NCBI GenBank assembly: GCA_016196035.1
Contig: JACPYM010000064.1
Location: 124,001-188,000 of the forward strand
Origin: Acidobacteriota bacterium
GTDB lineage: Bacteria > Acidobacteriota > Blastocatellia > RBC074
DNA: 64,000 nucleotides
Reading direction: 5' to 3'
Shown here: positions 1 through 64,000 of the stretch, piece after piece
Numbering within the stretch: the stretch's first letter is position 1
Layout of the letters: every line of letters begins with the position of its first letter
Program-made: the position numbers and the translations under genes
The notes under the pieces: model-generated
What the model was told of the DNA's origin: nothing
What the model saw: the letters and a program-made list of their open reading frames with translations, nothing else
Databases searched by the model: none

Positions 1-654
1 AAGCTCTGCGGCAAACGTCGCCAGAACGTGCGGCTTGTGTTCAAAGAGCAGGACGCGCGTCTGGCGGGTATCAATGAGTTTGAAATCATCGGCAAGCACG
101 GTTTGCGCAACACCCGCAATCGCGCCCGCGAGTTCGACGCCGGTGGGGCCGCCCCCGATGACGGCGAAGACCACCGGTTCAGGCGCACCGGTCACGACGG
201 CCTTGCGCTCGGCCAGTTCAAAGGCCAGCAAGACGCGGCGGCGGATTTCGACCGCGTCCTCGATGGTCTTCAGCCCCGGCGCGGCATGCTCCCATTCATC
301 GCGTCCGAAGTAGGAGTGCCGCGCCCCCGCCGCCACGATCAAATAATCGTAGTCAACCTGTGCGCCGTCATTCAGCTTGACCGTCTGTTGATGATGGTCA
401 AAGCCGACAACTTCGCCCAGCACGACCTTGATGTTTTTGTAACGGCGCAAAATATGGCGAATCGGCATGGCGATTTCGCCCGGCGACAACACCGCCGTCG
501 CGACTTGATAAAGCAACGGCTGAAAGGTGTGGTGATTTTTGCGGTCAATCAGCGTGACCTCAACAGCCTGGTTGCCGAGCAAGCGCGCCGCGCGCAAGCC
601 GCCGAAGCCACCGCCGATGATGACGACTTTTGGTTTGGTTCGTTTTTGATTCAT
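1..654 (-). CDS. ndh: Type II NADH dehydrogenase (NDH-2), partial
   Basis: This is the N-terminal 218 codons of a FAD-dependent NADH:quinone oxidoreductase; the rest lies beyond the left edge. NDH-2 enzymes pass electrons from NADH to membrane quinone without pumping protons. The protein opens with an FAD-binding Rossmann motif, VVIIGGGFGGL (residues 10-20), followed by the NDH-2 signature HTFQPLLYQVATAVLSPGEI. A second nucleotide-binding motif, VIGGGPTGVELAG, lies near residue 170. The ATG at 652-654 has a GGAG/AGGAG run just upstream. It lies 28 bp behind the thioesterase gene on the same strand, so the two are probably co-transcribed. Other flavin-dependent disulfide-type reductases are less likely because of the HTFQPLLYQ block. 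Confidence 0.93.
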   Translation of the reverse strand, partial: MNQKRTKPKVVIIGGGFGGLRAARLLGNQAVEVTLIDRKNHHTFQPLLYQVATAVLSPGEIAMPIRHILRRYKNIKVVLGEVVGFDHHQQTVKLNDGAQVDYDYLIVAAGARHSYFGRDEWEHAAPGLKTIEDAVEIRRRVLLAFELAERKAVVTGAPEPVVFAVIGGGPTGVELAGAIAGVAQTVLADDFKLIDTRQTRVLLFEHKPHVLATFAAEL

Positions 655-682
655 GCAATCTTCTCCTACTCCAATTGAAAAC

Positions 683-1099
683 TTATTTTTCCGGACAGCG
701 GCGCGCGGCTCCGTTGAGCGGTCGCTCCGTCGCGACGATGGCGCGCTTGTGAAGGCCGCGCCCAATCTCGCCGCCTTCGTCTTCCGCCCACACTTCAAAC
801 ACATAGACTTTCCCTTCCTGCCGCACAAAGCGCGCCCTCGTTTGCACGGTTGCGCCGAGCGGTGTCGCGGCGGAATGCGCCACGTCCACCGTCACGCCGA
901 CAGAGAGTTCGCCGGCGGCCAGCAGTGGCCGCAACACACGCGCCGCCGCCACTTCCATCAACGCAATCATGCGCGCCGTGGCGAAAACGGCGGGGAAAGC
1001 GTCAGGCAACCCAACCGCAATGGCGCTGACCAGATCAGCTTCTGCGACGCGCCAGATGACACTGGCTTCCGCGCCGACTTCGAGTAGTGCTCTTTCCAT
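683..1099 (-). CDS. Hotdog-fold thioesterase, fluoroacetyl-CoA thioesterase (FlK)-like
   Basis: A 138-aa protein of the small hotdog-fold thioesterases related to FlK, which hydrolyse short acyl-CoA thioesters. The recognisable segments are ATARMIALMEVAAARVLRPLL, then SVGVTVDVAHSAATPLGATV and FEVWAEDEGGEIGRGLHKRAIV near the C-terminus. This order and the length (about 130-140 aa) fit the family. The ATG is preceded by AAGGAG with 8 nt spacing. It is the first gene of a likely two-gene unit with the NADH dehydrogenase. The physiological substrate cannot be read from the sequence; a housekeeping acyl-CoA role is more likely than fluoroacetate resistance. Confidence 0.75.
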   Translation of the reverse strand: MERALLEVGAEASVIWRVAEADLVSAIAVGLPDAFPAVFATARMIALMEVAAARVLRPLLAAGELSVGVTVDVAHSAATPLGATVQTRARFVRQEGKVYVFEVWAEDEGGEIGRGLHKRAIVATERPLNGAARRCPEK

Positions 1100-1137
1100 A
1101 GGTTTATCTCCTTACTTGATTGAAACAGGTAAAACTA

Positions 1138-1287
1138 GAGCGGGTTGCAGTTGCGTTTACGGGACGCCGGGGCGGTACCGCGCGCGTGAGCAAGCGGAGA
1201 CTATGCCGCTGCACTAATCCGTCCTACGTGACGCGCCGCTTGCTCACGCGCGCGGTACCGTCCCATACACCGTAGTGAAAACCGATC
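1138..1287. mobile_element. TIR element, copy 1 (150 bp core, flanked by TA)
   Basis: A non-coding element with imperfect terminal inverted repeats of about 27 bp, starting GAGCGG at one end and GATCGGTTTTCAC when the other end is read in reverse. TA lies immediately outside both ends (1136-1137 and 1288-1289). Inside is a second inverted repeat, GGTACCGCGCGCGTGAGCA with its complement, at 1174-1197 and 1236-1259. Two further copies occur at 11113-11287 and 14761-15060. It sits between the thioesterase start and the kinase stop. It encodes no transposase, so it looks like a MITE. Confidence 0.75.
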
Positions 1288-3434
1288 TAAGTTGTGTTAG
1301 CCGCGCAGCCCCGCGTTTCCCAGCTTGCGGCTGGGTTGTTGGTTTGCTGAAGCAACGCGGCAAAGCGCGGCCCCAGGTGCGGATCGTTGCGCAAGCCGTC
1401 AAACGCTGGCTCAACGGCCAGCCAGACCAGCCACGCTTCGCGCTCGGTACAAGCGCGCTCCAAACATTCAAGCGTTTTTTCGTTGTTGCCCAGCAGGCAA
1501 TGAATCAGCGCCACCAAATAAAACGAGATGTAGCGTTCAGTGGCGATGCCCATGAGCTTGTCCAATATCGCTGCGGCTTCCTCGCGCAGGCCGGCAGCGG
1601 CCAGCGCCTGCCCATACAGCAGCAACACGAGCGGGCCTTCGTTGGAAAGCTCGACCCAGCGTTTGGCCTCGCTTAAAGCCTCTTCGCGCGCGCCCATCAA
1701 ACGCAGCGTCCAACTCAACCCGTAATGCGCCATCGGATAAAGCGGATGCGCGGCGATGACGCGGCGGTATTGCGCCACGCTCTCGTCAAAGCGGCGCGCG
1801 AAATACAAACACCAGCCCAGGTTGTGACCGTTGTAGGGCGTCAGCGGGTCGAGTTCGAGACCACGCCGGGCGTGCGCCAAGCCTTCTTCAAAACGGCCTT
1901 CCATCGTGAGTTGCAGCGAATAGCAGATGTGCGCGTGCGCGTTGTGCGGATTCAACTCGATGGCGCGGCGGCACGCCTCTTCACCGCGCGCCCAATCGTA
2001 ATCGCCGACCAAGACGGCAAACCCAAGTGCGGCGTAGCCTTCTGAAAGCTCGCGGTCGAGTTCAATCGCTTTGGCAGCGGCGGCGCTGGCGGCGCGATAA
2101 CACTCATGGGGCGGCAGCACGCCATACACGCCCAGCCAGTTGTAATAGTCGGCAATCCCGGCATAAGGCAGCGCATATTGCGGGTCGAGCGCAATCGCCT
2201 GGTGATAGGCCACCAGCGCTTTGGCGAAACCTTCCTCGGTGAAGGTGTTCCAGTGATAGCGTCCGCGCAGATAAGCCTCGAACGCCGCCGGGTCGTTGGT
2301 GCCGCGCTTGTTCAATTGACGACGCTCTTCGCCCGTCAAACGCGGCACGAGCACTTTGGCGACTTGCGCGGTGACGGCGTCTTCGAGACTGAGCACGTCG
2401 GTGAAGCGTTCGTCGAATTGTTGCGCCCAGGCGCTCGCGCCCTGCCGCACATCGAGCAATTGCAATGACACGCGCATGCGGTCGCCCGTGCGCTTGATAC
2501 GCCCGTCGAGCACGAAATCAACCTTGAGTTCGCGCCCGGCGGCCAGCGGGTCAGCGGTATCGTCGCCATAGCGCAAGACGGAACTGGTCGGACGCACGGC
2601 CAAGCTGCGCACATTGCTCAAGCGTGTGATCAGGGCATCGGCAAAGCCCACGCTCAGATATTTCTCGCCCGTGTCTTCCTGCACCGGGAAGGCCAGCAAC
2701 TTGAGCGGCAGAATGGCAATGCTCGTCGTCCCGCTGGCTTGCTCGCGCGGCGCGGGCAACGGCCTCGTCGCTCTGGGGTCGGGGATGTAAACCGGCGCGG
2801 AAATCGGGCGGCCATCCAGATGCCGCGCGATGTCTTCGCGCAATTCGGCGGCGGATTGATAGCGCTGGCGCGGGTCTTTTCTGAGCGCCTTGAGCACAAT
2901 CCGGTCAAGGTTGCCCGCCAATTCGCGCTGCAACGTTTCGAGATCAGCGCCGCGCGCGTGATAAATCGCGTCGAGCGTCAGCGCGCCCGGCAGCGTTAGA
3001 TGATCGGCGCGCGTGAGGCTGGCGCTCGGCAGTTCCGGCTCTTCTTCGCAAACGACGCGCGCAATCTCGTGCATCGCGCGGCTGCGCAAGCGCAACGGAC
3101 GCTGGCCGGTCAGCAGTTCGTAAAGCACCGTGCCCAGACTGTAAACATCACTGGTCGGTTTGGCGCGTTCGCCGCGCACCTGTTCGGGGCTGGCGTATTC
3201 GGGCGTCATCATACGCAGCGCCGTCCCGGTGACATCAATCGTGTCGGCGGCCAATTCTGGTTGCAGCAGTTTGGCAATACCGAAATCGAGCAGCCGGGGC
3301 GCGCCGTCCGCCGTGACGAGAATGTTCGACGGTTTGATGTCCCGATGGACGACCAGATTTTGATGCGCGAACTGCACCGCCTCGCAGATGAGTTGGAACA
3401 AGCGCAGCCGCTCCGCGATGACCAGTTGGCACAC
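1287..3434 (-). CDS. Ser/Thr protein kinase C-lobe, TolB-like and TPR regions (downstream part of an interrupted gene)
   Basis: The larger, 3' part of a eukaryotic-like kinase gene, in the same reading frame as the ORF at 3438-3935 and separated from it only by one TGA. It contains the catalytic loop VVHRDIKPSNILV, the DFG motif (LLDFGIAKL) and the activation segment TPEYASPEQVRG. A TolB-like region follows (AILPLKLLAFPV... ADALITRLSN... VDFVLDGRI), then several TPR units (about residues 365-690 of this part). No membrane helix separates kinase and TolB-like region, unlike many relatives. A GTG at 3432-3434 could restart translation, but the product would lack the ATP-binding lobe. The stop codon TAG overlaps the edge of TIR element copy 1. 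It is the last gene of the efflux operon. Confidence 0.85.
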   Translation of the reverse strand: MCQLVIAERLRLFQLICEAVQFAHQNLVVHRDIKPSNILVTADGAPRLLDFGIAKLLQPELAADTIDVTGTALRMMTPEYASPEQVRGERAKPTSDVYSLGTVLYELLTGQRPLRLRSRAMHEIARVVCEEEPELPSASLTRADHLTLPGALTLDAIYHARGADLETLQRELAGNLDRIVLKALRKDPRQRYQSAAELREDIARHLDGRPISAPVYIPDPRATRPLPAPREQASGTTSIAILPLKLLAFPVQEDTGEKYLSVGFADALITRLSNVRSLAVRPTSSVLRYGDDTADPLAAGRELKVDFVLDGRIKRTGDRMRVSLQLLDVRQGASAWAQQFDERFTDVLSLEDAVTAQVAKVLVPRLTGEERRQLNKRGTNDPAAFEAYLRGRYHWNTFTEEGFAKALVAYHQAIALDPQYALPYAGIADYYNWLGVYGVLPPHECYRAASAAAAKAIELDRELSEGYAALGFAVLVGDYDWARGEEACRRAIELNPHNAHAHICYSLQLTMEGRFEEGLAHARRGLELDPLTPYNGHNLGWCLYFARRFDESVAQYRRVIAAHPLYPMAHYGLSWTLRLMGAREEALSEAKRWVELSNEGPLVLLLYGQALAAAGLREEAAAILDKLMGIATERYISFYLVALIHCLLGNNEKTLECLERACTEREAWLVWLAVEPAFDGLRNDPHLGPRFAALLQQTNNPAASWETRGCAANTT

Positions 3435-3437
3435 GTC

Positions 3438-3935
3438 TCAATGCCGGTAAAGCGGCTGCCCTTCGATGTGTTCCATCACGAAGTAAGGCAGCCCGTCCGC
3501 AGTCGTGCCGCCGTCGAGCAAGCGCGCGATGTGCGGATGATCAAGCGAGGCCAGAATCTGCCGCTCGCGGCGAAAGCGGCGCAGGATAAAATCCGAATCC
3601 ATCCCACGTTTGATGAGTTTGACCGCCACCTGTTTGCGAAACTCATTGTCGGCACGCGCACCCAGATAAACCGCGCCCATACCGCCGCGCCCGATTTCGC
3701 GCACCAGCCGGTATGCGCCCACGCGCCGCCCGATCAAGGGATCATCGGTCAAAAGCTCTGTCTCAACGGATTCACCGGCTTGCGTATGCCGCAGCAGCAG
3801 CGTGTCCACGGCGGTGCGCAAGGGATCATCCTCCGCGCCGAGCAGCACGAGATCGGTCTCGCGCTGATCGGCGGGAAGATCGCTTTCTCCCTGACAAATG
3901 TTTTCGCTTGGTTGCCAACGTCCAGTTGCCGTCAC
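3438..3935 (-). CDS. Ser/Thr protein kinase N-lobe (upstream part of an interrupted gene)
   Basis: The 5' part of the interrupted kinase, 165 codons. I chose the GTG at 3933-3935 because AGGAG lies 7 nt upstream (3943-3947) and because a longer start would overlap the RND pump gene. It carries the glycine-rich loop IGRGGMGAVYLG (about residues 81-92), the ATP-anchoring lysine in VAVKLIKRG and the hinge FVMEHIEGQPLYRH. The next codon is TGA (3438-3440) and the frame then continues DVCQLVIAERLRLF. In this kinase family the position filled by the TGA is usually Cys in a YCD tripeptide, so one base change (TGC/TGT to TGA) explains the interruption. It starts 38 bp after the pump gene on the same strand. 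Confidence 0.85.
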   Translation of the reverse strand: MTATGRWQPSENICQGESDLPADQRETDLVLLGAEDDPLRTAVDTLLLRHTQAGESVETELLTDDPLIGRRVGAYRLVREIGRGGMGAVYLGARADNEFRKQVAVKLIKRGMDSDFILRRFRRERQILASLDHPHIARLLDGGTTADGLPYFVMEHIEGQPLYRH

Positions 3936-3972
3936 TGCTTTGCTCCTTGTCTGTCTGTGATTGAAAAGCCGC

Positions 3973-6900
3973 TTAGCTTTCCGTGTGCGCGACTCCCAGC
4001 AGGTCACTGCCCGACGGCGCAAAGCCGTCCGCTGCCGGATGCTCCGTTGCCTGCTCCGGCGTCTCCCACTTCACGAGTTTGAGGTCGAGCACGAAGATGG
4101 CGTAAAGCACCGGCACCAGCAGCAAGGTCACGAACGTCGCGACGCTCAAGCCGCCGATTTGCGCGTAACACATCGGCTCCCACAGCGGGCCGCCGTGCGA
4201 AGCCAGCGGGAACAGCGCGATCACCGTTGCGCCGACCGTAATCAAGACCGGACGCAAGCGCATGATCCCCGCATCCAGCAAGGCTTCGCGCAGCGGCGCG
4301 CCGTGTTCGTGCGCCTCTTCGATAAAATCAAACAGCACGATGACGTGGCTGACGATGACGCCCACCAGACTCACGCAACCGAGGAAAGCCATAAAGCCAA
4401 ACGGTGAACCCATCACCCACAATGCCGCCAGCGCACCCACCATTCCGAACGGAATCGCCGCGAAGACGATCAACGGTTTGACCGTGTGTTTGAATTGAAA
4501 GACCAACGCCAGGAAGATCGCCACGATGGAAATCATCAGCACGACCGTCAGGTCTTTGAAGCCTTTGATTTGGTCTTCCTGTTCGCCGCCGATTTCCATC
4601 TGGTAACCGGGCGGCGGTTTGGCCCCGAAGGCAGCCAGATTTTCTTTCACCGCCTTCATCACTTCCGACGGCAGGTGTCCGTCTTTGGGGAAGCAGGAAA
4701 CCGTGATGGTGCGGAACTGATTGCGCCGCCGCAGTTTTTCGGTCTGCATCCCGTGCGCGATGGAGGAAACCTGCCCCAACGGCACCCGCGTCGTCCCTTG
4801 CGCCGCATAAACGTAAAGGTTGTTGAGGTCGGCCAGTTGCGCGCGCTCTTCCATACGCAACCGCGCCACAACCGGAATCTGCTTGTCGCCTTCGCGCAAG
4901 GTCGTCACCTTTTGACCGGTGATCGCCGTGGACGAGGCCGCCGCCACGTCATAGTTGGTGACGCCCGCCAAGTTCGCGCGGTCGGCATCGGTTTGCAGCT
5001 TGACCGTGAAACTCTCGTCGCCCCAGTCATCGCGCACGCGCGTGGCGAACGGCGTGGCCCGCAACAGCGCTTTGACCTGTTCGGCCTGTGCGCGCAAAGT
5101 TGCGATGTCTTCACCCGACAAGCGAATCTGCACCGGCAAGCCGACAGCCTTGCCCGATTCGAGTTGGCGCACATCCACACGCGCGCCCGCGACTTCGGCG
5201 TTGAGCGCTTTTTGCAACGGCGCGATCAGGTGTCCGGTGTCGTGTTTGTCTTTGACCTGGATGATAATCTGCGCGTAATTGAGTTGTTGCAGTTCCGGCG
5301 CGACGGAGAACCAGAAACGCGGGCCGCCGCCGCCGATAAAGGTCGTCAGCGATTTCAGCACGTCGCCTTCTTTGTGCTCTTCGCCGTATTCTTTGGTCAC
5401 GCGGCGGATCACTTCTTCGGCACGATGCGCGGCCTCGTTCGTCGCGGTCAGCGGCGCGTCTTCGGGCAGCCAGACATCCACGTAAGACAGATAGGACAGG
5501 TCTTTCGGGAAGAACGACTGTTTGAGCTGGCTGCCAAAAAAGCCGCCGAGCACCAGAAACGCGAGCGCCCCGGCCAGGAACTTCCAGCGATGATTGATGG
5601 CCGCATTGCCGACGCGGTAGTAAAACGCCGCGAAGCCCTTGGTGCGGCGTTCGGCCAAACTCGGCTCCGCTTTCGGGCGCAGCAGGTAATAGCCCAGCAA
5701 CGGAATGAAGGTCATCGAGACCAACCGCGAAGCCACCAGCGAGCAGGTCAGCACGACCGGCAGCGAATAAATGAATTCGCTGGTCGCGCCGCTCATCAAC
5801 AGGAAGGGCAGATAGGCGACGATGTTCGTCACCGTGGCGTACATAATCGCCGAGGCCAGCTTCGTCGGCCCCAACCACGCCGAAATCACGGACGGTTGCC
5901 CATCAGCCAAGCCGCGTTTGATGGCATCGCCCGCCACGACCGGATCATCCACCAGCAAGCCCAGCGCGATGATGAGCGAAGCCACCGAGACCTGCTGCAA
6001 ATCAATGCCCAGCGCGTGCATCAGCCCGAAGGTCATCAGCAGCGTGATCGGCATCGAGAGCGCCATCAACGCCGCCGAACGCCATTCCCAAAAACCAATC
6101 AACGAAACGATGACGACCAGGATGATCGCTTCGTAAAGGCTGTTCATGAACAAATCCAGATTCTCGCGCACCTGCAACGGTTGGTCGGACGTGCGCGCCA
6201 TCACCAAATCGGCGGGCAGGCGTTTTTTCAAATCGGCGAGTGTCGCGTCTACACCCGCACCGAACTTGTCAATCTGTTCGCCCGAACGCATCTGCGCCGC
6301 CAGCGTGATCGCGCGCGTGCGCTGCCACTCACCCTTCGCATCGCGCCAGTTGTAGTAGTTCAAAAACGTCGGCGGGCTGTTGTACCCGCGCACCACATCC
6401 GCCAGATCGCGCAGGTACACCGGCGCGCCATTGGCTGACGTGCCCACGGCCACGTCGCCGATTTCCTTTTCGCTTTTGAATTCGCCGGTCGGATCAATCG
6501 AGAGGTTCTTGCCTTCGACTTCGAGCTGGCCGCCCGGCAAAGTGATGTTGCGCGCGTTCAGGATGTCGGGCAGTTTGCCGTTCTGTATGCCATAGGCCGC
6601 CAGCCGTTCCTGCGAGTAATAAAGAAAGACGCGCTCATCCAACAGCCCTGTGCGCGAGACTTTGGACACCGTGGGCAGTGTCTTCAGGCTCTTTTCGATC
6701 AAGTCGGTGAATTGATCGAGTTCGCGGTAGCTGTATTTGTCGCCCGCCACCGCCGCCAATTTAGTGCGCGTCTCTTGCGGATTGCGAATCACCGCCATCG
6801 GCCAGGCGTCAGGGTGGAATTCGGCAGCTTGCAAGCGCTCGTGCATAAAACGCGCGGAAGCTTGACGCAACGCGGCATCATCCACGCTGACCGCGCCATC

Positions 6901-7629
6901 CACGCCGATGAACCCGGCGCCTTCGAGCGGGCGCGCGTCGCTCAGCACGTGCTGCTCTTTCAGGTATTCGACAAACAGATCGCGATGCTTGCGCACCAGT
7001 TGCACGCTGTCGCTCGCGTCCCCGCTCGCGGCTTGCGGCAAACAAACGATCAGCGCGGCACGTTCGCCCGCGACTGAAGCTTGCGCGCGGGCTTGTTCCA
7101 GCGCCGGTTGAATTGCCTGCGCGCGCAAATCAATTTCGAGGTCGCTGGCTTTCGGGCTGGCGACGGTGAGCATCAACGCCGCTGTGTCGCCGAAATCCTT
7201 GATGAAGTTGATCGGCCCCGCGCCATCGGGCAAATCACGGATGCCGTCCAGTTTGAGTTTGATGTCGTCGAGTTCCTTGCCCGTCTCTTTCAGGTTTTCA
7301 TCCAGATCGAGATAGACCACCGACAAGCCGGTGCGCGAGATGGATTCGATCTTCGTGACCTTGGCGTTGGTGGCAATTTGCGTCTCGAGTTTTTTGGTGA
7401 CGAGTTGTTCGACCTTTTCCGCGCTCGCCCCGCGCCAGGGCGTCAGGGCGACCGCCGTGCGCACCTGCACTTCGGGGTCTTTGCGCCGCGGCATTTGCAG
7501 GTAGCCATACACGCCCCACAAACAGGTGGCGATGAGCAGCACCCAGGCGACGTGGCGTGTCTCGACAAAGAAGCGCGACGTGTTATGCGTTTTGTTGATG
7601 ATGTCTGCGTCGTTGCGATGTTGTGACAT
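3973..7629 (-). CDS. RND-family efflux transporter permease (AcrB-like)
   Basis: A 1,218-aa inner-membrane proton-driven exporter, the pump of a tripartite system with the adaptor and TolC-like genes just upstream. TM1 is at about residues 27-45 (VAWVLLIATCLWGVYGYL), followed by the porter-domain opening PRRKDPEVQVRTAVALTPWRG. TM4 keeps the acidic pair (ALGLLVDDPVVAGD). The second transmembrane block is clear (GCVSLVGVIVSHVIVLFDF, then MRLRPVLITVGAT). Two oddities: the protein is about 170 residues longer than AcrB-type pumps, with an Ala-rich insertion in the first porter region (about residues 175-275), and the TM10 lysine of AcrB is replaced by Ser-His. AGGAG precedes the ATG with 8 nt spacing. 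The substrate is unknown. Confidence 0.92.
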   Translation of the reverse strand: MSQHRNDADIINKTHNTSRFFVETRHVAWVLLIATCLWGVYGYLQMPRRKDPEVQVRTAVALTPWRGASAEKVEQLVTKKLETQIATNAKVTKIESISRTGLSVVYLDLDENLKETGKELDDIKLKLDGIRDLPDGAGPINFIKDFGDTAALMLTVASPKASDLEIDLRAQAIQPALEQARAQASVAGERAALIVCLPQAASGDASDSVQLVRKHRDLFVEYLKEQHVLSDARPLEGAGFIGVDGAVSVDDAALRQASARFMHERLQAAEFHPDAWPMAVIRNPQETRTKLAAVAGDKYSYRELDQFTDLIEKSLKTLPTVSKVSRTGLLDERVFLYYSQERLAAYGIQNGKLPDILNARNITLPGGQLEVEGKNLSIDPTGEFKSEKEIGDVAVGTSANGAPVYLRDLADVVRGYNSPPTFLNYYNWRDAKGEWQRTRAITLAAQMRSGEQIDKFGAGVDATLADLKKRLPADLVMARTSDQPLQVRENLDLFMNSLYEAIILVVIVSLIGFWEWRSAALMALSMPITLLMTFGLMHALGIDLQQVSVASLIIALGLLVDDPVVAGDAIKRGLADGQPSVISAWLGPTKLASAIMYATVTNIVAYLPFLLMSGATSEFIYSLPVVLTCSLVASRLVSMTFIPLLGYYLLRPKAEPSLAERRTKGFAAFYYRVGNAAINHRWKFLAGALAFLVLGGFFGSQLKQSFFPKDLSYLSYVDVWLPEDAPLTATNEAAHRAEEVIRRVTKEYGEEHKEGDVLKSLTTFIGGGGPRFWFSVAPELQQLNYAQIIIQVKDKHDTGHLIAPLQKALNAEVAGARVDVRQLESGKAVGLPVQIRLSGEDIATLRAQAEQVKALLRATPFATRVRDDWGDESFTVKLQTDADRANLAGVTNYDVAAASSTAITGQKVTTLREGDKQIPVVARLRMEERAQLADLNNLYVYAAQGTTRVPLGQVSSIAHGMQTEKLRRRNQFRTITVSCFPKDGHLPSEVMKAVKENLAAFGAKPPPGYQMEIGGEQEDQIKGFKDLTVVLMISIVAIFLALVFQFKHTVKPLIVFAAIPFGMVGALAALWVMGSPFGFMAFLGCVSLVGVIVSHVIVLFDFIEEAHEHGAPLREALLDAGIMRLRPVLITVGATVIALFPLASHGGPLWEPMCYAQIGGLSVATFVTLLLVPVLYAIFVLDLKLVKWETPEQATEHPAADGFAPSGSDLLGVAHTES

Positions 7630-7647
7630 TTGGTTTCTCCTGGGAGG

Positions 7648-7741
7648 AGATGCTGGATGCTAGATGCTGAATGCGGGGAAAGACCCGAAACGTTAGGCTC
7701 TGTTCCTAGCATCTAGCATCCAGCATCTAGCATCTGGCATC
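7648..7741. repeat. Heptamer tandem repeat filling the adaptor-pump gap
   Basis: Two facing tracts of a 7-bp unit: GATGCTG/GATGCTA on the left (7648-7674) and TAGCATC/CAGCATC on the right (7707-7741). The tracts are complementary and can pair over more than 20 bp. They occupy almost the whole gap between the adaptor stop and the pump start, leaving only the pump's ribosome binding site free. The same architecture with other heptamers occurs at 23254-23339, 23812-23886 and 53132-53206. Confidence 0.85.
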
Positions 7742-7747
7742 TTTGGG

Positions 7748-9148
7748 TTACGGAATGATTTGCACTGCTTGCCCGTCGAGCGTGAGTGTTGCGCCGGTCG
7801 TAATGACGCGCTCGCCCGCGCGCACGCCGTCGAGCACGACCATCGTGTTGCCGAGCGCTTCGCCCAGCTTGACGGTGCGTGTGCGCGCGATGGCTTGGCC
7901 GCCTTTGTCTTCCACCACGAACACGGCGTATTGGCCGGCCTGCTCGGCCTGACTAGATTGCCCTTTGGCGCGCACGATGGCGGTGACGGGCACGACGGTG
8001 ACTGGTTCGGCGGGCGCGGCGGCGACTTCGAGCGCCGCGATCATGCCGGATTTGAGCAGGCGGCGCGGATTGGGAATCGTGACTTCGATTTCAAAGACGC
8101 GGCTCTTGGGATCGGCGGCGGGGGCGATGCGCGTGATCTGGCCTGACAGTTCTGTGCCCGGCAACGACTCGGTCGTGACGGTCAGCGCCGCGCCCAATTG
8201 CAGCTTCGCCACAGCCAGGTCGGGCACGCCGAAAACAGCCTTGACCGAATTCAAATCGGCGACGGTGAACCCCGTTTTGCCGGCGGAAACGAGCGTGCCG
8301 ATTTCCACTTCTTTTTTCAGCACGACGGCATTGAGTGGCGCGCGCAACGCGGTGTCTTGCAGCGGAATCGTCGCTTCGCTGATGACGGCCTGCGAGCCTT
8401 TGACCTTGGCGCGCAGCACGTCAATTTGCGCGCGGGCCGATTCGGCGCGGGCTTCCAGCATCACGACTTGCGAACGCGCGGCGTTGCGTTTGGCTTCGCT
8501 GCTCTCGAACTGCGTCTTGGCCGCGTCATAATCGGCCTTGGTCATGCTCTGACTGGCAAAGAGGTTTTGCGCACGCTCGAAATCCAGGCGCGTTTTCCCG
8601 AAGGCGGCTTCGGCTTCGGCCAGTTGCGCACGGCTTGAAGCAACCGCCGCCTGGGCATCGGCGAATTGCGACTGTCCGCCGTCCAGCCCCGATTTGGCTT
8701 CGGCGGATTGCGCTTCGGCCTGCTTTACCTTGACTGCGTAATCGCTTTGCCGCACGCGCGCCAGCACTGTCCCGGCAGCCACGACATCGCCTTCCTGCAC
8801 CGCGCGTAACTTGCCATCCACGCCGCGCACTTGCAGCAACCCTTCGACATAGCCGCCGACCTTGAAGGCCAAGTCCACTTGCGAATGCGGCATGATGACT
8901 GCCGAATAACGCACGCCTTTGTTGACGGTGTGCTGTTCGACCGCTTTGACTTTGACGGAGACCGCCGCCGGTTCCGCCGTCGCCGTCTTTTCGTGGCAGC
9001 CGGTGAGCGTAAGAGCGCCGGGTAAAAGACAGGCGGCAAAAATCAATGCGCGAGAATGCCGCTGCAACTTGCCGATCACTTTGCCGCCCGTCGCGCCGCT
9101 CACTTGCGGTTGTTCGTTTACTGCTTGTCCATGGTTGTTTTCTTTCAT
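7748..9148 (-). CDS. HlyD/AcrA-type periplasmic adaptor lipoprotein of RND efflux
   Basis: A 466-aa membrane-fusion protein that bridges the RND pump and the outer-membrane channel. I chose the ATG at 9146-9148 because AGGAGG lies 9 nt upstream; longer starts run into the tolC-like gene. The N-terminus has a signal segment (LIFAACLLPGALTLTGC) ending in a lipobox, so it is probably an inner-membrane-anchored lipoprotein. A biotinyl-lipoyl-like half (EGDVVAAGTVLARV), a long Ala/Gln-rich coiled-coil hairpin (about residues 150-260), the second lipoyl half (LRAPLNAVVLKKEVEIGTLV) and a beta-barrel plus membrane-proximal domain follow. It is the middle gene of tolC-adaptor-pump. Confidence 0.92.
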   Translation of the reverse strand: MKENNHGQAVNEQPQVSGATGGKVIGKLQRHSRALIFAACLLPGALTLTGCHEKTATAEPAAVSVKVKAVEQHTVNKGVRYSAVIMPHSQVDLAFKVGGYVEGLLQVRGVDGKLRAVQEGDVVAAGTVLARVRQSDYAVKVKQAEAQSAEAKSGLDGGQSQFADAQAAVASSRAQLAEAEAAFGKTRLDFERAQNLFASQSMTKADYDAAKTQFESSEAKRNAARSQVVMLEARAESARAQIDVLRAKVKGSQAVISEATIPLQDTALRAPLNAVVLKKEVEIGTLVSAGKTGFTVADLNSVKAVFGVPDLAVAKLQLGAALTVTTESLPGTELSGQITRIAPAADPKSRVFEIEVTIPNPRRLLKSGMIAALEVAAAPAEPVTVVPVTAIVRAKGQSSQAEQAGQYAVFVVEDKGGQAIARTRTVKLGEALGNTMVVLDGVRAGERVITTGATLTLDGQAVQIIP

Positions 9149-9200
9149 TTGATTCTCCCTCCTAACTTCGTCTGCGTTTTTGCCGTTTGCAGTTGCTGGT

Positions 9201-10565
9201 TTATTGATCGCCGCCGAGGGCTTTCTCGAAATCGGCGCGCGCCGTCCAGCAAGCCAACAACGCTTGTTGATATTGGTGATTGGCATCGGCCAGCGTGGTC
9301 TGCGCTTGCAGCACGTCTTTGAGCAGCGCCGCTTGCGCGTTGTAGCGGTTCGCCGCGACGCGCACTTGTTCGCGCGCCGATTCCTGGGTCAGTTGCCCGA
9401 TGGTCAGCAATTGGCGCGTCTGTTGCAGCTTGCGGAACTTGCTGTTGACCTCGCTCAGCACCGAGCTTTCGGCACTCTGCAAATTGAGTTCGGCTTGCGT
9501 CAGGCTGCGATCCTTTTCGGCCAGTTCGCGCTTTTTGCGGCCCCAGTCAAACGGCTCCCAACTCAAGCTCACGCCCGCCGTGGTGATCTGGCGCGGCACG
9601 AAATTGCCGCTCTGCGGCGAGATGTAATTGAAGCTCAAACTGACTTCCGGCAGATATTCCGACTTCTTGATGCGCCGGTCGTAGTTGGCCTGTTTGAGCT
9701 TGAGCCGCGCCTCTTGCATTTCGGGCCGCTGGTTGAGTGCCTGTTGATGCGCCGCGTCCAAATCCATTTCGGTGTGCGTGAAGACCGGAGCCGGACTGAC
9801 CGAAAACGCGGTGTGAATGTCGCGGCCCAGCAATTGATTGAGTTGTTCCTTTTGCGCCGCCAGCGTGTCGTTGAGTTCCAGCGCGTCGTATTCGGCTTTC
9901 GCCAACCGGGTTTTGACTTCCAGGCTTTCGCCCTTGAGCGCGACCTGTTGCACAACGTATTCGCCGGTCACGCGGTCGAGTTCGCGATACAGCTTGAGCG
10001 TCTCTTCATTGGTGCGCAGCGCGCTCTGGGTTTGCAGGATGGCGTAATAAGTCTGCTTGACGTTGTTGACGATGGTTTGCTGCTGCGCCCGCACTTCCTG
10101 TTTGGCTAACTCGCGTCCGACGCCCAGTTGTTTCAGATTCAGCCCGATGCGATAAAGCTGCGAGAGCGGCTGATTGACCTGCCCGGCCAGCACCGTGTTC
10201 AGCTTGCGCGGCGTGCTGATGATGGTCTCGGTCGAAGGGATCGGCCCCAGCCCCGGATAATCGCCGAACACGCCCCGGTCAAATTTGAAATCGAGCGTCG
10301 AGAGCAATTGCGAACTGGACGCCGTGAATTTGAATTGCGGCAGCCGTTGCGTGCGCGCCGCCGCCACACGGTCACTGGCCTTGTCCACTTCGAGCGCGGC
10401 GGTTTTGACCTGCCGGTTATCCAACAGCGCCAGCGCGATGGCGTGTTCCAGCGTTAATTGCTCGCCCTTTGCCAGCGCGACGTCGGTGGGTTGTTGCCCT
10501 TGGACAGCGCGTGAACTGCCCAGCAAGAGCAGCAGTGCGAATAAGAATGTGATTCGAGTTTGCAT
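9201..10565 (-). CDS. TolC-family outer-membrane efflux protein
   Basis: A 454-aa outer-membrane channel of the tripartite exporter. The ATG at 10563-10565 is preceded by GGAGGA with about 5 nt spacing and starts a signal peptide (ITFLFALLLLLGSSRAVQG). An open frame continues upstream for 124 codons but has no such features and crosses the sigma-54 promoter. Two OEP repeats are visible: LTLEHAIALALLDNRQVKTAALEV at the start and the region LDAAHQQALNQRPEMQEARLKL near the middle, each followed by long helices. It is the first gene of the operon and lies behind a sigma-54-type promoter with a shared upstream block. Confidence 0.92.
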   Translation of the reverse strand: MQTRITFLFALLLLLGSSRAVQGQQPTDVALAKGEQLTLEHAIALALLDNRQVKTAALEVDKASDRVAAARTQRLPQFKFTASSSQLLSTLDFKFDRGVFGDYPGLGPIPSTETIISTPRKLNTVLAGQVNQPLSQLYRIGLNLKQLGVGRELAKQEVRAQQQTIVNNVKQTYYAILQTQSALRTNEETLKLYRELDRVTGEYVVQQVALKGESLEVKTRLAKAEYDALELNDTLAAQKEQLNQLLGRDIHTAFSVSPAPVFTHTEMDLDAAHQQALNQRPEMQEARLKLKQANYDRRIKKSEYLPEVSLSFNYISPQSGNFVPRQITTAGVSLSWEPFDWGRKKRELAEKDRSLTQAELNLQSAESSVLSEVNSKFRKLQQTRQLLTIGQLTQESAREQVRVAANRYNAQAALLKDVLQAQTTLADANHQYQQALLACWTARADFEKALGGDQ

Positions 10566-10703
10566 CGTTTTCCTCCGGGTTGCAGCGCCACAGGATTGAC
10601 ACTCTGTAAAGCCAGCCGTTTCTTTTGCCTGTGGCGCGAACCGCTTGCCTCCTTCTCTGAACGGCGGCTTCAACTGCTTGCGTTGTGCGACGCCACTAAG
10701 TAG

Positions 10704-10719
10704 TGCAACGGCTTTGCCA
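10704..10719 (-). promoter_or_regulatory. Sigma-54 (-24/-12) promoter of the efflux operon
   Basis: Read on the minus strand the site is TGGCAAAGCCGTTGCA. It matches the RpoN consensus (TGGCAC, spacer, TTGCW) with GG and GC dinucleotides separated by the required distance. It lies about 140 bp before the tolC-like start codon. The equivalent site before the 53-aa gene (16065-16080) has the same layout relative to a shared upstream block, which strengthens both calls. Confidence 0.72.
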
Positions 10720-10813
10720 GAATGCCGAGCAGCGAGTGCAAACTCTTTAAGCTGCTGATCTGAAAAGGATTTTCTTGACGTGCGAGGCAGCAAGCCGAGG
10801 CAAATGACGACGA

Positions 10814-10862
10814 GTGCCGAAGCGTTTGCCGACGAAATATCGTCAAGTGCCGAAATATCGGA
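10814..10862. promoter_or_regulatory. Putative enhancer (UAS) for a sigma-54 activator, copy A
   Basis: A 49-bp block identical to 16173-16221 except for one base. It holds two near-palindromes built on CGAAATATCG: GACGAAATATCGTC and CCGAAATATCGG, with a further GTGCCGAAGCG at its edge. It starts about 95 bp upstream of the -24 box, the usual distance for a bacterial enhancer-binding protein. The activator at 16283-18877 is the obvious candidate to bind it; this is inference. Confidence 0.65.
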
Positions 10863-11073
10863 ATCAGGGTTGGTGAGGAATGGCGGGTCAGTCACCGCGC
10901 ACTGTTTACGGCGGCTCGCCCACTCGAACAACGGCAACTGAATCCCGCTTCCTGATGCCTGACAACTGGTCTCTTAACAGTTGTCAGGGTTCAGGATTCA
11001 GTTCGGGCGCGTCGTGAGTATGCGCTTGTGAAGGTTTGCGGCAGGTGCTTTCAAGGTGAGGGCATTGATTGAA

Positions 11074-11315
11074 GGTTCAGAGTTCACGCTTTAGCGTGTC
11101 GCTGTCGAATTAGAGCGGTTTGCAGTTGCGTTTACGGGAGTCAGTTGACGCTGGGACAGTACCGCGCGCGGGAGCAAGCGGCGCGTCAAGCTTGCCCCCT
11201 TGGCTGAATTGCCAAAGCTCCGCTTGCTCACGCGCGCGGTACTGTCCCGCTACGTGGTTTTCCCATACATCGAAGTGAAAACCGATCTAACACGCTAAAG
11301 CGTGAACTCTGAACC
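11074..11315. repeat. Palindromic repeat split by TIR element copy 2
   Basis: The left arm (11074-11099, GGTTCAGAGTTCACGC then TTTAGCGTGT) and the right arm (11290-11315) are exact complements, but are separated by the 175-bp TIR element plus 11 bp and two TA dinucleotides. A related palindrome without an insertion lies at 18979-19075. Removing the element and one TA restores a hairpin with a 13-nt loop, the same loop length as in the intact copy. Confidence 0.85.
11113..11287. mobile_element. TIR element, copy 2 (175 bp core), nested in a palindrome
   Basis: The ends match the other copies: GAGCGGTTTGCAGTTGCG on the left, and the right end reads GATCGGTTTTCACTTCG in reverse. TA flanks both sides (11111-11112 and 11288-11289). 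Internal inverted repeats of the GCTTGCTCACGCGCGCGG type are present. It has no coding capacity. The TA flanks and terminal repeats suggest mobilisation in trans by an IS630/Tc1-mariner-type transposase, which is not present in the window. Confidence 0.8.
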
Positions 11316-11333
11316 ACGGTCTTTGCGAAACAG

Positions 11334-11405
11334 AAAAAGGCCGAGGATGCGCTCGTCAATTTTGCCCCTGCAATCAGGGTTGAAATGACGGCCAGCCTCG
11401 GCCAA
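11334..11405 (-). terminator. Terminator-like structure after the large lipoprotein gene
   Basis: GGCCGAGG (11339-11346) pairs with CCTCGGCC (11396-11403). On the minus strand the stem is followed directly by TTTTT, as in an intrinsic terminator. The long intervening stretch contains a smaller hairpin, CCCTG-CAAT-CAGGG. It lies about 40 bp past the stop of the 821-aa lipoprotein gene. Confidence 0.6.
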
Positions 11406-11444
11406 TTGGTTTAAGTTGAAATGTTGTGGTTTGTTCCGTCCGCG

Positions 11445-13910
11445 TTACCGGCGCAACCGTCCGCCGCCACGCAGCCCTCCTCCTCCGCCAAAGCCGCCAC
11501 CGGAACCAAGGCGTGGCCCGACTACACCGGAATTCCCGTTGAGGCCGCCCGCCGTGCGGAAGCTGTCCCAACGTTGCTGCCCAGTGGCCCGCGCCGCCTG
11601 GTGGTCTTGAATGCGCTGGGCATCGGCGGGCTTGTTCACCCCCGACCAGCCGTTGTCGGTGTGTTGCTGCAAACCGTCGGACTTGTTGTAGCGATAGACT
11701 TCGCCATCGTGCCCGGCGTAAACATTGTTCTTCCCGACGGCCACGCCCGTATCCGTCCGTGTGTTATAGGCGAAGCCGCGTCCGGCTGCCGACACTTGCC
11801 CCGTCGAGGCGTCGTAAGTCGCGCCTGCCGCGCCGCCACTGACGACACCCGTGCGCGGGTTGTAGCCCGCCCCGCGCGCGCCAGCCGCAGCGTTGCCCGT
11901 GTAAGCATTGCTCACCGCACCCGCTTGCCCGACTGCGCTGCGGCCCGTGTAGGGGTTATAGGCCACGCCGCCTGCGCCCGAAACGGTCGTGCCGGTGTAG
12001 ACATTCGTGTTCGTGAACCCGCGCCCGTTATAGCGCGTGCCGGTTGCCGTGTTCACGCCGGAGAAAGCACCGCCGTGCCCGACATTGCCGGTGTAAGGAT
12101 TGGCCCACGCCGCGCGCGTTCCGGCATACGCCACATTGCCCCAATGCCCATAGACATTCGCCGCCACCACGCCGCCCCACGCCGCCGGATAGTAAGCAGC
12201 GGCAGTCCACGCTCCCGGATAGTAGTAAGAACTCCAGCCGTAGCCGATGCCGAAGGCCACGCCCCAACCCGCGTATGTATTCCAGGTGAAGCCCGCGCCA
12301 TAGCCGTAGGTACAGCCCCAGCCGTAATAGTAGCTGCCGACATACGGCGCATAGCGCCAGCCCGTGCCGTACACGACGACGTTGTTAGAAGACACGACCG
12401 TGCCGTAATAGCCCGGCGTATAACCAACATAGACCGTCTCCGCCGTCGCGCCGTAGACCTTAACGTAGGTCACATTGTGCACCGGCGAACTGGGCGGAAT
12501 CGTGTAAATCACCGTCGGCACCGAAGCCGCGACAGTCCACGGCCCCGTCGCCGCACTCGCCACAAACCAGACACCATTCAGCACTGCGTAGTAGCTGTCG
12601 GCGCTGACCGCAATCACCGGCGTCGCCGTATTCACGGCATATTGCAGCGTCGTGCTTTCGATGGGCCTGAACTGCGGCTGGCCGTCGTAACTCACCGTGA
12701 GACTGGCCGCATTGCGCGAGATGGTCGCGGTTTGCGGCACCTCGTTGGCGATCAGGGCTTCCAGCGCTTGCGGTGTGCCCGGCACTGAAGCCAGCACGCT
12801 GGCCTTTTCATGACTCGGCGAAATCCGGGCGAAGTCGGCGGGCAAGCGTTCGCCAGGCACGTATTCCCACGGCCCGTTCATGGACTTGCCGCGAAACCAG
12901 CGGCCCGCAATCAGCATATAGCGATCCTGCGCGACGGTTTCCAGAAAGATGTCGTTTTCGGTGTTCGTCACATACACAAGCTGCGTCCCGGCGATGGGCG
13001 CGAGTTGCGGCTCGCCTTGCGTTTGCAGCAACTCCGCCGGTTTCAGACTGACATAAATCACCGGCAAGGCATTGCGTTGCATGGCTTCGCTCAACGTGGG
13101 CCGCTGGTCGCCTGCGCCATCCAGCAAATCCACCTGCGCTGTTTGCGCCGCCACGGCCAACGCCTTTTTCAAATCGGACGGCGTACTCGCCGCCACGCTC
13201 CACGGGCCAGTCACGCTGTCCGCTTCCAGCCAGCCATCCAGCAGATGCAGATAGCATTTGCCTTTGTCGGCGTCGCGCACGATCAGCACGCGCGTATTGA
13301 TGATGCGTTGCAGATGCGTGTCTTTGACCGGACGCCAGACCGGTTCGCCATCAACCAACACCAGAATTGCCTTGCTCGTACTGAATAGGATTTGCGGCGG
13401 TTGGTTGTTGAGCTGATAGCCTGCGCTCGCCGTCCGGGCCTGCGTGATGGACATCTCAGCCAACAAGCGATCAAGCGCGATCACTTCGTCGGTCTTCAGC
13501 GCCCGCGCTTGCAGGATGCCGTGGTAATGGGTGGCGCTTTCGGTGTTCGCGGGGAAACTGACTTTGGTGATGTTGAAATCAGTCAGCGTCACCAGCCGGT
13601 TGACCTTGTCTACCTCCGTGCGCGCGGTGAACCAGACCACGCCATAGGCCGGTTGTTTGCTCTGGCCGCTGGTGACGGCCACGGCGGCGCGCGCGGCAAA
13701 TTTGTTGTCTTGCCATTTTTCGATCTGCGGTTGATAGACGGCAAAGGAGGTCGCGCCGTTGGTGAACGTGCGCGGCCAGCCTTTGTCGGTAAAGGCGTTT
13801 GTCTTCGCGTTTGGCTGGGCAGCGGGTTGCGCACAGGCCGACAAACAGGCCGCCATCAGCCAGCAAAGCGCGCCTAAGAGCGCGTAAAAGCGCGTGGCAC
13901 TTCGTTTCAT
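11445..13910 (-). CDS. Large secreted lipoprotein with Tyr/Gly-rich C-terminal half
   Basis: An 821-aa exported protein of unknown function. The N-terminus is a signal segment ending LMAACLSACAQP, a plausible lipobox. Residues about 40-470 look globular and contain repeated units of the type PVWRPVKDT...LLDGWLEADSVTGPWSVA and LNGVWFVASAATGPWTVA, a pattern I know from predicted proteins often labelled carbohydrate-binding family V/XII. The rest is low-complexity, rich in Tyr, Gly and Trp (YYYGWGCTYGYGAGF), with short repeats such as NPYTGNVG/NPYTGRSA, and ends in a Gly/Arg tail. Its start codon overlaps the stop of the 239-aa gene (ATGA), so the two are translationally coupled. A structural cell-envelope role is plausible but not shown. 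Confidence 0.75.
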   Translation of the reverse strand: MKRSATRFYALLGALCWLMAACLSACAQPAAQPNAKTNAFTDKGWPRTFTNGATSFAVYQPQIEKWQDNKFAARAAVAVTSGQSKQPAYGVVWFTARTEVDKVNRLVTLTDFNITKVSFPANTESATHYHGILQARALKTDEVIALDRLLAEMSITQARTASAGYQLNNQPPQILFSTSKAILVLVDGEPVWRPVKDTHLQRIINTRVLIVRDADKGKCYLHLLDGWLEADSVTGPWSVAASTPSDLKKALAVAAQTAQVDLLDGAGDQRPTLSEAMQRNALPVIYVSLKPAELLQTQGEPQLAPIAGTQLVYVTNTENDIFLETVAQDRYMLIAGRWFRGKSMNGPWEYVPGERLPADFARISPSHEKASVLASVPGTPQALEALIANEVPQTATISRNAASLTVSYDGQPQFRPIESTTLQYAVNTATPVIAVSADSYYAVLNGVWFVASAATGPWTVAASVPTVIYTIPPSSPVHNVTYVKVYGATAETVYVGYTPGYYGTVVSSNNVVVYGTGWRYAPYVGSYYYGWGCTYGYGAGFTWNTYAGWGVAFGIGYGWSSYYYPGAWTAAAYYPAAWGGVVAANVYGHWGNVAYAGTRAAWANPYTGNVGHGGAFSGVNTATGTRYNGRGFTNTNVYTGTTVSGAGGVAYNPYTGRSAVGQAGAVSNAYTGNAAAGARGAGYNPRTGVVSGGAAGATYDASTGQVSAAGRGFAYNTRTDTGVAVGKNNVYAGHDGEVYRYNKSDGLQQHTDNGWSGVNKPADAQRIQDHQAARATGQQRWDSFRTAGGLNGNSGVVGPRLGSGGGFGGGGGLRGGGRLRR

Positions 13911-14626
13911 AGACCACCTCCGTTCGTTTTGTAATCAAAGTTTTCCGTGAGCAATTGCAACGCCTCTTTCGGATAATCCACGACCGTGCGCGCCATATAG
14001 GTCGGCCCCATCGGCAGATCGTCGAATTCGATCACGGCGCGCACCGGATTTCTTTCCAGCACCGTCGCGATTTCGACGCGGCGCTGTTTGCGGGTTCGGG
14101 CGTCGAGCCAAATCGTCAGCGTATCACCGGCTTGCAGGACGTTGCCGCCATGCAATTGCACGACGCCCTGATCCAGCCGGGCGGTAATGGTCGCGCTTGC
14201 CAGAAAGGCCTGCATCTTGGCGGGCGTGAGGTGGCTATACGCTTCCACCTGCGCGCGCAACGCATTGACCGTCTCGATGAAATCTTCCTTCTTCTTTTCA
14301 GCGATGCGCCCGAGGATTGGCCCTTTCGGCATAGCCGGAGGCGCAGAACCACCGATCTGACTCTTTTGCAGATTGCCGAGCGCGTCGTAACGCAGCGCGA
14401 ACACTTGCGTGCTCTTGCTCTCGCCATTCTTGCGGACTTCGTTGCGCGACTTCCAGGTGTATTGTTTCAGCGCCTGGGCGTTCTGTTGCTGCGCGCGGGC
14501 GAACATTTCTTTGAGTTGCCCGGGGTCTTGCGCCTGGGCCACCAGCACGCTGCACAGCAGCAAGCGGATGAGCGACCCCGCGCCAATCCAGGCCCTCAAT
14601 TTCGCCTTGTTGTTTTTGGTGTTCAT
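13907..14626 (-). CDS. Secreted protein of unknown function (239 aa)
   Basis: I chose the ATG at 14624-14626 because AAGGAG lies 7 nt upstream; an earlier in-frame ATG at 14701 lacks one. The N-terminus is basic, then hydrophobic (LIRLLLCSVLVAQAQ), consistent with a signal peptide. The mature part starts with a Gln-rich helix (LKEMFARAQQQNAQALKQYTW) and continues with mixed alpha/beta sequence ending in DYPKEALQLLTENFDY. I do not recognise a named domain; the overall pattern resembles periplasmic outer-membrane-lipoprotein-sorting-like folds, which is only a guess. It overlaps the next gene by 4 bp, so they probably act together. Confidence 0.7.
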   Translation of the reverse strand: MNTKNNKAKLRAWIGAGSLIRLLLCSVLVAQAQDPGQLKEMFARAQQQNAQALKQYTWKSRNEVRKNGESKSTQVFALRYDALGNLQKSQIGGSAPPAMPKGPILGRIAEKKKEDFIETVNALRAQVEAYSHLTPAKMQAFLASATITARLDQGVVQLHGGNVLQAGDTLTIWLDARTRKQRRVEIATVLERNPVRAVIEFDDLPMGPTYMARTVVDYPKEALQLLTENFDYKTNGGGL

Positions 14627-14760
14627 CAAAATTCTCCTTCCTTCTCGCGTTGTGTTTGCAAGCGGAGAGAACAGTCTCTCCGCTTGCCTCGTTGTTTTCA
14701 TTGGTAGTGATAAAAATGCAGGGCCGCATTTGCAGCCGCGTCACGACGAGCCTGAATTTA

Positions 14761-15060
14761 GTTCGGTTTTCACTACGGTGTACGGGAAACCGCGCAGCGG
14801 GGCAGTCCCGCGCGCGTGAGCAAGTGGACGTTGACATTGGGGCAGTAGGGGGCAAGCTTGACGCGCCGCTTGCTCACGCGCGCGGGACTGCCCCAATGTC
14901 AACGTCCACTTGCTCACGCGCGCGGTGCTGTCCCAACGTCAACGTCCGCTTGCTCACGCGCGCGGTACTGTCCCAACGTCAAGCTTGACGTCCGCTTGCT
15001 CCCGCGCGCGGGACTGTCCCAACGTCAACTGACTCCCGTAAACGCAACTGCAAACCGCTC
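14761..15060. mobile_element. TIR element, copy 3 (300 bp core), inverted and internally expanded
   Basis: This copy is in the opposite orientation: it begins GTTCGGTTTTCACTACGG and ends with the complement of GAGCGGTTTGCAG. TA lies outside both ends (14759-14760 and 15061-15062). It is twice as long as copy 1 because the internal unit CTTGCTCACGCGCGCGG is repeated four times in tandem (starting 14869, 14909, 14949 and 14994), facing one inverted copy at about 14802-14828. It lies between the DUF4136 gene and the 239-aa gene and may carry the latter's promoter region. Confidence 0.78.
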
Positions 15061-15150
15061 TAGTCCGGCGTTTTCAATCCCGCAACTAACTTCGATTGCC
15101 GTGCTGCGGCAATCACAAGGCGGCCCTACCTCGCCCTTACTGCCTCCTTT

Positions 15151-15666
15151 TTATTTCTGTGAATAGGGGAAATTCTGGAACATCTTGTTGAGCGCCGTTT
15201 GCAGCGCCTTCTCATTCTTTTCCAGCTTGCTGCTGATGGTGCCGCTGGCGGTGCCGCGCCAGACAAATTTCTGGCTGTGCGTATCGCCGATGTCCACCAT
15301 CAGTTGCCCCACCGGCACCTTGTCCACATTCACCGTGCCCGTGCCCCAGCGCCAGCCGCCCAACGGGCCGCCGCCAAAGGTGTTGATCGAAACCTGTGTG
15401 TCGGTGGCCGCGTGATAGACGACGACGCAATCGGGATTGCTCTCGACCTTGCGCAGCCCTTTCAGCGCCAATTGCGCCTCGATGCCCGCCACGATGCGTT
15501 GATGAATCATGGGATTGCGCGCCGCCGTGCCGGGCGCCCAGGCGTAGGTTTTGTATTGCGAAAGATTTGTGCCTTTGTCGGCATCCACGCTCACCTTTTG
15601 CGCCAGCGCGCTGCTGACACTGAGCAGCAGCAAGCCAAAACCCAGCACGATACGTGTTAATTTCAT
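15151..15666 (-). CDS. DUF4136 family exported protein
   Basis: 171 aa. I chose the ATG at 15664-15666, preceded by AAGGAG. It starts a signal peptide (IVLGFGLLLLSVSSALAQ), after which the DUF4136 pattern is clear: DADKGTNLSQYKTYAWAPG, then IEAQLALKGLRKV, DCVVVYHAATD, VGQLMVDIGDTHSQKFVWRGTASG and a final helix LQTALNKMFQNFP. These are periplasmic or lipoprotein-like proteins of unknown biochemical role, common in envelope-related operons. No lipobox Cys is present here. It lies 123 bp after the 53-aa gene on the same strand; two small hairpins (15721-15736 and 15743-15762) lie in that gap. Confidence 0.85.
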   Translation of the reverse strand: MKLTRIVLGFGLLLLSVSSALAQKVSVDADKGTNLSQYKTYAWAPGTAARNPMIHQRIVAGIEAQLALKGLRKVESNPDCVVVYHAATDTQVSINTFGGGPLGGWRWGTGTVNVDKVPVGQLMVDIGDTHSQKFVWRGTASGTISSKLEKNEKALQTALNKMFQNFPYSQK

Positions 15667-15789
15667 AGTGATCTCTCCTTTGCGTTGAAGCTTGTTTTGC
15701 ATGTCCTTTTCCTTGTGTTGGCGCAGTTGCCTGCGCGATGAAGGCAACGTCACAGCGTTGCCCCTTGGTTGCCGCGCGTGGGCCGTGGC

Positions 15790-15951
15790 TCACGCGCGCG
15801 TTTGTTGATCGGTTGATTGTGGTTCTGTGGCGCCGTTGTCGCCTGGTGTCTCTTCCACCCGCTTGCCATAAACGTTTGAAATCGCCAGCACCAGAATGAG
15901 GGTGCAAAACCCGGTGAATAGCAGGATGGTTGCGAACATTACGAACTCCAT
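15790..15951 (-). CDS. Small single-pass membrane protein (53 aa), sigma-54 controlled
   Basis: A short ORF with one strong hydrophobic segment near the N-terminus (FATILLFTGFCTLILVLAIS) followed by a hydrophilic, acidic tail (VEETPGDNGATEPQ). I read the start as the ATG at 15949-15951, with GGAG about 8 nt upstream; an ATG four codons later is an alternative. The open frame extends upstream to 16266 but crosses the promoter and is not expected to be translated. It is supported as a gene by its position directly behind a -24/-12 promoter and shared enhancer block. I do not recognise the family. Confidence 0.6.
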   Translation of the reverse strand: MEFVMFATILLFTGFCTLILVLAISNVYGKRVEETPGDNGATEPQSTDQQTRA

Positions 15952-16064
15952 ACTCGATCTCCGTTCTCCTTTCTTTGAGCACGATGGCTCTTCACGTTGT
16001 TCTGACCAGTCAGGCCGCGTTCGAGAGCGGCTTCTGCCGGATGACTTGCGACGCCGGAGAGAAG

Positions 16065-16080
16065 GGCAAGCGCTTGGCCA
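16065..16080 (-). promoter_or_regulatory. Sigma-54 (-24/-12) promoter of the 53-aa gene
   Basis: On the minus strand the site reads TGGCCAAGCGCTTGCC, with GG and GC at RpoN spacing. It lies about 115 bp before the start codon. Its distance to the shared 49-bp block (about 93 bp) is nearly the same as at the efflux operon. A small palindrome, TGCCGAAAATTCCGGCA (16084-16100), sits just upstream of the -24 box and could be an additional operator. Confidence 0.7.
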
Positions 16081-16172
16081 AAGTGCCGAAAATTCCGGCA
16101 GTGCGTTCAAGCCGCTGAAGTGAAATAGGTTAGGCTGACAAAGGACGGATGAATCGCGGTTGCTGAGGCTGC

Positions 16173-16221
16173 GTGCCGAAGCGTTTGCCGACGAAATATC
16201 GTCAACTGCCGAAATATCGGA
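16173..16221. promoter_or_regulatory. Putative enhancer (UAS) for a sigma-54 activator, copy B
   Basis: The second copy of the 49-bp block found at 10814-10862, with one base difference. The two embedded near-palindromes, GACGAAATATCGTC and CCGAAATATCGG, are fully conserved. It lies between the activator gene stop (16283) and the promoter at 16065-16080, so a product of the neighbouring activator gene is the most economical ligand. Confidence 0.65.
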
Positions 16222-16282
16222 ACTGGCGCGCTGCGCTGCGGCGCGTGAGCGGAACTGGCGGCTCAATCCTCTTTATGCGGCT

Positions 16283-18877
<2,595 letters not shown>

Positions 18878-18978
18878 ACGCGCGCCATTTTACGCAAGGC
18901 CGCCGGGTTTGCGAATCGCCGTCGGTGTACATGGTGACGGCGAGCAGCACCATGCACCACCTGCGCGCACGGCAGGGC

Positions 18979-19075
18979 AATGGCATTGAATCGAGGTTTA
19001 GAGTTCACGCTTCAGCGTGTCCAAGTCGAGTCAACACGCTGAAGCGTGAACTCTAAACCTCGATTCGATGCCATT
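18979..19075. repeat. Intact 42-bp-arm palindromic repeat
   Basis: Left arm 18979-19020 and right arm 19034-19075 are complementary with a single mismatch, around a 13-nt loop (CCAAGTCGAGTCA). The inner part (GAGTTCACGCTTCAGCGTGT) matches, with small changes, the arms at 11074-11099 and 11290-11315. It lies between the divergent activator and PerR-like genes and could end transcripts from neither; a repeat-family insertion is the simpler reading. Confidence 0.9.
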
Positions 19076-19114
19076 ACTCCGTCAGCGCAGCTTGGCGCAA
19101 TTGAACAAGGTCAA

Positions 19115-19129
19115 TAGTAATTATTATTC
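19115..19129 (+). promoter_or_regulatory. Per/Fur-like operator upstream of the PerR-like gene
   Basis: TAGTAAT-T-ATTATTC is a 7-1-7 imperfect palindrome and agrees with the Per-box consensus at 10 of 14 positions. It directly abuts the -35 box, so binding would block the promoter. This fits autoregulation by the metalloregulator encoded just downstream. Confidence 0.55.
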
Positions 19130-19158
19130 TTGACAGAAGCCGAAGACGCGCCTAGACT
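19130..19158 (+). promoter_or_regulatory. Sigma-70-type promoter of the PerR-like/Dps unit
   Basis: TTGACA (19130-19135) is followed, after 17 bp, by TAGACT (19153-19158). The start codon is at 19182 with AAGGAG at 19170-19175. The AT-rich operator lies immediately upstream. Confidence 0.65.
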
Positions 19159-19181
19159 GCTTTTCGTGTAAGGAGACAGCA

Positions 19182-19616
19182 ATGGTGAAAGTCAGTTCCA
19201 AAGCAATGCGGCGCGCGCTCAAATCCAAGCTCGAGCAGCAGGGCGCCTTGCTCACGCAGCAGCGCACGGCGGTGTATGAGTATTTGCACCGGGCCGTGCA
19301 CCATCCGTCGGCAGAAGATGTATTTCTGGCGGTCAAGGCGCAATTGCCCAAGCTCAGTTTGGCGACGGTTTATAAAAACCTGGAGGCGTTGGTGGCCTGT
19401 GGCGCGGCGTCCAAATTGACCTATGGCGATGCAGCGGCGCGCTATGACATTCGCACCGACCACCATTACCATGCGCGCTGTTTGCAATGCGGGCGCATCA
19501 CGGATGTCGAACCGGCGGCGCAAGCGGCGTTGGGTGATGACATCAAAGCGCCGCGCGGGTTCCGCGTGGAAGATTATCGCGTCGAACTTTTGGGCCGCTG
19601 CCGCCAATGCCAATAA
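19182..19616 (+). CDS. Fur-family metalloregulator, PerR-like
   Basis: 144 aa, the usual Fur/PerR length. The winged-helix half includes LTQQRTAVYEYL and the recognition helix LATVYKNLEAL. The regulatory metal site is visible as RYD89 and DHHYH (94-97 region), with His at 40-41. Two Cys pairs, C100/C103 and C140/C143, would hold the structural zinc. Asp108 occupies the position that is Asp in PerR and Glu in Fur, so a peroxide-sensing role is preferred. It has its own promoter and operator. A Dps gene follows 27 bp downstream, a classic PerR target, which supports the role. Confidence 0.88.
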   Translation: MVKVSSKAMRRALKSKLEQQGALLTQQRTAVYEYLHRAVHHPSAEDVFLAVKAQLPKLSLATVYKNLEALVACGAASKLTYGDAAARYDIRTDHHYHARCLQCGRITDVEPAAQAALGDDIKAPRGFRVEDYRVELLGRCRQCQ

Positions 19617-19643
19617 CCATTTCCATTTTGAAGGAGGAAACGT

Positions 19644-20129
19644 ATGCCGAAAACTTACCACACCAGTATTGATCTCGATGCCGAAACGCGCGCGCAAATC
19701 ATTGCGCTGCTCAACCAGCATCTGGCCGACACTTTCGATTTGTACAGCCAGACCAAGCAGGCGCACTGGAATGTCAAAGGCGCGCAGTTCTTTCAACTGC
19801 ATGAACTCTACGACAAGCTGGCCGCCGAATTGATTGATCACGTGGACACGATTGCCGAGCGCGCCACAGCCTTGGGCGGCACCGCGCTGGGCACCTTGCA
19901 GATGGCGGCCAAGGCGACGCGGCTGGGCGATTACCCGGCAGAGGCCGTCGCCGGCCAGGTCAGCTTGCAAACGCTGGTCGAACGCTTTGCCGCGCTGGCA
20001 ACCACCACGCGCGCGGCGATTGAGGAAGCGGACAAATTGGGCGACGCGAACACGGCGGATCTTTTCACCGGCGTTTCGCGCGCGCTGGATAAGTCGCTCT
20101 GGTTCCTGGAAGCGCATCTGCAAGCGTAA
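19644..20129 (+). CDS. dps: Dps-family DNA-binding ferritin-like protein
   Basis: 161 aa. Dps dodecamers oxidise and store iron and protect DNA from peroxide. The signature TKQAHWNVKG...FFQLHELYDKL is present, and the intersubunit ferroxidase ligands can be placed at His41, His53, Asp68 and Glu72 (DTIAER). There is no obvious long Lys-rich DNA-binding tail. AAGGAGG lies upstream of the ATG. The gene is 27 bp behind the PerR-like gene and likely shares its promoter, giving a peroxide-response unit. Confidence 0.92.
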   Translation: MPKTYHTSIDLDAETRAQIIALLNQHLADTFDLYSQTKQAHWNVKGAQFFQLHELYDKLAAELIDHVDTIAERATALGGTALGTLQMAAKATRLGDYPAEAVAGQVSLQTLVERFAALATTTRAAIEEADKLGDANTADLFTGVSRALDKSLWFLEAHLQA

Positions 20130-20178
20130 TCACACGACAAATTTGTCAGGCTTGGGAGCCGTGCGTATACTGCCGCGC

Positions 20179-21102
20179 ATGGTTCCCAAGCTTCTCTTTC
20201 TAGCCGCCCTGCTCTTTTCCATTTCGCCCTGGGCTTCGCCGCCGTTGGCGCTGGCATTGGGCATCGGCTTCGGACTCTTCCTCGCTCATCCCTTTCCCAA
20301 AGAAGCAAAAACCTACGCCAAAACCTTGCTGCAAGTCAGCGTCGTCGGGCTGGGCTTCGGCATGAATCTGCACGAGGTTGTGCGCGCCGGGCGGTCGGGC
20401 TTTCTTTACACCGCCATCGGCATTACGGCGACGATGCTGTTGGGCTTGGCACTGGGACGCATGATGAAAGTCGCCGAAACCAATGCCCTGCTGATTGCAG
20501 TGGGCACGGCGATTTGCGGCGGCAGCGCGATTGCGGCGGTCGGCCCCGTCATCAAAGCCAAAGACGAAGAGATGTCCATCTCGCTGGGCACGGTTTTTAT
20601 TTTGAATTCGGTCGCGTTGCTGATCTTCCCGGCCATTGGCGCGGCGGTGGGCTTGAGCCAAACGCAATTCGGTTTGTGGGCGGCCTTGGCGATTCACGAC
20701 ACGAGTTCGGTCGTTGGCGCGGCGGCGAAATATGGGGCCCAGGCATTGGCGGTGGGTACGACGGTCAAGCTGGCGCGCGCGCTGTGGATCGTGCCGCTGA
20801 CGCTGGGCATTGCCTTCACGCGCCGCCAGCAAGCCAAGATTCAATGGCCCTGGTTCATCTTGTTTTTCTGTTTGGCAGCAGTGCTGAAAACCTATGTTGC
20901 CTTTGGCGCGCCGGTTTATGACTGGTTGGTGCTGGCGGCGAAGGCCGGGTTGCGCGCGACGTTGTTTCTGATCGGCAGCGGCATTTCCATTGCGACGCTG
21001 AGGAAAGTCGGCGCGCGGCCTCTGGTGCTGGGCGTCGTGCTGTGGTTGATCGTGGGCGTGCTCTCGCTGGCATTGATACGCGGCGGCGTCATTGGGTGGT
21101 AA
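20179..21102 (+). CDS. YeiH/UPF0324 family integral membrane protein
   Basis: 307 aa with about 9-10 hydrophobic helices. Characteristic blocks are LALALGIGFGLFLAHPFP, LLQVSVVGLGFGMNL, LIAVGTAICGGSAIAAVGPVI and LAIHDTSSVVGAAAKYG, which match the YeiH family of putative transporters; the transported substrate is not established. I chose the ATG at 20179-20181; a GTG at 20161 is in frame and possible, and neither has an ideal ribosome binding site. The longer open frame upstream overlaps the dps gene and is not coding. It is 3 bp upstream of the TPR gene. Confidence 0.88.
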   Translation: MVPKLLFLAALLFSISPWASPPLALALGIGFGLFLAHPFPKEAKTYAKTLLQVSVVGLGFGMNLHEVVRAGRSGFLYTAIGITATMLLGLALGRMMKVAETNALLIAVGTAICGGSAIAAVGPVIKAKDEEMSISLGTVFILNSVALLIFPAIGAAVGLSQTQFGLWAALAIHDTSSVVGAAAKYGAQALAVGTTVKLARALWIVPLTLGIAFTRRQQAKIQWPWFILFFCLAAVLKTYVAFGAPVYDWLVLAAKAGLRATLFLIGSGISIATLRKVGARPLVLGVVLWLIVGVLSLALIRGGVIGW

Positions 21103-21105
21103 AAC

Positions 21106-22137
21106 ATGGCTCCTATTCCCGGCATACAATTTATCCGCGCGATTCCCGTACCCATCCGTATTGGTCTGTTGCTGATCTTGACTGCGCTCTCTGCGGTCGC
21201 CTCGTTCTTTTATGTCAATCGCCCCAAACCGGCGCTGCTGACGGACAAGGACACAATTCTGCTGACCGAATTTGAGAACCGCACGGGCGATGTGCTATTT
21301 GATGGTGCATTGCGGCAGGGACTGCTGCTGCAATTGCAACAGTCGCCGTTTCTCGACCTCTTCCCGGACGCGCGCATTCAACAGACCTTGCAGCAGATGA
21401 AGCGTGCACCAGAGGAACGCCTGACGCGCGACATTGGGCGCGAGATCGCGCGGCAACACGGCCTAAAAGCCTTCATCACCGGTGTAATTGCCAAACCTGA
21501 TCGCTATTATTTGCTCACGCTGGAAGCGCTCGACAGTCAGACGGGTGCGCGCCTCGTGCTGGTGGAAACCGACGCCGAAAGCCGGGATGCCGTGCTGCGT
21601 GCCCTGACGCAAGCGGCGGCGGAATTGCGCAGCAGGCTGGGCGAAAAACTCATTACGGTCCGCCGCTACACCTCACCGCTAGAAGTCATGACCGGTTCGG
21701 TTGAGGCGCTCAAAGCATACACGCTGGCAAACGCAGCGCACTTGCGCGGCCAATATCTTGAAGCCATCCCGCTTTACCAGCGCGTGCTGACACTCGATCC
21801 CAATTCCACTATCGCCTACAGCGGGCTGGCGGCGGTGTACGGCGCGTCGCAGCAACCCGCGCTGGCAATTGAGGCGACAACCAAAGCGTATGACTTACGC
21901 GAGCGCGTGGGCGAGTTGGAGAATTTCCGCCTGACGTTTCTGTATCACTCGCTGGTGACGGGCAAGCTGGAAAAATGCATTGAGGTATTGAAACAGCAAC
22001 AGCGCGTTTATCCGCGTGATTTGAGCGTTTATGAAAACCTCGCCAGCACGTATCGCCAACTCGGCCAGTTCGAGTTGGCGGACGCCACTGCGGCGGAAGC
22101 GTTGCGGCACAAGCCAAATCCGGCGGCGGCGCCTTGA
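21106..22137 (+). CDS. TPR protein resembling the C-terminal half of a Ser/Thr kinase (kinase domain absent)
   Basis: 343 aa. It begins with a single membrane helix (about residues 18-38) and continues with the module KDTILLTEFENRTGDVLFDGALRQGLLLQLQQSPFL, which in Acidobacteriota kinases follows the kinase domain and membrane helix. About three TPR units follow (from AYTLANAAHLRGQYLEAIPLYQRVL). The protein stops at HKPNPAAAP, earlier than relatives. Beyond the TGA the same frame reads MKKADAGLPVLSAAKKNF, resembling the usual family C-terminus (DADPDIPIL...AK). I infer a remnant with the kinase domain lost and part of the TPR region deleted, although a stand-alone membrane TPR protein is possible. 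Confidence 0.75.
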   Translation: MAPIPGIQFIRAIPVPIRIGLLLILTALSAVASFFYVNRPKPALLTDKDTILLTEFENRTGDVLFDGALRQGLLLQLQQSPFLDLFPDARIQQTLQQMKRAPEERLTRDIGREIARQHGLKAFITGVIAKPDRYYLLTLEALDSQTGARLVLVETDAESRDAVLRALTQAAAELRSRLGEKLITVRRYTSPLEVMTGSVEALKAYTLANAAHLRGQYLEAIPLYQRVLTLDPNSTIAYSGLAAVYGASQQPALAIEATTKAYDLRERVGELENFRLTFLYHSLVTGKLEKCIEVLKQQQRVYPRDLSVYENLASTYRQLGQFELADATAAEALRHKPNPAAAP

Positions 22138-22238
22138 AAGCGTGAAAGACAGATGAAGAAAGCAGATGCGGGTTTGCCGGTGCTGAGCGCGGCCAAAAAG
22201 AATTTCGAGTGGGTAAGTTCGGACGAACAGCTAGGCCT

Positions 22239-23021
22239 TCAATGCGTGCGCCGCAACAGCTTCCAAATCTGCGGTCGCCCATCTGTTCGATCCAGTCCTT
22301 CGTAACGGGCGGACAACTCAGCGCGATTCAGCAAATGGCCTTGCAGCCAAACTTCGGCAGAGAGAAAGGCGCCGCGTTTTAGCTCACCCGCCAGATCGCG
22401 GCGATTGACCAGCACTTCCAGGCTGAATTGTTCGAGGGCGATTTGCACCCAAATGAGATCGCTGGTCGTTTGGGGGTTTTTCAATTCGCGCCACGAAGTG
22501 ATGGGGCCGCGCACGACATAATCATTCTCGGCAACCTGCCGGCGCGGATAGCGTTGACTGAGCGGCGCAAAGACGGGCTTTTGGCTGCGTTTGTTCAAAC
22601 GCGCGCGATAGGCCAGGCCGGAAACCGTCGCGGTCAACGCGCCATCCCGGAATTCGCGCGGGTTGATTTCGGTCAGGTTTTGCAATTCGAAAACCAAATC
22701 GGTTTGCGTGCCGGCAATTTTGCCGCGCATCACGGCTTCGCCTTCCAGCTCGAATTCGATGATTTCCCAGGGATAGAGTTTGAAGAGTTGGCGGCCTCGA
22801 AAGGCCGGGCGGCAATCGGCATAAAACAAACCATCGTGCGACTCGTGCAAGACCGTCCAGACTTCCAGCCCTTCGCCCAGGCGCCAGCAACAGCCGTGCA
22901 GCACGACCTGTTCGCGCCGCGCCTGTGAGAGCGCGCCGCGTTGCTGCGCCTCTTCGGCCAACGCTTGATAAGAAGCGGCGTCGTTGACTTTGAATCCGAT
23001 GGCGTCGAAGGGCTCACCCAT
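22239..23021 (-). CDS. Conserved-looking protein of unknown function (260 aa)
   Basis: A soluble-looking protein without signal peptide or membrane helix. It begins MGEPFDAIGFKVNDAASYQALAEEAQQ, and the body is rich in beta-type segments (LEVWTVLHESHDGLFYADCRP, LFKLYPWEIIEFELEG, YVVRGPITSWRELKNP). The composition and the absence of low complexity indicate a real gene. I do not recognise the family. No strong ribosome binding site is seen before the ATG. It converges with the TPR remnant. Confidence 0.7.
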   Translation of the reverse strand: MGEPFDAIGFKVNDAASYQALAEEAQQRGALSQARREQVVLHGCCWRLGEGLEVWTVLHESHDGLFYADCRPAFRGRQLFKLYPWEIIEFELEGEAVMRGKIAGTQTDLVFELQNLTEINPREFRDGALTATVSGLAYRARLNKRSQKPVFAPLSQRYPRRQVAENDYVVRGPITSWRELKNPQTTSDLIWVQIALEQFSLEVLVNRRDLAGELKRGAFLSAEVWLQGHLLNRAELSARYEGLDRTDGRPQIWKLLRRTH

Positions 23022-23030
23022 AATGCTGGT

Positions 23031-23249
23031 TTAGGAATGTCTCTCTTTCTTGTTGATCGGGCGATTCAGTGTGAGCGGATTGGGCGGGGCGTATTGGCGC
23101 ACGCCGCGAATGTTGCGCGCCGGGCCGTGCGCGGGCTTCTTGCCGCTGCGCACCATCTCGGCGAACAAGTCCACGTCATAATCGCATTCGCGCGACATCT
23201 CTTCGCGGATGGCGTGCAACTCTTCTAAGAAGCGGGGACGTTGGTACAT
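23031..23249 (-). CDS. Small protein downstream of a PIN-domain gene, possible antitoxin
   Basis: 72 aa, starting MYQRPRFLEELHAIREEMSRE and ending with a basic tail (RPINKKERHS). The pattern EELHAIREEM...CDYDVDLFAEM is one I associate with short proteins encoded beside PIN-domain genes. The start lies only 4 bp from the heptamer repeat, so it has no Shine-Dalgarno sequence; translation may depend on coupling. The order (toxin-like gene first) is the reverse of most vapBC pairs. The antitoxin role is inference. Confidence 0.6.
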   Translation of the reverse strand: MYQRPRFLEELHAIREEMSRECDYDVDLFAEMVRSGKKPAHGPARNIRGVRQYAPPNPLTLNRPINKKERHS

Positions 23250-23253
23250 AAAG

Positions 23254-23339
23254 CAGTTGGCAGTTGGCAGTTGGCAGTTGGCAGTAGTTAGCGGCTGAAA
23301 TAACAACCTACTGACTACTGACTACTGTCTACTGTCTAC
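23254..23339. repeat. Heptamer tandem repeats between the PIN gene and the small ORF
   Basis: The left tract repeats AGTTGGC four times (23254-23283). The right tract repeats CTACTGA/CTACTGT (23309-23339). Unlike the other three gaps, the two tracts use different heptamers and pair only partly (CAGTAGT with ACTACTG). They fill nearly the whole gap between the two genes. Confidence 0.8.
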
Positions 23340-23346
23340 TTTTCAA

Positions 23347-23808
23347 TCACAACTCGCTGACTAAAAACTCCGGCGTGATGATGCCGGGAACGAAAAAGCC
23401 AGCCGAGGTGTTAAAGAGGCGGATGCGCGCCTGTTGGTGAACGCTCGCCATAAAGCCGAAATTCCAGGTCACCAGATAGTCAATCTTATGAAACGAAGCC
23501 AGCGCCACGTGCAACGCATCGCCTAGATATTTGCGGCGAAAGATGCCGCGCGCGATGTAACCGTCCGCCAGTATGGCAGCCTCTTCGGTAACTTCCAACT
23601 GCGGCAGGCCGCGAATCAATTTCAAGTAACTGCGCCGGTATGGCTCGCGCGCGCGCTCCAATTCGCGCTCGACCAGCGGCGAAACAAAGGCGCGGTAATT
23701 TTTCAATTCGTGATCCCACCAGCGCATCGTCAAATCACGTCGGAACGATTCGCCCTTGTCCAAATAGGCGCCGATCACTGACGTTTCGAGATAGATACTG
23801 GAAGCCAT
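23347..23808 (-). CDS. PIN-domain protein, VapC-like ribonuclease toxin
   Basis: 153 aa with a recognisable PIN fold: IYLETSVIGAYLD at the N-terminus (Glu8 at the position that is usually Asp), acidic residues in LVERELER (about 45-52), Asp97 in YLGDALHVALA and the C-terminal block YLVTWNFGFMA. PIN toxins cleave RNA with Mg ions held by these acidic residues. The start codon is 3 bp from a heptamer repeat and has no ribosome binding site. The small gene downstream may encode the antitoxin. A housekeeping nuclease role cannot be excluded. Confidence 0.8.
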   Translation of the reverse strand: MASSIYLETSVIGAYLDKGESFRRDLTMRWWDHELKNYRAFVSPLVERELERAREPYRRSYLKLIRGLPQLEVTEEAAILADGYIARGIFRRKYLGDALHVALASFHKIDYLVTWNFGFMASVHQQARIRLFNTSAGFFVPGIITPEFLVSEL

Positions 23809-23811
23809 ATA

Positions 23812-23886
23812 AGTCAGTAGTCAGTAGTCAGTAGTCAGTAGTTGGTTGGTTGCGCAGTCTTCATTAGCCACTGACTACTGACTACT
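23812..23886. repeat. Heptamer tandem repeat between the protease and PIN genes
   Basis: AGTCAGT/AGTAGTC-type 7-bp units run from 23812 to about 23843, and the complementary CACTGACTACTGACTAC follows at 23869-23886. The repeat begins 3 bp from the PIN start codon and ends 5 bp before the protease stop, so the whole gap is repeat. Confidence 0.85.
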
Positions 23887-23891
23887 TCCCT

Positions 23892-25526
23892 TCACTGTTT
23901 TCCGTCCGCCACCGAAATCGCTTTGGACTGGGGCGTCAGTTTCATGGAGTAACGGCGCAGGTCAATTCTGACCAGAAAATGCGACAGATAATCGCCGCCC
24001 AAAATGCCGTGCTGCTCAAAACCGGAGGTTTCATTCACCGCGCCTAGGTCGAGAATCAAGGCGCGGGAGTTGCTCTTGCGCAGCCCGCTGACCGTCAGGG
24101 CGGATAAACCCAGCGCCTCGGCGCCCTCTTCGATGCCTGCTGCGCCGATGACACGATAGGTTTCACCGGCGATCTTCAGATCTTCGAGTTGATGCCGGGC
24201 GACGGTGGCTTTTGAAATCACCGTGGTGGTCGCGCCGGTATCAATGATGAAATTGAGCGGACGGTCCAAGCGCGGCAGGATGGTTTCGGCGCTGGCCAGC
24301 CCGCCGCTGGTGCTGCGGATCGGGACTTCAGTGCCGATGATGGCGGCGATGACGTCGCCACCCGGCACAGGGTTCGCGAGCGGCGGGGCCGGACTGGTTG
24401 GCGTGGCAGGCTGCCCGCTTGTTTCAGTCTGCGCGAGTTGTTCTTGCGGAAAATGCCGATCCAGCGTCAATTCGCGTTTCTGGTAATCAATCGTGATCAG
24501 GTAATTCGCCAGCATCGAAAGGCCGATATAACCATCGGCGCGCTCAGACGCCGGGGCGTCATCGGCGTGGTGCACGGTGCGAATGTAAACCGGAATGGCT
24601 TCGATGCGCACTTCGCCAAGCTGCATGGAATCAAGCAAGCCATACACAATCGGGAAGGTGCCGCTGCCGCCGACAGCGCGCGCCTTGCCGCCCCGCGCCA
24701 CCGGTTTGATGCCGAGCCGGGCCGCCGCCTCATCCGAAATCACCGAGAGGCTCGCGCCCGTATCCACCACGAAACGCAACGGCCCTTTGCCATTGACCAT
24801 AACGTTGACGAAGGGGCGATAGCGCACCAAATCGAATTTGACCGAGGAAGCTTCCTTGCCAGCGGCGCGATGGATTTTGGTGCTGCCCAGGTAGCGGTAA
24901 AACGCGATCAGGCCGCGAATGCGTTCGCGGCGTTCAATGTCGCTTTTGGGCGAAACTTCGAGATAGCGCTGATAGGCGTCGGCGGCTTCGCTGTATTGCT
25001 CCAACCGTGAACAGGCGCGCGCCAGCGAGACGTAATAATCCGGCTCGTTCGGCTCAAGCGAAATCGCCTTGCGCAAGCCGTCGTAGGCGTTGCGCGCGCG
25101 GTTCTCGAAATACTCGATCTCGGCCAAACCGGCGTATGCCAGGGCTTCGCGTTCGTTGAGTTTGAGCGCCGTGAAGAGGGCTTCGACCGAGGTGCGAAAT
25201 TCACCTGAGCGCAAGAGCGCCGTGCCAATCAACGAATGCGCGCGCGCGTTAACCGGCTCCACCGCCAGGACAGCCGTGGCGAGGTCGTAAGACTCTTGCA
25301 GTTTGGATTGTTTGAGCAGGACAAAACTCAGGCCGAGCCGCGCGGCTTTATCTTTGTCATCAAGGGCCAGCAACTCACGGTACGTCTTTTCGGCAAGGTC
25401 GAGATTGCCTTTGCGGACTTCGTCCTCGGCACGTTTGAAGGTCTTGTTGCGATTTTGCGCCCAGGCCGACGGTACAACCAGCAGCAAGGCCAACGCCAAC
25501 AGCGAAAGCCGGAGAGCAGTTTTCAT
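23892..25526 (-). CDS. Exported TPR protein with two retropepsin-like aspartic protease domains
   Basis: 544 aa. A signal peptide (LSLLALALLLVVPSAWAQ) is followed by four to five TPR units (about residues 30-195). Two aspartyl-protease-like domains follow, each with its own catalytic motif: VVDTGASLSVIS with Asp255 and IIDTGATTTVIS with Asp429. Downstream pairing motifs are DGYIGLSML and HGILGGDYL. A Pro-rich linker (about 370-390) separates them. Retropepsin folds normally need two DTG lobes, so the two copies might form an intramolecular dimer or two separate homodimeric sites. The substrate is unknown; location is probably periplasmic. Confidence 0.88.
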   Translation of the reverse strand: MKTALRLSLLALALLLVVPSAWAQNRNKTFKRAEDEVRKGNLDLAEKTYRELLALDDKDKAARLGLSFVLLKQSKLQESYDLATAVLAVEPVNARAHSLIGTALLRSGEFRTSVEALFTALKLNEREALAYAGLAEIEYFENRARNAYDGLRKAISLEPNEPDYYVSLARACSRLEQYSEAADAYQRYLEVSPKSDIERRERIRGLIAFYRYLGSTKIHRAAGKEASSVKFDLVRYRPFVNVMVNGKGPLRFVVDTGASLSVISDEAAARLGIKPVARGGKARAVGGSGTFPIVYGLLDSMQLGEVRIEAIPVYIRTVHHADDAPASERADGYIGLSMLANYLITIDYQKRELTLDRHFPQEQLAQTETSGQPATPTSPAPPLANPVPGGDVIAAIIGTEVPIRSTSGGLASAETILPRLDRPLNFIIDTGATTTVISKATVARHQLEDLKIAGETYRVIGAAGIEEGAEALGLSALTVSGLRKSNSRALILDLGAVNETSGFEQHGILGGDYLSHFLVRIDLRRYSMKLTPQSKAISVADGKQ

Positions 25527-25586
25527 AAAACACCTCTTGTTGATGGGCTGAGGGAGGAGAGCTGATTTATGTGCAGCGCTCTTCCC

Positions 25587-26243
25587 TTATTTCAATATCT
25601 CACCGGTTTTGTGCGACCAGAGCAGGAGATCAAGTTCGTCAAAATCAATGTTCAAGTCCGCCGCGAATTCTCGCATGCTTTCTTCCAGCGCGAGATAGTT
25701 TTTTTTGTTCGTCGGCGGCTTGGGTTCAGCAATCACGCCACAGGCGTGCAAGGTATTCAGAATGTGTTTGTCCAAGATCGCGTAGCCCCGATACCCGATG
25801 TTGCGCAGGTAATGACTCGCCTCTTTGTAGCCAATGCCTTTGACGCCCGGCGTGCGCGCAAAATAGTCACGGCGCGCTTCGGCATCATCACCAAAGGTGG
25901 CGAGTTTGGCGCGCAAACACAGCCCGCAATCGTTTTGCAAATAACGGCGCGTCGTCACGACGTAGCCGGAACGCGCGCGCGGAAAACGATGCGCGCCCAC
26001 CAGCACCGCTTCGAGCTTGCCTTGACTGCCCTTCAGCAAATGCCGCCGCACGCGCTCTACCGCCTTCAAACCCATCCGGGCACTCGCGCCCGCCGTGAAG
26101 ATGCAATACGCCAACTCTTCAAACAAACGCGCGTCATCGCCGCTGCGTTGGATCTCGGCGAACTCGTTCAAGCGGGCGCGAATGGCGGCGCGTTTGGTCG
26201 CATAACTCTGCTGCAATTCCTCAATCAGCGCTTGATTCTTCAT
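25587..26243 (-). CDS. N-glycosylase/DNA lyase, Ogg2-type 8-oxoguanine glycosylase
   Basis: 218 aa. I chose the ATG at 26241-26243; the longer frame adds an unlikely Arg-rich stretch. The protein matches the Ogg2 family of helix-hairpin-helix glycosylases that remove 8-oxoguanine: FEELAYCIFTAGASARMGLKA, then GVKGIGYKEASHYLRNIGYRGYAILDKHIL, and the C-terminal DELDLLLWSHKTGEILK. The catalytic Lys is Lys140 and the conserved Asp is Asp158. Ogg2 is commoner in archaea and scattered bacteria. It stands alone here, about 60 bp downstream of the protease start, and probably acts in oxidative DNA repair. Confidence 0.88.
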   Translation of the reverse strand: MKNQALIEELQQSYATKRAAIRARLNEFAEIQRSGDDARLFEELAYCIFTAGASARMGLKAVERVRRHLLKGSQGKLEAVLVGAHRFPRARSGYVVTTRRYLQNDCGLCLRAKLATFGDDAEARRDYFARTPGVKGIGYKEASHYLRNIGYRGYAILDKHILNTLHACGVIAEPKPPTNKKNYLALEESMREFAADLNIDFDELDLLLWSHKTGEILK

Positions 26244-26361
26244 GCGGGTGGTGCGTGCGGGTGAACGTCTACAGGTGCGGCGCATTGTAGAGAGGCGTTT
26301 ACAACAGTGTCAAACAGCAACTCGGTCAGCACTGGACTGGCGCGGAGTACGCTCTGGCAAA

Positions 26362-28665
26362 TTACTTATCCCCGCTCAACAGCACCACATCATTCACCGT
26401 CGTGCCGCGCTCGTAGACCAGCGACTTGCCATCGGGCGACCAGGCGAAGCGGAAGATCACATCTTCTTTGAAATCGGTCAGCGCGTGCGGCGCGCTGCCG
26501 TCCAGGGGTTGCAGCCACAGATTGCCGCCGCCGTTGTTCATGACGCCATACGTCAAGGCGCGGCTGTCGGGCGTCCATTGCAACAGCTTCCAGAGCGGCG
26601 CAGGCATGTGCGGGAAAAACTTCGCTACCGCGCGGCCTTCGCGCAAGCGGTCAACGGGGAGCACGGCGACTTGCTGGCGTTTGGTTTGCGGGTCGAGCAA
26701 ATAACAGGCGAGCCATTTGCCATCGGGCGAAAAGAGCGGATTCGTGGCCGCGTCGTCAAACAGCCGCTCCGGTGTGCCACCAGCGATGGCGACCTTCCAC
26801 AGTACTGTCTGTTCGCCTTCCTCCATTGTGTAAACCACCCATTGACCATCGGGCGTAAGCGCGGGATCCGATTCGCCCGGCCCGTCCGTGATTTGTTGGG
26901 CGCGGCTGCCATCCGCCTCCATGCGCCAGAGGTGCGGGCGGCCTTCACGATAGGCGACATAAACGATGGTTTGGCCGACGGCGCTGGCCGTGGGCAAAAT
27001 TTCGACGCGGCTGTCGCGCGTGAGTTGTTGCGGCGGTGTGCCATCGGCGCGGCGCGCCCAAATGTCCGTATTGCCCCCGCCATTGGCGGCATAAACAATG
27101 CGGTCGCCGGGCGGCCAGATCAGGCCGAAGGCCTCGCTGTAAAAATCGCCCAACCCCTTTGTGAGCGCGCGGGCCTCGTCGGGCGCGCCGAGGGGCATCA
27201 CCCAGAGCCGCGAAATGCGGGTGGATTGAATCGTCGCCAACGCGCGCGCATCCGCTGAAAGACTGACGCCCAAATAACGATTCAGGTCGTTGATGAGCAA
27301 GTGCGCCGCGCCGGGCGGCCAAGCAAAGAGCCAGATTTCATCGCTGTAGGCATTGGAGTCTTCGTGCCAGGCGTTGGCGACGACGCCGCTGTTGCCAGGC
27401 AGCCAGGCAAGCTGCCCAATCCAGGGCCAGGGGCGCGCGGCCAGCAGTTGCGTCGTGCCGTCGGCCACGCGCACGGCGAGCAGTTTGCGATTCGGCCCGG
27501 CGACGCGGCGCTGCGCCGTGACACAGGCAATCCATTCGCCATCGGGCGACCAGGCCGGGCCTTCGATGGTCAGATATTCCGGCGCATTGAAAATCATCAA
27601 GGGCCGCGCCTGTGTGCCGTCGCTGTTGGCAAGCAGCAGCGCGCTGGTGTGCCGCGCCGGATCGTTGCGCACGAAACAGATTTGTTTGCCAGCGGGTGAA
27701 AAACTGACCGGGCTGTCTATATCTTCAACCAGCAGACGCGGCGTCCCGCCCAGCGTTGGAATCTGATAGAGCTTGCCGATGAGGCTGCCCTTTTCAAAGG
27801 TCACGAAATAAAGCTGCGTGCCGTCGGGCGCAAAGGTCACGCCGCGATACGTGACTTCAGCGGCAGGCTGTATCTGCACGCTGTTGGCAGCGTTGGTTTG
27901 TTTGAACCACAAGCCGCGTTGCGCGCCCTCGCGTTGTACATACGCCAAATACTTTCCATCGGGCGAGAGCGCCAAATGCGTCACGGAACTGTTGGTCGTG
28001 AGTTTGGTGGGCCGCATCTTTTGGAACGCTGCGGCAAAGCGCGCGCTCGGCGCGGGGCGCGTGTACCACCAATACGCGGCATAGCTGAGCAAGCCCAACG
28101 CCAGCAAGCCCAACGGCAACGCGCGGGAGCGGGGCCGCTGTTTTGCCAACACAACCGTCTCGCGGGGCGCGGCCACCGGCTCAACACGTGCTGTCGGTTC
28201 GGCGTCCTGCCAATCCAGCCAGTCCGTCTCCGCTCCGTTGCTACTATTCAATACGGGCGGTTCAGTGCGCGACTCGGTGTCGGTTTCTTCGACAAAAATT
28301 CCTGTTCCCGCTGTTTGCGGGATGGGCCATTCAGCGCGCACTTCGCGCACGGGCGCGACAAAACGGTAGCCACGCTTGGGGACGGTTTCGATCAAGGATT
28401 GGCCGTTGGCGTCAGCGCCGAGCGCCTTGCGCAATTGCGAAATGTAATGAGTGAGATTGCCCTCTTCGACAAAACTATCCGGCCAGAGGGTGCGGATGAG
28501 TTCGTCTTTTTCCAGCAGCCGACCGTGGTTTTCGACCAGCAGCAAGAGCGCGTCAAACAGCTTGGGCGAGAGAGGTACGACCGCTCCACGATGGGTCAGC
28601 CGTTGCTCGGCGACTTCCAGACGGAACGCTCCGAATTCGTATAAGTGATTGAATTGTCTGCGCAT
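26362..28665 (-). CDS. CadC-like winged-helix protein with TM helix and PD40 beta-propeller
   Basis: 767 aa. Residues about 8-110 form an OmpR/CadC-type winged helix (VVPLSPKLFDALLLLVENHGR, LIRTLWPDSFVEEGNLTHYISQLRKALG, IETVPKRGYRFVAPV). A single membrane helix follows (LPLGLLALGLLSYAAYWW, about 180-200). The remainder is a TolB/PD40-type propeller with repeats such as LALSPDGKYLAYV, VSFSPAGKQICFV, PAWSPDGEWIACV and FAWSPDGKSLVYE. The architecture suggests a membrane-bound transcription factor whose external propeller senses something; this is a common, largely uncharacterised class in Acidobacteriota. No ribosome binding site is obvious. Confidence 0.9.
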   Translation of the reverse strand: MRRQFNHLYEFGAFRLEVAEQRLTHRGAVVPLSPKLFDALLLLVENHGRLLEKDELIRTLWPDSFVEEGNLTHYISQLRKALGADANGQSLIETVPKRGYRFVAPVREVRAEWPIPQTAGTGIFVEETDTESRTEPPVLNSSNGAETDWLDWQDAEPTARVEPVAAPRETVVLAKQRPRSRALPLGLLALGLLSYAAYWWYTRPAPSARFAAAFQKMRPTKLTTNSSVTHLALSPDGKYLAYVQREGAQRGLWFKQTNAANSVQIQPAAEVTYRGVTFAPDGTQLYFVTFEKGSLIGKLYQIPTLGGTPRLLVEDIDSPVSFSPAGKQICFVRNDPARHTSALLLANSDGTQARPLMIFNAPEYLTIEGPAWSPDGEWIACVTAQRRVAGPNRKLLAVRVADGTTQLLAARPWPWIGQLAWLPGNSGVVANAWHEDSNAYSDEIWLFAWPPGAAHLLINDLNRYLGVSLSADARALATIQSTRISRLWVMPLGAPDEARALTKGLGDFYSEAFGLIWPPGDRIVYAANGGGNTDIWARRADGTPPQQLTRDSRVEILPTASAVGQTIVYVAYREGRPHLWRMEADGSRAQQITDGPGESDPALTPDGQWVVYTMEEGEQTVLWKVAIAGGTPERLFDDAATNPLFSPDGKWLACYLLDPQTKRQQVAVLPVDRLREGRAVAKFFPHMPAPLWKLLQWTPDSRALTYGVMNNGGGNLWLQPLDGSAPHALTDFKEDVIFRFAWSPDGKSLVYERGTTVNDVVLLSGDK

Positions 28666-29000
28666 GACGGTGCTATAGATTTTTTCCAGCTTTTTTTCAG
28701 GATTTCTTCGGGACTTCTTCAGCCCGAATTCCTAGAGTGCCCAGCGCAGCATATCAATCCATTGCTTTAGAGATGGTCGAAGGTCAAATCAAATCAGGTT
28801 GCGGCGCATTCTAGTCGCAACCGCCATCACGGAGCAATGCGAAAGCTGCGGGGCCTTGCTGGGCATCACGGTGCGCCTGCGACCGCGCAGGCGCACCCAT
28901 CACCTTTCACGAAACTGGCCTTTCGGATCGCAGGACGGATAAAACCGCGGAAGGTCAGCCCTGGGAGTGGAAACCAACTCTTCCGCTCCCATTTTATTTC
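28666..29000. other. Intergenic region between divergent genes
   Basis: It separates the PD40 protein and the TPR/DUF1579-like gene. Near the PD40 start there is an AT-rich T-run stretch (28678-28705) that may belong to its promoter. No ORF with codable features or RNA gene is visible. The region ends at the palindromic element at 29001-29133. Confidence 0.5.
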
Positions 29001-29133
29001 CAGGACTTACGCGAAGATTAGCCACAGAGGCACAGAGACACGGAGGAAGACGGAGAACGGTGCCAACACGGTGAAAAAGCTCTGTGTCTCCGTGCCTCTG
29101 TGGCTAAATTGTTCGTGTCTTGCGTAAGTCCTG
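29001..29133. mobile_element. MITE-like palindromic element with CAGGACTTACGC ends
   Basis: The element begins CAGGACTTACGC and ends GCGTAAGTCCTG. Inside, TTAGCCACAGAGGCACAGAG (from 29018) pairs with its complement at 29081-29107 with two mismatches. A 4-bp direct repeat, TTTC, flanks it on both sides (28997-29000 and 29134-29137), as expected of a target duplication. It has no coding capacity. Sequences of this kind are scattered in many environmental genomes; that statement is from memory. Confidence 0.75.
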
Positions 29134-29160
29134 TTTCTACTCCCTGAAAGTGAGGAATGC

Positions 29161-30111
29161 ATGAAACTCTTGATCCACACCCTGTGGCCGACGATGCTGC
29201 TGACAAGCCTGCTGGCTATGTTGCTGGCCGTATCTAGCCTGGCGCAATCAACTCCCAGCGTGTCCAGCGCAATGGTCGCCAGCGCCGACGAGTTCTATCA
29301 AAAACAGGACTGGGCCAACGCTGTCAAAGCCTATCAAACCGTCACCGCCGAATATCCCAACAACGGCCAAGCCTGGTACCGGCTGGGCATCGCGCATCAT
29401 GCGCTGGGCCAATATCAGCAAGCCGTCGAGGCCATGCTCAAGGCCGAAGCCATCGGCCACAATCCGGTGGTGATGTTTAACCTGGCCTGCGCCTACGCCC
29501 GGCTCAACAACAAAGACAAGGCGTTTGAATGGCTGAGCCAAGCCATGCAACGCGGCTTCCGGCAAGCGCAGACGTTGGAGAACGATGATGACCTGGCGAG
29601 CTTGCGGGCCGATGCGCGCTACAAACCGCTGGTCGAGAGCGTGCGCGCCAACGCCGAACCCTGCACCAAAATTCCCGAAGCGCGCCAATTCGATTTCTGG
29701 CTGGGCGAATGGGATGTCAAAAACACCGCCGGGCAGATGGCTGGGCAAAGCAGCATTCAATTGATCCTGGGCAAATGCGTCATCCTGGAACACTGGACGG
29801 GCACGGGCGGCGTCAGCGGCAAGAGCTTCAACGTCTTCGACACCACCGACCACAAATGGCATCAGACTTGGGTGGACGATCAGGGCACGTTTACCGAATA
29901 CAAAAACGGTGAGTACAAGGATGGCAAGCTGGTCTATGTGGCCGAGCAAATGCAGAAGGGACAGAAAACCTTGCAGCGCATGACCTTCTTCAATCTGGAC
30001 GCGAATCGCGTGCGGCAATTCGGCGAAACCTCCAATGACGGCGGGCAGACGTGGCAGGTCAGCTACGATTTAATTTACCACCGCAAAAACCCGGCCAAAG
30101 GCGGGCAGTGA
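29161..30111 (+). CDS. Exported TPR protein with DUF1579-like C-terminal domain
   Basis: 316 aa. After a signal peptide (LLTSLLAMLLAVSSLAQS) come two to three TPR units (ADEFYQKQDWANAVKAYQTV; WYRLGIAHHALGQYQQAVEAML; VMFNLACAYARLNNKDKAFEWL). From about residue 170 the protein has the block CTKIPEARQFDFWLGEWDVKN and continues with strand-rich sequence (VILEHWTGTGGVSGKSFNVFD), typical of DUF1579-like calycin folds. The combination suggests a periplasmic or secreted protein binding a small ligand or partner. GAGG lies before the ATG. The DUF6265 gene follows 13 bp downstream. Confidence 0.8.
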   Translation: MKLLIHTLWPTMLLTSLLAMLLAVSSLAQSTPSVSSAMVASADEFYQKQDWANAVKAYQTVTAEYPNNGQAWYRLGIAHHALGQYQQAVEAMLKAEAIGHNPVVMFNLACAYARLNNKDKAFEWLSQAMQRGFRQAQTLENDDDLASLRADARYKPLVESVRANAEPCTKIPEARQFDFWLGEWDVKNTAGQMAGQSSIQLILGKCVILEHWTGTGGVSGKSFNVFDTTDHKWHQTWVDDQGTFTEYKNGEYKDGKLVYVAEQMQKGQKTLQRMTFFNLDANRVRQFGETSNDGGQTWQVSYDLIYHRKNPAKGGQ

Positions 30112-30124
30112 GCGAGGCCACCCC

Positions 30125-30658
30125 ATGACGCTAAAAAACAAATTCGCACTCAGGTTGCTCGTACTTGGCGGTCTACTCATAGCCACGACGCACGACAGCC
30201 AGGCCCTGCGACTTTATCAATTGAACGAAGGAGAAAGCAGCGTCCTCAGCGTGAATGCGCTGGCGTGGCTCGCCGGAGCCTGGGAGAGCCAGTCAGCGCA
30301 AGGCGTGCGAGAAATGCAATGGAGCAATCCCAGCGGCGGTATGCTGCTGGGGTTTGGGCGCAGCGTCGTCAATGGCAACGTCGCTGAGTTTGAATTCTTG
30401 CGCATACACCAAACTGCCGAGGCCGTCTGGCTCACCATTCAAGCTGGCCGCCAACCCGCCCTCAACTTGCGCCTGACCGCAGCGCAGGAAGCCTCAGCCA
30501 CGTTTACGGCTGCTTTAACAAGCCCGCGGCATGCCTTCCCCCAACGCCTCATCTATCACCTGGAACCAGACGCAACCTTAACGGTGCGGCTGGAAGGCCT
30601 GCGCGCGGGCAACCCTCATTGCCAGCAATTCACGTTCAACCGCGTCAAACCTGAATAG
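30125..30658 (+). CDS. DUF6265 family exported protein
   Basis: 177 aa with an N-terminal signal segment (LRLLVLGGLLIATTHDSQA). The domain LNALAWLAGAWESQ... MQWSNPSGGMLLGFGRSVVNG... FEFLRIHQ matches the DUF6265 pattern, in which a short WLxGxW motif precedes a calycin-like barrel. Function is unknown. It is 13 bp after the TPR/DUF1579-like gene and both carry related lipocalin-like folds, so they probably form one transcription unit. Two hairpins follow the stop. Confidence 0.8.
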   Translation: MTLKNKFALRLLVLGGLLIATTHDSQALRLYQLNEGESSVLSVNALAWLAGAWESQSAQGVREMQWSNPSGGMLLGFGRSVVNGNVAEFEFLRIHQTAEAVWLTIQAGRQPALNLRLTAAQEASATFTAALTSPRHAFPQRLIYHLEPDATLTVRLEGLRAGNPHCQQFTFNRVKPE

Positions 30659-30680
30659 GCGGCAACTACGAAACCAGAAC

Positions 30681-30709
30681 GTAACTGCGCAGCCTGGGAG
30701 CGCAGTTAC
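30681..30709. terminator. Hairpin after the DUF6265 gene
   Basis: GTAACTGCGC (30681-30690) and GCGCAGTTAC (30700-30709) form a perfect 10-bp stem with a 9-nt loop, about 20 bp after the stop codon. There is no T-run on the plus strand, so it may be a weak or factor-assisted terminator, and it works for neither strand alone. Confidence 0.5.
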
Positions 30710-30718
30710 ACCAAAACA

Positions 30719-30754
30719 ACAGAGGCCCACGCTTGGCGTTGCGTGAGCCTCTGT
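30719..30754. terminator. Bidirectional terminator-like hairpin between convergent genes
   Basis: ACAGAGGC-C-CACGC (30719-30732) pairs with GCGTG-A-GCCTCTGT (30741-30754). Reading the minus strand, the stem lies 5 bp after the stop of the giant protein gene and is followed by TTGTTTTGG, giving it terminator character. Confidence 0.6.
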
Positions 30755-30759
30755 GATGT

Positions 30760-33700
30760 CTACTGCTTAATGCCGGGCACGGGCACGTCGCCGGACTGGC
30801 CGTGAACCTGGATGATAAACGCATTATCCGAGCTACGGTTGATGAACCAGGTTCCGACCAGGGGTCGCCAGACGGCGATGTCGGCTTTGCCGTCGCCATC
30901 GAAATCGCCCGGCACCGGTACATCATTGTAAGGCGCGTAATTGGCGCCCCAGTATTTCAGAATCGGCTGACCATCCGACGATTTGCGGATGTACCAGATC
31001 GAATCCTGCCCACGCCAGATGGCCACGTCGGTCTTGCCATCGCCGTCGTAATCAGCTTGCACGGGCACATCATTGTAAGGCGCGTAACCAGCGCCCCATT
31101 GAATGGTGCGTGTACCGCCGCTGCTGAGCTTGATGAGCCAATTGCCGGTTGACGGACGCCAGACGGCAAAATCACACTTGCCATCGCCATCGTAATCGCC
31201 CGGCACGGCTATGTCGCCATTTTGGCCCCAAACCTCAATCAGGTTGCCGCCGTTCGAACTCTTCTGCACATACCACGTCCCGCTGGTGGGCCGCCAGACC
31301 GCGAGGTCTGTTTTGCCGTCGCCATCGAAATCGCCCGGCGTCGGCACATCGTAGTAAGGCGCATAATTCGCCCCCCAATACTTCAGAATCGGCTGGCCAT
31401 CCGACGATTTGCGGATGTACCAGATCGAATCCTGCCCGCGCCAAATGGCTTGATCGGTCTTGCCGTCGCCGTCGTAATCGCCCGGCACGATGACATCGTT
31501 GTAAGGCGCATAACCCGCGCCCCACGACATCGTCTGGGTCGCGTTGTTGCTGCTATTGATGCTCACCCAATTGCCCACCGAACCGCGCCAGACACTCAAG
31601 TCCGTCTTGCCGTCGCCATCGAAATCGGCCAGCGCGCGCGGCACACCGGTTTGCGTGATCGTGAAGGACTGGCCCGCCACCACCAACGTGCCGACACGCA
31701 CGCCCGTGGCCGCATCCGGCGCAACTGTATAGGCGACGCTGCCATTGCCCGTTCCGCTGGCGCCGCTGTTGATCGTGATCCACGGATCGCTGCTCGTCGC
31801 GCTCCAACCGCAGCCGCTGTTGGCGGTCACCGCCACCGTGCCCGTCCCGCCGCTGGCCGCGAAGCTCTGTCCACCGGGTGTAATCCCAAAGGTGCAGCCC
31901 AACGTCACGCTCAACGTGTAAGCACGCGCGCCGTTGCATTGGTTGGCGTCTTTCGCAAAGACCGTGAAGCTGTAGCTGCCGATTTGCGTCGGCGTACCGG
32001 AAAGAACGCCAGCCGCGCTCAGCGACAAGCCCGCAGGCAACGAACCGCTCAGCGCAAAGGTATACGGCGCGAGTCCGCCCGTTGCCGTAAAGCTCTGGGT
32101 ATACGCCGAACCTGAAACGCCCGCGACCACCGTTTGCGGATCAACCGTGATGGGCGGGCAACTGTTGATCACCAGCGTGTAACTGCGGCTGCCGGTGCAC
32201 AGATTCGCATCGGTCGCCGTGACCGTAATCGGGAAGCTGCCGCTTTGCGTGGGCGTGCCGCTCAGCAAGCCCGCGCTGGTCAAGCTCAACCCCGCCGGCA
32301 ACGTGCCGCTGGTGATGGAGAAGGAATAGGTTCCTGCTGGTGTCGTGGCGAAATTCTGCGGCTGGTAAAGCACGCCGACCGTGCCTGTGGGCAACGTCGT
32401 GGGCGAGAGCACCAGCACCGGGCAGGTAATCACCACGCTGTAAGGCTGGCTGCCCGGACAGGTATCCGGGTCAGTCGCCGTGATCGTGAAGTTATACGTG
32501 CCCAGCGTCGTCGGTGTGCCCGACAGCACGCCGGTGCCGCCATTCAGCGTTAGGCCCGGCGGCAACGTCCCTTGCGAGACGGTGAAGGCATACGCCGCCG
32601 CTGGCGTCGCCGAAATCGTTTGGTTGTAGGCCACGCCGACTTTGCCGCCCGGCAGCGTCGTGGGCGAAATCGTGACCGTCCGGCAATTGATGATGATCGT
32701 GTATTGCTTGCTGCCGGGGCAGCCCGCCAGATCATTCGCCCCGGTGGCCGTGATCGTGAACGTAAACGTTCCGACCAGCGTCGGCGTGCCGCTGATCACG
32801 CCCGTTGCGGCATTGATCGTCACCCCCGGCGGCAAGGTGCCGGTGGTCACCGCGTAGTTATAGGTTCCCGCCGGACTGGCCGTGACGGTTTGGCTGTAGC
32901 CCAAACCTATCGTGCCGGTCAGCAAATTCGCGGGCGCAAGCGTGACCACCGGGCAGTTGATGACGATGGTGTAGGCCTTCGTCGCCGGGCAGTTGTCGTA
33001 ATACTTGGCCGTGATCGTGAAGTTGAACGTCCCGACAAAGTTGGGCGTGCCGCTGATGAGGCCCGAAGTCGCATTGAGCGACAAGCCGTTTGGCAGCGCG
33101 CCCGCCGTCACCGTGTAATTCCAAACGCCTGCGGGCGAAGCCGTCACCGTTTGGCTATACGCCGTGCCATAAGTGCCATTCGGCAAGCTAGCCGGGGCAA
33201 TCGTGATGGTCGGGCACGAGATGACCAGCGTGTACGTAGCGCTCACGCCCGTGCAGCCATTGCCATCGGTCACCTTGACCGTGATAGGGAAGGTGCCCGC
33301 TTGCGTCGGTGTGCCGGAAAGCTGTCCGTTCAAGGCCAACACCAGGCCCGGCGGCAAGGCACCGGAGTTGAGCGTGAAGTTCGCCGCATTGCCCAGCGCG
33401 CCCGCTTGCGTGAAGGTTTGGCTAAACGGCACGCCCACTGTGCCCGTGGCGACCGCCGGGGCCGTGACCGTGATCGTCTGGCAAACAATGACCAGCGTGT
33501 AAGTCGCGCTGATGCCCATACAGCCATTCACATCGGTGACTTTGACTGTGATGGGGAAGCTGCCCGATTGCGTCGGCGTGCCCGATAGCAAGCCGCTCGA
33601 AGACAGCGTCATGCCGGTCGGCAACACGCCCGTGTTAAGCGCAAACGTGATGGCCCCCAGGCCGCCCGTTTGCGCGAAGCTCTGGCTAAACGGCGTGCCC

Positions 33701-36700
33701 ACCGTGCCCGTCGCGACGGCGGGCGGCGTCACCGTGATGGTTTGGCAACTGATGACCAGCGTATAAGTCGCGCTGAGTCCCATACAGCCATTCGCATCGG
33801 TCGCTTTGACCTGAATCGGGAAGCTGCCCAGTTGCGCGGGCGTGCCCGAAATCAGCCCGGCAGTCGAGAGCGCCAGCCCGGTCGGCAGCACACCCGAATC
33901 GAGCGTGAACGTGACCGCGCCCACACCGCCCGTTTGCGTGAAGCTCTGGCTAAACGCCGCGCCAATCGTGCCTGTCGCAACGGCAGGCGGCGTCACTGTG
34001 ATCGTTTGGCAACCGATGACCAGCGTGTATGAGGTGCTGATCCCAAAGCAGCCGTTGGCATCGGTCGCTTTGACCGTGATGTTGAAGCTGCCCGTTTGCG
34101 TCGGCGTGCCCGCCAGGGTGCCGTTCGCCGCCAGTGTCACGCCCGTCGGCAACGTGCCCGTGTTGAGCGTGAAGGTCACCGCGCCCAGTCCGGCAGTTTG
34201 CGTGAAGCTTTGATTGAAAGGCGCATTCACCGTTCCCGTCGTGACGGCGGGCGGCGTCACCGTGATCGTTTGGCAGCCAATGACCAGCGCATAAGTCGGA
34301 CTCACGCCCATACAACCGTTGGCGTCGGTGTATTTGACCGTCAGCGGGAAACTGCCCGATTGCGTCGGCGTGCCCGCCAAGGTGCCACTCGTCGAAAGTG
34401 TCAATCCCGTGGGCAAGGTGCCCGAATTGAGCGTGAAGTTGCCCGCGCCAATGCCGCCTTGTTGCGTGAAGCTTTGATTAAACGCGGCGCTGACCGTGCC
34501 CGTCGTCACGACAGGCGGCGTGACCGCGATGTTCTGGCAAGCGATGACCAGCGGATACGTCGGGCTGACGCCCATACAGCCGTTGGCATCGGTCACCTTC
34601 ACCGTAATTGGGAAATTGCCCGATTGCAGGGGCGTGCCGGAGATTACACCGTTCGTGCCAAGCGTAAGGCCGGTCGGCAGCGTGCCCGTATTCAGCGTAT
34701 AAGTAACCGCGCCCACGCCGCCGCTTTGCGAGAAGTTCTGGCTAAAGGCCGCGCTCACTGTACCCGTGCTGGCCCCAGGCAGGGCAACCGTGATCGTTTG
34801 GCAATTGATCACCAGGTTGTAAGTGACGCTAATGCCAAAACAGCCGTTGCTATCGGTCGCCCGCACCGTAATCGGGAAGGTACCCGTCACGGTCGGCGTG
34901 CCCGAAAGAACGCCGTCCGCTGTCAGTATCAACCCGGCGGGCAAGACGCCTGAATTCACGGTGAAACTGACCGCGCCCACGCCGCCGGTTTGCGTGAAGC
35001 TCTGGCTAAACGGCGTGCTGACCATCCCGCTGCTCACGCCTGGCAGGTTGACCGTGATGGGCGGACAGTTGACCGTCAGCGCAAAGGTTTTGACGCTGGT
35101 CGCGCCGCAATTGTCGGTCGCCGTGACCGTCACAGTAAACGTGCCCATCGGCCCGGCATTGGTAACCGTGATGACGCCGGTCGCCGTGTTCACACTGAAC
35201 CCGCCGGTAAAGCCCGGCGCGCTGGCGACGATGCCGGTGATGAAGCCGTTGTCGGTCGGCGCGGCGCTCGGCGTGATGGTCGTGCCCGCACCCGCATTCA
35301 CATTGGAAGCCGAATAATTGCCCTGCACCGGCGCAGGGTTCGCCAACACGTTGACGATCAGATTGGCCGTGGTCGTCAGACCGCCGCCATCCGTCACTTT
35401 AAGCATGACGGTGTGATTGCCGAGCGCCGCCGTGCAATCCACCGCAACCGTCGCGGTGATCGCGCCCGCGACATTGACGAAGTTCGACACCAGAACGCCC
35501 GGCGGCGCCACTGACTCCATCGTCACAATCAAACTGCCTGCGGGCGTATTGAGATCGCCCACCGTCGCAACCGCTACGCCCGGAGACGTGATGCCCTGCG
35601 TCAAGTTCAGGGTGGCAGCAGGCGTAATCGTCGGCGGCGTATTGACGATCAGTTGGAACATCGCCGTGCTGGTCAAACCGCAATTATCTGTCGCGGTCAC
35701 CGTGACGGTATATGTCCCGGACGGCCCGGCGTTGCTGACGTTGACGACGCCCGTCGTCGTGTTGACGCTGAAGGTGCCAGTGAAGCCTGGCGCGGCGGCG
35801 GCGATGCTGGCGATAAAGCCGTTGTCAGTCGGCGCGGCGCTGGGCGTCACCGCCGCGCTCGTGCCCGGGTTGATCGGGCCTGTGGCCGGATAGACACCCA
35901 AGACCGGCGCGGTGTTCGCGGCAACGTTGACCGTCATATTGACGGTCGCCATATTACCGGCGTTGTCGGTGGCTTTGAGGCCGACCAAATTCGGCCCGAG
36001 CGCCGCCGTGCAACTGGCCGCGACATCGGCGTTGATCGTGCCCGTAGGCGTGTGCGTGATGTTAGTGACGCTGATGCCCGGCGGCAACGAAGTCACGATC
36101 ACGTTCACGCTCGAAACCGGCGCCAGCACATCGGTCGCGGTGGCGATGGTGGAATTGGTGGCGGGCGAACCTTGCGTGCGCCCCACGGCCACGGGACTCA
36201 GGATCAAGCCATTGCCGACCGGCGTCGTATCGGTCGAACTATTATTCGCCGGCACCGGATCGGTGCCACTGCTCTCGCTGATGGAGGCGGTGTTGGTGAT
36301 TTGCACGACGCCGAGGGGCAGTATGGCCGCCACATCCACGGCGAATTTATGCAGCCCTGAACCGCCGCCCGCGACGTTGCCGATATTGATCGTACACATC
36401 GTCCCCACAGGCGAGCCATCGGCGCATGACCACACCGAAGGCAAACTGGCCGTCGCGTTGAACGTCGTATTCGCGGGAACGAATTCAGTCAGCACAACAC
36501 CGGCCGCATTCCGGCGGCCCACATTGCTGTAGCCCAAGTCATAAACAACCGTCCCGCCCGCCATCGAGCTGATGCCGTGATCGGATTTGGCGACCGCCAT
36601 ATCCGGAAAGGCAATGATGGGGACGCTGTCAACGTTGGACATCGCCGAGGCAATGATGCTGTCGGAGTAGGTGAACTGATTGGTCACCTGCGTCACACCG

Positions 36701-38871
36701 ATGCCGACGGGATTCACTACGCGCACCGCAAAGAAGACCGTGCCGGAACCGCCGATGCCAATGTTGCCGATGTTGTAAGTACAAGGCGTGCCCGCCGGAG
36801 AACCGTCCGCGCATGACCAGCCCGGTGCGCTAGCCAGGGCTTCAAAGGTGGTGTTGGCAGGCACCGTTTCGGCCAGCATGGCTCCAGTCGCATCCTGATC
36901 ACCGGTATTGGAATAGTTAAGCTGGAACAACGCGACTTCACCCGGTTGCACCATTGCCCCAATGGGCGTGTGCGTCTTGCTGATCCCGATGATGGGCGCG
37001 GTCACTTTAATGCTAAACATGGCGTCTGTTGTGCCACTCACCCCGCCGCAATTGTCAACGGCTCTGATCGTGACCGGGCAGGTCATGCCCATGACAGGCG
37101 CGTTGGTCAGCGTGAGCTTGCCGAAGTTCGGCCCCGGCGTCGTGTTGATGGCGAGCGTACCACACGCGCCACTGTAACTTTGAACACTCAGAGTGCTAAT
37201 CGTCCCGTTGTCACTGGGGCCCGCAGACGGACTGATCATGGTACTGAGGGCACCGGCCCCAACGCTTACCGTAACAGGATAGCTCAAGACTGGCGGCGTG
37301 TTCGGCGCGACCGTCACCATGACCGGGGTCATGGTGACAAGGCCATTGGAATCGGTGGCCGTCACATTAAAGGTGGCATTAGTGGCCGTACAAGACGCGG
37401 CGATGTCAGCCGTCAACGCGCCCGTCGCGGTATTGAACGCAACGTTGGTCAAGGTCACACCATTGTTCGTAAAGGGTCCCGCTCCCAGCGGAGTAACTGT
37501 CAACGCCGAGCCTGGGTCTTCCGGGTCATTGATATTGGCCAGCGTCAGATTGGTGGCCGGATTGCCCTGGCGCACGGCTGGATTGGTGGCTGAAATCGCG
37601 GGCGGAGCATTGATCTTTATCGTGAACTGGGCCGGTGTGATCAGGCCGCAATTATCGGTGGCATTCACGCTGAGCGTGAACGTGCCGCCCCCCGGCCCGG
37701 CATTCGACAGTTCCACTGTCCCTGCCGGCGTGGCCATCGCGCAGGCGGGCATCCCACCCCGAATGCAATAACTGCCTGTGTAGCCACTCAAATTCCCAAT
37801 CGTGAGGCTCGCCACACTGACGTTATCACTCGGGCCGGTGGCGGGCATGATCGTAAGCGCCCCGCCTTGATTGATGAGGGGCGGCGTCATGGGGTTTGGA
37901 TAAGTCAGCACCGGCGCCGGATTGGCAAACACCGTGACCGTTAACAACTGGGTTGTGGTCAACCCGCCCCCATCGGTGACCGATAAGGTGAAGGGCACTT
38001 GGCCGGTGGCGGCGTTACAGGCCGCCGCAATATTGGCAAAGTACATGTTGTTCGTTCTGGACAGGGTGTTCACGGTCACGCCACCCACGGTTGCGCTGGA
38101 ACCGCCGTTGATAGTCACAGTCAGGCTGGCCAGGGGCGTGATATCGTCAGACAGATTGTCAAGGATCTTCACATTCAACGCTTCCGCCGGCGTGACGCTG
38201 CCACCCGCCGTGCGCGTAATCCCAATCGCCGGTGTGAAGGTCGGCGGAGCATTCACTGTCAGCATAAAGGTGACATCCGCTGTCAGCGTCGGGGTGCAGC
38301 CCGCAGGGATATTGTTGTTGGTGGCCCGAATGGTAATGGTGTAAGTGCCAGCAGGGTTGGCATTGGGAATCGAAACCACACCTGAGCCATTGACTGTAAC
38401 GCTGCCCGTATAACCACCTTTGTCTTGTACCGCGTAAGAAGTGATATTTGTCGGCCCGGTCGCGGGGTTAACGGTGAGCGAGCCGTTGATATTGACGCTC
38501 TGGTTCGCATAAGACAGCGTGATGGGGTCGCAAACCACAAACGGGTTAGCTGCTGGCAAGGTCAGGGTGCTGGCGTTGAACGCTGGCTGCCGCAAGTACG
38601 CCAAAAAATCCATTCCAGGCGCGAAGCCCGCACCGAGGCTTGGCAGCGGACGGGAATCGCGCGCCGTAAAAACGGATTTCGGCTGTGGTGGCGCGGCTTC
38701 TTTGGACGCTTGCACACTGCGTGAGGCCGTCAACAGATGGGTAAGCGCGGCGCGCGACGAGGCAGAGACAGACGCAGATACATAAGAGCCAAAGATCGAA
38801 ATCAGACCGGCCAAACCAATGCATACGATGGCCGTGCGAGAGAGGGCGAATTTAGCAATGACTTGTCTCAT
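30760..38871 (-). CDS. Giant secreted repeat protein (putative Ig, BACON and FG-GAP repeats)
   Basis: About 2,703 aa. I chose the ATG at 38869-38871, preceded by AAGGAAAG; it starts a basic region and hydrophobic segment (TAIVCIGLAGLISIFGSYV) fit for a signal. The first half has Ig/cadherin-like modules (NAPPTITPAATLNLTQG, SAAPTDNGFIASI) and two DUF11-like units (FEALASAPGWSCADGSPAG). Then come 12 putative-Ig (He_PIG) repeats of about 88 aa with the signature LPxGLxLxxxGxLSGTPTxxGxF; nearly all contain two Cys. A BACON-like unit (CGWSATSSDPWITINSG) precedes about six FG-GAP blades with calcium-loop motifs such as DYDGDGKTD. No sorting tail is seen. A surface adhesin or matrix role is plausible. 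Confidence 0.88.
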   Translation of the reverse strand: MRQVIAKFALSRTAIVCIGLAGLISIFGSYVSASVSASSRAALTHLLTASRSVQASKEAAPPQPKSVFTARDSRPLPSLGAGFAPGMDFLAYLRQPAFNASTLTLPAANPFVVCDPITLSYANQSVNINGSLTVNPATGPTNITSYAVQDKGGYTGSVTVNGSGVVSIPNANPAGTYTITIRATNNNIPAGCTPTLTADVTFMLTVNAPPTFTPAIGITRTAGGSVTPAEALNVKILDNLSDDITPLASLTVTINGGSSATVGGVTVNTLSRTNNMYFANIAAACNAATGQVPFTLSVTDGGGLTTTQLLTVTVFANPAPVLTYPNPMTPPLINQGGALTIMPATGPSDNVSVASLTIGNLSGYTGSYCIRGGMPACAMATPAGTVELSNAGPGGGTFTLSVNATDNCGLITPAQFTIKINAPPAISATNPAVRQGNPATNLTLANINDPEDPGSALTVTPLGAGPFTNNGVTLTNVAFNTATGALTADIAASCTATNATFNVTATDSNGLVTMTPVMVTVAPNTPPVLSYPVTVSVGAGALSTMISPSAGPSDNGTISTLSVQSYSGACGTLAINTTPGPNFGKLTLTNAPVMGMTCPVTIRAVDNCGGVSGTTDAMFSIKVTAPIIGISKTHTPIGAMVQPGEVALFQLNYSNTGDQDATGAMLAETVPANTTFEALASAPGWSCADGSPAGTPCTYNIGNIGIGGSGTVFFAVRVVNPVGIGVTQVTNQFTYSDSIIASAMSNVDSVPIIAFPDMAVAKSDHGISSMAGGTVVYDLGYSNVGRRNAAGVVLTEFVPANTTFNATASLPSVWSCADGSPVGTMCTINIGNVAGGGSGLHKFAVDVAAILPLGVVQITNTASISESSGTDPVPANNSSTDTTPVGNGLILSPVAVGRTQGSPATNSTIATATDVLAPVSSVNVIVTSLPPGISVTNITHTPTGTINADVAASCTAALGPNLVGLKATDNAGNMATVNMTVNVAANTAPVLGVYPATGPINPGTSAAVTPSAAPTDNGFIASIAAAAPGFTGTFSVNTTTGVVNVSNAGPSGTYTVTVTATDNCGLTSTAMFQLIVNTPPTITPAATLNLTQGITSPGVAVATVGDLNTPAGSLIVTMESVAPPGVLVSNFVNVAGAITATVAVDCTAALGNHTVMLKVTDGGGLTTTANLIVNVLANPAPVQGNYSASNVNAGAGTTITPSAAPTDNGFITGIVASAPGFTGGFSVNTATGVITVTNAGPMGTFTVTVTATDNCGATSVKTFALTVNCPPITVNLPGVSSGMVSTPFSQSFTQTGGVGAVSFTVNSGVLPAGLILTADGVLSGTPTVTGTFPITVRATDSNGCFGISVTYNLVINCQTITVALPGASTGTVSAAFSQNFSQSGGVGAVTYTLNTGTLPTGLTLGTNGVISGTPLQSGNFPITVKVTDANGCMGVSPTYPLVIACQNIAVTPPVVTTGTVSAAFNQSFTQQGGIGAGNFTLNSGTLPTGLTLSTSGTLAGTPTQSGSFPLTVKYTDANGCMGVSPTYALVIGCQTITVTPPAVTTGTVNAPFNQSFTQTAGLGAVTFTLNTGTLPTGVTLAANGTLAGTPTQTGSFNITVKATDANGCFGISTSYTLVIGCQTITVTPPAVATGTIGAAFSQSFTQTGGVGAVTFTLDSGVLPTGLALSTAGLISGTPAQLGSFPIQVKATDANGCMGLSATYTLVISCQTITVTPPAVATGTVGTPFSQSFAQTGGLGAITFALNTGVLPTGMTLSSSGLLSGTPTQSGSFPITVKVTDVNGCMGISATYTLVIVCQTITVTAPAVATGTVGVPFSQTFTQAGALGNAANFTLNSGALPPGLVLALNGQLSGTPTQAGTFPITVKVTDGNGCTGVSATYTLVISCPTITIAPASLPNGTYGTAYSQTVTASPAGVWNYTVTAGALPNGLSLNATSGLISGTPNFVGTFNFTITAKYYDNCPATKAYTIVINCPVVTLAPANLLTGTIGLGYSQTVTASPAGTYNYAVTTGTLPPGVTINAATGVISGTPTLVGTFTFTITATGANDLAGCPGSKQYTIIINCRTVTISPTTLPGGKVGVAYNQTISATPAAAYAFTVSQGTLPPGLTLNGGTGVLSGTPTTLGTYNFTITATDPDTCPGSQPYSVVITCPVLVLSPTTLPTGTVGVLYQPQNFATTPAGTYSFSITSGTLPAGLSLTSAGLLSGTPTQSGSFPITVTATDANLCTGSRSYTLVINSCPPITVDPQTVVAGVSGSAYTQSFTATGGLAPYTFALSGSLPAGLSLSAAGVLSGTPTQIGSYSFTVFAKDANQCNGARAYTLSVTLGCTFGITPGGQSFAASGGTGTVAVTANSGCGWSATSSDPWITINSGASGTGNGSVAYTVAPDAATGVRVGTLVVAGQSFTITQTGVPRALADFDGDGKTDLSVWRGSVGNWVSINSSNNATQTMSWGAGYAPYNDVIVPGDYDGDGKTDQAIWRGQDSIWYIRKSSDGQPILKYWGANYAPYYDVPTPGDFDGDGKTDLAVWRPTSGTWYVQKSSNGGNLIEVWGQNGDIAVPGDYDGDGKCDFAVWRPSTGNWLIKLSSGGTRTIQWGAGYAPYNDVPVQADYDGDGKTDVAIWRGQDSIWYIRKSSDGQPILKYWGANYAPYNDVPVPGDFDGDGKADIAVWRPLVGTWFINRSSDNAFIIQVHGQSGDVPVPGIKQ

Positions 38872-39161
38872 AGCTTTCCTTAATGCCAGCAACCAAGATT
38901 GCCTTGTGTGTGTAAGTTGATAAAAGAGTGGTGAACCTTGTCTGCTTCTTAACTGTTCAATTGAATTTGCACAGGAGGCCCAGCAACGATTCAACCAAGA
39001 CTGCCAGCGCCAGCTTGATCGCGCGGCCTGCTGAGCCACCCCATGATGAACGATGATGAACCTCTGGTTTTATTTTCACGGGCAGGCTGGCCCGGCGTTC
39101 AGTCGCCAGCCTGCCGCAAACTTTTGTCGCGCCCGGACAACGCCGGGCTGACACCGCCGCT
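38872..39161. other. Gap between the two giant genes, with two hairpins
   Basis: Just after the stop of the upstream giant gene (39162, minus strand) there are two stems: GCCCGG/CCGGGC (39131-39148) and a perfect 11-bp stem GGCAGGCTGGC (39081-39091) with GCCAGCCTGCC (39105-39115). On the minus strand the second is followed by an A/T-rich stretch. They probably terminate or stabilise the giant transcript. The remainder holds the presumed promoter of the downstream giant gene; no clear boxes are seen. Confidence 0.55.
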
Positions 39162-42100
39162 TTATTGACAACTCGGCGTAAACACCGGCACGGTAATGGT
39201 CGCCACATCGGTCAACGTCAACGCGTGCAGGTTGTGCCCTTGTCTGAAAGCGCCGCTATTCGACAGCGTATTCGGATTGTGATTGATGACCGCTCCGATC
39301 AGCGCCCGGTCTTCCACCGTGCCAAACTTCATCCAGCCCGTGCGTCCGGACGAGATGGCCTGGCTGAAACTCACGAAGGTGCGGGGGAAGCTGTTGGAAA
39401 GGATGGTGCGGAACTGGCAACCACCCGTCGCGGTAAAGCTGTAGCCAATTTCGGCGTCATCAAACAGATTGCCGTTGAAATTGCCGATATTGGCCGCGAC
39501 CGCCCGGAAGTCGCCGCCGACGCGGTTGACGATCAGCATGGTCGAATTGCCATCCGCCAAACTGCCGATGCTATCCACCGCCAGCAGCCGCGGCATCCGG
39601 TTGTAACTCATGCCGTCAAAGCGCAGCGTGACATTGGTGGCCGTGGTGTCTACGCCAGCGGGTGCCCACATCGCCGCCGCGACGGTTTGCGCGCCCAGGT
39701 TGGCCGCGTGGCCCGAAGAGAATTTGATGAATTCATCCCCGATCAGGCAGTTGAAAGCGATGGGCAACCCCGTCATGCAATCCACCGCCACGGCCATCAT
39801 GTAACCCGAATTGCCCGGATCGAAATCAGACGCCAGGAAGGCCGCCGTCTGATTGGGCGTCAGACAAATAAACGCGTCCAGCACCGAGCAACTGCTGCCA
39901 TCCACGACAAACAGATGCACGCACACCTGGTCGGCATCCGACGTGTTGGTGATGCTGACGCGCGTGTTTTGGGAATTCGGATTGGACGCATCCGAAGCGT
40001 AGATCGGATAGAACAGCACCGAACCCGGCTTTTGATCGCTGGCCTCGGCCAACGCCGGATAGCCGATGCCTGGGGTCGTGCCCGGCATCGTGATGCGCGT
40101 GTCCCAACTGGAAGTGTTGTTGGCCAGATTGGGATCAGGCAGGCAATTCATCGTCGTGATCGTCGCCGTGTTGGTCACGGTGATCAGCGGATGTTTGTCC
40201 GGCACCTTCGCCACAATCGTGATCGTGCCGCTGGTCGGGAAATTGGTGCCGACCTGATTGGCCGCGCCCAACACGCCGATGTTCGCCTTGACCGTCGTCA
40301 CGCCCGCCACCGTCGTGATGGTGAAGGTCGTGCCAGCAATGGTCGAAGTCGGCTGTCCGACCACCGTGAAGCCTTTCGGCAAGGTGTCAATCACCATCGT
40401 GCCCGCCGAATTGGAAGGCCCGGCGTTCGAGAAGTTCAGCACATAGGTGACAGTCGAGGTGACGGCTTGCGTGCTGAAATTCGCCTGGACTGGCCCCGTC
40501 TTGGTAATGGACAAATCGGATTGCGCCTGCACCGTCGTCCGCACGGTCGAAGTGTTATTGGCCAGGTTCGGGTCAACATCCCAAACAATCGCCGGATTGG
40601 GATTCGGGCTTGGTATGCGCGGCGTATAGCTCACCGTGGCCGTGTTGGTCAGCACCGTATCGCACAGCACATTCGCACCGACGCGGATGATGATCGTCAG
40701 GCTGCGCGTCACGCCGGGACTGGTGAGTCCTGGCCACGTGACCTTGACCGTGCCATTCGCACCGACCGCCGGGCTGGAAGCATCCAGCACGCCGCCCGCA
40801 CTCGGTACCGCCGAAACCAGCACCGTATTGGGCGGCAACGGATCGGTGATCATCACGTCCAGCGCACAACTCGGCCCGTTGTTGATGGCGTCAATCGTGT
40901 AAGTCAGCGTGTTGCCCGCAATGACCGTGGCCGCCGCCGTTTTGGTAATCGCCAGATCGGGCCGCGCGACGACTGTCACCGGATCAACCACCGTGGCATT
41001 GGCGGGCGTCGGATCGAACGACATCGAAGTCGCCGTCACCGTGTTGTTGTAAATGCCCGGCGCAAGACACGGATCAATCCTGATCAACAGCTTGATGACC
41101 GCCGTCGCATTGGGCAGCAGCGTGCCGCCGCTGCAAGTGATGACGCCGCCCGAACCAACCGTGTTGGGCGCGCAGGTCATCCCCGCCGCTTGCGAAACAT
41201 CGGGCGCGGCGGCCAGCGTTTGACCGGTGGGCAGCGTGTCAACGACCTGAACCATTTGCGCCGTGCTCTGGCCGTTGTTCTTGACCGTGATCGTGTAAGT
41301 GAAGGTGTTCCCTGCCGTATTGGTATTGGCCACCGTGTCGTCAACCGTGTGCGACTTGGTGGTGACTAAATCGGAGGTCGGCGAAACCGGCGTCGTGAGT
41401 GTAGTCGTCGCGCTGACCGGTTGATTGAAGTTATTAGTCGTCGCGCTGACCGTCGCGTTATTCACCAGACTGACCTTCGTCGAAGCGTCAATGAACACAG
41501 TCAGGTCAATCAGGACGACGTTTTGCGCGCCCGCCGGATCGCCCGGCGTCAGCGTCGGGTTGGATGACAGCAACGGTGCCTGGCAATTGACGATGCCGCC
41601 ATTGCCGTTCGGATCAACCACGCCCTGCGGCGCTTGGCAAACCAGCGACGTTCCCAAACCGCCCGACCGATTGGCCGTGACGTATCTGGCATTCGCCGGA
41701 ACCGTGTCGCTGACCAGCAGGTTGATCACATCGCTGGGGCCGTTGTTGGTGACCTTGATGCGATAGGTCAGCAGCGTGCCCGGAATGACCGCACCCGCCG
41801 GAGCCGCCGGATTCACAGCCGGGGTCGAACTGAAGACCGTCTTCGTGATCGTCAATTGCGAACGCGCAATCACGACCGTGCTGGTGGGCAGCGAAGTGTT
41901 GTTGCCCGCGTTCGGGTCGGGTGTGAGGGCGGACGAAATCTGCGCCGGATTCGGCACGATCACGCCGCCGCTGACCGAAGCGTTGACTTTGACCTGATAA
42001 GTGATCGTCTCTTCGACGCCGCAGACAAATTCGCCTTGCACCGTCGGCGGCGGGCCGGGCGAAGCATTCGGAATGCAAGTAATGCTGCCATTCGTGCCGC

Positions 42101-45100
42101 CCGCCGGGTTGTAACTGCACGCCGCGCCCGCAAAAACGCCGGTACCCGTGAGCGAACCCGCCACAAAAGTTGTGTTGCCGGGCAGGATGTCCAGCACCGT
42201 GACCGCCATCGCATTGCTCGGCCCGTTGTTTTTGACGCGGATGCGATAGGTGATGTTTTCGCCCGCCACGACGCCCGCCGGCGGCAAGGGGTCAAGCACA
42301 TCTTTGATGACCTGCAAATCAGCGCTCGTGTGCACGACCGTGCTGGCCGCGCCCGTGTTATTGCCCGGGATCGGATCAACTTCGGGGCCGGTCAACGCAA
42401 CTGTCGCTGAATTGTTGAGATTCGAATTATCGGGCAGATTCTTGGCGGCGGTGACCTTGAGCACGATGGTCACGACACTGCCTTTCGGGAAATCGCCCGC
42501 CGCGCCCGCCGCATTCTTGCAAGTGACCGTTTGCCCGTTCGCCACGCAGGTAAAATTGCCCGGCCCGCTGGCAAAGAAGGAAACAAACGTCGTGCCCAGC
42601 GGCAAGGTGTCGGTCACCACAATGCTGCCCGGCGCAACCCCGCCTGACACATCGCTGGGCCCGTCGTTTTTGACGGTCAGCGTGTAATCCATGTTCTGTC
42701 CGGCGATGACCGTACTGGGCGCGGACTTGACCAGGCTCATATCGGCTTCGCGCCGCACGGTGGTCTGAGAAGTCGCCGAACGCGGGCTGCCCGGATCGGT
42801 CGGCGAAGTCACCGTCGCCGTATTCACAATCAACGGTGGACTGACGGGCGCACTCGAGGCGACCTTGACCGTGATGATCGCTGTCGCCGTTTGACCCGCT
42901 GGCAGCACGCCGTTGGGCAGCGCGTTGCAAGTGACAACGCCGGGATTCGCGCCATTGTGCGAACACGCGCCTGCCGTTGAAAACACGCCCGTGCCTATGA
43001 CCGAAACGAAACTGGTATTCACCGGCAGTGGATCAGTCACCACCACGTTTTGCGCGTCACTCGGCCCATTGTTCGAGATGGTGACGGTGAACGTCAGATT
43101 GGTGCCCGCCACGACCGGGTCGGGCGAATCGGATTTCAAGATGGAAAGCGTCGTGCTGGTATTGACCGTCGTCGTGGTCGTTGCCGTATTCGGGCTTGGC
43201 CCCGGATCGCTGGTGCTGGAAGCCACGGTCGCCGTGTTGGTAATCGTCGCGCCGCTGATCGTGCCAGAAGCGACCTTGCCAATCAGCGTGATCGTGGTTG
43301 ACGCGCCTACGGGCAACGTCGCTTTGGTGCAGGTAATCAACCCCACGCTGCCGACGGGCGGCGCGGTGCAGGCAAACCCCACATCCGTGCTCGACACTGA
43401 AACGAAGCTCAACGGCGCAGCCAATTGGTCTGTCACCACTACGTTTTGCGCGTCGCTTGGGCCGTTGTTCGTGATGGTGATCGTGTAGGTCAGATTGTTG
43501 CCCGCGATGACCGGGTCGGGCGAATCGGTCTTTGTGATCGCCAAATCGGCCGATGTATTGACCAGCGTGCTGGTGGCGTTCTGTGAGTTGTTCGAGGGAT
43601 TCGGGTCCGGCGTCGCGGGCGTCGCGCCAGCGGCCACCGAAGTGATCGTCGCCGCGTTGGCAATCAAAGTACCTTGCGCCACATTGGCCGGCACGCGTAC
43701 CGAATACGAAAGCGTACCCGACGCATTGACTGGCAAGACGCCCACCGCATTCGCGCCAAAGGCATTCGCATTCGGGGTGCAAAGGAATTGCACACCCGGC
43801 GTGGGCGTGATGCCGTTACAACTCAGGCCGGGCGCATTGATCGCACCGACTGCAACCAGATTTCCCGCGACCGTATCGGTGACCTGGACGCCGACGGCAT
43901 CGCTCGGCCCGTTGTTTTTATAAGTAATCGTGTAGGTAATCTGTCCGCTGCCCGGTGCCGGGCCGCCCGCCGTGACTGCCGCTGGTGACGAGGTCTTCGT
44001 CAATTGCAAATCGGCATTCGGCCCTACTGCCGTCTGGATCGTGGTCGCGTTGTTGGTCGTGTTCGGATCGAGGTTGGCCGGAATCGCCGCCACCGTCGCC
44101 GTGTTGCTGATAAAGCCGGTGGGTGTGCCCGGCACGACCGCGACGATGTATGTCAACACCGCCTGTTCGCCCGGCTGCATCACCGTGGTGTTCGTGCAAA
44201 GGCCGCCGTGCAAAGCCGCCAGCGTGCAGGTGGCGAACGCGCCCGTACCGGTCAGCGAAACATCTGTCGTGTTGGTGGGCGTCGCATCCACCACACTCAC
44301 GCCGCCAACCGCAGCCGTGCTCGGCCCGTTGTTCTTGACCGTGATCGTGTAGGTGATCTGATTGCCCGCCAGCACCGCGTGCGGCGAATCTGTCTTCGTG
44401 ACAGTGATGTCCGTTTGTTTGTTGACCGTCGTCGTTTGCGTCGCTGATTGCGTGCCCGGATTGGAATCGCTGTCCGTCCAGGTGACGGTCGCGGTGTTGC
44501 TGATCGCGCCAATGCCCGGCAGCGTGTTCGGATTGACGTTGACCACGACGGTTAACGATTCCGCAGCGCCGGCGGGCAGGACGACGGGCAGGCAAGAAAC
44601 CACCCCGGCATTGTGCGAACAGTTCGAGAAAATGCCGCCGCCGCTGAGCGAAACAAAGGTCGTGTTGCCAGGGATCGGATCGGTCAGCGTGACGGCCTGG
44701 GCGTTGCTCGGCCCAGCGTTGGTGACGGTGATCGTATAGGTCAGGTTATTGCCCGCGACGACCGGATCGGGGTTGTCAATCTTGGTGATGCTGACCACCG
44801 CATTGGTAATGATCGTGGTGTTGACGGCAGCCGAGTTATTCCCCGGCACCGGATCAGTCGTGCTCGCTTGGATGGTCGCCGTATTGGTGCGCACCGCAGC
44901 GGCGGAATTGGCTGGCGCAAAAGCCGTGATGACAAAGGTCGCTGTTTCGCCCACGGCCATTGTGCCTTTGGTGCAGGTCACCGTGCCGTTTTGATTGGCG
45001 CTGGGGCCGGTGCAAGAGAACCCTGTGCCGACGGTTTGCGCCACCGAGACAAATGAAATGCCCAGCGGCAGCGGATCATTGATGATGACGTTTTGGGCGT

Positions 45101-46784
45101 CGCTCGGCCCGGCGTTGTTGACGACCAGCGTGTAGGTGAAAGTCGCCCCGCCTGCGGTAATGGTGGGCGCGCTGGTTGTTTTGGTGATGCCCAGGTCGGC
45201 TAACGTATTGACCAGCGTGCTGGTCGGGCCTTGCAGGTTGTTGGCCGTATTCGGATCAGGCGTGGCGTTCGCGCCGGTTGAAGCAATGTTCGCCGTATTC
45301 GTAATCAACGTGCCCGGCGCAACGCTGGCGCCGACGCGCACCGTGTAGGTGATCGTGGCCGTCTGGCCAACCGCCAGTACACCACCCACCGTCGTCGGGC
45401 CGCAGGTGATCGTGCCGCCCGGCGAAACCGCGCAACCGCCCGGCGGCGCGCCTGTGCCTGGCGTCCAGGTGGGGCCAGCGGTAATCGTCGTATTGGCCGG
45501 AACATTGTCGGTGACGACGACAGCGTTGGCATTGCTGGGGCCGCTATTGCTGATGTTGATCGTATACGTGATCGTGCCTGCACCGGCAACGACAGGGCCT
45601 ACGCTGGCGGTCTTGGTCAGTTGCAAATCCGCATTCGGCCCCACGCCCGTGTTGGTTGTGGAAGAATTGTTGGTCGTATTCGGATCGCTGACTTGCGCGC
45701 CGACGGTCGAGACGTTGGCGGTGTTATTGATGAAACCGTTCGGCGTTCCGGCATTGACCGTGACGACAAAGGTGATGGTCGCGGATTCGCCCACATTCAT
45801 CACGGCGGTGTTCAGGCAGCCCGCGCCATTGAGCGCGGCGGCAGTGCAACCGGCAAACGCGCCCGTGCCCGTCACGCTGACGGCGGTGGTATTGACCGGC
45901 ACGGCGTCGGTGACGCGCACTTCGCCGATGCTCGCCACACTGGGGCCGTTGTTTTTGACGGTCAGGGTGTAGGTAATTTGATTGCCCGCAAAGACGGCAT
46001 CGGGCGAATCTGTCTTTTTGATTTGCAGATCGGTGCTGTGCACGACGGTGTGCGTCACCGCCACATTGGCATCAGAGAATTGATCTTCCGGCCCGCCAAA
46101 GGTATTCGGGTCACCCGCCGCAGCGATGTAATGCGCGGGATTGCCCGTGATGACCGCCCCGACCGACAGGGTCGGATTGACTTGCACGGTGTACTGAAAC
46201 TGGAATACCTGACTCGTGCCGGCAGCGCCCGCAAAAAACGTGCGGTTTAGATCATTGGGCTGGCAGATGATGGCGCCAGTCCCCCCGGCCACCGGCGTCG
46301 CGCAAATCCAGTTCGGACTTAAGGCCGGTTGTTGGCTGATCGAAGCAGAAACAAATGTCGTATTGGCTGGCGTTGCATCGGTCAGCAAAACACCCAGGTC
46401 ATCAAACAAATCATCGTTGATGACTGTGATGGTGTAAGTGATCATGCCGCCCGCCGCCACCGTGCTGCCACCTGCTGGCGAAGCAGTTTTGGTGAAGGTC
46501 GAGAGCATACTCGCGGCAGGCGCGGCCAGGCTCGACTTCACGAACGAATTGTTCCCAAGCACCTTGGCCAGAGAAGCAGGTGTATGCGAGAGGATTTTCG
46601 CGGCAAGTTGGCCTGCTTTTATTCGACCCGCTTCTAGGCGAGCGGCAGCGGTTTGCCCACCTAGTCGCGCGACAACCCCTGGTAGGGGCGTCACGCCAGC
46701 CACAAGCGCGGCCAACATAAGCAGGACAAAAGCCGGTAAAAATGCACGGCGTAATACAGAAGTGTGTGTGTTTGTGAGCTTCAC
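39162..46784 (-). CDS. Giant secreted protein with 15 DUF11 repeats
   Basis: 2,540 aa from a GTG at 46782-46784, with GAGGT 5 nt upstream. The N-terminus has a signal segment (FLPAFVLLMLAALVAG). From about residue 95 I count 15 DUF11 units of about 120-150 aa with the pattern ADLxITKTxxPxxVxAGxxxTYTITVxNNGPS; this domain is typical of long surface stalk proteins. The last 300 residues form a distinct domain (YPALAEASDQKPGSVLFYPIYAS ... LTDVATITVPVFTPSCQ), which I recall as a recurrent C-terminal domain in Blastocatellia surface proteins. No LPXTG, PEP-CTERM or T9SS tail is visible. It probably forms part of the outer surface, next to the second giant gene. Confidence 0.88.
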   Translation of the reverse strand: MKLTNTHTSVLRRAFLPAFVLLMLAALVAGVTPLPGVVARLGGQTAAARLEAGRIKAGQLAAKILSHTPASLAKVLGNNSFVKSSLAAPAASMLSTFTKTASPAGGSTVAAGGMITYTITVINDDLFDDLGVLLTDATPANTTFVSASISQQPALSPNWICATPVAGGTGAIICQPNDLNRTFFAGAAGTSQVFQFQYTVQVNPTLSVGAVITGNPAHYIAAAGDPNTFGGPEDQFSDANVAVTHTVVHSTDLQIKKTDSPDAVFAGNQITYTLTVKNNGPSVASIGEVRVTDAVPVNTTAVSVTGTGAFAGCTAAALNGAGCLNTAVMNVGESATITFVVTVNAGTPNGFINNTANVSTVGAQVSDPNTTNNSSTTNTGVGPNADLQLTKTASVGPVVAGAGTITYTINISNSGPSNANAVVVTDNVPANTTITAGPTWTPGTGAPPGGCAVSPGGTITCGPTTVGGVLAVGQTATITYTVRVGASVAPGTLITNTANIASTGANATPDPNTANNLQGPTSTLVNTLADLGITKTTSAPTITAGGATFTYTLVVNNAGPSDAQNVIINDPLPLGISFVSVAQTVGTGFSCTGPSANQNGTVTCTKGTMAVGETATFVITAFAPANSAAAVRTNTATIQASTTDPVPGNNSAAVNTTIITNAVVSITKIDNPDPVVAGNNLTYTITVTNAGPSNAQAVTLTDPIPGNTTFVSLSGGGIFSNCSHNAGVVSCLPVVLPAGAAESLTVVVNVNPNTLPGIGAISNTATVTWTDSDSNPGTQSATQTTTVNKQTDITVTKTDSPHAVLAGNQITYTITVKNNGPSTAAVGGVSVVDATPTNTTDVSLTGTGAFATCTLAALHGGLCTNTTVMQPGEQAVLTYIVAVVPGTPTGFISNTATVAAIPANLDPNTTNNATTIQTAVGPNADLQLTKTSSPAAVTAGGPAPGSGQITYTITYKNNGPSDAVGVQVTDTVAGNLVAVGAINAPGLSCNGITPTPGVQFLCTPNANAFGANAVGVLPVNASGTLSYSVRVPANVAQGTLIANAATITSVAAGATPATPDPNPSNNSQNATSTLVNTSADLAITKTDSPDPVIAGNNLTYTITITNNGPSDAQNVVVTDQLAAPLSFVSVSSTDVGFACTAPPVGSVGLITCTKATLPVGASTTITLIGKVASGTISGATITNTATVASSTSDPGPSPNTATTTTTVNTSTTLSILKSDSPDPVVAGTNLTFTVTISNNGPSDAQNVVVTDPLPVNTSFVSVIGTGVFSTAGACSHNGANPGVVTCNALPNGVLPAGQTATAIITVKVASSAPVSPPLIVNTATVTSPTDPGSPRSATSQTTVRREADMSLVKSAPSTVIAGQNMDYTLTVKNDGPSDVSGGVAPGSIVVTDTLPLGTTFVSFFASGPGNFTCVANGQTVTCKNAAGAAGDFPKGSVVTIVLKVTAAKNLPDNSNLNNSATVALTGPEVDPIPGNNTGAASTVVHTSADLQVIKDVLDPLPPAGVVAGENITYRIRVKNNGPSNAMAVTVLDILPGNTTFVAGSLTGTGVFAGAACSYNPAGGTNGSITCIPNASPGPPPTVQGEFVCGVEETITYQVKVNASVSGGVIVPNPAQISSALTPDPNAGNNTSLPTSTVVIARSQLTITKTVFSSTPAVNPAAPAGAVIPGTLLTYRIKVTNNGPSDVINLLVSDTVPANARYVTANRSGGLGTSLVCQAPQGVVDPNGNGGIVNCQAPLLSSNPTLTPGDPAGAQNVVLIDLTVFIDASTKVSLVNNATVSATTNNFNQPVSATTTLTTPVSPTSDLVTTKSHTVDDTVANTNTAGNTFTYTITVKNNGQSTAQMVQVVDTLPTGQTLAAAPDVSQAAGMTCAPNTVGSGGVITCSGGTLLPNATAVIKLLIRIDPCLAPGIYNNTVTATSMSFDPTPANATVVDPVTVVARPDLAITKTAAATVIAGNTLTYTIDAINNGPSCALDVMITDPLPPNTVLVSAVPSAGGVLDASSPAVGANGTVKVTWPGLTSPGVTRSLTIIIRVGANVLCDTVLTNTATVSYTPRIPSPNPNPAIVWDVDPNLANNTSTVRTTVQAQSDLSITKTGPVQANFSTQAVTSTVTYVLNFSNAGPSNSAGTMVIDTLPKGFTVVGQPTSTIAGTTFTITTVAGVTTVKANIGVLGAANQVGTNFPTSGTITIVAKVPDKHPLITVTNTATITTMNCLPDPNLANNTSSWDTRITMPGTTPGIGYPALAEASDQKPGSVLFYPIYASDASNPNSQNTRVSITNTSDADQVCVHLFVVDGSSCSVLDAFICLTPNQTAAFLASDFDPGNSGYMMAVAVDCMTGLPIAFNCLIGDEFIKFSSGHAANLGAQTVAAAMWAPAGVDTTATNVTLRFDGMSYNRMPRLLAVDSIGSLADGNSTMLIVNRVGGDFRAVAANIGNFNGNLFDDAEIGYSFTATGGCQFRTILSNSFPRTFVSFSQAISSGRTGWMKFGTVEDRALIGAVINHNPNTLSNSGAFRQGHNLHALTLTDVATITVPVFTPSCQ

Positions 46785-47017
46785 GGTGGACCTCTTTTGA
46801 GTCTCTATTTGCTTGGCGCAAGCGAACCGATAGGCGCCAAACTAAAATTCGCACTACGATTTTGTAGGCAATAAGCTAGCTGCTTTGGCAGAGCACGATC
46901 TCAGTCTTTTTTGGCAATCAAGCTGTCCAAGGTAATGAACCAGGATAATTCACCCGCCCGATGTTCAAAGAGCCACCTCATCACCTTTCCAGCGAAACGT
47001 TTTGTTAGCGAAATGTT

Positions 47018-48199
47018 TTATGGGTACTTCACGATGCTGCGATAGGCTTTGCGATAATAGTAATAAGCCTCGCGGTATTTACCTTGTGCGGTGAATGACG
47101 CCCCCAGTGCCAAATCCGACGACGGGTCGTAGACGACAACCCCAGCCCCGGCGGACGCTAGTTGTGCGTTGTAAGTGTCAATCACAATTTGCCGCGCTGA
47201 TTCCAAATAGCCGCCACGGCTGGCGGGCAATTGAAACAGCCCTACCGCAGCCACGGTGGTCGGGTCAGCCGCCAGATTGCGCTCGACAGCCGTGCGCAGC
47301 GTGAGCGCCTGGAACGTTGCGGTTTGGCTGCTCAGTGCGGCTTTGTTGTTGTTGTCGTTCGTGACAATGTGATTTTCGGCGTTGGTCATTTGCGTGCTCA
47401 ACGCCGCCGTGTTGGCGTTATCGTTGGCGATGCTGTAATCCAGTTGATTGTGGACATACTCTGCGCGCAAGTTGGCCCCTTTCAGGTTGCCGCCAACCGT
47501 ATCGTCGTCGCAAAATTTGATCGGGAAATAAGCGACCTTCAGGGCGAAATAAACTGCATCCGAAATAACACAGACAATTTTGAAGTTCCCCCCAAAAACG
47601 AACGCTAAAATCGTCTGATTGCATGCGCGTTGCGCCAGTTCCCTGACTAATTCCGCCGCCAACAACGCAAAGCCAACGGAATAAGCCACCTCCGGCGGTT
47701 GTGGATTCAACGGACAGAGGTTTAAGGAATACTGCGCACCGGGAAATGGATCGGTGGGCGAAAATTGCGCCGCCTTGGTCGCGCTCTGGGCAAAGGCCCG
47801 CGCCATCACTTGTTGCTGCTCTATCACGGCGGCCTTCAGGATAGACAAATCGGGGAAGCCCGGATAATCCGGCGGCAAGTCGCTGTATTTCAGACCCGGC
47901 AGTTGTTCCAACATGGGGTCCAACATCTCACTGACCTTGTCGCCGACATTGACCAATTTCCCGATTTCTTTTTCAGCCAGCAGGATGGTGCGCAAATCGT
48001 TCTGGTATTGCTCGAAATTGGCCACAGTCACCGGCAGCATCGCCGGGACCTCCATCGTGATCGCGCGGCCATCTATCTCACGTGTAACACGCTCACGCGC
48101 TGGCCCGGTCTGGCGGCTCTGCTGCGCCAGTAACGGTGCGGCCAAAAACAAAGTGAACAGAATAGCAACTGAAATTCTGACAACGTTTCGATTCTTCAT
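47018..48199 (-). CDS. Exported protein of unknown function, paralogue A (393 aa)
   Basis: A signal peptide (VAILFTLFLAAPLLAQQ) precedes a mostly helical protein. Distinct blocks are DYPGFPDLSILKAAVIEQQQVMARAFA, LCPLNPQPPEVAYSVGF, NQLDYSIANDNANTAALSTQ, AENHIVTNDNNNKAALSSQ and the C-terminal LGASFTAQGKYREAYYYYRKAY. The same blocks occur in order in the gene at 48370, so the two arose by duplication. The Asn/Asp-rich heptad-like segment suggests a coiled coil. I do not recognise the family. It lies between the giant DUF11 gene and its paralogue, so a role in surface-protein assembly is possible but unproven. Confidence 0.75.
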   Translation of the reverse strand: MKNRNVVRISVAILFTLFLAAPLLAQQSRQTGPARERVTREIDGRAITMEVPAMLPVTVANFEQYQNDLRTILLAEKEIGKLVNVGDKVSEMLDPMLEQLPGLKYSDLPPDYPGFPDLSILKAAVIEQQQVMARAFAQSATKAAQFSPTDPFPGAQYSLNLCPLNPQPPEVAYSVGFALLAAELVRELAQRACNQTILAFVFGGNFKIVCVISDAVYFALKVAYFPIKFCDDDTVGGNLKGANLRAEYVHNQLDYSIANDNANTAALSTQMTNAENHIVTNDNNNKAALSSQTATFQALTLRTAVERNLAADPTTVAAVGLFQLPASRGGYLESARQIVIDTYNAQLASAGAGVVVYDPSSDLALGASFTAQGKYREAYYYYRKAYRSIVKYP

Positions 48200-48369
48200 A
48201 GTGTGTGAACCTCGCAGTCAAATCGCCAGACTAGGCTGGCAAGCACCGCATTCCTTTCTTGACAGACTTACCCATTCGTCGTTATCGCAAAAGCGCAAGG
48301 GCGCGCGTCCCGGCGTTGCTGCACTTTGGGCGTAAGCACCCGCCGGGTGAGCAGCGTGGACCGCGTTGA

Positions 48370-49509
48370 TTACGGGTACTTGACCACACTGCGGTACGCC
48401 TTGCGGTAATAGTAATAAGCATCGCGATATTTCCCTTGCGCAGTCAGCGTGGCGCCCAGCGACAATTCAGCCGAAGGGTTATAAATCGTCACGCCAGCCC
48501 CGGCCGCGGCCAGGTGCGCGTTATAGGTATCTATCAGAACCTGGCGCGCGACTTCCAAATACCCTCCGCGACTGGCTGGCAGTTCAAATAAACCTGCACC
48601 GGCATAGTTCGTTGGGTCTTCAGCCAGATTGGCCTCGAGCGACATTCTGGTGGTAAGCGTCTGGAAGGAATTCAACTGGCTGCTGAGCGCGGCCTTGTTA
48701 TTATTGTCGTTCGTGACAATGTGATTTTCGGCGTTAGTTAACTGGGTGCTCAGTTTCGCCTTGTTCGCGTTGTCATTGGCAATGCTGTAATCCAGTTGAT
48801 CATGGAGGTACCTCATCCGTTCGAGCAAGACGTCTGCCGCCACAAGATTGGTGTCGTCATGGCAGGCTTTGATCGGATAGTCAGCGAACTTCAGGGCGAA
48901 GTAGATAATCTCAGTCACGATACAAGCGACGGAGAAGTTTCCCCCGCCACCCAAAATTTCGGTGATCTGGTCGCAAAAATCTTTTGCAATTTCCCGCACT
49001 CCCTCAGCAATCGCCAAGGTCAGCCCAATCGAGAATTCGACTTCCGGCGGTTGCGGATTCAAGGGACAAAACGAAGCGTATTTGATCGGTGGAAATGGGT
49101 CGCTTGGCGAAAAGGTGACAACCCTCGAGACCCCCTTCGCATAAGCCTCAGCCAACAAATGCTGCTGCTGCACAACGGCCTGTTTCAACTGAGTCAGATC
49201 AGGAAAGCCGGGATAATTGGCTCCCAGAGTCGCAAAACTCATGGCCTGCGTTTGTTGAAAGCCAGAATCTATCCGGCTCACCATCTCAGGGTTACCCAAC
49301 GTAACCATCATCGCCCTTAGCGCGGGCAGGATAGTCAGCAAATCGCTCTTATACCGATTGAAATTGTCCTCGGTCGGCGCATTTACCGCAGGAACCGGGA
49401 TCGGGGTTGGGGTCGGTTGTGGCTGCTGTGCCAATACCGCCGAAGTCAGCAGGAACGCTAGCAGCACAGCAGTCATCAATCTGGCAACGTTTTGCTTATG
49501 CATATTCAT
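48370..49509 (-). CDS. Exported protein of unknown function, paralogue B (379 aa)
   Basis: Paralogue of the gene at 47018, with the same block order: YPGFPDLTQLKQAVVQQQHLLAEAYA, FCPLNPQPPEVEFSIGL, QLDYSIANDNANKAKLSTQL, AENHIVTNDNNNKAALSSQ and LGATLTAQGKYRDAYYYYRKAY. It has its own signal peptide (VLLAFLLTSAVLAQ) and a Pro/Thr-rich stretch after cleavage. The start may be the ATG at 49509 or the second ATG at 49503; neither has a clear ribosome binding site. The two genes are 170 bp apart and may be one unit. Confidence 0.75.
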   Translation of the reverse strand: MNMHKQNVARLMTAVLLAFLLTSAVLAQQPQPTPTPIPVPAVNAPTEDNFNRYKSDLLTILPALRAMMVTLGNPEMVSRIDSGFQQTQAMSFATLGANYPGFPDLTQLKQAVVQQQHLLAEAYAKGVSRVVTFSPSDPFPPIKYASFCPLNPQPPEVEFSIGLTLAIAEGVREIAKDFCDQITEILGGGGNFSVACIVTEIIYFALKFADYPIKACHDDTNLVAADVLLERMRYLHDQLDYSIANDNANKAKLSTQLTNAENHIVTNDNNNKAALSSQLNSFQTLTTRMSLEANLAEDPTNYAGAGLFELPASRGGYLEVARQVLIDTYNAHLAAAGAGVTIYNPSAELSLGATLTAQGKYRDAYYYYRKAYRSVVKYP

Positions 49510-50370
49510 CGCTTTTCACAGTCAATCCGCCTTCTGGTTGGCGGCGACCGCACTCCTTTCCATGTTGCTTGGTTCCTTTTTCAATTCAATCAGCACATCG
49601 AACAGAATAATTCACCAAACGAAGACAAACCTCAGATAGCACACCGGCACTTCCGCGAAAATAGAAGTGAACCGTGCGACCACTTTTTGCTCCTACCTTA
49701 ACTAAACACACGCAAGCTTGGCTGTCAGGCAGGCAAGTAAACTATACCTACAGCCAAACTTGGGCTGTTATCGTGGCTGAACCACACTTCCACCGATGAC
49801 CACGACTGGTACAAACTTCAAGTACGAGCTAATTGTAGGGATGAGCTGAAAAAGCTTTTATTCTACGGGAGGACCCAGTCTTCGAAAGCGCTGGCATAAT
49901 AGCCCCTGGGACGAGCGCTATAAGACAGGTAACGTGTGCCAGCGATAATGAAGCAACTTAACTAAGTAGAGTTTGGGTTTGACTCTTTATAGAATCCAAC
50001 TATACATCTTTGTGAGAAAAACTCAGTCAGCCCAAGCACTATAAAGCCAAGCCTAAAAAAAATACAACCCTAAATAGCGAATTGCCCTGAGGAGCTACAC
50101 ATAAATCATCAAATTTCTTGAACGGCAAAAAAGCATCCGGAATTCAGCATTCGAACAATGTCATGCGCCATCTCTATCTGCTGTTGCACCTCAGGTCATT
50201 GACCGCAGAAAACGAGATGCGCTTGCGCGGCAGAGTCGAAGCGAGCAAAAAAGGCGGTTAGCGAAGGCAGCTGAAGCGCCTATCGGTAAGACCGATATCT
50301 TGCTACTGCCAGCTTGATTGACGTGTAAACCAAGTGGAACAACGCCCGGTCAAAGACAGCTTTTAAGGTG
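49510..50370. other. Gene-poor, AT-richer region
   Basis: About 860 bp without a credible gene on either strand, and with a lower G+C content by eye than its surroundings. I see short AT-rich runs (for example AAAAGCTTTT near 49850, and 50031-50115) and no strong repeats. It contains the presumed promoter of paralogue B. A small unrecognised RNA cannot be ruled out. The stretch leads into the degenerate tRNA at 50371-50450. Confidence 0.5.
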
Positions 50371-50450
50371 GCCCCTGTAGGATTCGAATCTACAACCAAA
50401 GGATTATGAGTCTCGCCAAGCCGATGTTATCCAGTTACACGCATTTTCAA
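50371..50450 (-). pseudogene. Degenerate tRNA (CAU anticodon loop), probable tRNA remnant
   Basis: On the minus strand a D-arm (GTGT...GG...ACAT), an anticodon-type loop CTCATAA and a T-loop TTCGAAT with a near-complete stem (GTAG/CTAC) are recognisable, followed by GGGGCCACC. The 5' acceptor strand that should pair with AGGGGCC is missing, the anticodon stem does not pair, and there are extra bases between the D-arm and the anticodon loop. It therefore looks like a decayed or recombined Met/Ile-type tRNA, distinct from the intact tRNA at 52360. Confidence 0.45.
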
Positions 50451-50635
50451 CCTGTGACAAGTCGTCAATAGACATCGGCCTTTTGGATTCTTCTCCTTTC
50501 TAGTCTAGGCTGTTTCAGTGACTTTGCTTTGAAGTCCAAACTCTATCTTTCGGCGGTCAAATCCGCTTACGCAAAGCTTGTCAAACTCGAACAGCAATTG
50601 GCCGCCGCGGAACATCAGTTAGTAAAGTAGCGTCT

Positions 50636-50956
50636 ATGCGGTTGACGAGATTTGAAGTATTGGCGCTGCTGCCAGATAAACCAGACATCACGGGCTTCGG
50701 AATCGAGGTCTCGCCTTCGGGCCGGGTCACGTTGGAAGAGTGGACGCTGGGCTATGAAACCGTGGTGGATGGCTTGCCCGAACGCTTTGACGCGCGCCTG
50801 GTTTGGCACAAAGGCCGCACCGAACTCGGCCCGCTCATCCTGGTGAAAGCGGGCGCGGCCCCGCCAAACCAAGTTAATTTTTATCTCAAGCCGGACTTGG
50901 GCAAAGTCAAAAAACGCTATCGCCTCAACTCGCCGCCCGCGAAACCCAAGCCGTGA
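50636..50956 (+). CDS. Small protein of unknown function (106 aa)
   Basis: The ATG at 50636 opens a compact beta-rich sequence (GFGIEVSPSGRVTLEEWTLGYETVVDGLPERFDARLVW) with a basic, Pro-rich tail (KKRYRLNSPPAKPKP). There is no signal peptide or membrane helix. A short open frame just upstream (from about 50529, ending with a TAG at 50628-50630: LKSKLYLSAVKSAYAKLVKLE in part) is coiled-coil-like, but I cannot support it as a gene. It converges with the esterase gene. The family is not recognised. Confidence 0.5.
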   Translation: MRLTRFEVLALLPDKPDITGFGIEVSPSGRVTLEEWTLGYETVVDGLPERFDARLVWHKGRTELGPLILVKAGAAPPNQVNFYLKPDLGKVKKRYRLNSPPAKPKP

Positions 50957-51043
50957 TGGCGCGACTCAATTCTCTCAAAACAGCCGTGGCGAAAACTCAG
51001 GCGCGGGTCGTTTGGGATTGCACGAATTCGGCTGTGCCAGCCT

Positions 51044-52126
<1,083 letters not shown>

Positions 52127-52358
52127 GTTGAAAACTCCTCCGGCTGGAAAATGACTTCACCCGCCAGCCCATTGCACGGGCCACGCCAACAAAGGTGGTC
52201 GCAGCCAAGTCAAACAGGCTAGCTAAAACGTTGAGAGGGTATGCGGGAAAATCAAAAGGGACACAAGGGAGCTAAAAAGAATTTTGGCTCATCTGTATCC
52301 CTGTGGGTGCCCCTCGCCTGCGACGTGGCAGCAAGGGGATAAAACTATCGAAAAGTTG

Positions 52359-52433
<75 letters not shown>

Positions 52434-52507
52434 CTGTTATCAATGTGATTAACTCGGTTTGCACCGCGACCGGCCCAAAAACGAGCGCGTAATCTAGCAT
52501 ACGCCTA

Positions 52508-53128
52508 CTAGCCCAGCAAAGCGGCGGCCACGATTTTTTGCAGTTGTTCGGCTTGTGCGCGCATGTACTCCTTCAACTGCGTTTCATCACTCGGCGGCTG
52601 CAAGGCGAGGGGCGGGTGGTAGACGATTTTGAGCTTGTAGGGGCGCGGGAATAAGTGATGCGGATTGAACGTGCGATAGCCGCCGATGATCGTGACGGGC
52701 ACGATGGTCACTTGTGTATCCAACGCCAGCCGGATCACGCCTGGTTTGAACGGCATCAGCGCGCCATCACGGCTGCGCCCGCCTTCGGGGAAGATCACCA
52801 GGCCGCCACCCGCGCGCAGATGCAAGAGCGAATGCTTGAAGGCCGCACGGTCGCCTTTGTCCACATTGACCGGGAACGCGCCGTAAGCCCGCATCAGCGG
52901 CCCCAACAGCGGAACTTTGAACATGCGATCCCAGGTCATGTAGCGCAAGGGCCGTTTGATCGGCAGCGAAATCCAGATGGGGTCGAGGTAGCTGACGTGG
53001 TTGGGCGCGACGATCACCGGCCCGGTCAGCGGGACGTGCGCTTCGCCTTCAAATTCGACGCGGTTGTAGAGCTTAAACAGCGTCAGCGCAATCCAACGCG
53101 TGATGACAAATGCCCAGGTACGTTCCAT
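52508..53128 (-). CDS. plsC: 1-acyl-sn-glycerol-3-phosphate acyltransferase (PlsC family)
   Basis: 206 aa. It transfers an acyl chain to the sn-2 position of lysophosphatidate, a step in phospholipid synthesis, at the inner membrane. The catalytic NHxxxxD motif is seen as APNHVSYLDPIWISL (about residues 41-48), with the FPEGGRSRDG substrate block near 115 and KPGVIRLALDT, VPVTIIGGY beyond it. There is an N-terminal hydrophobic segment (FVITRWIALTLF). The ATG lies 3 bp from a heptamer repeat and has no ribosome binding site, so it may be translated by coupling with the upstream gene. Confidence 0.88.
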   Translation of the reverse strand: MERTWAFVITRWIALTLFKLYNRVEFEGEAHVPLTGPVIVAPNHVSYLDPIWISLPIKRPLRYMTWDRMFKVPLLGPLMRAYGAFPVNVDKGDRAAFKHSLLHLRAGGGLVIFPEGGRSRDGALMPFKPGVIRLALDTQVTIVPVTIIGGYRTFNPHHLFPRPYKLKIVYHPPLALQPPSDETQLKEYMRAQAEQLQKIVAAALLG

Positions 53129-53131
53129 TCA

Positions 53132-53206
53132 TTAGTGGTCAGTGGTCAGTGGTCAGTGGTCAGTGCGTCATTTTTCTGACCACTGACCACCGACCACCGG
53201 CCACTG
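53132..53206. repeat. Heptamer tandem repeat between the oxidoreductase and plsC
   Basis: GTGGTCA units run from 53132 to 53165, and the complementary TGACCAC/CGACCAC-type tract follows at 53177-53206. The tracts pair around an AT-rich turn (TCATTTTTC). The repeat begins 3 bp from the plsC start and ends 1 bp before the oxidoreductase stop. Confidence 0.85.
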
Positions 53207-53207
53207 T

Positions 53208-54848
53208 TCAGAGGCTTCCTTTCTTGAGTTGCGCGGCCAGATAGTCAGTCGCGCGCCAGGCGACGGCCAAAATCGTCAGCGTCGGATTCTTTTCGGTCGC
53301 CGACGGGAACGCAGAGCCATCCACCACGAACAGATTTTTGACCGCGTGCATTTGATTGAAGCCGTTCAATGCTGACGTTTTCGGATCGCTGCCCATGCGG
53401 CAGGTGCCATGTTCATGAATCGCCGAACCGGGCACATCCCATTCGCCGCGCTGGTAATTGAAGAGTTCGCCTTTGGCCTCGTGCACCAGCGTCTCGACGG
53501 TGTCATACATCTCTTCGGACATCTTGCGTTCGTTGTCGGTGTAACTCAAATGAATGCGCGGCAGCGGCACGCCGTATTGATCGGTCTTGGTTTCATCCAC
53601 CTCAATGCGGTTCTCGACGCGCGGCGGGATTTCGCCGTAAGGATGTAATTGCATGAGCGCGGGATACATTTCCAGCACTTCTTTTTTGAACGCGCCGCCG
53701 AAGCCGGGTAGGTTCCTGGCCCACGAGGCGTTGTTCTGACAGCCGCTCGACCAGAATTGCATGCCGAAGCCGCGCGCATAATCACGCCGCTTGCCATGAT
53801 TGTTGAAGCGCGGCATATAAACGTGTTCGCCGCCGATGCCGCTGTCGTGCGTCGTCGCGCGGCCATACAGATGCGGCAGAAATGCCGTGACGTGAAAGCG
53901 GAATTGCTCGGTGAAATACTTGCCGATCACGCCCGACGTATTGCCGATGCCGTTGGGATAAATCTCCGATTTGGAGTTGAGCAGGATGCGCGTCGAATCT
54001 ACCGAAGACGCGCCAAGCACGACGACTTTGGCGCGCACCTGCTCTTCCTGTTTGGTGTGGCGGTGATGGTATTGCACGCCGTTGGCTTGGCCCGTTTTCG
54101 GATCAACGGTGATGCGCGCGACCACGGCGTTGCTGATGATTTTCAAGCGGCCTGTTTGCATGGCCGCCGGCAACAAATGCATGGCCGAATTGAAAAAGCT
54201 GCCCGTCGTGCAGCCCGACCCGCAATCGCCGCAATAATGACAGGCGGCACGGCCATGCAGCGGCTTGGTCAAATTCGCGCGGCGGCCATTGACGAGTTTG
54301 ATGCCCACGCGCTTGCCCGCCTTCAGCAACGCCCATTCGCCGCAACGCAAGGCGGGCGCGGGTTGATGAAACTGGCTGCCCGGCAAGGTGTCGGTGTCAT
54401 CGTTGCCGCCGCAGACGCCGATCAGTTGGTCAACCTTGTCGTAGTAAGGTTTGATGTCCTTGTATTCAAACGGCCACGGAATGCCGTAGCCGTCATTCAC
54501 TTTGAAATCCACGTCAGAGTAACGCAGCGACACGCGGCCCCACATATTCGTTTTGCCGCCGTGGCCCCAGACGCGATAGAGCGTGTAGGTCTTGCCATCC
54601 GGCACCAGATAAGGCTGTTCTTTGGTGCTCAAGTAACCCAACTCAGGCCGTTCGCCGCGTTGCAAACGTTCGCGCCGTTCGTAAGGCAGCAGCGCCATCC
54701 AGTATTTGTCCGGGTCGTAGCGGTCGCCCGCGTCCAACAGTAACACCTTCACGCCCTGCCGCGTCAGATTCCACGCCGCCATCCCGCCGGACGCGCCGGA
54801 GCCGATGATGACAACATCGTAGGTGGTCGGAGACTTTTTGATCTGCAT
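53208..54848 (-). CDS. GMC-family FAD-dependent oxidoreductase with a cysteine cluster
   Basis: 546 aa. The FAD-binding motif [15 protein letters not shown] (residues 12-26) and the GMC C-terminal block [14 protein letters not shown] ... [26 protein letters not shown] are clear. [15 protein letters not shown] fits the flavin-linked loop. Four Cys lie at 203, 206, 209 and 213 ([11 protein letters not shown]). In FAD-dependent glucose dehydrogenase alpha subunits a [3Fe-4S] cluster is bound by Cys at a similar position, so a cluster may be present here; that is inference. Such enzymes often need a small gamma subunit and a cytochrome, but neither is in the window. The substrate is probably a sugar or polyol. 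Confidence 0.9.
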
Positions 54849-55069
54849 ACTGCCGCCTCAGCGCCTGCGGCGCTTGTCCCTAAAAAGCGATGTAATTGCC
54901 CGAAGTTTTGCCCGAAGTTTGAATGAAGGACGAATCCGAATGACTTGCCCATGAGCGAGTCAGCTTGAAAGCCTGTCTGCTGGCGCATACTATCCCAGTC
55001 TTCACAGCGTGTGAAGCAATGCATTCAACCAACCAATTCACCACTGCAAAACGAAGGAGAAGTGAACTT

Positions 55070-55513
55070 ATGCCTTATTCCGAAATCCTGATCAAACCGA
55101 TGCGCGAGGATTTATCCAAGCTCGGGATCGAAGAAACCCGCACGCCCGAACAGTTGGACGCCGCCGTCAAAAACACGCCGGGCGCACTGATGGTCGTCGT
55201 CAATTCCGTCTGTGGCTGCGCCGCCGGCAAAGCGCGGCCCGGCGTGATGCTGGCGCTGCAAAACGAAATCAAACCCGCGCACAGCGTCACGGTCTTTGCC
55301 GGTGCCGACATCGCCGCGACCGAACGCGCGCGCGCCTATTTCAAAGGCTATCCGCCCTCGTCACCCTCGATTGGGTTGCTGAAAAACGGCGAGATCATCT
55401 GGATGCTGCAACGCCACGAGATAGAAGGGCGCGACGCCTATCAGATCGCGGACATTTTGAAGGCCGCCTTTAACAAGTATTGCGCCCCGGCGCAGGCGGC
55501 GGCGGCGAACTAG
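55070..55513 (+). CDS. Bacilliredoxin (BrxA/BrxB, YphP family)
   Basis: 147 aa from the ATG at 55070, with AAGGAG 10 nt upstream. Bacilliredoxins reverse mixed disulfides formed with bacillithiol. The diagnostic CGC motif is in VVVNSVCGCAAGKARPG (Cys48 and Cys50), followed by SVTVFAGADIAATERARAYF and the block YPPSSPSIGLLKNGEIIWMLQRHEIEGRDA. These match the BrxA/B family closely. No bacillithiol biosynthesis genes are in the window. A tRNA-rich or redox context is not visible; it stands alone, divergent from the GMC gene. Confidence 0.9.
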   Translation: MPYSEILIKPMREDLSKLGIEETRTPEQLDAAVKNTPGALMVVVNSVCGCAAGKARPGVMLALQNEIKPAHSVTVFAGADIAATERARAYFKGYPPSSPSIGLLKNGEIIWMLQRHEIEGRDAYQIADILKAAFNKYCAPAQAAAAN

Positions 55514-55533
55514 AGCCTTCCGGTTGGCGTGGC

Positions 55534-55635
55534 CTTTGGAGTGCGCGCGGCACAGGCCGCCGCTTTGGTAGTCCTTTGATCTATAGCTAACACAGGGAAA
55601 CCAAAGCGGCGGCCTGTGCCGCGCGCACTCCAAAG
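55534..55635. repeat. Perfect 35-bp-arm palindrome
   Basis: Arm 1 (55534-55568, CTTTGGAGTGCGCGCGGCAC...) and arm 2 (55601-55635) are exact complements with a 32-nt loop. It lies between the bacilliredoxin stop and the FG-GAP protein start, where it could end transcription, but the length and perfection point to a recently placed repeat. Confidence 0.9.
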
Positions 55636-55709
55636 ACGCTACGCATCAAAGATACTTTTCCCCGCCCCACAAGCGCCCCACCATTTCCGCTCTCATCGCA
55701 AGGTTCAAG

Positions 55710-58700
55710 ATGCGCTCTTCCCGCCGTGCAATCTGCCGCATTGGTATCGCGAGTTGCGTGGTCTTGCTGTTTGCACTATGCGCGCATGCGCTGAGCGGCA
55801 GCCGCGCGTTTCAAAATCCGCCCGTGCCGCCGCGCCCGGCGCATCCGGCCCAGGTGCTGCCTTCGCGCACCTGTTTCACAACGGCCTTCGCCGCGCCGCT
55901 CAGTTTGGCGACCGGCTGTTGCCTGACACAGGTGGCGGTGGGCGATTTCAATGGCGATGGCCATGCGGATTTGCTGCCCAATGATTTGGACACGGCCAGC
56001 GGCAGCAGCACACGGCTGCGCGCCGGCGACGGGCGCGGCAATTTCGGCTTTGACTTGAGCAACGGCGCGTTGGGCGGGCCGGGCAGCCAATCTTTCATCG
56101 CGACAGGCGATTTCAACGGCGATGGCAAACCCGATCTAGTAATGCCGCGTGGCCTTGGCAACGAACCTTTGTTGCTGCAACTCAGCGCCGCCAATGGCCG
56201 CTTCACAACCACAACGGGCGCATTCGGCACATACACCAATCGCAACGCCAGCGCGGCAATCAGCGCGGATTTCAACGGCGACGGTAAAAACGATTTGGCG
56301 GTGGCCGACGGCACGGCGCGCGAACTCACCTTGCTCAGCGGCGACGGCACGGGCCGCTTTCCGGCCAGCCTGGGCGCGCCATTCAAGCTCAATACCAATG
56401 CCGTGCTGCTCGCCGCCGCCGATTTCAATCAGGACGGCAAGGCCGATTTGGCGCTGGCCGATCAGGTGGCGAATGAGTTGACCATCCTGCTTAGCCAAGC
56501 CGCTGGCACGCTCGCCGCCAATCCGCCCATCAAACTTGCCAGCCGCCCTACCGCGCTGGTCACGGGCGATTTCGACCGTGATGGCCGCACGGATTTGGCC
56601 GTCGCGAACCAAGACATCACGCTGCTGTTCAATCAACCCAATGGCAGTTTCGTTTCGCAAACCGTCACGACCAACGGCGCGGCAGGCCTGACGGCAGCCA
56701 ATTTCGACAACGACGAATGGCTCGATCTGGCCGTCAGCTTCGCCGGACGCCTCACGCTTCTGCGCGGCGGCCCGGCGGGTTTCACGGCGTCTTCGTTCAT
56801 GGCCGCGCCCACCAGCGGCTTCATCACCAACGGCGATTTCAACGAAGACGGGCGGCAGGATTTGGCGGTCGTGACAGCCGCTGACAACGCCAGCGGGCGC
56901 GTCTTGATCTTGCTGAACAACGGCGCGGGCGGCTTCAACCTGCCGCCCGGCTTTGCCGCCGGAAACGCGCCGCGCCTGTTGGCCCAAGCCGATTTCAACC
57001 GCGATGGCATCCCCGATGTCGTGACGGCCAGCCAGACGGATGAGGTCAACCTTTTGCTCGGCAGCCGCAACGGCTTCGCCGCGCCGCGCACCTTCAAGCT
57101 GCCGCCGGTCGGTACGCAAAGCTTCACGACTGCCGCGTTACTGACCGCTGACTTCAACCGCGATGGCAACGCGGATTGCGCCGTCGCGGGCGCGCAAGGC
57201 ATTTACCTGTTGACCAGCGGCGCTGACGGCGCGTTGCGTTTGCTCAACGACACGCCGCTGCCCTTTCCTACGCGCGCGTTGCAAAGCGCCGATTTCAATG
57301 CCGATGGCTGGCCCGATCTGGCCGTGCACGATGGCGTCAGTTTGCGTGTACTGTTCAATGAAACAAGGCCGGACAGACTCGCCTTTACGCCTGCGCCCAG
57401 CGTCAACGTCGGCAGGCCGATTGGCCTGGGCTTTCTGGCTGGGCAATTCGATGCCGATGCGCAAGGTGATGTAATTTTCTTCGACACCACCGGCTTCATC
57501 GGCTATCGCGTGGCGCAGGGCGATGGCACGGGCGGCTTCACCATCCGCCAAGGTGTTTCGATCAGCGATGGCGCGGGCGTGGCCGGTGCAGTGGGCGATT
57601 TCAATGGCGATGGACGGCTCGATCTGGCAACAGCGGATTTGGACGCCTCAAACAATGACGTGCAGGTGCATCTGGGCTACAACTATCAACGCGGCCCCGG
57701 CGGCACGGTGTTATACGGCGGGACAGCCTTCGCTGTGGGTAATTTGAACAACGACGGCAAGGACGATCTGGTGCAGCTTGGCAATGATGCTTTGGCCGTG
57801 ATTTTGAATCCGGCAGTCGAGCGCTTTGTCCTGCCCATCAATCAGGCGGCAGGGCGCGGCTACAACGGTTATGCTATCGGCGGCACGCCGGGCCGTGCGG
57901 TGGTTGGTGATTTTGATGGCGATGGGCGTGGCGACATCGCCGTCATCAATCAAACGACCAATCGCCTCGTGCTGCTGCACAACCTCACGCAAGCCAATCA
58001 AGCGCCCACGCTGCACGCCAGCACACAATCGTTGAACCTGGCGCAAGGCGATGCAAACGCGCGTTTGAAGCTGGCGGATGTCGCCGATGTTGACGCCGCG
58101 CCCGGCGCGTTGAATGCCGTCGCGCTCAACTTGCCGGCGGGTTTCGCCGCGACCTTGTCGGTGGAAGGTGGCGCGCTTTATGGCAGCTTCACTGTGCCTT
58201 GCGAGGCCGCGCTCGGCGCGCGGGCGTTCGAGGTATTGCTGACCGACCAATGCCTTGCCAAAGCGCAAACAACTTTGACGCTAAACCTTCAACCAAATTC
58301 TCCGCCGCAACTCGGCGCGTATCCCGAGACAATCATCACGAGCGGCGCGGCCTTCACCGTCAAACCCAGCGCGCCGCCGGCGGACAACGGCAGCTTCACG
58401 CTGGTGGTCGGTGCGGCGGGCTTCAACGGCGCGCTTTCCATCAACACCACGACGGGCGAAGTGCGCATTGCCAACGCCGTGAGCAGCGGCGTTTACACCG
58501 TGCTCGTGACAGCGACGGATCGTTGTGGCGCAACAGCCACGCAGCGCTTCACGCTGACGGTCAACTTGCCGGGCGCTTGCGGCGCGCCGGCGTTCAGTGC
58601 CGAAACGTTCACACTGACGCATCATCCAACCTTGCTCGCCACGGCGGATTTTGACCGCGATGGCAACCTGGATTTGGCCGCGACCAATTTGCCCGCTGAA

Positions 58701-59657
58701 CCGAGCGCCGAAATCACGCTGCTGCACAACACTGGCGCGGGCCGGTTGGAGAAATGGAAAACGCTGCGGCCCGCGCGCTTTGCCGCCGGATTGCTGGCGG
58801 CGGATTTCAATCAGGATGGCAAGGCCGATCTGGCGTATAGCTACAGCGAGGCCGATAGCGGCGTGCTGGAAGTGCTGCTCGGCGACGGCACCGGCGCATT
58901 CGCGCCACCCCGCCGCACCGCAGTTGCACAAGCCTTCTTCACCACCCTGAGCGCCGACCTGAATGGCGATGGCCGCTTAGACCTTGCCGCCCTGGTGGAT
59001 GGCAAGCAGCAACTCGCCGTGCTCTTCGGCGACGGCAATGGCGGCTTTGCAATGGCGCGCAACATAGCCTTGCCGACGGATGGCGCGCGGCTGGTTAGTG
59101 GCGATTTCAATCGCGATGGCTGGCCCGATTTGGCCGTGACGACATTTCGCGCCAGCTTGCTGGTCTTGCGGGGCACGGGCAACGGCGAATTTGCCGCGCC
59201 GCGCACGCAGTCCTTGCCGTTCAGCGATTTCTCGACCAGCTACATCCTCGCGGCGGATTTCAACAATGACGGCAAAGCCGATTTGGCGGTGACGGGGATT
59301 GAAGCGGCAACGCGCAATAACGTCACGCTCATCTTGCTGGGCGATGGCGCGGGCGGCTTCACATTGCGTTCGACCAACGCGGGCGCGGGGCCGCTGGCGG
59401 CGGCGGATTTTGATCGGGATGGGCGCGCGGACTTGCTGATCCTCACGGGCATGACGGGCGCTGAAGGCGTGTTGCTGTTGCTGGGCGCGGGCGATGGAAC
59501 TTTCTGCGCCGCCAAGGGCATCAATCCCGCGACTGCCAATACCGACCGGCGCGTGGGTGTGGCGCTGGGCGATTTTGATCAGGACGGCAAACCGGATTTG
59601 GTGCTGGCCGCAGATTTCTTTTGGCAACTGACGACGTTGCTGAATCGAACGCTTTGA
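55710..59657 (+). CDS. Secreted FG-GAP/VCBS repeat protein (about 21 repeats)
   Basis: 1,315 aa. The N-terminus is a signal segment (IGIASCVVLLFALCAHA). I count about 14 FG-GAP units with calcium-loop motifs (GDFNGDGHADL, ADFNQDGKADL, GDFDRDGRTDL, and so on), then an Ig-like segment (SPPQLGAYPETIITSGAAFTVKPSAPPADNG) that also occurs in the giant protein at 30760, then 7 more units (ADFDRDGNLDL to GDFDQDGKPDL). Fourteen plus seven fits three seven-bladed propellers. Such proteins bind calcium and usually mediate surface adhesion or ligand binding. No sorting tail is visible. It precedes the TonB receptor by about 400 bp. Confidence 0.9.
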   Translation: MRSSRRAICRIGIASCVVLLFALCAHALSGSRAFQNPPVPPRPAHPAQVLPSRTCFTTAFAAPLSLATGCCLTQVAVGDFNGDGHADLLPNDLDTASGSSTRLRAGDGRGNFGFDLSNGALGGPGSQSFIATGDFNGDGKPDLVMPRGLGNEPLLLQLSAANGRFTTTTGAFGTYTNRNASAAISADFNGDGKNDLAVADGTARELTLLSGDGTGRFPASLGAPFKLNTNAVLLAAADFNQDGKADLALADQVANELTILLSQAAGTLAANPPIKLASRPTALVTGDFDRDGRTDLAVANQDITLLFNQPNGSFVSQTVTTNGAAGLTAANFDNDEWLDLAVSFAGRLTLLRGGPAGFTASSFMAAPTSGFITNGDFNEDGRQDLAVVTAADNASGRVLILLNNGAGGFNLPPGFAAGNAPRLLAQADFNRDGIPDVVTASQTDEVNLLLGSRNGFAAPRTFKLPPVGTQSFTTAALLTADFNRDGNADCAVAGAQGIYLLTSGADGALRLLNDTPLPFPTRALQSADFNADGWPDLAVHDGVSLRVLFNETRPDRLAFTPAPSVNVGRPIGLGFLAGQFDADAQGDVIFFDTTGFIGYRVAQGDGTGGFTIRQGVSISDGAGVAGAVGDFNGDGRLDLATADLDASNNDVQVHLGYNYQRGPGGTVLYGGTAFAVGNLNNDGKDDLVQLGNDALAVILNPAVERFVLPINQAAGRGYNGYAIGGTPGRAVVGDFDGDGRGDIAVINQTTNRLVLLHNLTQANQAPTLHASTQSLNLAQGDANARLKLADVADVDAAPGALNAVALNLPAGFAATLSVEGGALYGSFTVPCEAALGARAFEVLLTDQCLAKAQTTLTLNLQPNSPPQLGAYPETIITSGAAFTVKPSAPPADNGSFTLVVGAAGFNGALSINTTTGEVRIANAVSSGVYTVLVTATDRCGATATQRFTLTVNLPGACGAPAFSAETFTLTHHPTLLATADFDRDGNLDLAATNLPAEPSAEITLLHNTGAGRLEKWKTLRPARFAAGLLAADFNQDGKADLAYSYSEADSGVLEVLLGDGTGAFAPPRRTAVAQAFFTTLSADLNGDGRLDLAALVDGKQQLAVLFGDGNGGFAMARNIALPTDGARLVSGDFNRDGWPDLAVTTFRASLLVLRGTGNGEFAAPRTQSLPFSDFSTSYILAADFNNDGKADLAVTGIEAATRNNVTLILLGDGAGGFTLRSTNAGAGPLAAADFDRDGRADLLILTGMTGAEGVLLLLGAGDGTFCAAKGINPATANTDRRVGVALGDFDQDGKPDLVLAADFFWQLTTLLNRTL

Positions 59658-60071
59658 TCTCAGCGCAATTGCTTCGGCTGAGACTCACACCATCCTCAAC
59701 TCCAAAAAACAGCCGCGTCGTGCAATCAACCTGGCAAACGAATTTTTGCCGACGCATCCGAAATACTAAATTGCCCGCATCGCGTTTCTCTTGCGTTTCG
59801 CAGAGCTGACACCCGCTTTGTTTGAATCCCCAACTCCGCCGATCCAAATGCAGTAACAACCATCCACTTCAGACGCGGTCAACCCGCCTTCATTCCCCAT
59901 GTAAGCTGGAAGAATTTCCAAACAAACAAGCGCTTTTTCAAGCGCTCCGGGCGGATTGCTGCACCACGCGACAGCCGGTACGGCGGTTGCCTTTTACGTG
60001 GCGGAAAATACTGGCGGCTATTTTGGAAATAGTTACAGCCCAACAAAACAATTGCAGGTAAGGAGAGCAAT
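59658..60071. other. Intergenic region before the TonB receptor
   Basis: A small hairpin, CTCAGC (59659-59664) with GCTGAG (59677-59682), lies immediately after the FG-GAP stop and may act as a terminator. The rest has no credible ORF or RNA gene. AAGGAGAG at 60059-60066 is the ribosome binding site for the receptor. No clear -35/-10 or -24/-12 pair is recognised. Confidence 0.5.
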
Positions 60072-63000
60072 ATGCCTAACAGAATTTTTGCAACGGTAAC
60101 CTGGCTGACGTTACTAGCCTTTTCAGCCTTTGCGCAAACCAACACGGGCCGGTTGGTGGGAACGGTGGCCGGGCCGGACGGTGTAATTCCAGGCGCAACG
60201 GTCAAAGTCACAGATAACCAGACCGGCAAGTCGCGCACGGTCAGCACTAGCGGCGAGGGTTCATTCACCGTGCCGCAACTCGAAATCGGCGCTTACACCG
60301 TGACGGTTTCCGCCAACGGGTTCAAAACCTTTACGGCCAATCAACTGAAAATTGATATTGGGCAGGAATACTCGCTCAATGCCACGCTGGAAATCGGCAG
60401 CACGCAAGACAGCGTCACCATCACGGCGGGCACAGATGTCCTCAACGCTTCCAACGCGGAACTCAATACGACGATCAGTTCGCAACAGATCAAAGACCTG
60501 CCCCTCAACGGACGCAATCCGCTCAACCTGATCGCGATGCAAGCGGGCGTCTCGAACAACGGGGCCAACGGCTTTCAAAGCATCAACGGGCAGCGGCCTT
60601 CATTCACCAACATCACGCGCGATGGGTTGAACGTCAATGACAATTTTATCCGGCAAAATTCGGGCACCTTTTCGCCCGAACGCCCGACCGTAGACGACAC
60701 GGGCGAGTTCACATTGACCACACAAAATGGCAACGCGGCGCAAAACGGCGGTGCGCAGGTGCAACTGGTCACGCCGCGCGGGCAACAGGATTTTCACGGC
60801 GCGCTGTTTTATTTCAACCGCGCTTCGGTCTTTGCGGCGAATGATTTCTTTAACAACGCGGCGGGCTTGCCGCGCCCGTTCCTGAATCGCAATCAGTATG
60901 GCGGCACGATCTCAGGGCCCGCCGGATTGCCGCGTTTCGGCCAGGGCGGCCCGGCGTTTCTAAAAGACAAGTTGTATTTCTTTTTCGCCTTTGAGGGCTT
61001 GCGGCGGCGCAATTTCAGCTCGCGCAGCCGCACGATCCTGACGCCCGCGGCGCGCACGGGCGTGTTCACCTTTCTGGACAGCACCAATACGCGGCGCAGC
61101 GTTAATCTCTTTGCGCTGGCGGCGGCGGCGGGCGCGGGCGGCGCGCCTGCACCAACGGGCATTGACCCGCTGATTCAATCGCGCATTTTGGACAAACTGC
61201 CCGCCGCCGGGAATCGCACCGACATCGGCGACGGCTTGAACACGACGGGCTATGGCTTCGATCAGGCCAACAATCAAAACCGTGATGGCTATGCGACGCG
61301 CGTGGATTTCGACCTCAGTCAGAATCACACCTTCAACTTCGTGTACAACTACAAGAAAGGCAATCTGCTGCGCCCGGACGCCGATCAGCCGGATGGTTAC
61401 AGCACCACGCCAAACATCATCCAACCCGACCGCAACCATCTTTTCGTCGCAGCCTATCGCCTGAATCTGGGCACGCGTTTCACCAACGAAGTGCGCGGCG
61501 GCTATTTCCTATCCCGCCCGACCTTTGGCCGCACCTCTGCCGCGCCGAGCTTTTTCATCGGCGGCGTGGTGACGCCCGCTGCCGCTGCGAACGATCCGAT
61601 CACGCCCGCCGGCACATCGCTGATTAGCGGGCCGGAAGTCTCGTTCCTCAATCAGGGGCGCGATGCCAATGTTTACAACTATCAGGACAACGCCGATTAC
61701 CAGCGTGGCAATCACGCGCTGCGCTTCGGCTTCAACAGCCAGCTTTATCGCATCTCGCCCTACAACGACGCGGGCATCGTGCCGACCGTGTTGTTGGGGA
61801 CGAATGCCAATACACCGCAATTGACGGCGGCCAGTTTTGCGGCGGTGTTGCCAGCGGGCGCGTCCATCAGCGCGACACAACTCGCCACGGCCAATCAGTT
61901 GTATGCCTTGCTGGGCGGCGTCGTGGGGTTGGCGAAACAGACGTTCAATGTCACGGGCCGCGATTCCGGCTTTGTGCAGGGCGCGACCAGCTTGCAAAAG
62001 TACGCTTGGGAAACGCACTCGTTTTACTTGGCCGATCAATGGCGCGTGCGGCCCGCGCTGACGCTCAATCTGGGCTTGCGTTACGAATACCAGTCGGCGT
62101 TGCGCAACACCAACAGCGTGCTGCTCGAACCCGTTATCAAAGGTGATCCGGTGCAGGCCGTGCTCGATCCGAATGGCACGTATAACTTCGTCGGCACGAA
62201 CGCGGGCGGGAACAAGCTTTATCACGCGGACACCAACAACTTTGCGCCGGTGCTGAGCTTGGCCTGGTCGCCGAACTTCTCGCAGAAATGGTTGAGCCGC
62301 GTGCTGCCCGGCGGCGGCAAGACGGTGCTGCGCGGCGGTTATCGCATCAGTTACGTCAATGACGAAATCGTGACCGCACCGCGCAACGCGCTGGTCGGCA
62401 ACGCGGGCCTGGGGGCCACGGCAGTCAATGCGGTGCAAACAATCAACGGGACGGCGACGCCCTTGCTGAATGGACGGTTGGGTGCGTCGCCGCTAGGCTT
62501 CGTCGCGCCGGCGATCACGGTGCCGAAATCCTATGCGGCCAACAATGGCCCGGGCTTTGGCAACTTCGGCACGGTCTTCGCGGTAGACCCGCATCTGGGC
62601 ACGCCGCAAACGTATGAATACAACTTCAGCATTCAGCGCGAACTGGCGGGCGGCGTGGCACTCGAGGCGCGTTACGTCGGCAGCCACAGCAACAACCTGA
62701 TTCGCGCGCTCGATTACAACCAGATAGACATTCGCGGCAATGGCTTCCTGAATGATTTTCTGCGGGCGCGCAACAATCTGTTGACGGCGGGCAATGGCAA
62801 CGTCAACGCCAGCACCAATTTCAATTGCAGCCCAAATTTCACCGGTTGCCAGCCGTTGCAGATCATCGGCACAACGCAAGTCGGTACGCTGGGCGCGGCG
62901 ACCATCCTGAACCGATTGCGGTCGGGGCAGCCTGCCGATCTGGCCGCTGATTACGTCACGAATGGGCAAACGCGCGGCTTCAAATTCCTGCCCAATCCCA

Positions 63001-63905
63001 ACACCGGCGTCGCCGATGTGCTGACCAATGGCGCCGGTTACAACTATCACGCACTGCAAGTCGAAGCCCGCAAGCGTTACGCCCAAGGGCTGTATTTGCA
63101 GGCCAACTACACCTTCCAGAAAGTGCTGACGAACGCCATCGGCACGGCCCAGGCGCGTTTCGATCCGTATCTGGATTTGCAACAGCCGGGTCTCGAATAT
63201 TCGCGCGCCGATTACGACACGACGCATAGCTTCAATTTCAACGGCATCTATGAACTGCCCTTCGGCAAAGGGCGGCGCTGGATGTCGGGCGGCGGCGTGA
63301 CCGACAAAGTGCTGGGCGGCTGGCAATTGACCTCAATCGTGCGGCTGGCCAGCGGCGCACCGCTGACGTTCATTGACGCGCGCGGCACACTCAATCGCAC
63401 GGCGCGTTCGGCCCGGCAAACGCCGACGTCCGCGCTGAGCAAATCCCAGATCAAAGATTTGATTGGGGTGCGCCGGACGAAATGCGGCGTCTTTTTCATT
63501 GACCCGAAAGTCGTGGACATCAACCTCAACGATTGTTCGGGCACGGGCCGCGCCGCGCGCGGTTTCGGCACGACGCCATTTGACGGCCAGGTCTTTTTCA
63601 ACGTCCCGCCGGGGGCGACGGGTACGCTGGAACGCGCCTTTGTCAACGGGCCGTTGTATGCCAACGTGGACGCCTCGATCCTGAAAAACTTCGCAATCAC
63701 GGAGAAGATCAAATTCCAGTTGCGCGCCGAAGCGTTCAATCTGTTCAACCGCGCCAACTTTGGCGTGGACGGCGTGAATACGCTGCAAACCGGCGCGGGG
63801 GCGCTGTTCAACATCAACAGCCCGACCTTTGGCCGCCTGGCGCAAACGGTCGCGCCCAATGACACCTTCCGCGTGCTGCAATTCGGCGCGCGGTTGCAAT
63901 TCTGA
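60072..63905 (+). CDS. TonB-dependent receptor, Oar-like, with carboxypeptidase-regulatory-like domain
   Basis: 1,277 aa outer-membrane protein. A signal peptide (VTWLTLLAFSAFAQ) precedes the carboxypeptidase-regulatory-like domain (GRLVGTVAGPDGVIPGATVKVTD ... FTVPQLEIGAYTVTVSANGF, about 20-105). The plug region follows (TTISSQQIKDLPLNGRNPLNLIAMQAGV ... GQRPSFTNITRDGLNVND). The rest is a large beta-barrel, and the final residues FRVLQFGARLQF end in aromatic Phe, as in outer-membrane proteins recognised by BAM. This family is greatly expanded in Acidobacteriota and may take up polysaccharides or peptides; the ligand is unknown. Confidence 0.93.
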   Translation: MPNRIFATVTWLTLLAFSAFAQTNTGRLVGTVAGPDGVIPGATVKVTDNQTGKSRTVSTSGEGSFTVPQLEIGAYTVTVSANGFKTFTANQLKIDIGQEYSLNATLEIGSTQDSVTITAGTDVLNASNAELNTTISSQQIKDLPLNGRNPLNLIAMQAGVSNNGANGFQSINGQRPSFTNITRDGLNVNDNFIRQNSGTFSPERPTVDDTGEFTLTTQNGNAAQNGGAQVQLVTPRGQQDFHGALFYFNRASVFAANDFFNNAAGLPRPFLNRNQYGGTISGPAGLPRFGQGGPAFLKDKLYFFFAFEGLRRRNFSSRSRTILTPAARTGVFTFLDSTNTRRSVNLFALAAAAGAGGAPAPTGIDPLIQSRILDKLPAAGNRTDIGDGLNTTGYGFDQANNQNRDGYATRVDFDLSQNHTFNFVYNYKKGNLLRPDADQPDGYSTTPNIIQPDRNHLFVAAYRLNLGTRFTNEVRGGYFLSRPTFGRTSAAPSFFIGGVVTPAAAANDPITPAGTSLISGPEVSFLNQGRDANVYNYQDNADYQRGNHALRFGFNSQLYRISPYNDAGIVPTVLLGTNANTPQLTAASFAAVLPAGASISATQLATANQLYALLGGVVGLAKQTFNVTGRDSGFVQGATSLQKYAWETHSFYLADQWRVRPALTLNLGLRYEYQSALRNTNSVLLEPVIKGDPVQAVLDPNGTYNFVGTNAGGNKLYHADTNNFAPVLSLAWSPNFSQKWLSRVLPGGGKTVLRGGYRISYVNDEIVTAPRNALVGNAGLGATAVNAVQTINGTATPLLNGRLGASPLGFVAPAITVPKSYAANNGPGFGNFGTVFAVDPHLGTPQTYEYNFSIQRELAGGVALEARYVGSHSNNLIRALDYNQIDIRGNGFLNDFLRARNNLLTAGNGNVNASTNFNCSPNFTGCQPLQIIGTTQVGTLGAATILNRLRSGQPADLAADYVTNGQTRGFKFLPNPNTGVADVLTNGAGYNYHALQVEARKRYAQGLYLQANYTFQKVLTNAIGTAQARFDPYLDLQQPGLEYSRADYDTTHSFNFNGIYELPFGKGRRWMSGGGVTDKVLGGWQLTSIVRLASGAPLTFIDARGTLNRTARSARQTPTSALSKSQIKDLIGVRRTKCGVFFIDPKVVDINLNDCSGTGRAARGFGTTPFDGQVFFNVPPGATGTLERAFVNGPLYANVDASILKNFAITEKIKFQLRAEAFNLFNRANFGVDGVNTLQTGAGALFNINSPTFGRLAQTVAPNDTFRVLQFGARLQF

Positions 63906-63931
63906 CGCGCGGCGTTTGAATTGTGAGATTG

Positions 63932-63981
63932 AGGCCGTGGCCGCTGCGCAAGCTTGTTTTGCACAGCGGCCACGGCCTTTG
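63932..63981 (+). terminator. Terminator hairpin after the TonB receptor gene
   Basis: AGGCCGTGGCCGCTG (63932-63946) and its complement (63964-63978) form a 15-bp stem, followed by a short T-rich tail (TTGCTTTGCC). It starts about 27 bp after the stop codon. Confidence 0.75.
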
Positions 63982-64000
63982 CTTTGCCTGTGCTACCCTT

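Follow-up and report, generated by a model that had tools for sequence, protein, structure and literature searches.

The window analysed here is a 64-kb stretch of an Acidobacteriota genome that carries, all on the minus strand, two operons and the gene for a sigma-54 activator, with a candidate -24/-12 promoter and an upstream activator site (UAS 1 and UAS 2) ahead of each operon. The first operon encodes a TolC-type outer membrane factor (9201-10565; PF02321, 142.6 bits), a HlyD/RND periplasmic adaptor (MFP) whose start may be near 9148 (7748-9286; TIGR01730, 184 bits against a cut-off of 94.9) and an RND permease of 1218 residues (3973-7629; PF00873, ACR_tran, 511 bits against a cut-off of 28), so that the RND efflux operon placed behind the first promoter by the original prediction is identified by Pfam and NCBIfam models. 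The closest solved chain to the permease is MexK. The pump resembles the MexK/MdtB group in its RND family and tripartite gene set, and departs from it in its inferred sigma-54 control and in scoring below the cut-off of every NCBIfam multidrug RND subfamily (best 421.5 against 1250), which means that its substrate cannot be named. Directly after the RND gene lies a Ser/Thr kinase-TPR gene (1287-4022, minus strand), with one in-frame stop near 3435-3437, within the kinase domain.

The second operon begins with a 53-aa predicted single-span membrane protein (15790-15951), followed by a DUF4136 protein that apparently carries a signal peptide (15151-15666; PF13590, 124 bits). It probably also includes P264, a probably secreted protein of unassigned family (13907-14626), and an 821-aa, probably secreted Gly/Tyr-rich protein (11445-13910), whose place in the UAS 2 transcript is inferred only. 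Homologs of the 53-aa protein precede DUF4136 in the related genomes G009 and G019, where the order 53-aa, DUF4136, P264 recurs, and a further homolog is present in G007. The 53-aa protein had been proposed as the second target by itself; it is conserved in relatives, and it heads an operon and is not a lone gene. P264 is 65-72% identical in two relatives, with gene order kept, and its predicted structure is unusable (mean pLDDT 40.9). Relatives of the 821-aa protein are mostly from Proteobacteria, lack a neighbouring activator or RND gene and lie near DUF4136 in 3 of 33 cases, and are therefore uninformative on regulation. Between the DUF4136 and P264 genes is a repeat-rich gap of 500 bp (about 14630-15150). 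A repeat of about 41 bp with the core CCGCTTGCTCACGCGCGCGGTACTGTCCC occurs in tandem and inverted orientation at 14862-15028, 14803-14840 and 11157-11256, and again at locus L107 on contig C34 of the same genome, beside a paralogous UAS; it looks like a dispersed REP-type element. An Rfam scan returned one tRNA and nothing else.

The activator gene (16283-18877) ends 60 bp from UAS 2, and in relatives the UAS is similarly placed after the activator stop codon. Its product of 864 residues matches GAF_2 in three stretches, the AAA+ sigma-54 interaction domain (Sigma54_activat, PF00158, 243 bits) and a Fis-type HTH (HTH_8, PF02954, 32 bits), confirming the predicted three-GAF sigma-54 activator beside the second site. 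The translation contains GAFTGA, which together with the AAA+ and HTH domains identifies it as a bEBP of the NtrC family. It shares GAF, AAA+ and Fis-type HTH domains with FhlA/HyfR-type activators. The best-scoring NCBIfam model is indeed that of FhlA (PRK15429), at 678.9 bits under a cut-off of 830 and hence short of an equivalog assignment; further differences from FhlA are the three GAF domains and predicted targets that are exporters, not formate hydrogenlyase. The genome has one rpoN match, above cut-off at 408.9 bits.

Upstream of the two operons, the blocks at 10814-10862 and 16173-16221 differ by a single base, as first noted; read along transcription (10863-10814 and 16222-16173), 49 of 50 aligned positions are equal. 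The copies lie 5.4 kb apart at 98% identity, and identity drops to background at both block edges, the flanks being unrelated. Such a pair would be expected by chance in 64 kb about 1e-17 times. The window has four occurrences of CGATATTTCG where chance predicts 0.16, and every one falls within the two blocks. Alignment with sites beside orthologous activators resolves the layout as a 16-bp palindrome, 2 bp, a second 16-bp palindrome, 8 bp and a half-site TTCGGCA, which bears out the two near-palindromes of the original prediction. UAS 2 (16173-16222, minus strand) accordingly reads TTCCGATATTTCGGCA, 2 bp, TGACGATATTTCGTCG, 8 bp and half-site TTCGGCAC, and UAS 1 (10814-10863, minus strand), with its sharp boundaries, is the same but for one base; CGAAATATCG represents the cores of the 50-bp element. 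The block as a whole reads as a compound enhancer, two palindromes plus a half-site.

A profile built from nine such sites, using sequence only, was run against the 9.6-Mb genome and gave three strong sites, at 56.5 bits (UAS 1), 55.3 bits (UAS 2; E 5.2e-14) and 50.2 bits, the next independent match scoring 17; the nine sites included those of the window, whose own scores are thus not independent. The third site is at C34, beside a paralogous activator that is 62% identical to that of the window. BLAST of the genome found no further near-full copy of the block, the weaker matches being short except for one of 29 bp at C34. These counts bear on an alternative origin, in which a mobile or REP-like repeat inserted at two places and has no regulatory role. 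Two near-identical copies 5.4 kb apart, with other dispersed repeats nearby, would suit such an origin; yet the 9.6-Mb genome has no near-full copies besides these two, their boundaries are those of the conserved element, and elements in other genera and families occupy comparable positions with a -24/-12 at a fixed distance. We rejected the repeat reading on the BLAST and profile counts and regard it as extremely improbable.

The -24/-12 elements fall where they had been predicted, TGGCAAAGCCGTTGCA at 10704-10719 ahead of tolC and TGGCCAAGCGCTTGCC at 16065-16080 ahead of the 53-aa gene (both minus strand), with 10 bp between the GG and GC dinucleotides of each, as a -24/-12 promoter should have. 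By itself the pattern carries no significance: the window holds 10 occurrences of the core TGGC-N7-TTGC against 6.3 expected, and 10 of 100 shuffles reach as many. The two promoter calls rest, as a consequence, on fixed distance and conservation. Counted from the UAS end to TGG, the spacing is 94 bp for tolC and 92 bp for the 53-aa operon, equal within counting convention to the 95 and 93 bp given before and inside the range of about 80-150 bp before the promoter that characterises upstream activator sites. Relatives have 95, 94, 94, 96, 94, 94, 94, 95 and 97 bp, so that the -24 element lies 92-97 bp downstream of the UAS in 11 of 13 loci. Four genomes (G061, G019, G347 and G003) were left out of profile building, and at three loci outside the profile set the spacing is 94, 94 and 95 bp (chance about 3e-11). 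In G009 and G007, the UAS ahead of the small operon has its nearest -24/-12 candidate at 82 bp, beyond the usual range, and this candidate is weaker. A looser pattern, TCGGCA-N76-106-TGGC-N7-TTGC, was dropped as too degenerate, most of its matches looking like chance.

About ten bases past TTGC, at the predicted start region, most loci carry CGTCG; in both window promoters this motif is GGCGTCGCA. The UAS-promoter intervals of the two window copies are unrelated in sequence, which bears on a further explanation, that the UAS is real and its near-identity the product of recent duplication or gene conversion, one copy perhaps being non-functional. The 98% identity does exceed that between orthologous sites of relatives, but both copies have a -24/-12 at 92-94 bp and GGCGTCGCA across an unrelated interval, and we consider this explanation unlikely. 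Both promoters also have a TCGGCA half-site a few bases upstream of -24, at 10724-10729 in the tolC promoter and at 16085-16101 (minus strand) in that of the 53-aa operon, where it forms part of an additional near-palindrome, TGCCGGAATTTTCGGCA, that adjoins -24 on its upstream side; these half-sites, which were not seen in the promoters of relatives and are specific to the window, are possible additional activator sites. Within the loops (10720-10813 and 16081-16172) and their counterparts in relatives, we observed a recurrent TAAC..TTTC..TTCA..TTGATT-like stretch resembling an IHF/HU bend site. Its summed best match scores 87, a value that none of 200 shuffles reaches (mean 78), but as the shuffles were mononucleotide the statistics are weak and no more than suggestive of an IHF-type bend site.

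The arrangement extends beyond this genome. Across 147 genomes of the class, every enhancer match of at least 25 bits has an orthologue of the activator gene, or else a target operon, for a neighbour. In G009 and G007 pump operon and small operon each have a UAS of their own; G019 has a single UAS, with a -24/-12 candidate on either side, flanked by the small operon and, running divergently, an operon of STAS-like, zinc-ribbon, HlyD, ABC and ABC-2 genes. The joint recurrence of both targets in these three genomes indicates that the pairing of pump and small operon is older than the genome studied here. In G003, on a short contig where no activator is seen, the genes that follow the site are zinc-ribbon, STAS-like, TolC, adaptor and RND. 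When RND orthologs were surveyed throughout the phylum, the majority of TolC-adaptor-RND sets proved to lack an activator in their vicinity, and in other classes the activator is mostly absent, which limits sigma-54 control to a subset, mainly of the same class.

Does this activator class read the enhancer? The recognition segment of the window activator is KRTTLNSRMQKLGI. Helices with TTL-Q or TTL-N go with TGCCGA sites at 11 loci (the window, L104, L105, L106, L107, L108, L172, L174, L175, L176 and L177), and those with TTL-I or TTL-L go with TGTCGA sites at five (L109, L110, L113, L187 and L276). A split as complete as this is one in 4368 arrangements (computed by hand), a figure that ignores the relatedness of the cases by descent. 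An exception limits the rule: L178 has TTL-N then H, with a TGACA site. Of the sequence evidence, this pairing speaks most strongly for a reading of the enhancer by this activator class and not by some other factor, and it would serve as a partial guide only. Activators with other helices are L173 (G019 C27), with a palindrome TGCGATATTTCGCA just downstream, ahead of TolC-adaptor-RND, and L178 itself (G085 C9), with the palindrome TGACAGCGGTTTGTCA just downstream.

Taken with the conserved layout and spacing to -24/-12, the retention of the enhancer beside orthologous activators in relatives strengthens the reading of the window as a small sigma-54 regulon, in which the neighbouring GAF activator acts on two compound enhancers and switches both operons on together. 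We consider this very likely, and the original prediction of a two-promoter regulon run by that activator is supported by the conserved enhancer, spacing and linkage. In the mechanism we envisage, the GAF domains would sense a ligand; the activator (16283-18877) would bind each enhancer as an oligomer, on two palindromes plus one half-site; and the DNA would loop over about 94 bp, allowing the activator to open sigma-54 RNA polymerase at both -24/-12 promoters. TolC-adaptor-RND and the 53-aa/DUF4136(-P264-821-aa) operon would thereby be co-activated, and their products may export something or protect the envelope.

The C34 paralog complicates the assignment of the regulator. It might mainly serve the window elements, or both activators might share a single cross-wired regulon made up of the three operons (RND, ABC-2 and small-protein), given a recognition segment of KRTTLQSRMQKLGI against KRTTLNSRMQKLGI and a C34 UAS of the same layout. 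Against this, every UAS cluster adjoins its own activator gene, and the window copies share TTCCGA and TGACGA arms from which the C34 site differs. Control by the paralog thus seems to us possible but rather doubtful, and we retain the neighbouring activator as the regulator. The circuit had been called dedicated, a description that goes further than the data, since a paralog with nearly the same helix, next to the third site and its ABC-2 exporter, makes cross-talk possible.

Among known systems, the one-component bEBP regulons of Desulfovibrio vulgaris, mostly of one to four operons, likewise have the activator gene co-localised with a sigma-54 promoter and include a tested activator site with three half-sites (PMC4641369). 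The window differs in combining a tripartite exporter with a small envelope operon under two copies of one compound enhancer, and the words efflux and RND are absent from the main text of that study. Sigma-54 has also been described as a controller of the bacterial exterior (PMC3162934), a text that does not mention efflux, RND or Acidobacteria; the common theme is sigma-54 control of envelope functions. The enhancer offers a concrete, testable code for a bacterial group in which descriptions of sigma-54 regulons seem scarce, and the paired change of helix and half-site a way to predict the targets of related activators.

The window circuit exemplifies a recurrent cassette whose pump class varies from one locus to the next, and the link between a GAF sensor and export pumps recurs with three unrelated pump types. 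Behind related UAS sites lies a STAS-like protein of about 90 residues, often a zinc-ribbon protein, then TolC, HlyD and the pump. The pump is of the RND type in G003, G009, G007 and the window (here with no STAS-like gene ahead of it). At C34, G009 C20, G061, G073, G347 and G019 it consists of an ABC ATPase and two ABC-2 permeases, and at G009 C15b, which is of the TGTCGA type, it is an EmrB-like MFS pump. The STAS-like family occurs in 27 of 396 genomes of the phylum, within 4 kb of an activator in 16 of 22 cases. It scores 18.6 against Pfam STAS_2 (cut-off 29.2), and a profile search matched the anti-sigma antagonist TM1442 at E 0.0018; as the cut-off is missed and the match weak, we use the label 'STAS-like'. 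The residue following its conserved Asp, which we take to be the phospho-site position, varies. MlaB, which is the STAS component of a lipid-transporting ABC system (PMC7367683), is likewise a small protein of this kind associated with a transporter; the STAS-like gene, unlike MlaB, accompanies ABC-2, MFS and RND pumps alike, near a bEBP, and its product has weak similarity to anti-sigma antagonists only.

We suggest, as a plausible reading that we hold with some reserve, a hitherto undescribed type of export cassette, pump-agnostic and probably belonging to Acidobacteriota, made up of a GAF bEBP, a compound enhancer, a sigma-54 promoter, a STAS-like (often also zinc-ribbon) accessory protein, TolC/HlyD, an exchangeable RND, ABC-2 or MFS motor and co-regulated small envelope proteins, in which tuning of either activator or pump would fall to the accessory protein. 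No description of it was found in the literature searched, a coverage that takes in few subscription papers. The cluster of the window has a STAS-like gene of its own outside the window (C64:122394-122657), on the strand of the RND operon and some 5.3 kb beyond its RND gene, where it comes after an NDH-2-like oxidoreductase gene. In G009, an NDH-2-like gene directly follows the RND gene.

Follow-up and report, generated by a model that had tools for sequence, protein, structure and literature searches.

The window analysed here is a stretch of 64,000 nt (positions 124,001 to 188,000 of contig C64) from an Acidobacteriota genome of 9.6 Mb in 139 contigs (G000, the source genome). A palindrome lies between a gene for a TolC-family outer membrane efflux protein and an 821-aa gene for which no match was found in Pfam or NCBIfam. 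The arms of the palindrome are separated by 190 nt, which comprise, in order, the sequence CGCTGTCGAATTA (11100-11112), the segment GAGCGG...CGATC (11113-11287) and a TA (11288-11289). As proposed in an earlier note on this DNA, an element with terminal inverted repeats is nested in the palindrome; it is 175 nt long, bordered by TA, imperfect in its terminal repeats, and splits perfect arms of 26 bp. Within the element a 32-nt loop is closed by an inner stem of 32 bp with 94% pairing. Deletion of 11113-11287 together with one TA indeed leaves a 13-nt loop, CGCTGTCGAATTA, in the reconstructed empty site, and the intact relative to which the note had pointed, at 18979-19075, carries the 13-nt loop ascribed to it. 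The interrupted palindrome retains a remnant of the repeat's outer end on the left, while the corresponding outer end on the right is absent. An Rfam search returned only sub-threshold matches to eukaryotic microRNAs, which we read as chance. The features are listed in Table 1.

Table 1. Features of the interrupted palindrome and its surroundings, in window coordinates.
Feature	Position	Strand	Remarks
TolC-family outer membrane efflux protein gene, adjoins palindrome	9201..10526	-	PF02321; TIGR01844 below cut-off
Remnant of the palindrome repeat's outer end	11060..11075	+	GGGCATTGATTGAAGG (family end AATGGCATTGAATTAAGG)
Interrupted palindrome, left arm	11074..11099	+	26 nt, 100% complementary to 11290-11315
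Loop of reconstructed empty site	11100..11112	+	13 nt; putative target TA is its end, 11111-11112
MITE left terminal inverted repeat, including TA	11111..11137	+	TAGAGCGGTTTGCAGTTGCGTTTACGG
MITE, probable IS630 type	11113..11287	+	175 nt
MITE inner stem, left arm	11153..11184	+	
MITE inner stem, right arm	11217..11248	-	
MITE right terminal inverted repeat, including TA	11263..11289	-	TAGATCGGTTTTCACTTCGATGTATGG
Putative second copy of duplicated TA	11288..11289	+	
Interrupted palindrome, right arm	11290..11315	-	
821-aa gene, opposite flank of palindrome	11445..13910	-	
Second MITE copy in window	1136..1289	+	154 nt with both TAs
Third MITE copy in window	14759..15062	-	304 nt with both TAs
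Uninterrupted palindrome family member	18979..19075	.	42-nt arms, one mismatch; 13-nt loop CCAAGTCGAGTCA (compared by eye)

The inserted element belongs to a large family. Its inner motif matches nine times in the window against 0.31 expected, far beyond chance. With 40 of its 450 candidates scored, blast of the site against the source genome yielded at least 84 matches (E ≤ 0.01). Among the blast matches listed, most full-length forward ones end at most a few bases from 11111 and 11290, at the TAs. A pattern describing the family ends, with up to two mismatches, occurs 364 times in the source genome (190 forward and 174 reverse), while the reversed control yields 0 matches. Stretches around the listed copies contain 96 full copies, 95 of which start and 92 of which end with TA. 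From a larger set of stretches we collected 110 full copies, defined by a TA at both ends, a total of six mismatches at most and flanks of 150 nt, which leaves out L003 and other diverged copies. Most of these are 170-189 nt long including both TAs, and their flanks are nearly all unrelated. Like a MITE, the element is non-coding (judged from ORFs of at least 100 aa only), shorter than about 300 bp and present in multiple copies.

In the copy at 14759-15062 the interior is enlarged by repeated inner-stem units of approximately 40 nt each. The loop between the inner arms (window 11185-11216) occurs either way round while the outer ends stay the same: among 60 copies, namely those of the 110 that are 174-184 nt long with unlike ends, 34 loops are forward, 16 reversed and 10 not orientable. 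Loop orientation differs between copies whose outer parts are near-identical (L028 and L090; L071:8361 and L059:14868), which points to repeated inversion of the MITE loops between their inner arms.

Ends of the MITE type are also found in a relative, G010 (L118), at positions 2118 (no mismatch to the family pattern) and 3110 (one mismatch). There they flank a 1.0-kb IS630-family insertion sequence that is split between two ORFs, one with the HTH part and the other with the DDE_3 part. The latter matches PF13358 (E 2.2e-31) and scores 124.3 bits against the NCBIfam IS630 model (cut-off 100); a PDB sequence search with the C-terminal part of the transposase gave nothing at E ≤ 0.001. The terminal inverted repeats of the MITE are thus common to an IS630-family element, that of L118. 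A similar end pair with two ORFs between is present on a Pyrinomonadaceae contig (L048). In the source genome the search made found no intact IS630 of the MITE's type, only a broken IS630 remnant with one recognisable end (C117:66072-66571). About 600 nt from this remnant, a tandem array of CTAACTCTTCGCGC-like units occupies L162 2390-2530.

The target site conforms to YTAR in 106 of the 110 MITE copies (35 CTAA, 34 TTAG, 30 TTAA and 7 CTAG), as compared to 177 of 829 TA sites in the flanks of the copies as background. With ends that match an IS630-family insertion sequence, a large family and a YTAR target, the most fitting reading of the element is an IS630-type MITE mobilised in trans. Judging from these sequence features an IS630 transposase presumably did the work, and we infer that the source enzyme has been lost from the source genome or is unassembled there.

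We analysed whether the location within a loop reflects the MITE family at large. Hairpin-loop targeting, suggested at first by the flanks, was not sustained over all copies. Inverted repeats (score of at least 12, loop up to 90 nt; home-made gene mask, several thresholds tried) span 12 of the 110 MITE copies and 94 of 1,262 intergenic YTAR sites (p 0.19). For loops of up to 20 nt the counts are 1 of 110, the copy at 11113-11287 itself, and 12 of 1,262 (p 1.0), and a cruder gene mask gave 12 of 96 and 230 of 2,172 (p 0.50). For copies with both flanks intergenic the numbers are 10 of 59 versus 94 of 1,262 control sites (p 0.021, uncorrected), and an earlier run gave 10 of 50 versus 59 of 666 (p 0.021). 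A local-TA control proved uninformative and was discarded: its sites are near the insertion and for the most part fall within the very same loops. An active preference of the MITE or its transposase for hairpin loops, which would make the observed position a matter of targeting, draws on the 12 spanned copies, the intergenic-flank subset and the earlier run, but is unlikely given the values for all copies, for tight loops and for the cruder mask, and the several thresholds tried. We read these data as no clear preference for hairpin loops. The loop position of 11113-11287 most likely reflects chance, since the intergenic DNA here is rich in palindromes. Just as doubtful is a broader scheme in which the stem-loops of this genome would be structurally active DNA: MITE insertion would show a modest bias towards long intergenic inverted repeats, and MITE (and perhaps palindrome) loops would flip their orientation between the arms, so that hairpins would serve both as landing sites and as inversion switches.

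Insertion with duplication of the TA, as postulated in the earlier note, is supported by the fixed-end, TA-bordered family and by paralogous empty sites with one TA. The near invariance of TA at both MITE ends is, on its own, equally compatible with a TA that is part of the ends and no duplicated target. The paralogs discriminate between the two. In five pairs, one-TA reconstructions align without gaps at the junction with MITE-free paralogs: L028 with L074 (90% over 160 nt), L059 with L056 (TTTAGG kept, with a gap further away from the junction), L003 with L092, L107 with L100 and L106 with L097. When 0, 1 or 2 TAs were compared across all copies, 24 of 110 sites gave a spanning hit, for 10 of which the best hit was the site's own locus. 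Among the 14 non-self spanning paralogs, seven fit best with one TA, one is a tie between one and two, four fit best with none and two with two. The misfits are mostly gapped, one-sided or within variable loops: L076 and L079 lie inside palindromes with variable loops, L105 and L058 reach only 64-69% alignment identity, and in L234 and L092 a good match is confined to one side. At the target position the paralogs of L003 and L028 have CA and that of L106 has GG, and these pairs therefore support the length of the target and not its identity; the paralogs of L059 and L107 have TA. L003 itself ends in TG instead of TA. As exactly one TA is the best paralog fit at the palindrome and for L028, L059, L106 and L107, it is very improbable that the TA belongs to the MITE ends. 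A TA target with duplication is what the paralogous empty sites of the family display.

The search for an orthologous empty site used the 441-aa tolC-like protein as query against 11 genomes of the family, one of them the source genome. The best relatives of this protein are 72% identical, and an inverted-repeat scan of six loci, including its own, detected the palindrome in none of the five relatives. Four of the 11 genomes, the source genome among them, contain the 821-aa neighbour. Several kb separate its gene from the tolC-like gene in G007 and G009, where its orientation also differs, and in G003 matches to the two genes are on separate contigs. Using blastn with the intergenic region against the relatives, no match across the insertion site was obtained; matches are located at the end of the 821-aa gene, with short ones elsewhere, such as those to L147 (79% over 72 nt) and L148 (77% over 78 nt) at window 10811-10888. 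With no orthologous empty site found among the relatives' genomes by tolC-like loci, 821-aa neighbour or blastn, the evidence for insertion is paralogous only.

The palindrome is likewise a repeat family. Its core pattern has four matches in the window versus 0.26 expected, far beyond chance. In the source genome a pattern search identified 19 copies with exact arms, and blast gave 77 matches, most places being counted on both strands. The core palindrome TCACGCTTCAGCGTG...CACGCTGAAGCGTGA occurs in two repeat classes, which differ in their outer ends and have 13-nt and 16-nt loops, respectively (L031-L045, L129-L145). Ten other genomes of the order were searched, and four of them (G004, G007, G008 and G009) carry it too, with many other loops. 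In addition, the source genome harbours numerous families of long palindromes whose arms are conserved and whose loops vary, frequently spanning about 30-90 nt, located at window 55526-55646, in L006, L015, L028, L059, L076, L079 and L082 and in relatives. Counting identical cores once, 38 distinct rows comprise 12 loops of 13 nt, 16 of 16 nt, three of 14 nt and one each of 12 and 15 nt; the remaining five (loops of at least 19 nt) are composites or a diverged copy.

Equal 13-nt loops had been taken as direct evidence for the insertion. With loops of 12 to 16 nt here and a wider range in relatives, loop length alone is weaker evidence than had been claimed, while the loop sequence does support insertion, and the argument rests on sequence rather than length. 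CTAAGTCGAATTA is the sequence of several 13-nt loops; the loop of the rebuilt site, CGCTGTCGAATTA, matches it at 10 of 13 positions and has the same TA (compared by eye). The outer ends of the 13-nt class are often like AATGGCATTGAATTAAG, of which the interrupted copy retains a diverged left one alone.

Each family is also found on its own, and the arms on either side of the insert are undamaged, which argues that the palindrome was there first and that the MITE came later. This order, already suggested in the earlier note, is supported by the independent palindrome family, with 12 distinct 13-nt-loop copies without MITE and a common loop sequence. The arms still match perfectly after the insertion, which suggests either a fairly recent event or later homogenisation. 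That palindrome and MITE form one composite element moving as a unit, as the perfectly concentric arrangement with 26-bp arms intact on both sides might imply, is hardly credible, since the 110 MITE copies lie nearly all at unrelated flanks, about 30 palindromes have no MITE, and among the palindrome blast matches the MITE is flanked by the arms only at C64 135064-135318.

The data demonstrate a family with fixed ends, its YTAR target and empty paralogs that have one TA. We consider it very probable that 11113-11287 is an IS630/Tc1-mariner-type MITE, inserted by an IS630 transposase in trans at a TTAA target in the loop of a pre-existing palindrome with duplication of the TA. An IS630-family transposase, supplied in trans, would have excised the MITE from another site and integrated it at the TTAA target, whose TA constitutes the final two bases of the 13-nt loop; fill-in of the 2-nt gaps would have duplicated this TA. 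The nested insertion is real and well explained by IS630-type transposition, representing a new family member and not a new kind. It is an ordinary case that leaves the knowledge of transposition unchanged, while providing a clean example of one repeat nested in another for which the order of events is known. It also adds a large IS630-type MITE family from an acidobacterial genome whose only transposase of this type found was a broken remnant, and illustrates that paralogous repeats can substitute for a missing orthologous empty site.

A literature search for Acidobacteria, MITE and IS630 found no report in the collection searched. Among the literature consulted, the closest described IS630-linked MITE is RUP of Streptococcus pneumoniae, which is thought to be moved by IS630-Spn1 (PMC2229807). 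Both are short non-coding repeats with about a hundred or more copies, IS630-like ends and a TA target; by description, not sequence, RUP has 107 bp compared to 175 nt for the MITE, and unlike RUP as described, the MITE has an inner 32-bp stem and a loop in both orientations. Correia/NEMIS elements of Neisseria (PMC2229807) are alike by description in their size of 100-200 bp, TA ends and multiple copies. The IS630-family element ISY100 is described in PMC2170065 as inserting almost only at TA and duplicating it, and the title of a reference cited in that paper mentions a CTAG preference of IS630. ISY100/IS630 share with the MITE the cut-and-paste insertion into TA with TA duplication, but are full elements, whereas the MITE is non-coding and uses YTAR (CTAA/TTAG, TTAA and less often CTAG). 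Finally, IS1397, ISKpn1 and IS621 reside in REP palindromes (PMC1525189) and, as at the present locus, constitute mobile elements inside a repeated palindrome; these three target REP specifically, in contrast to the MITE described here, which is of IS630 type and has no clear preference.
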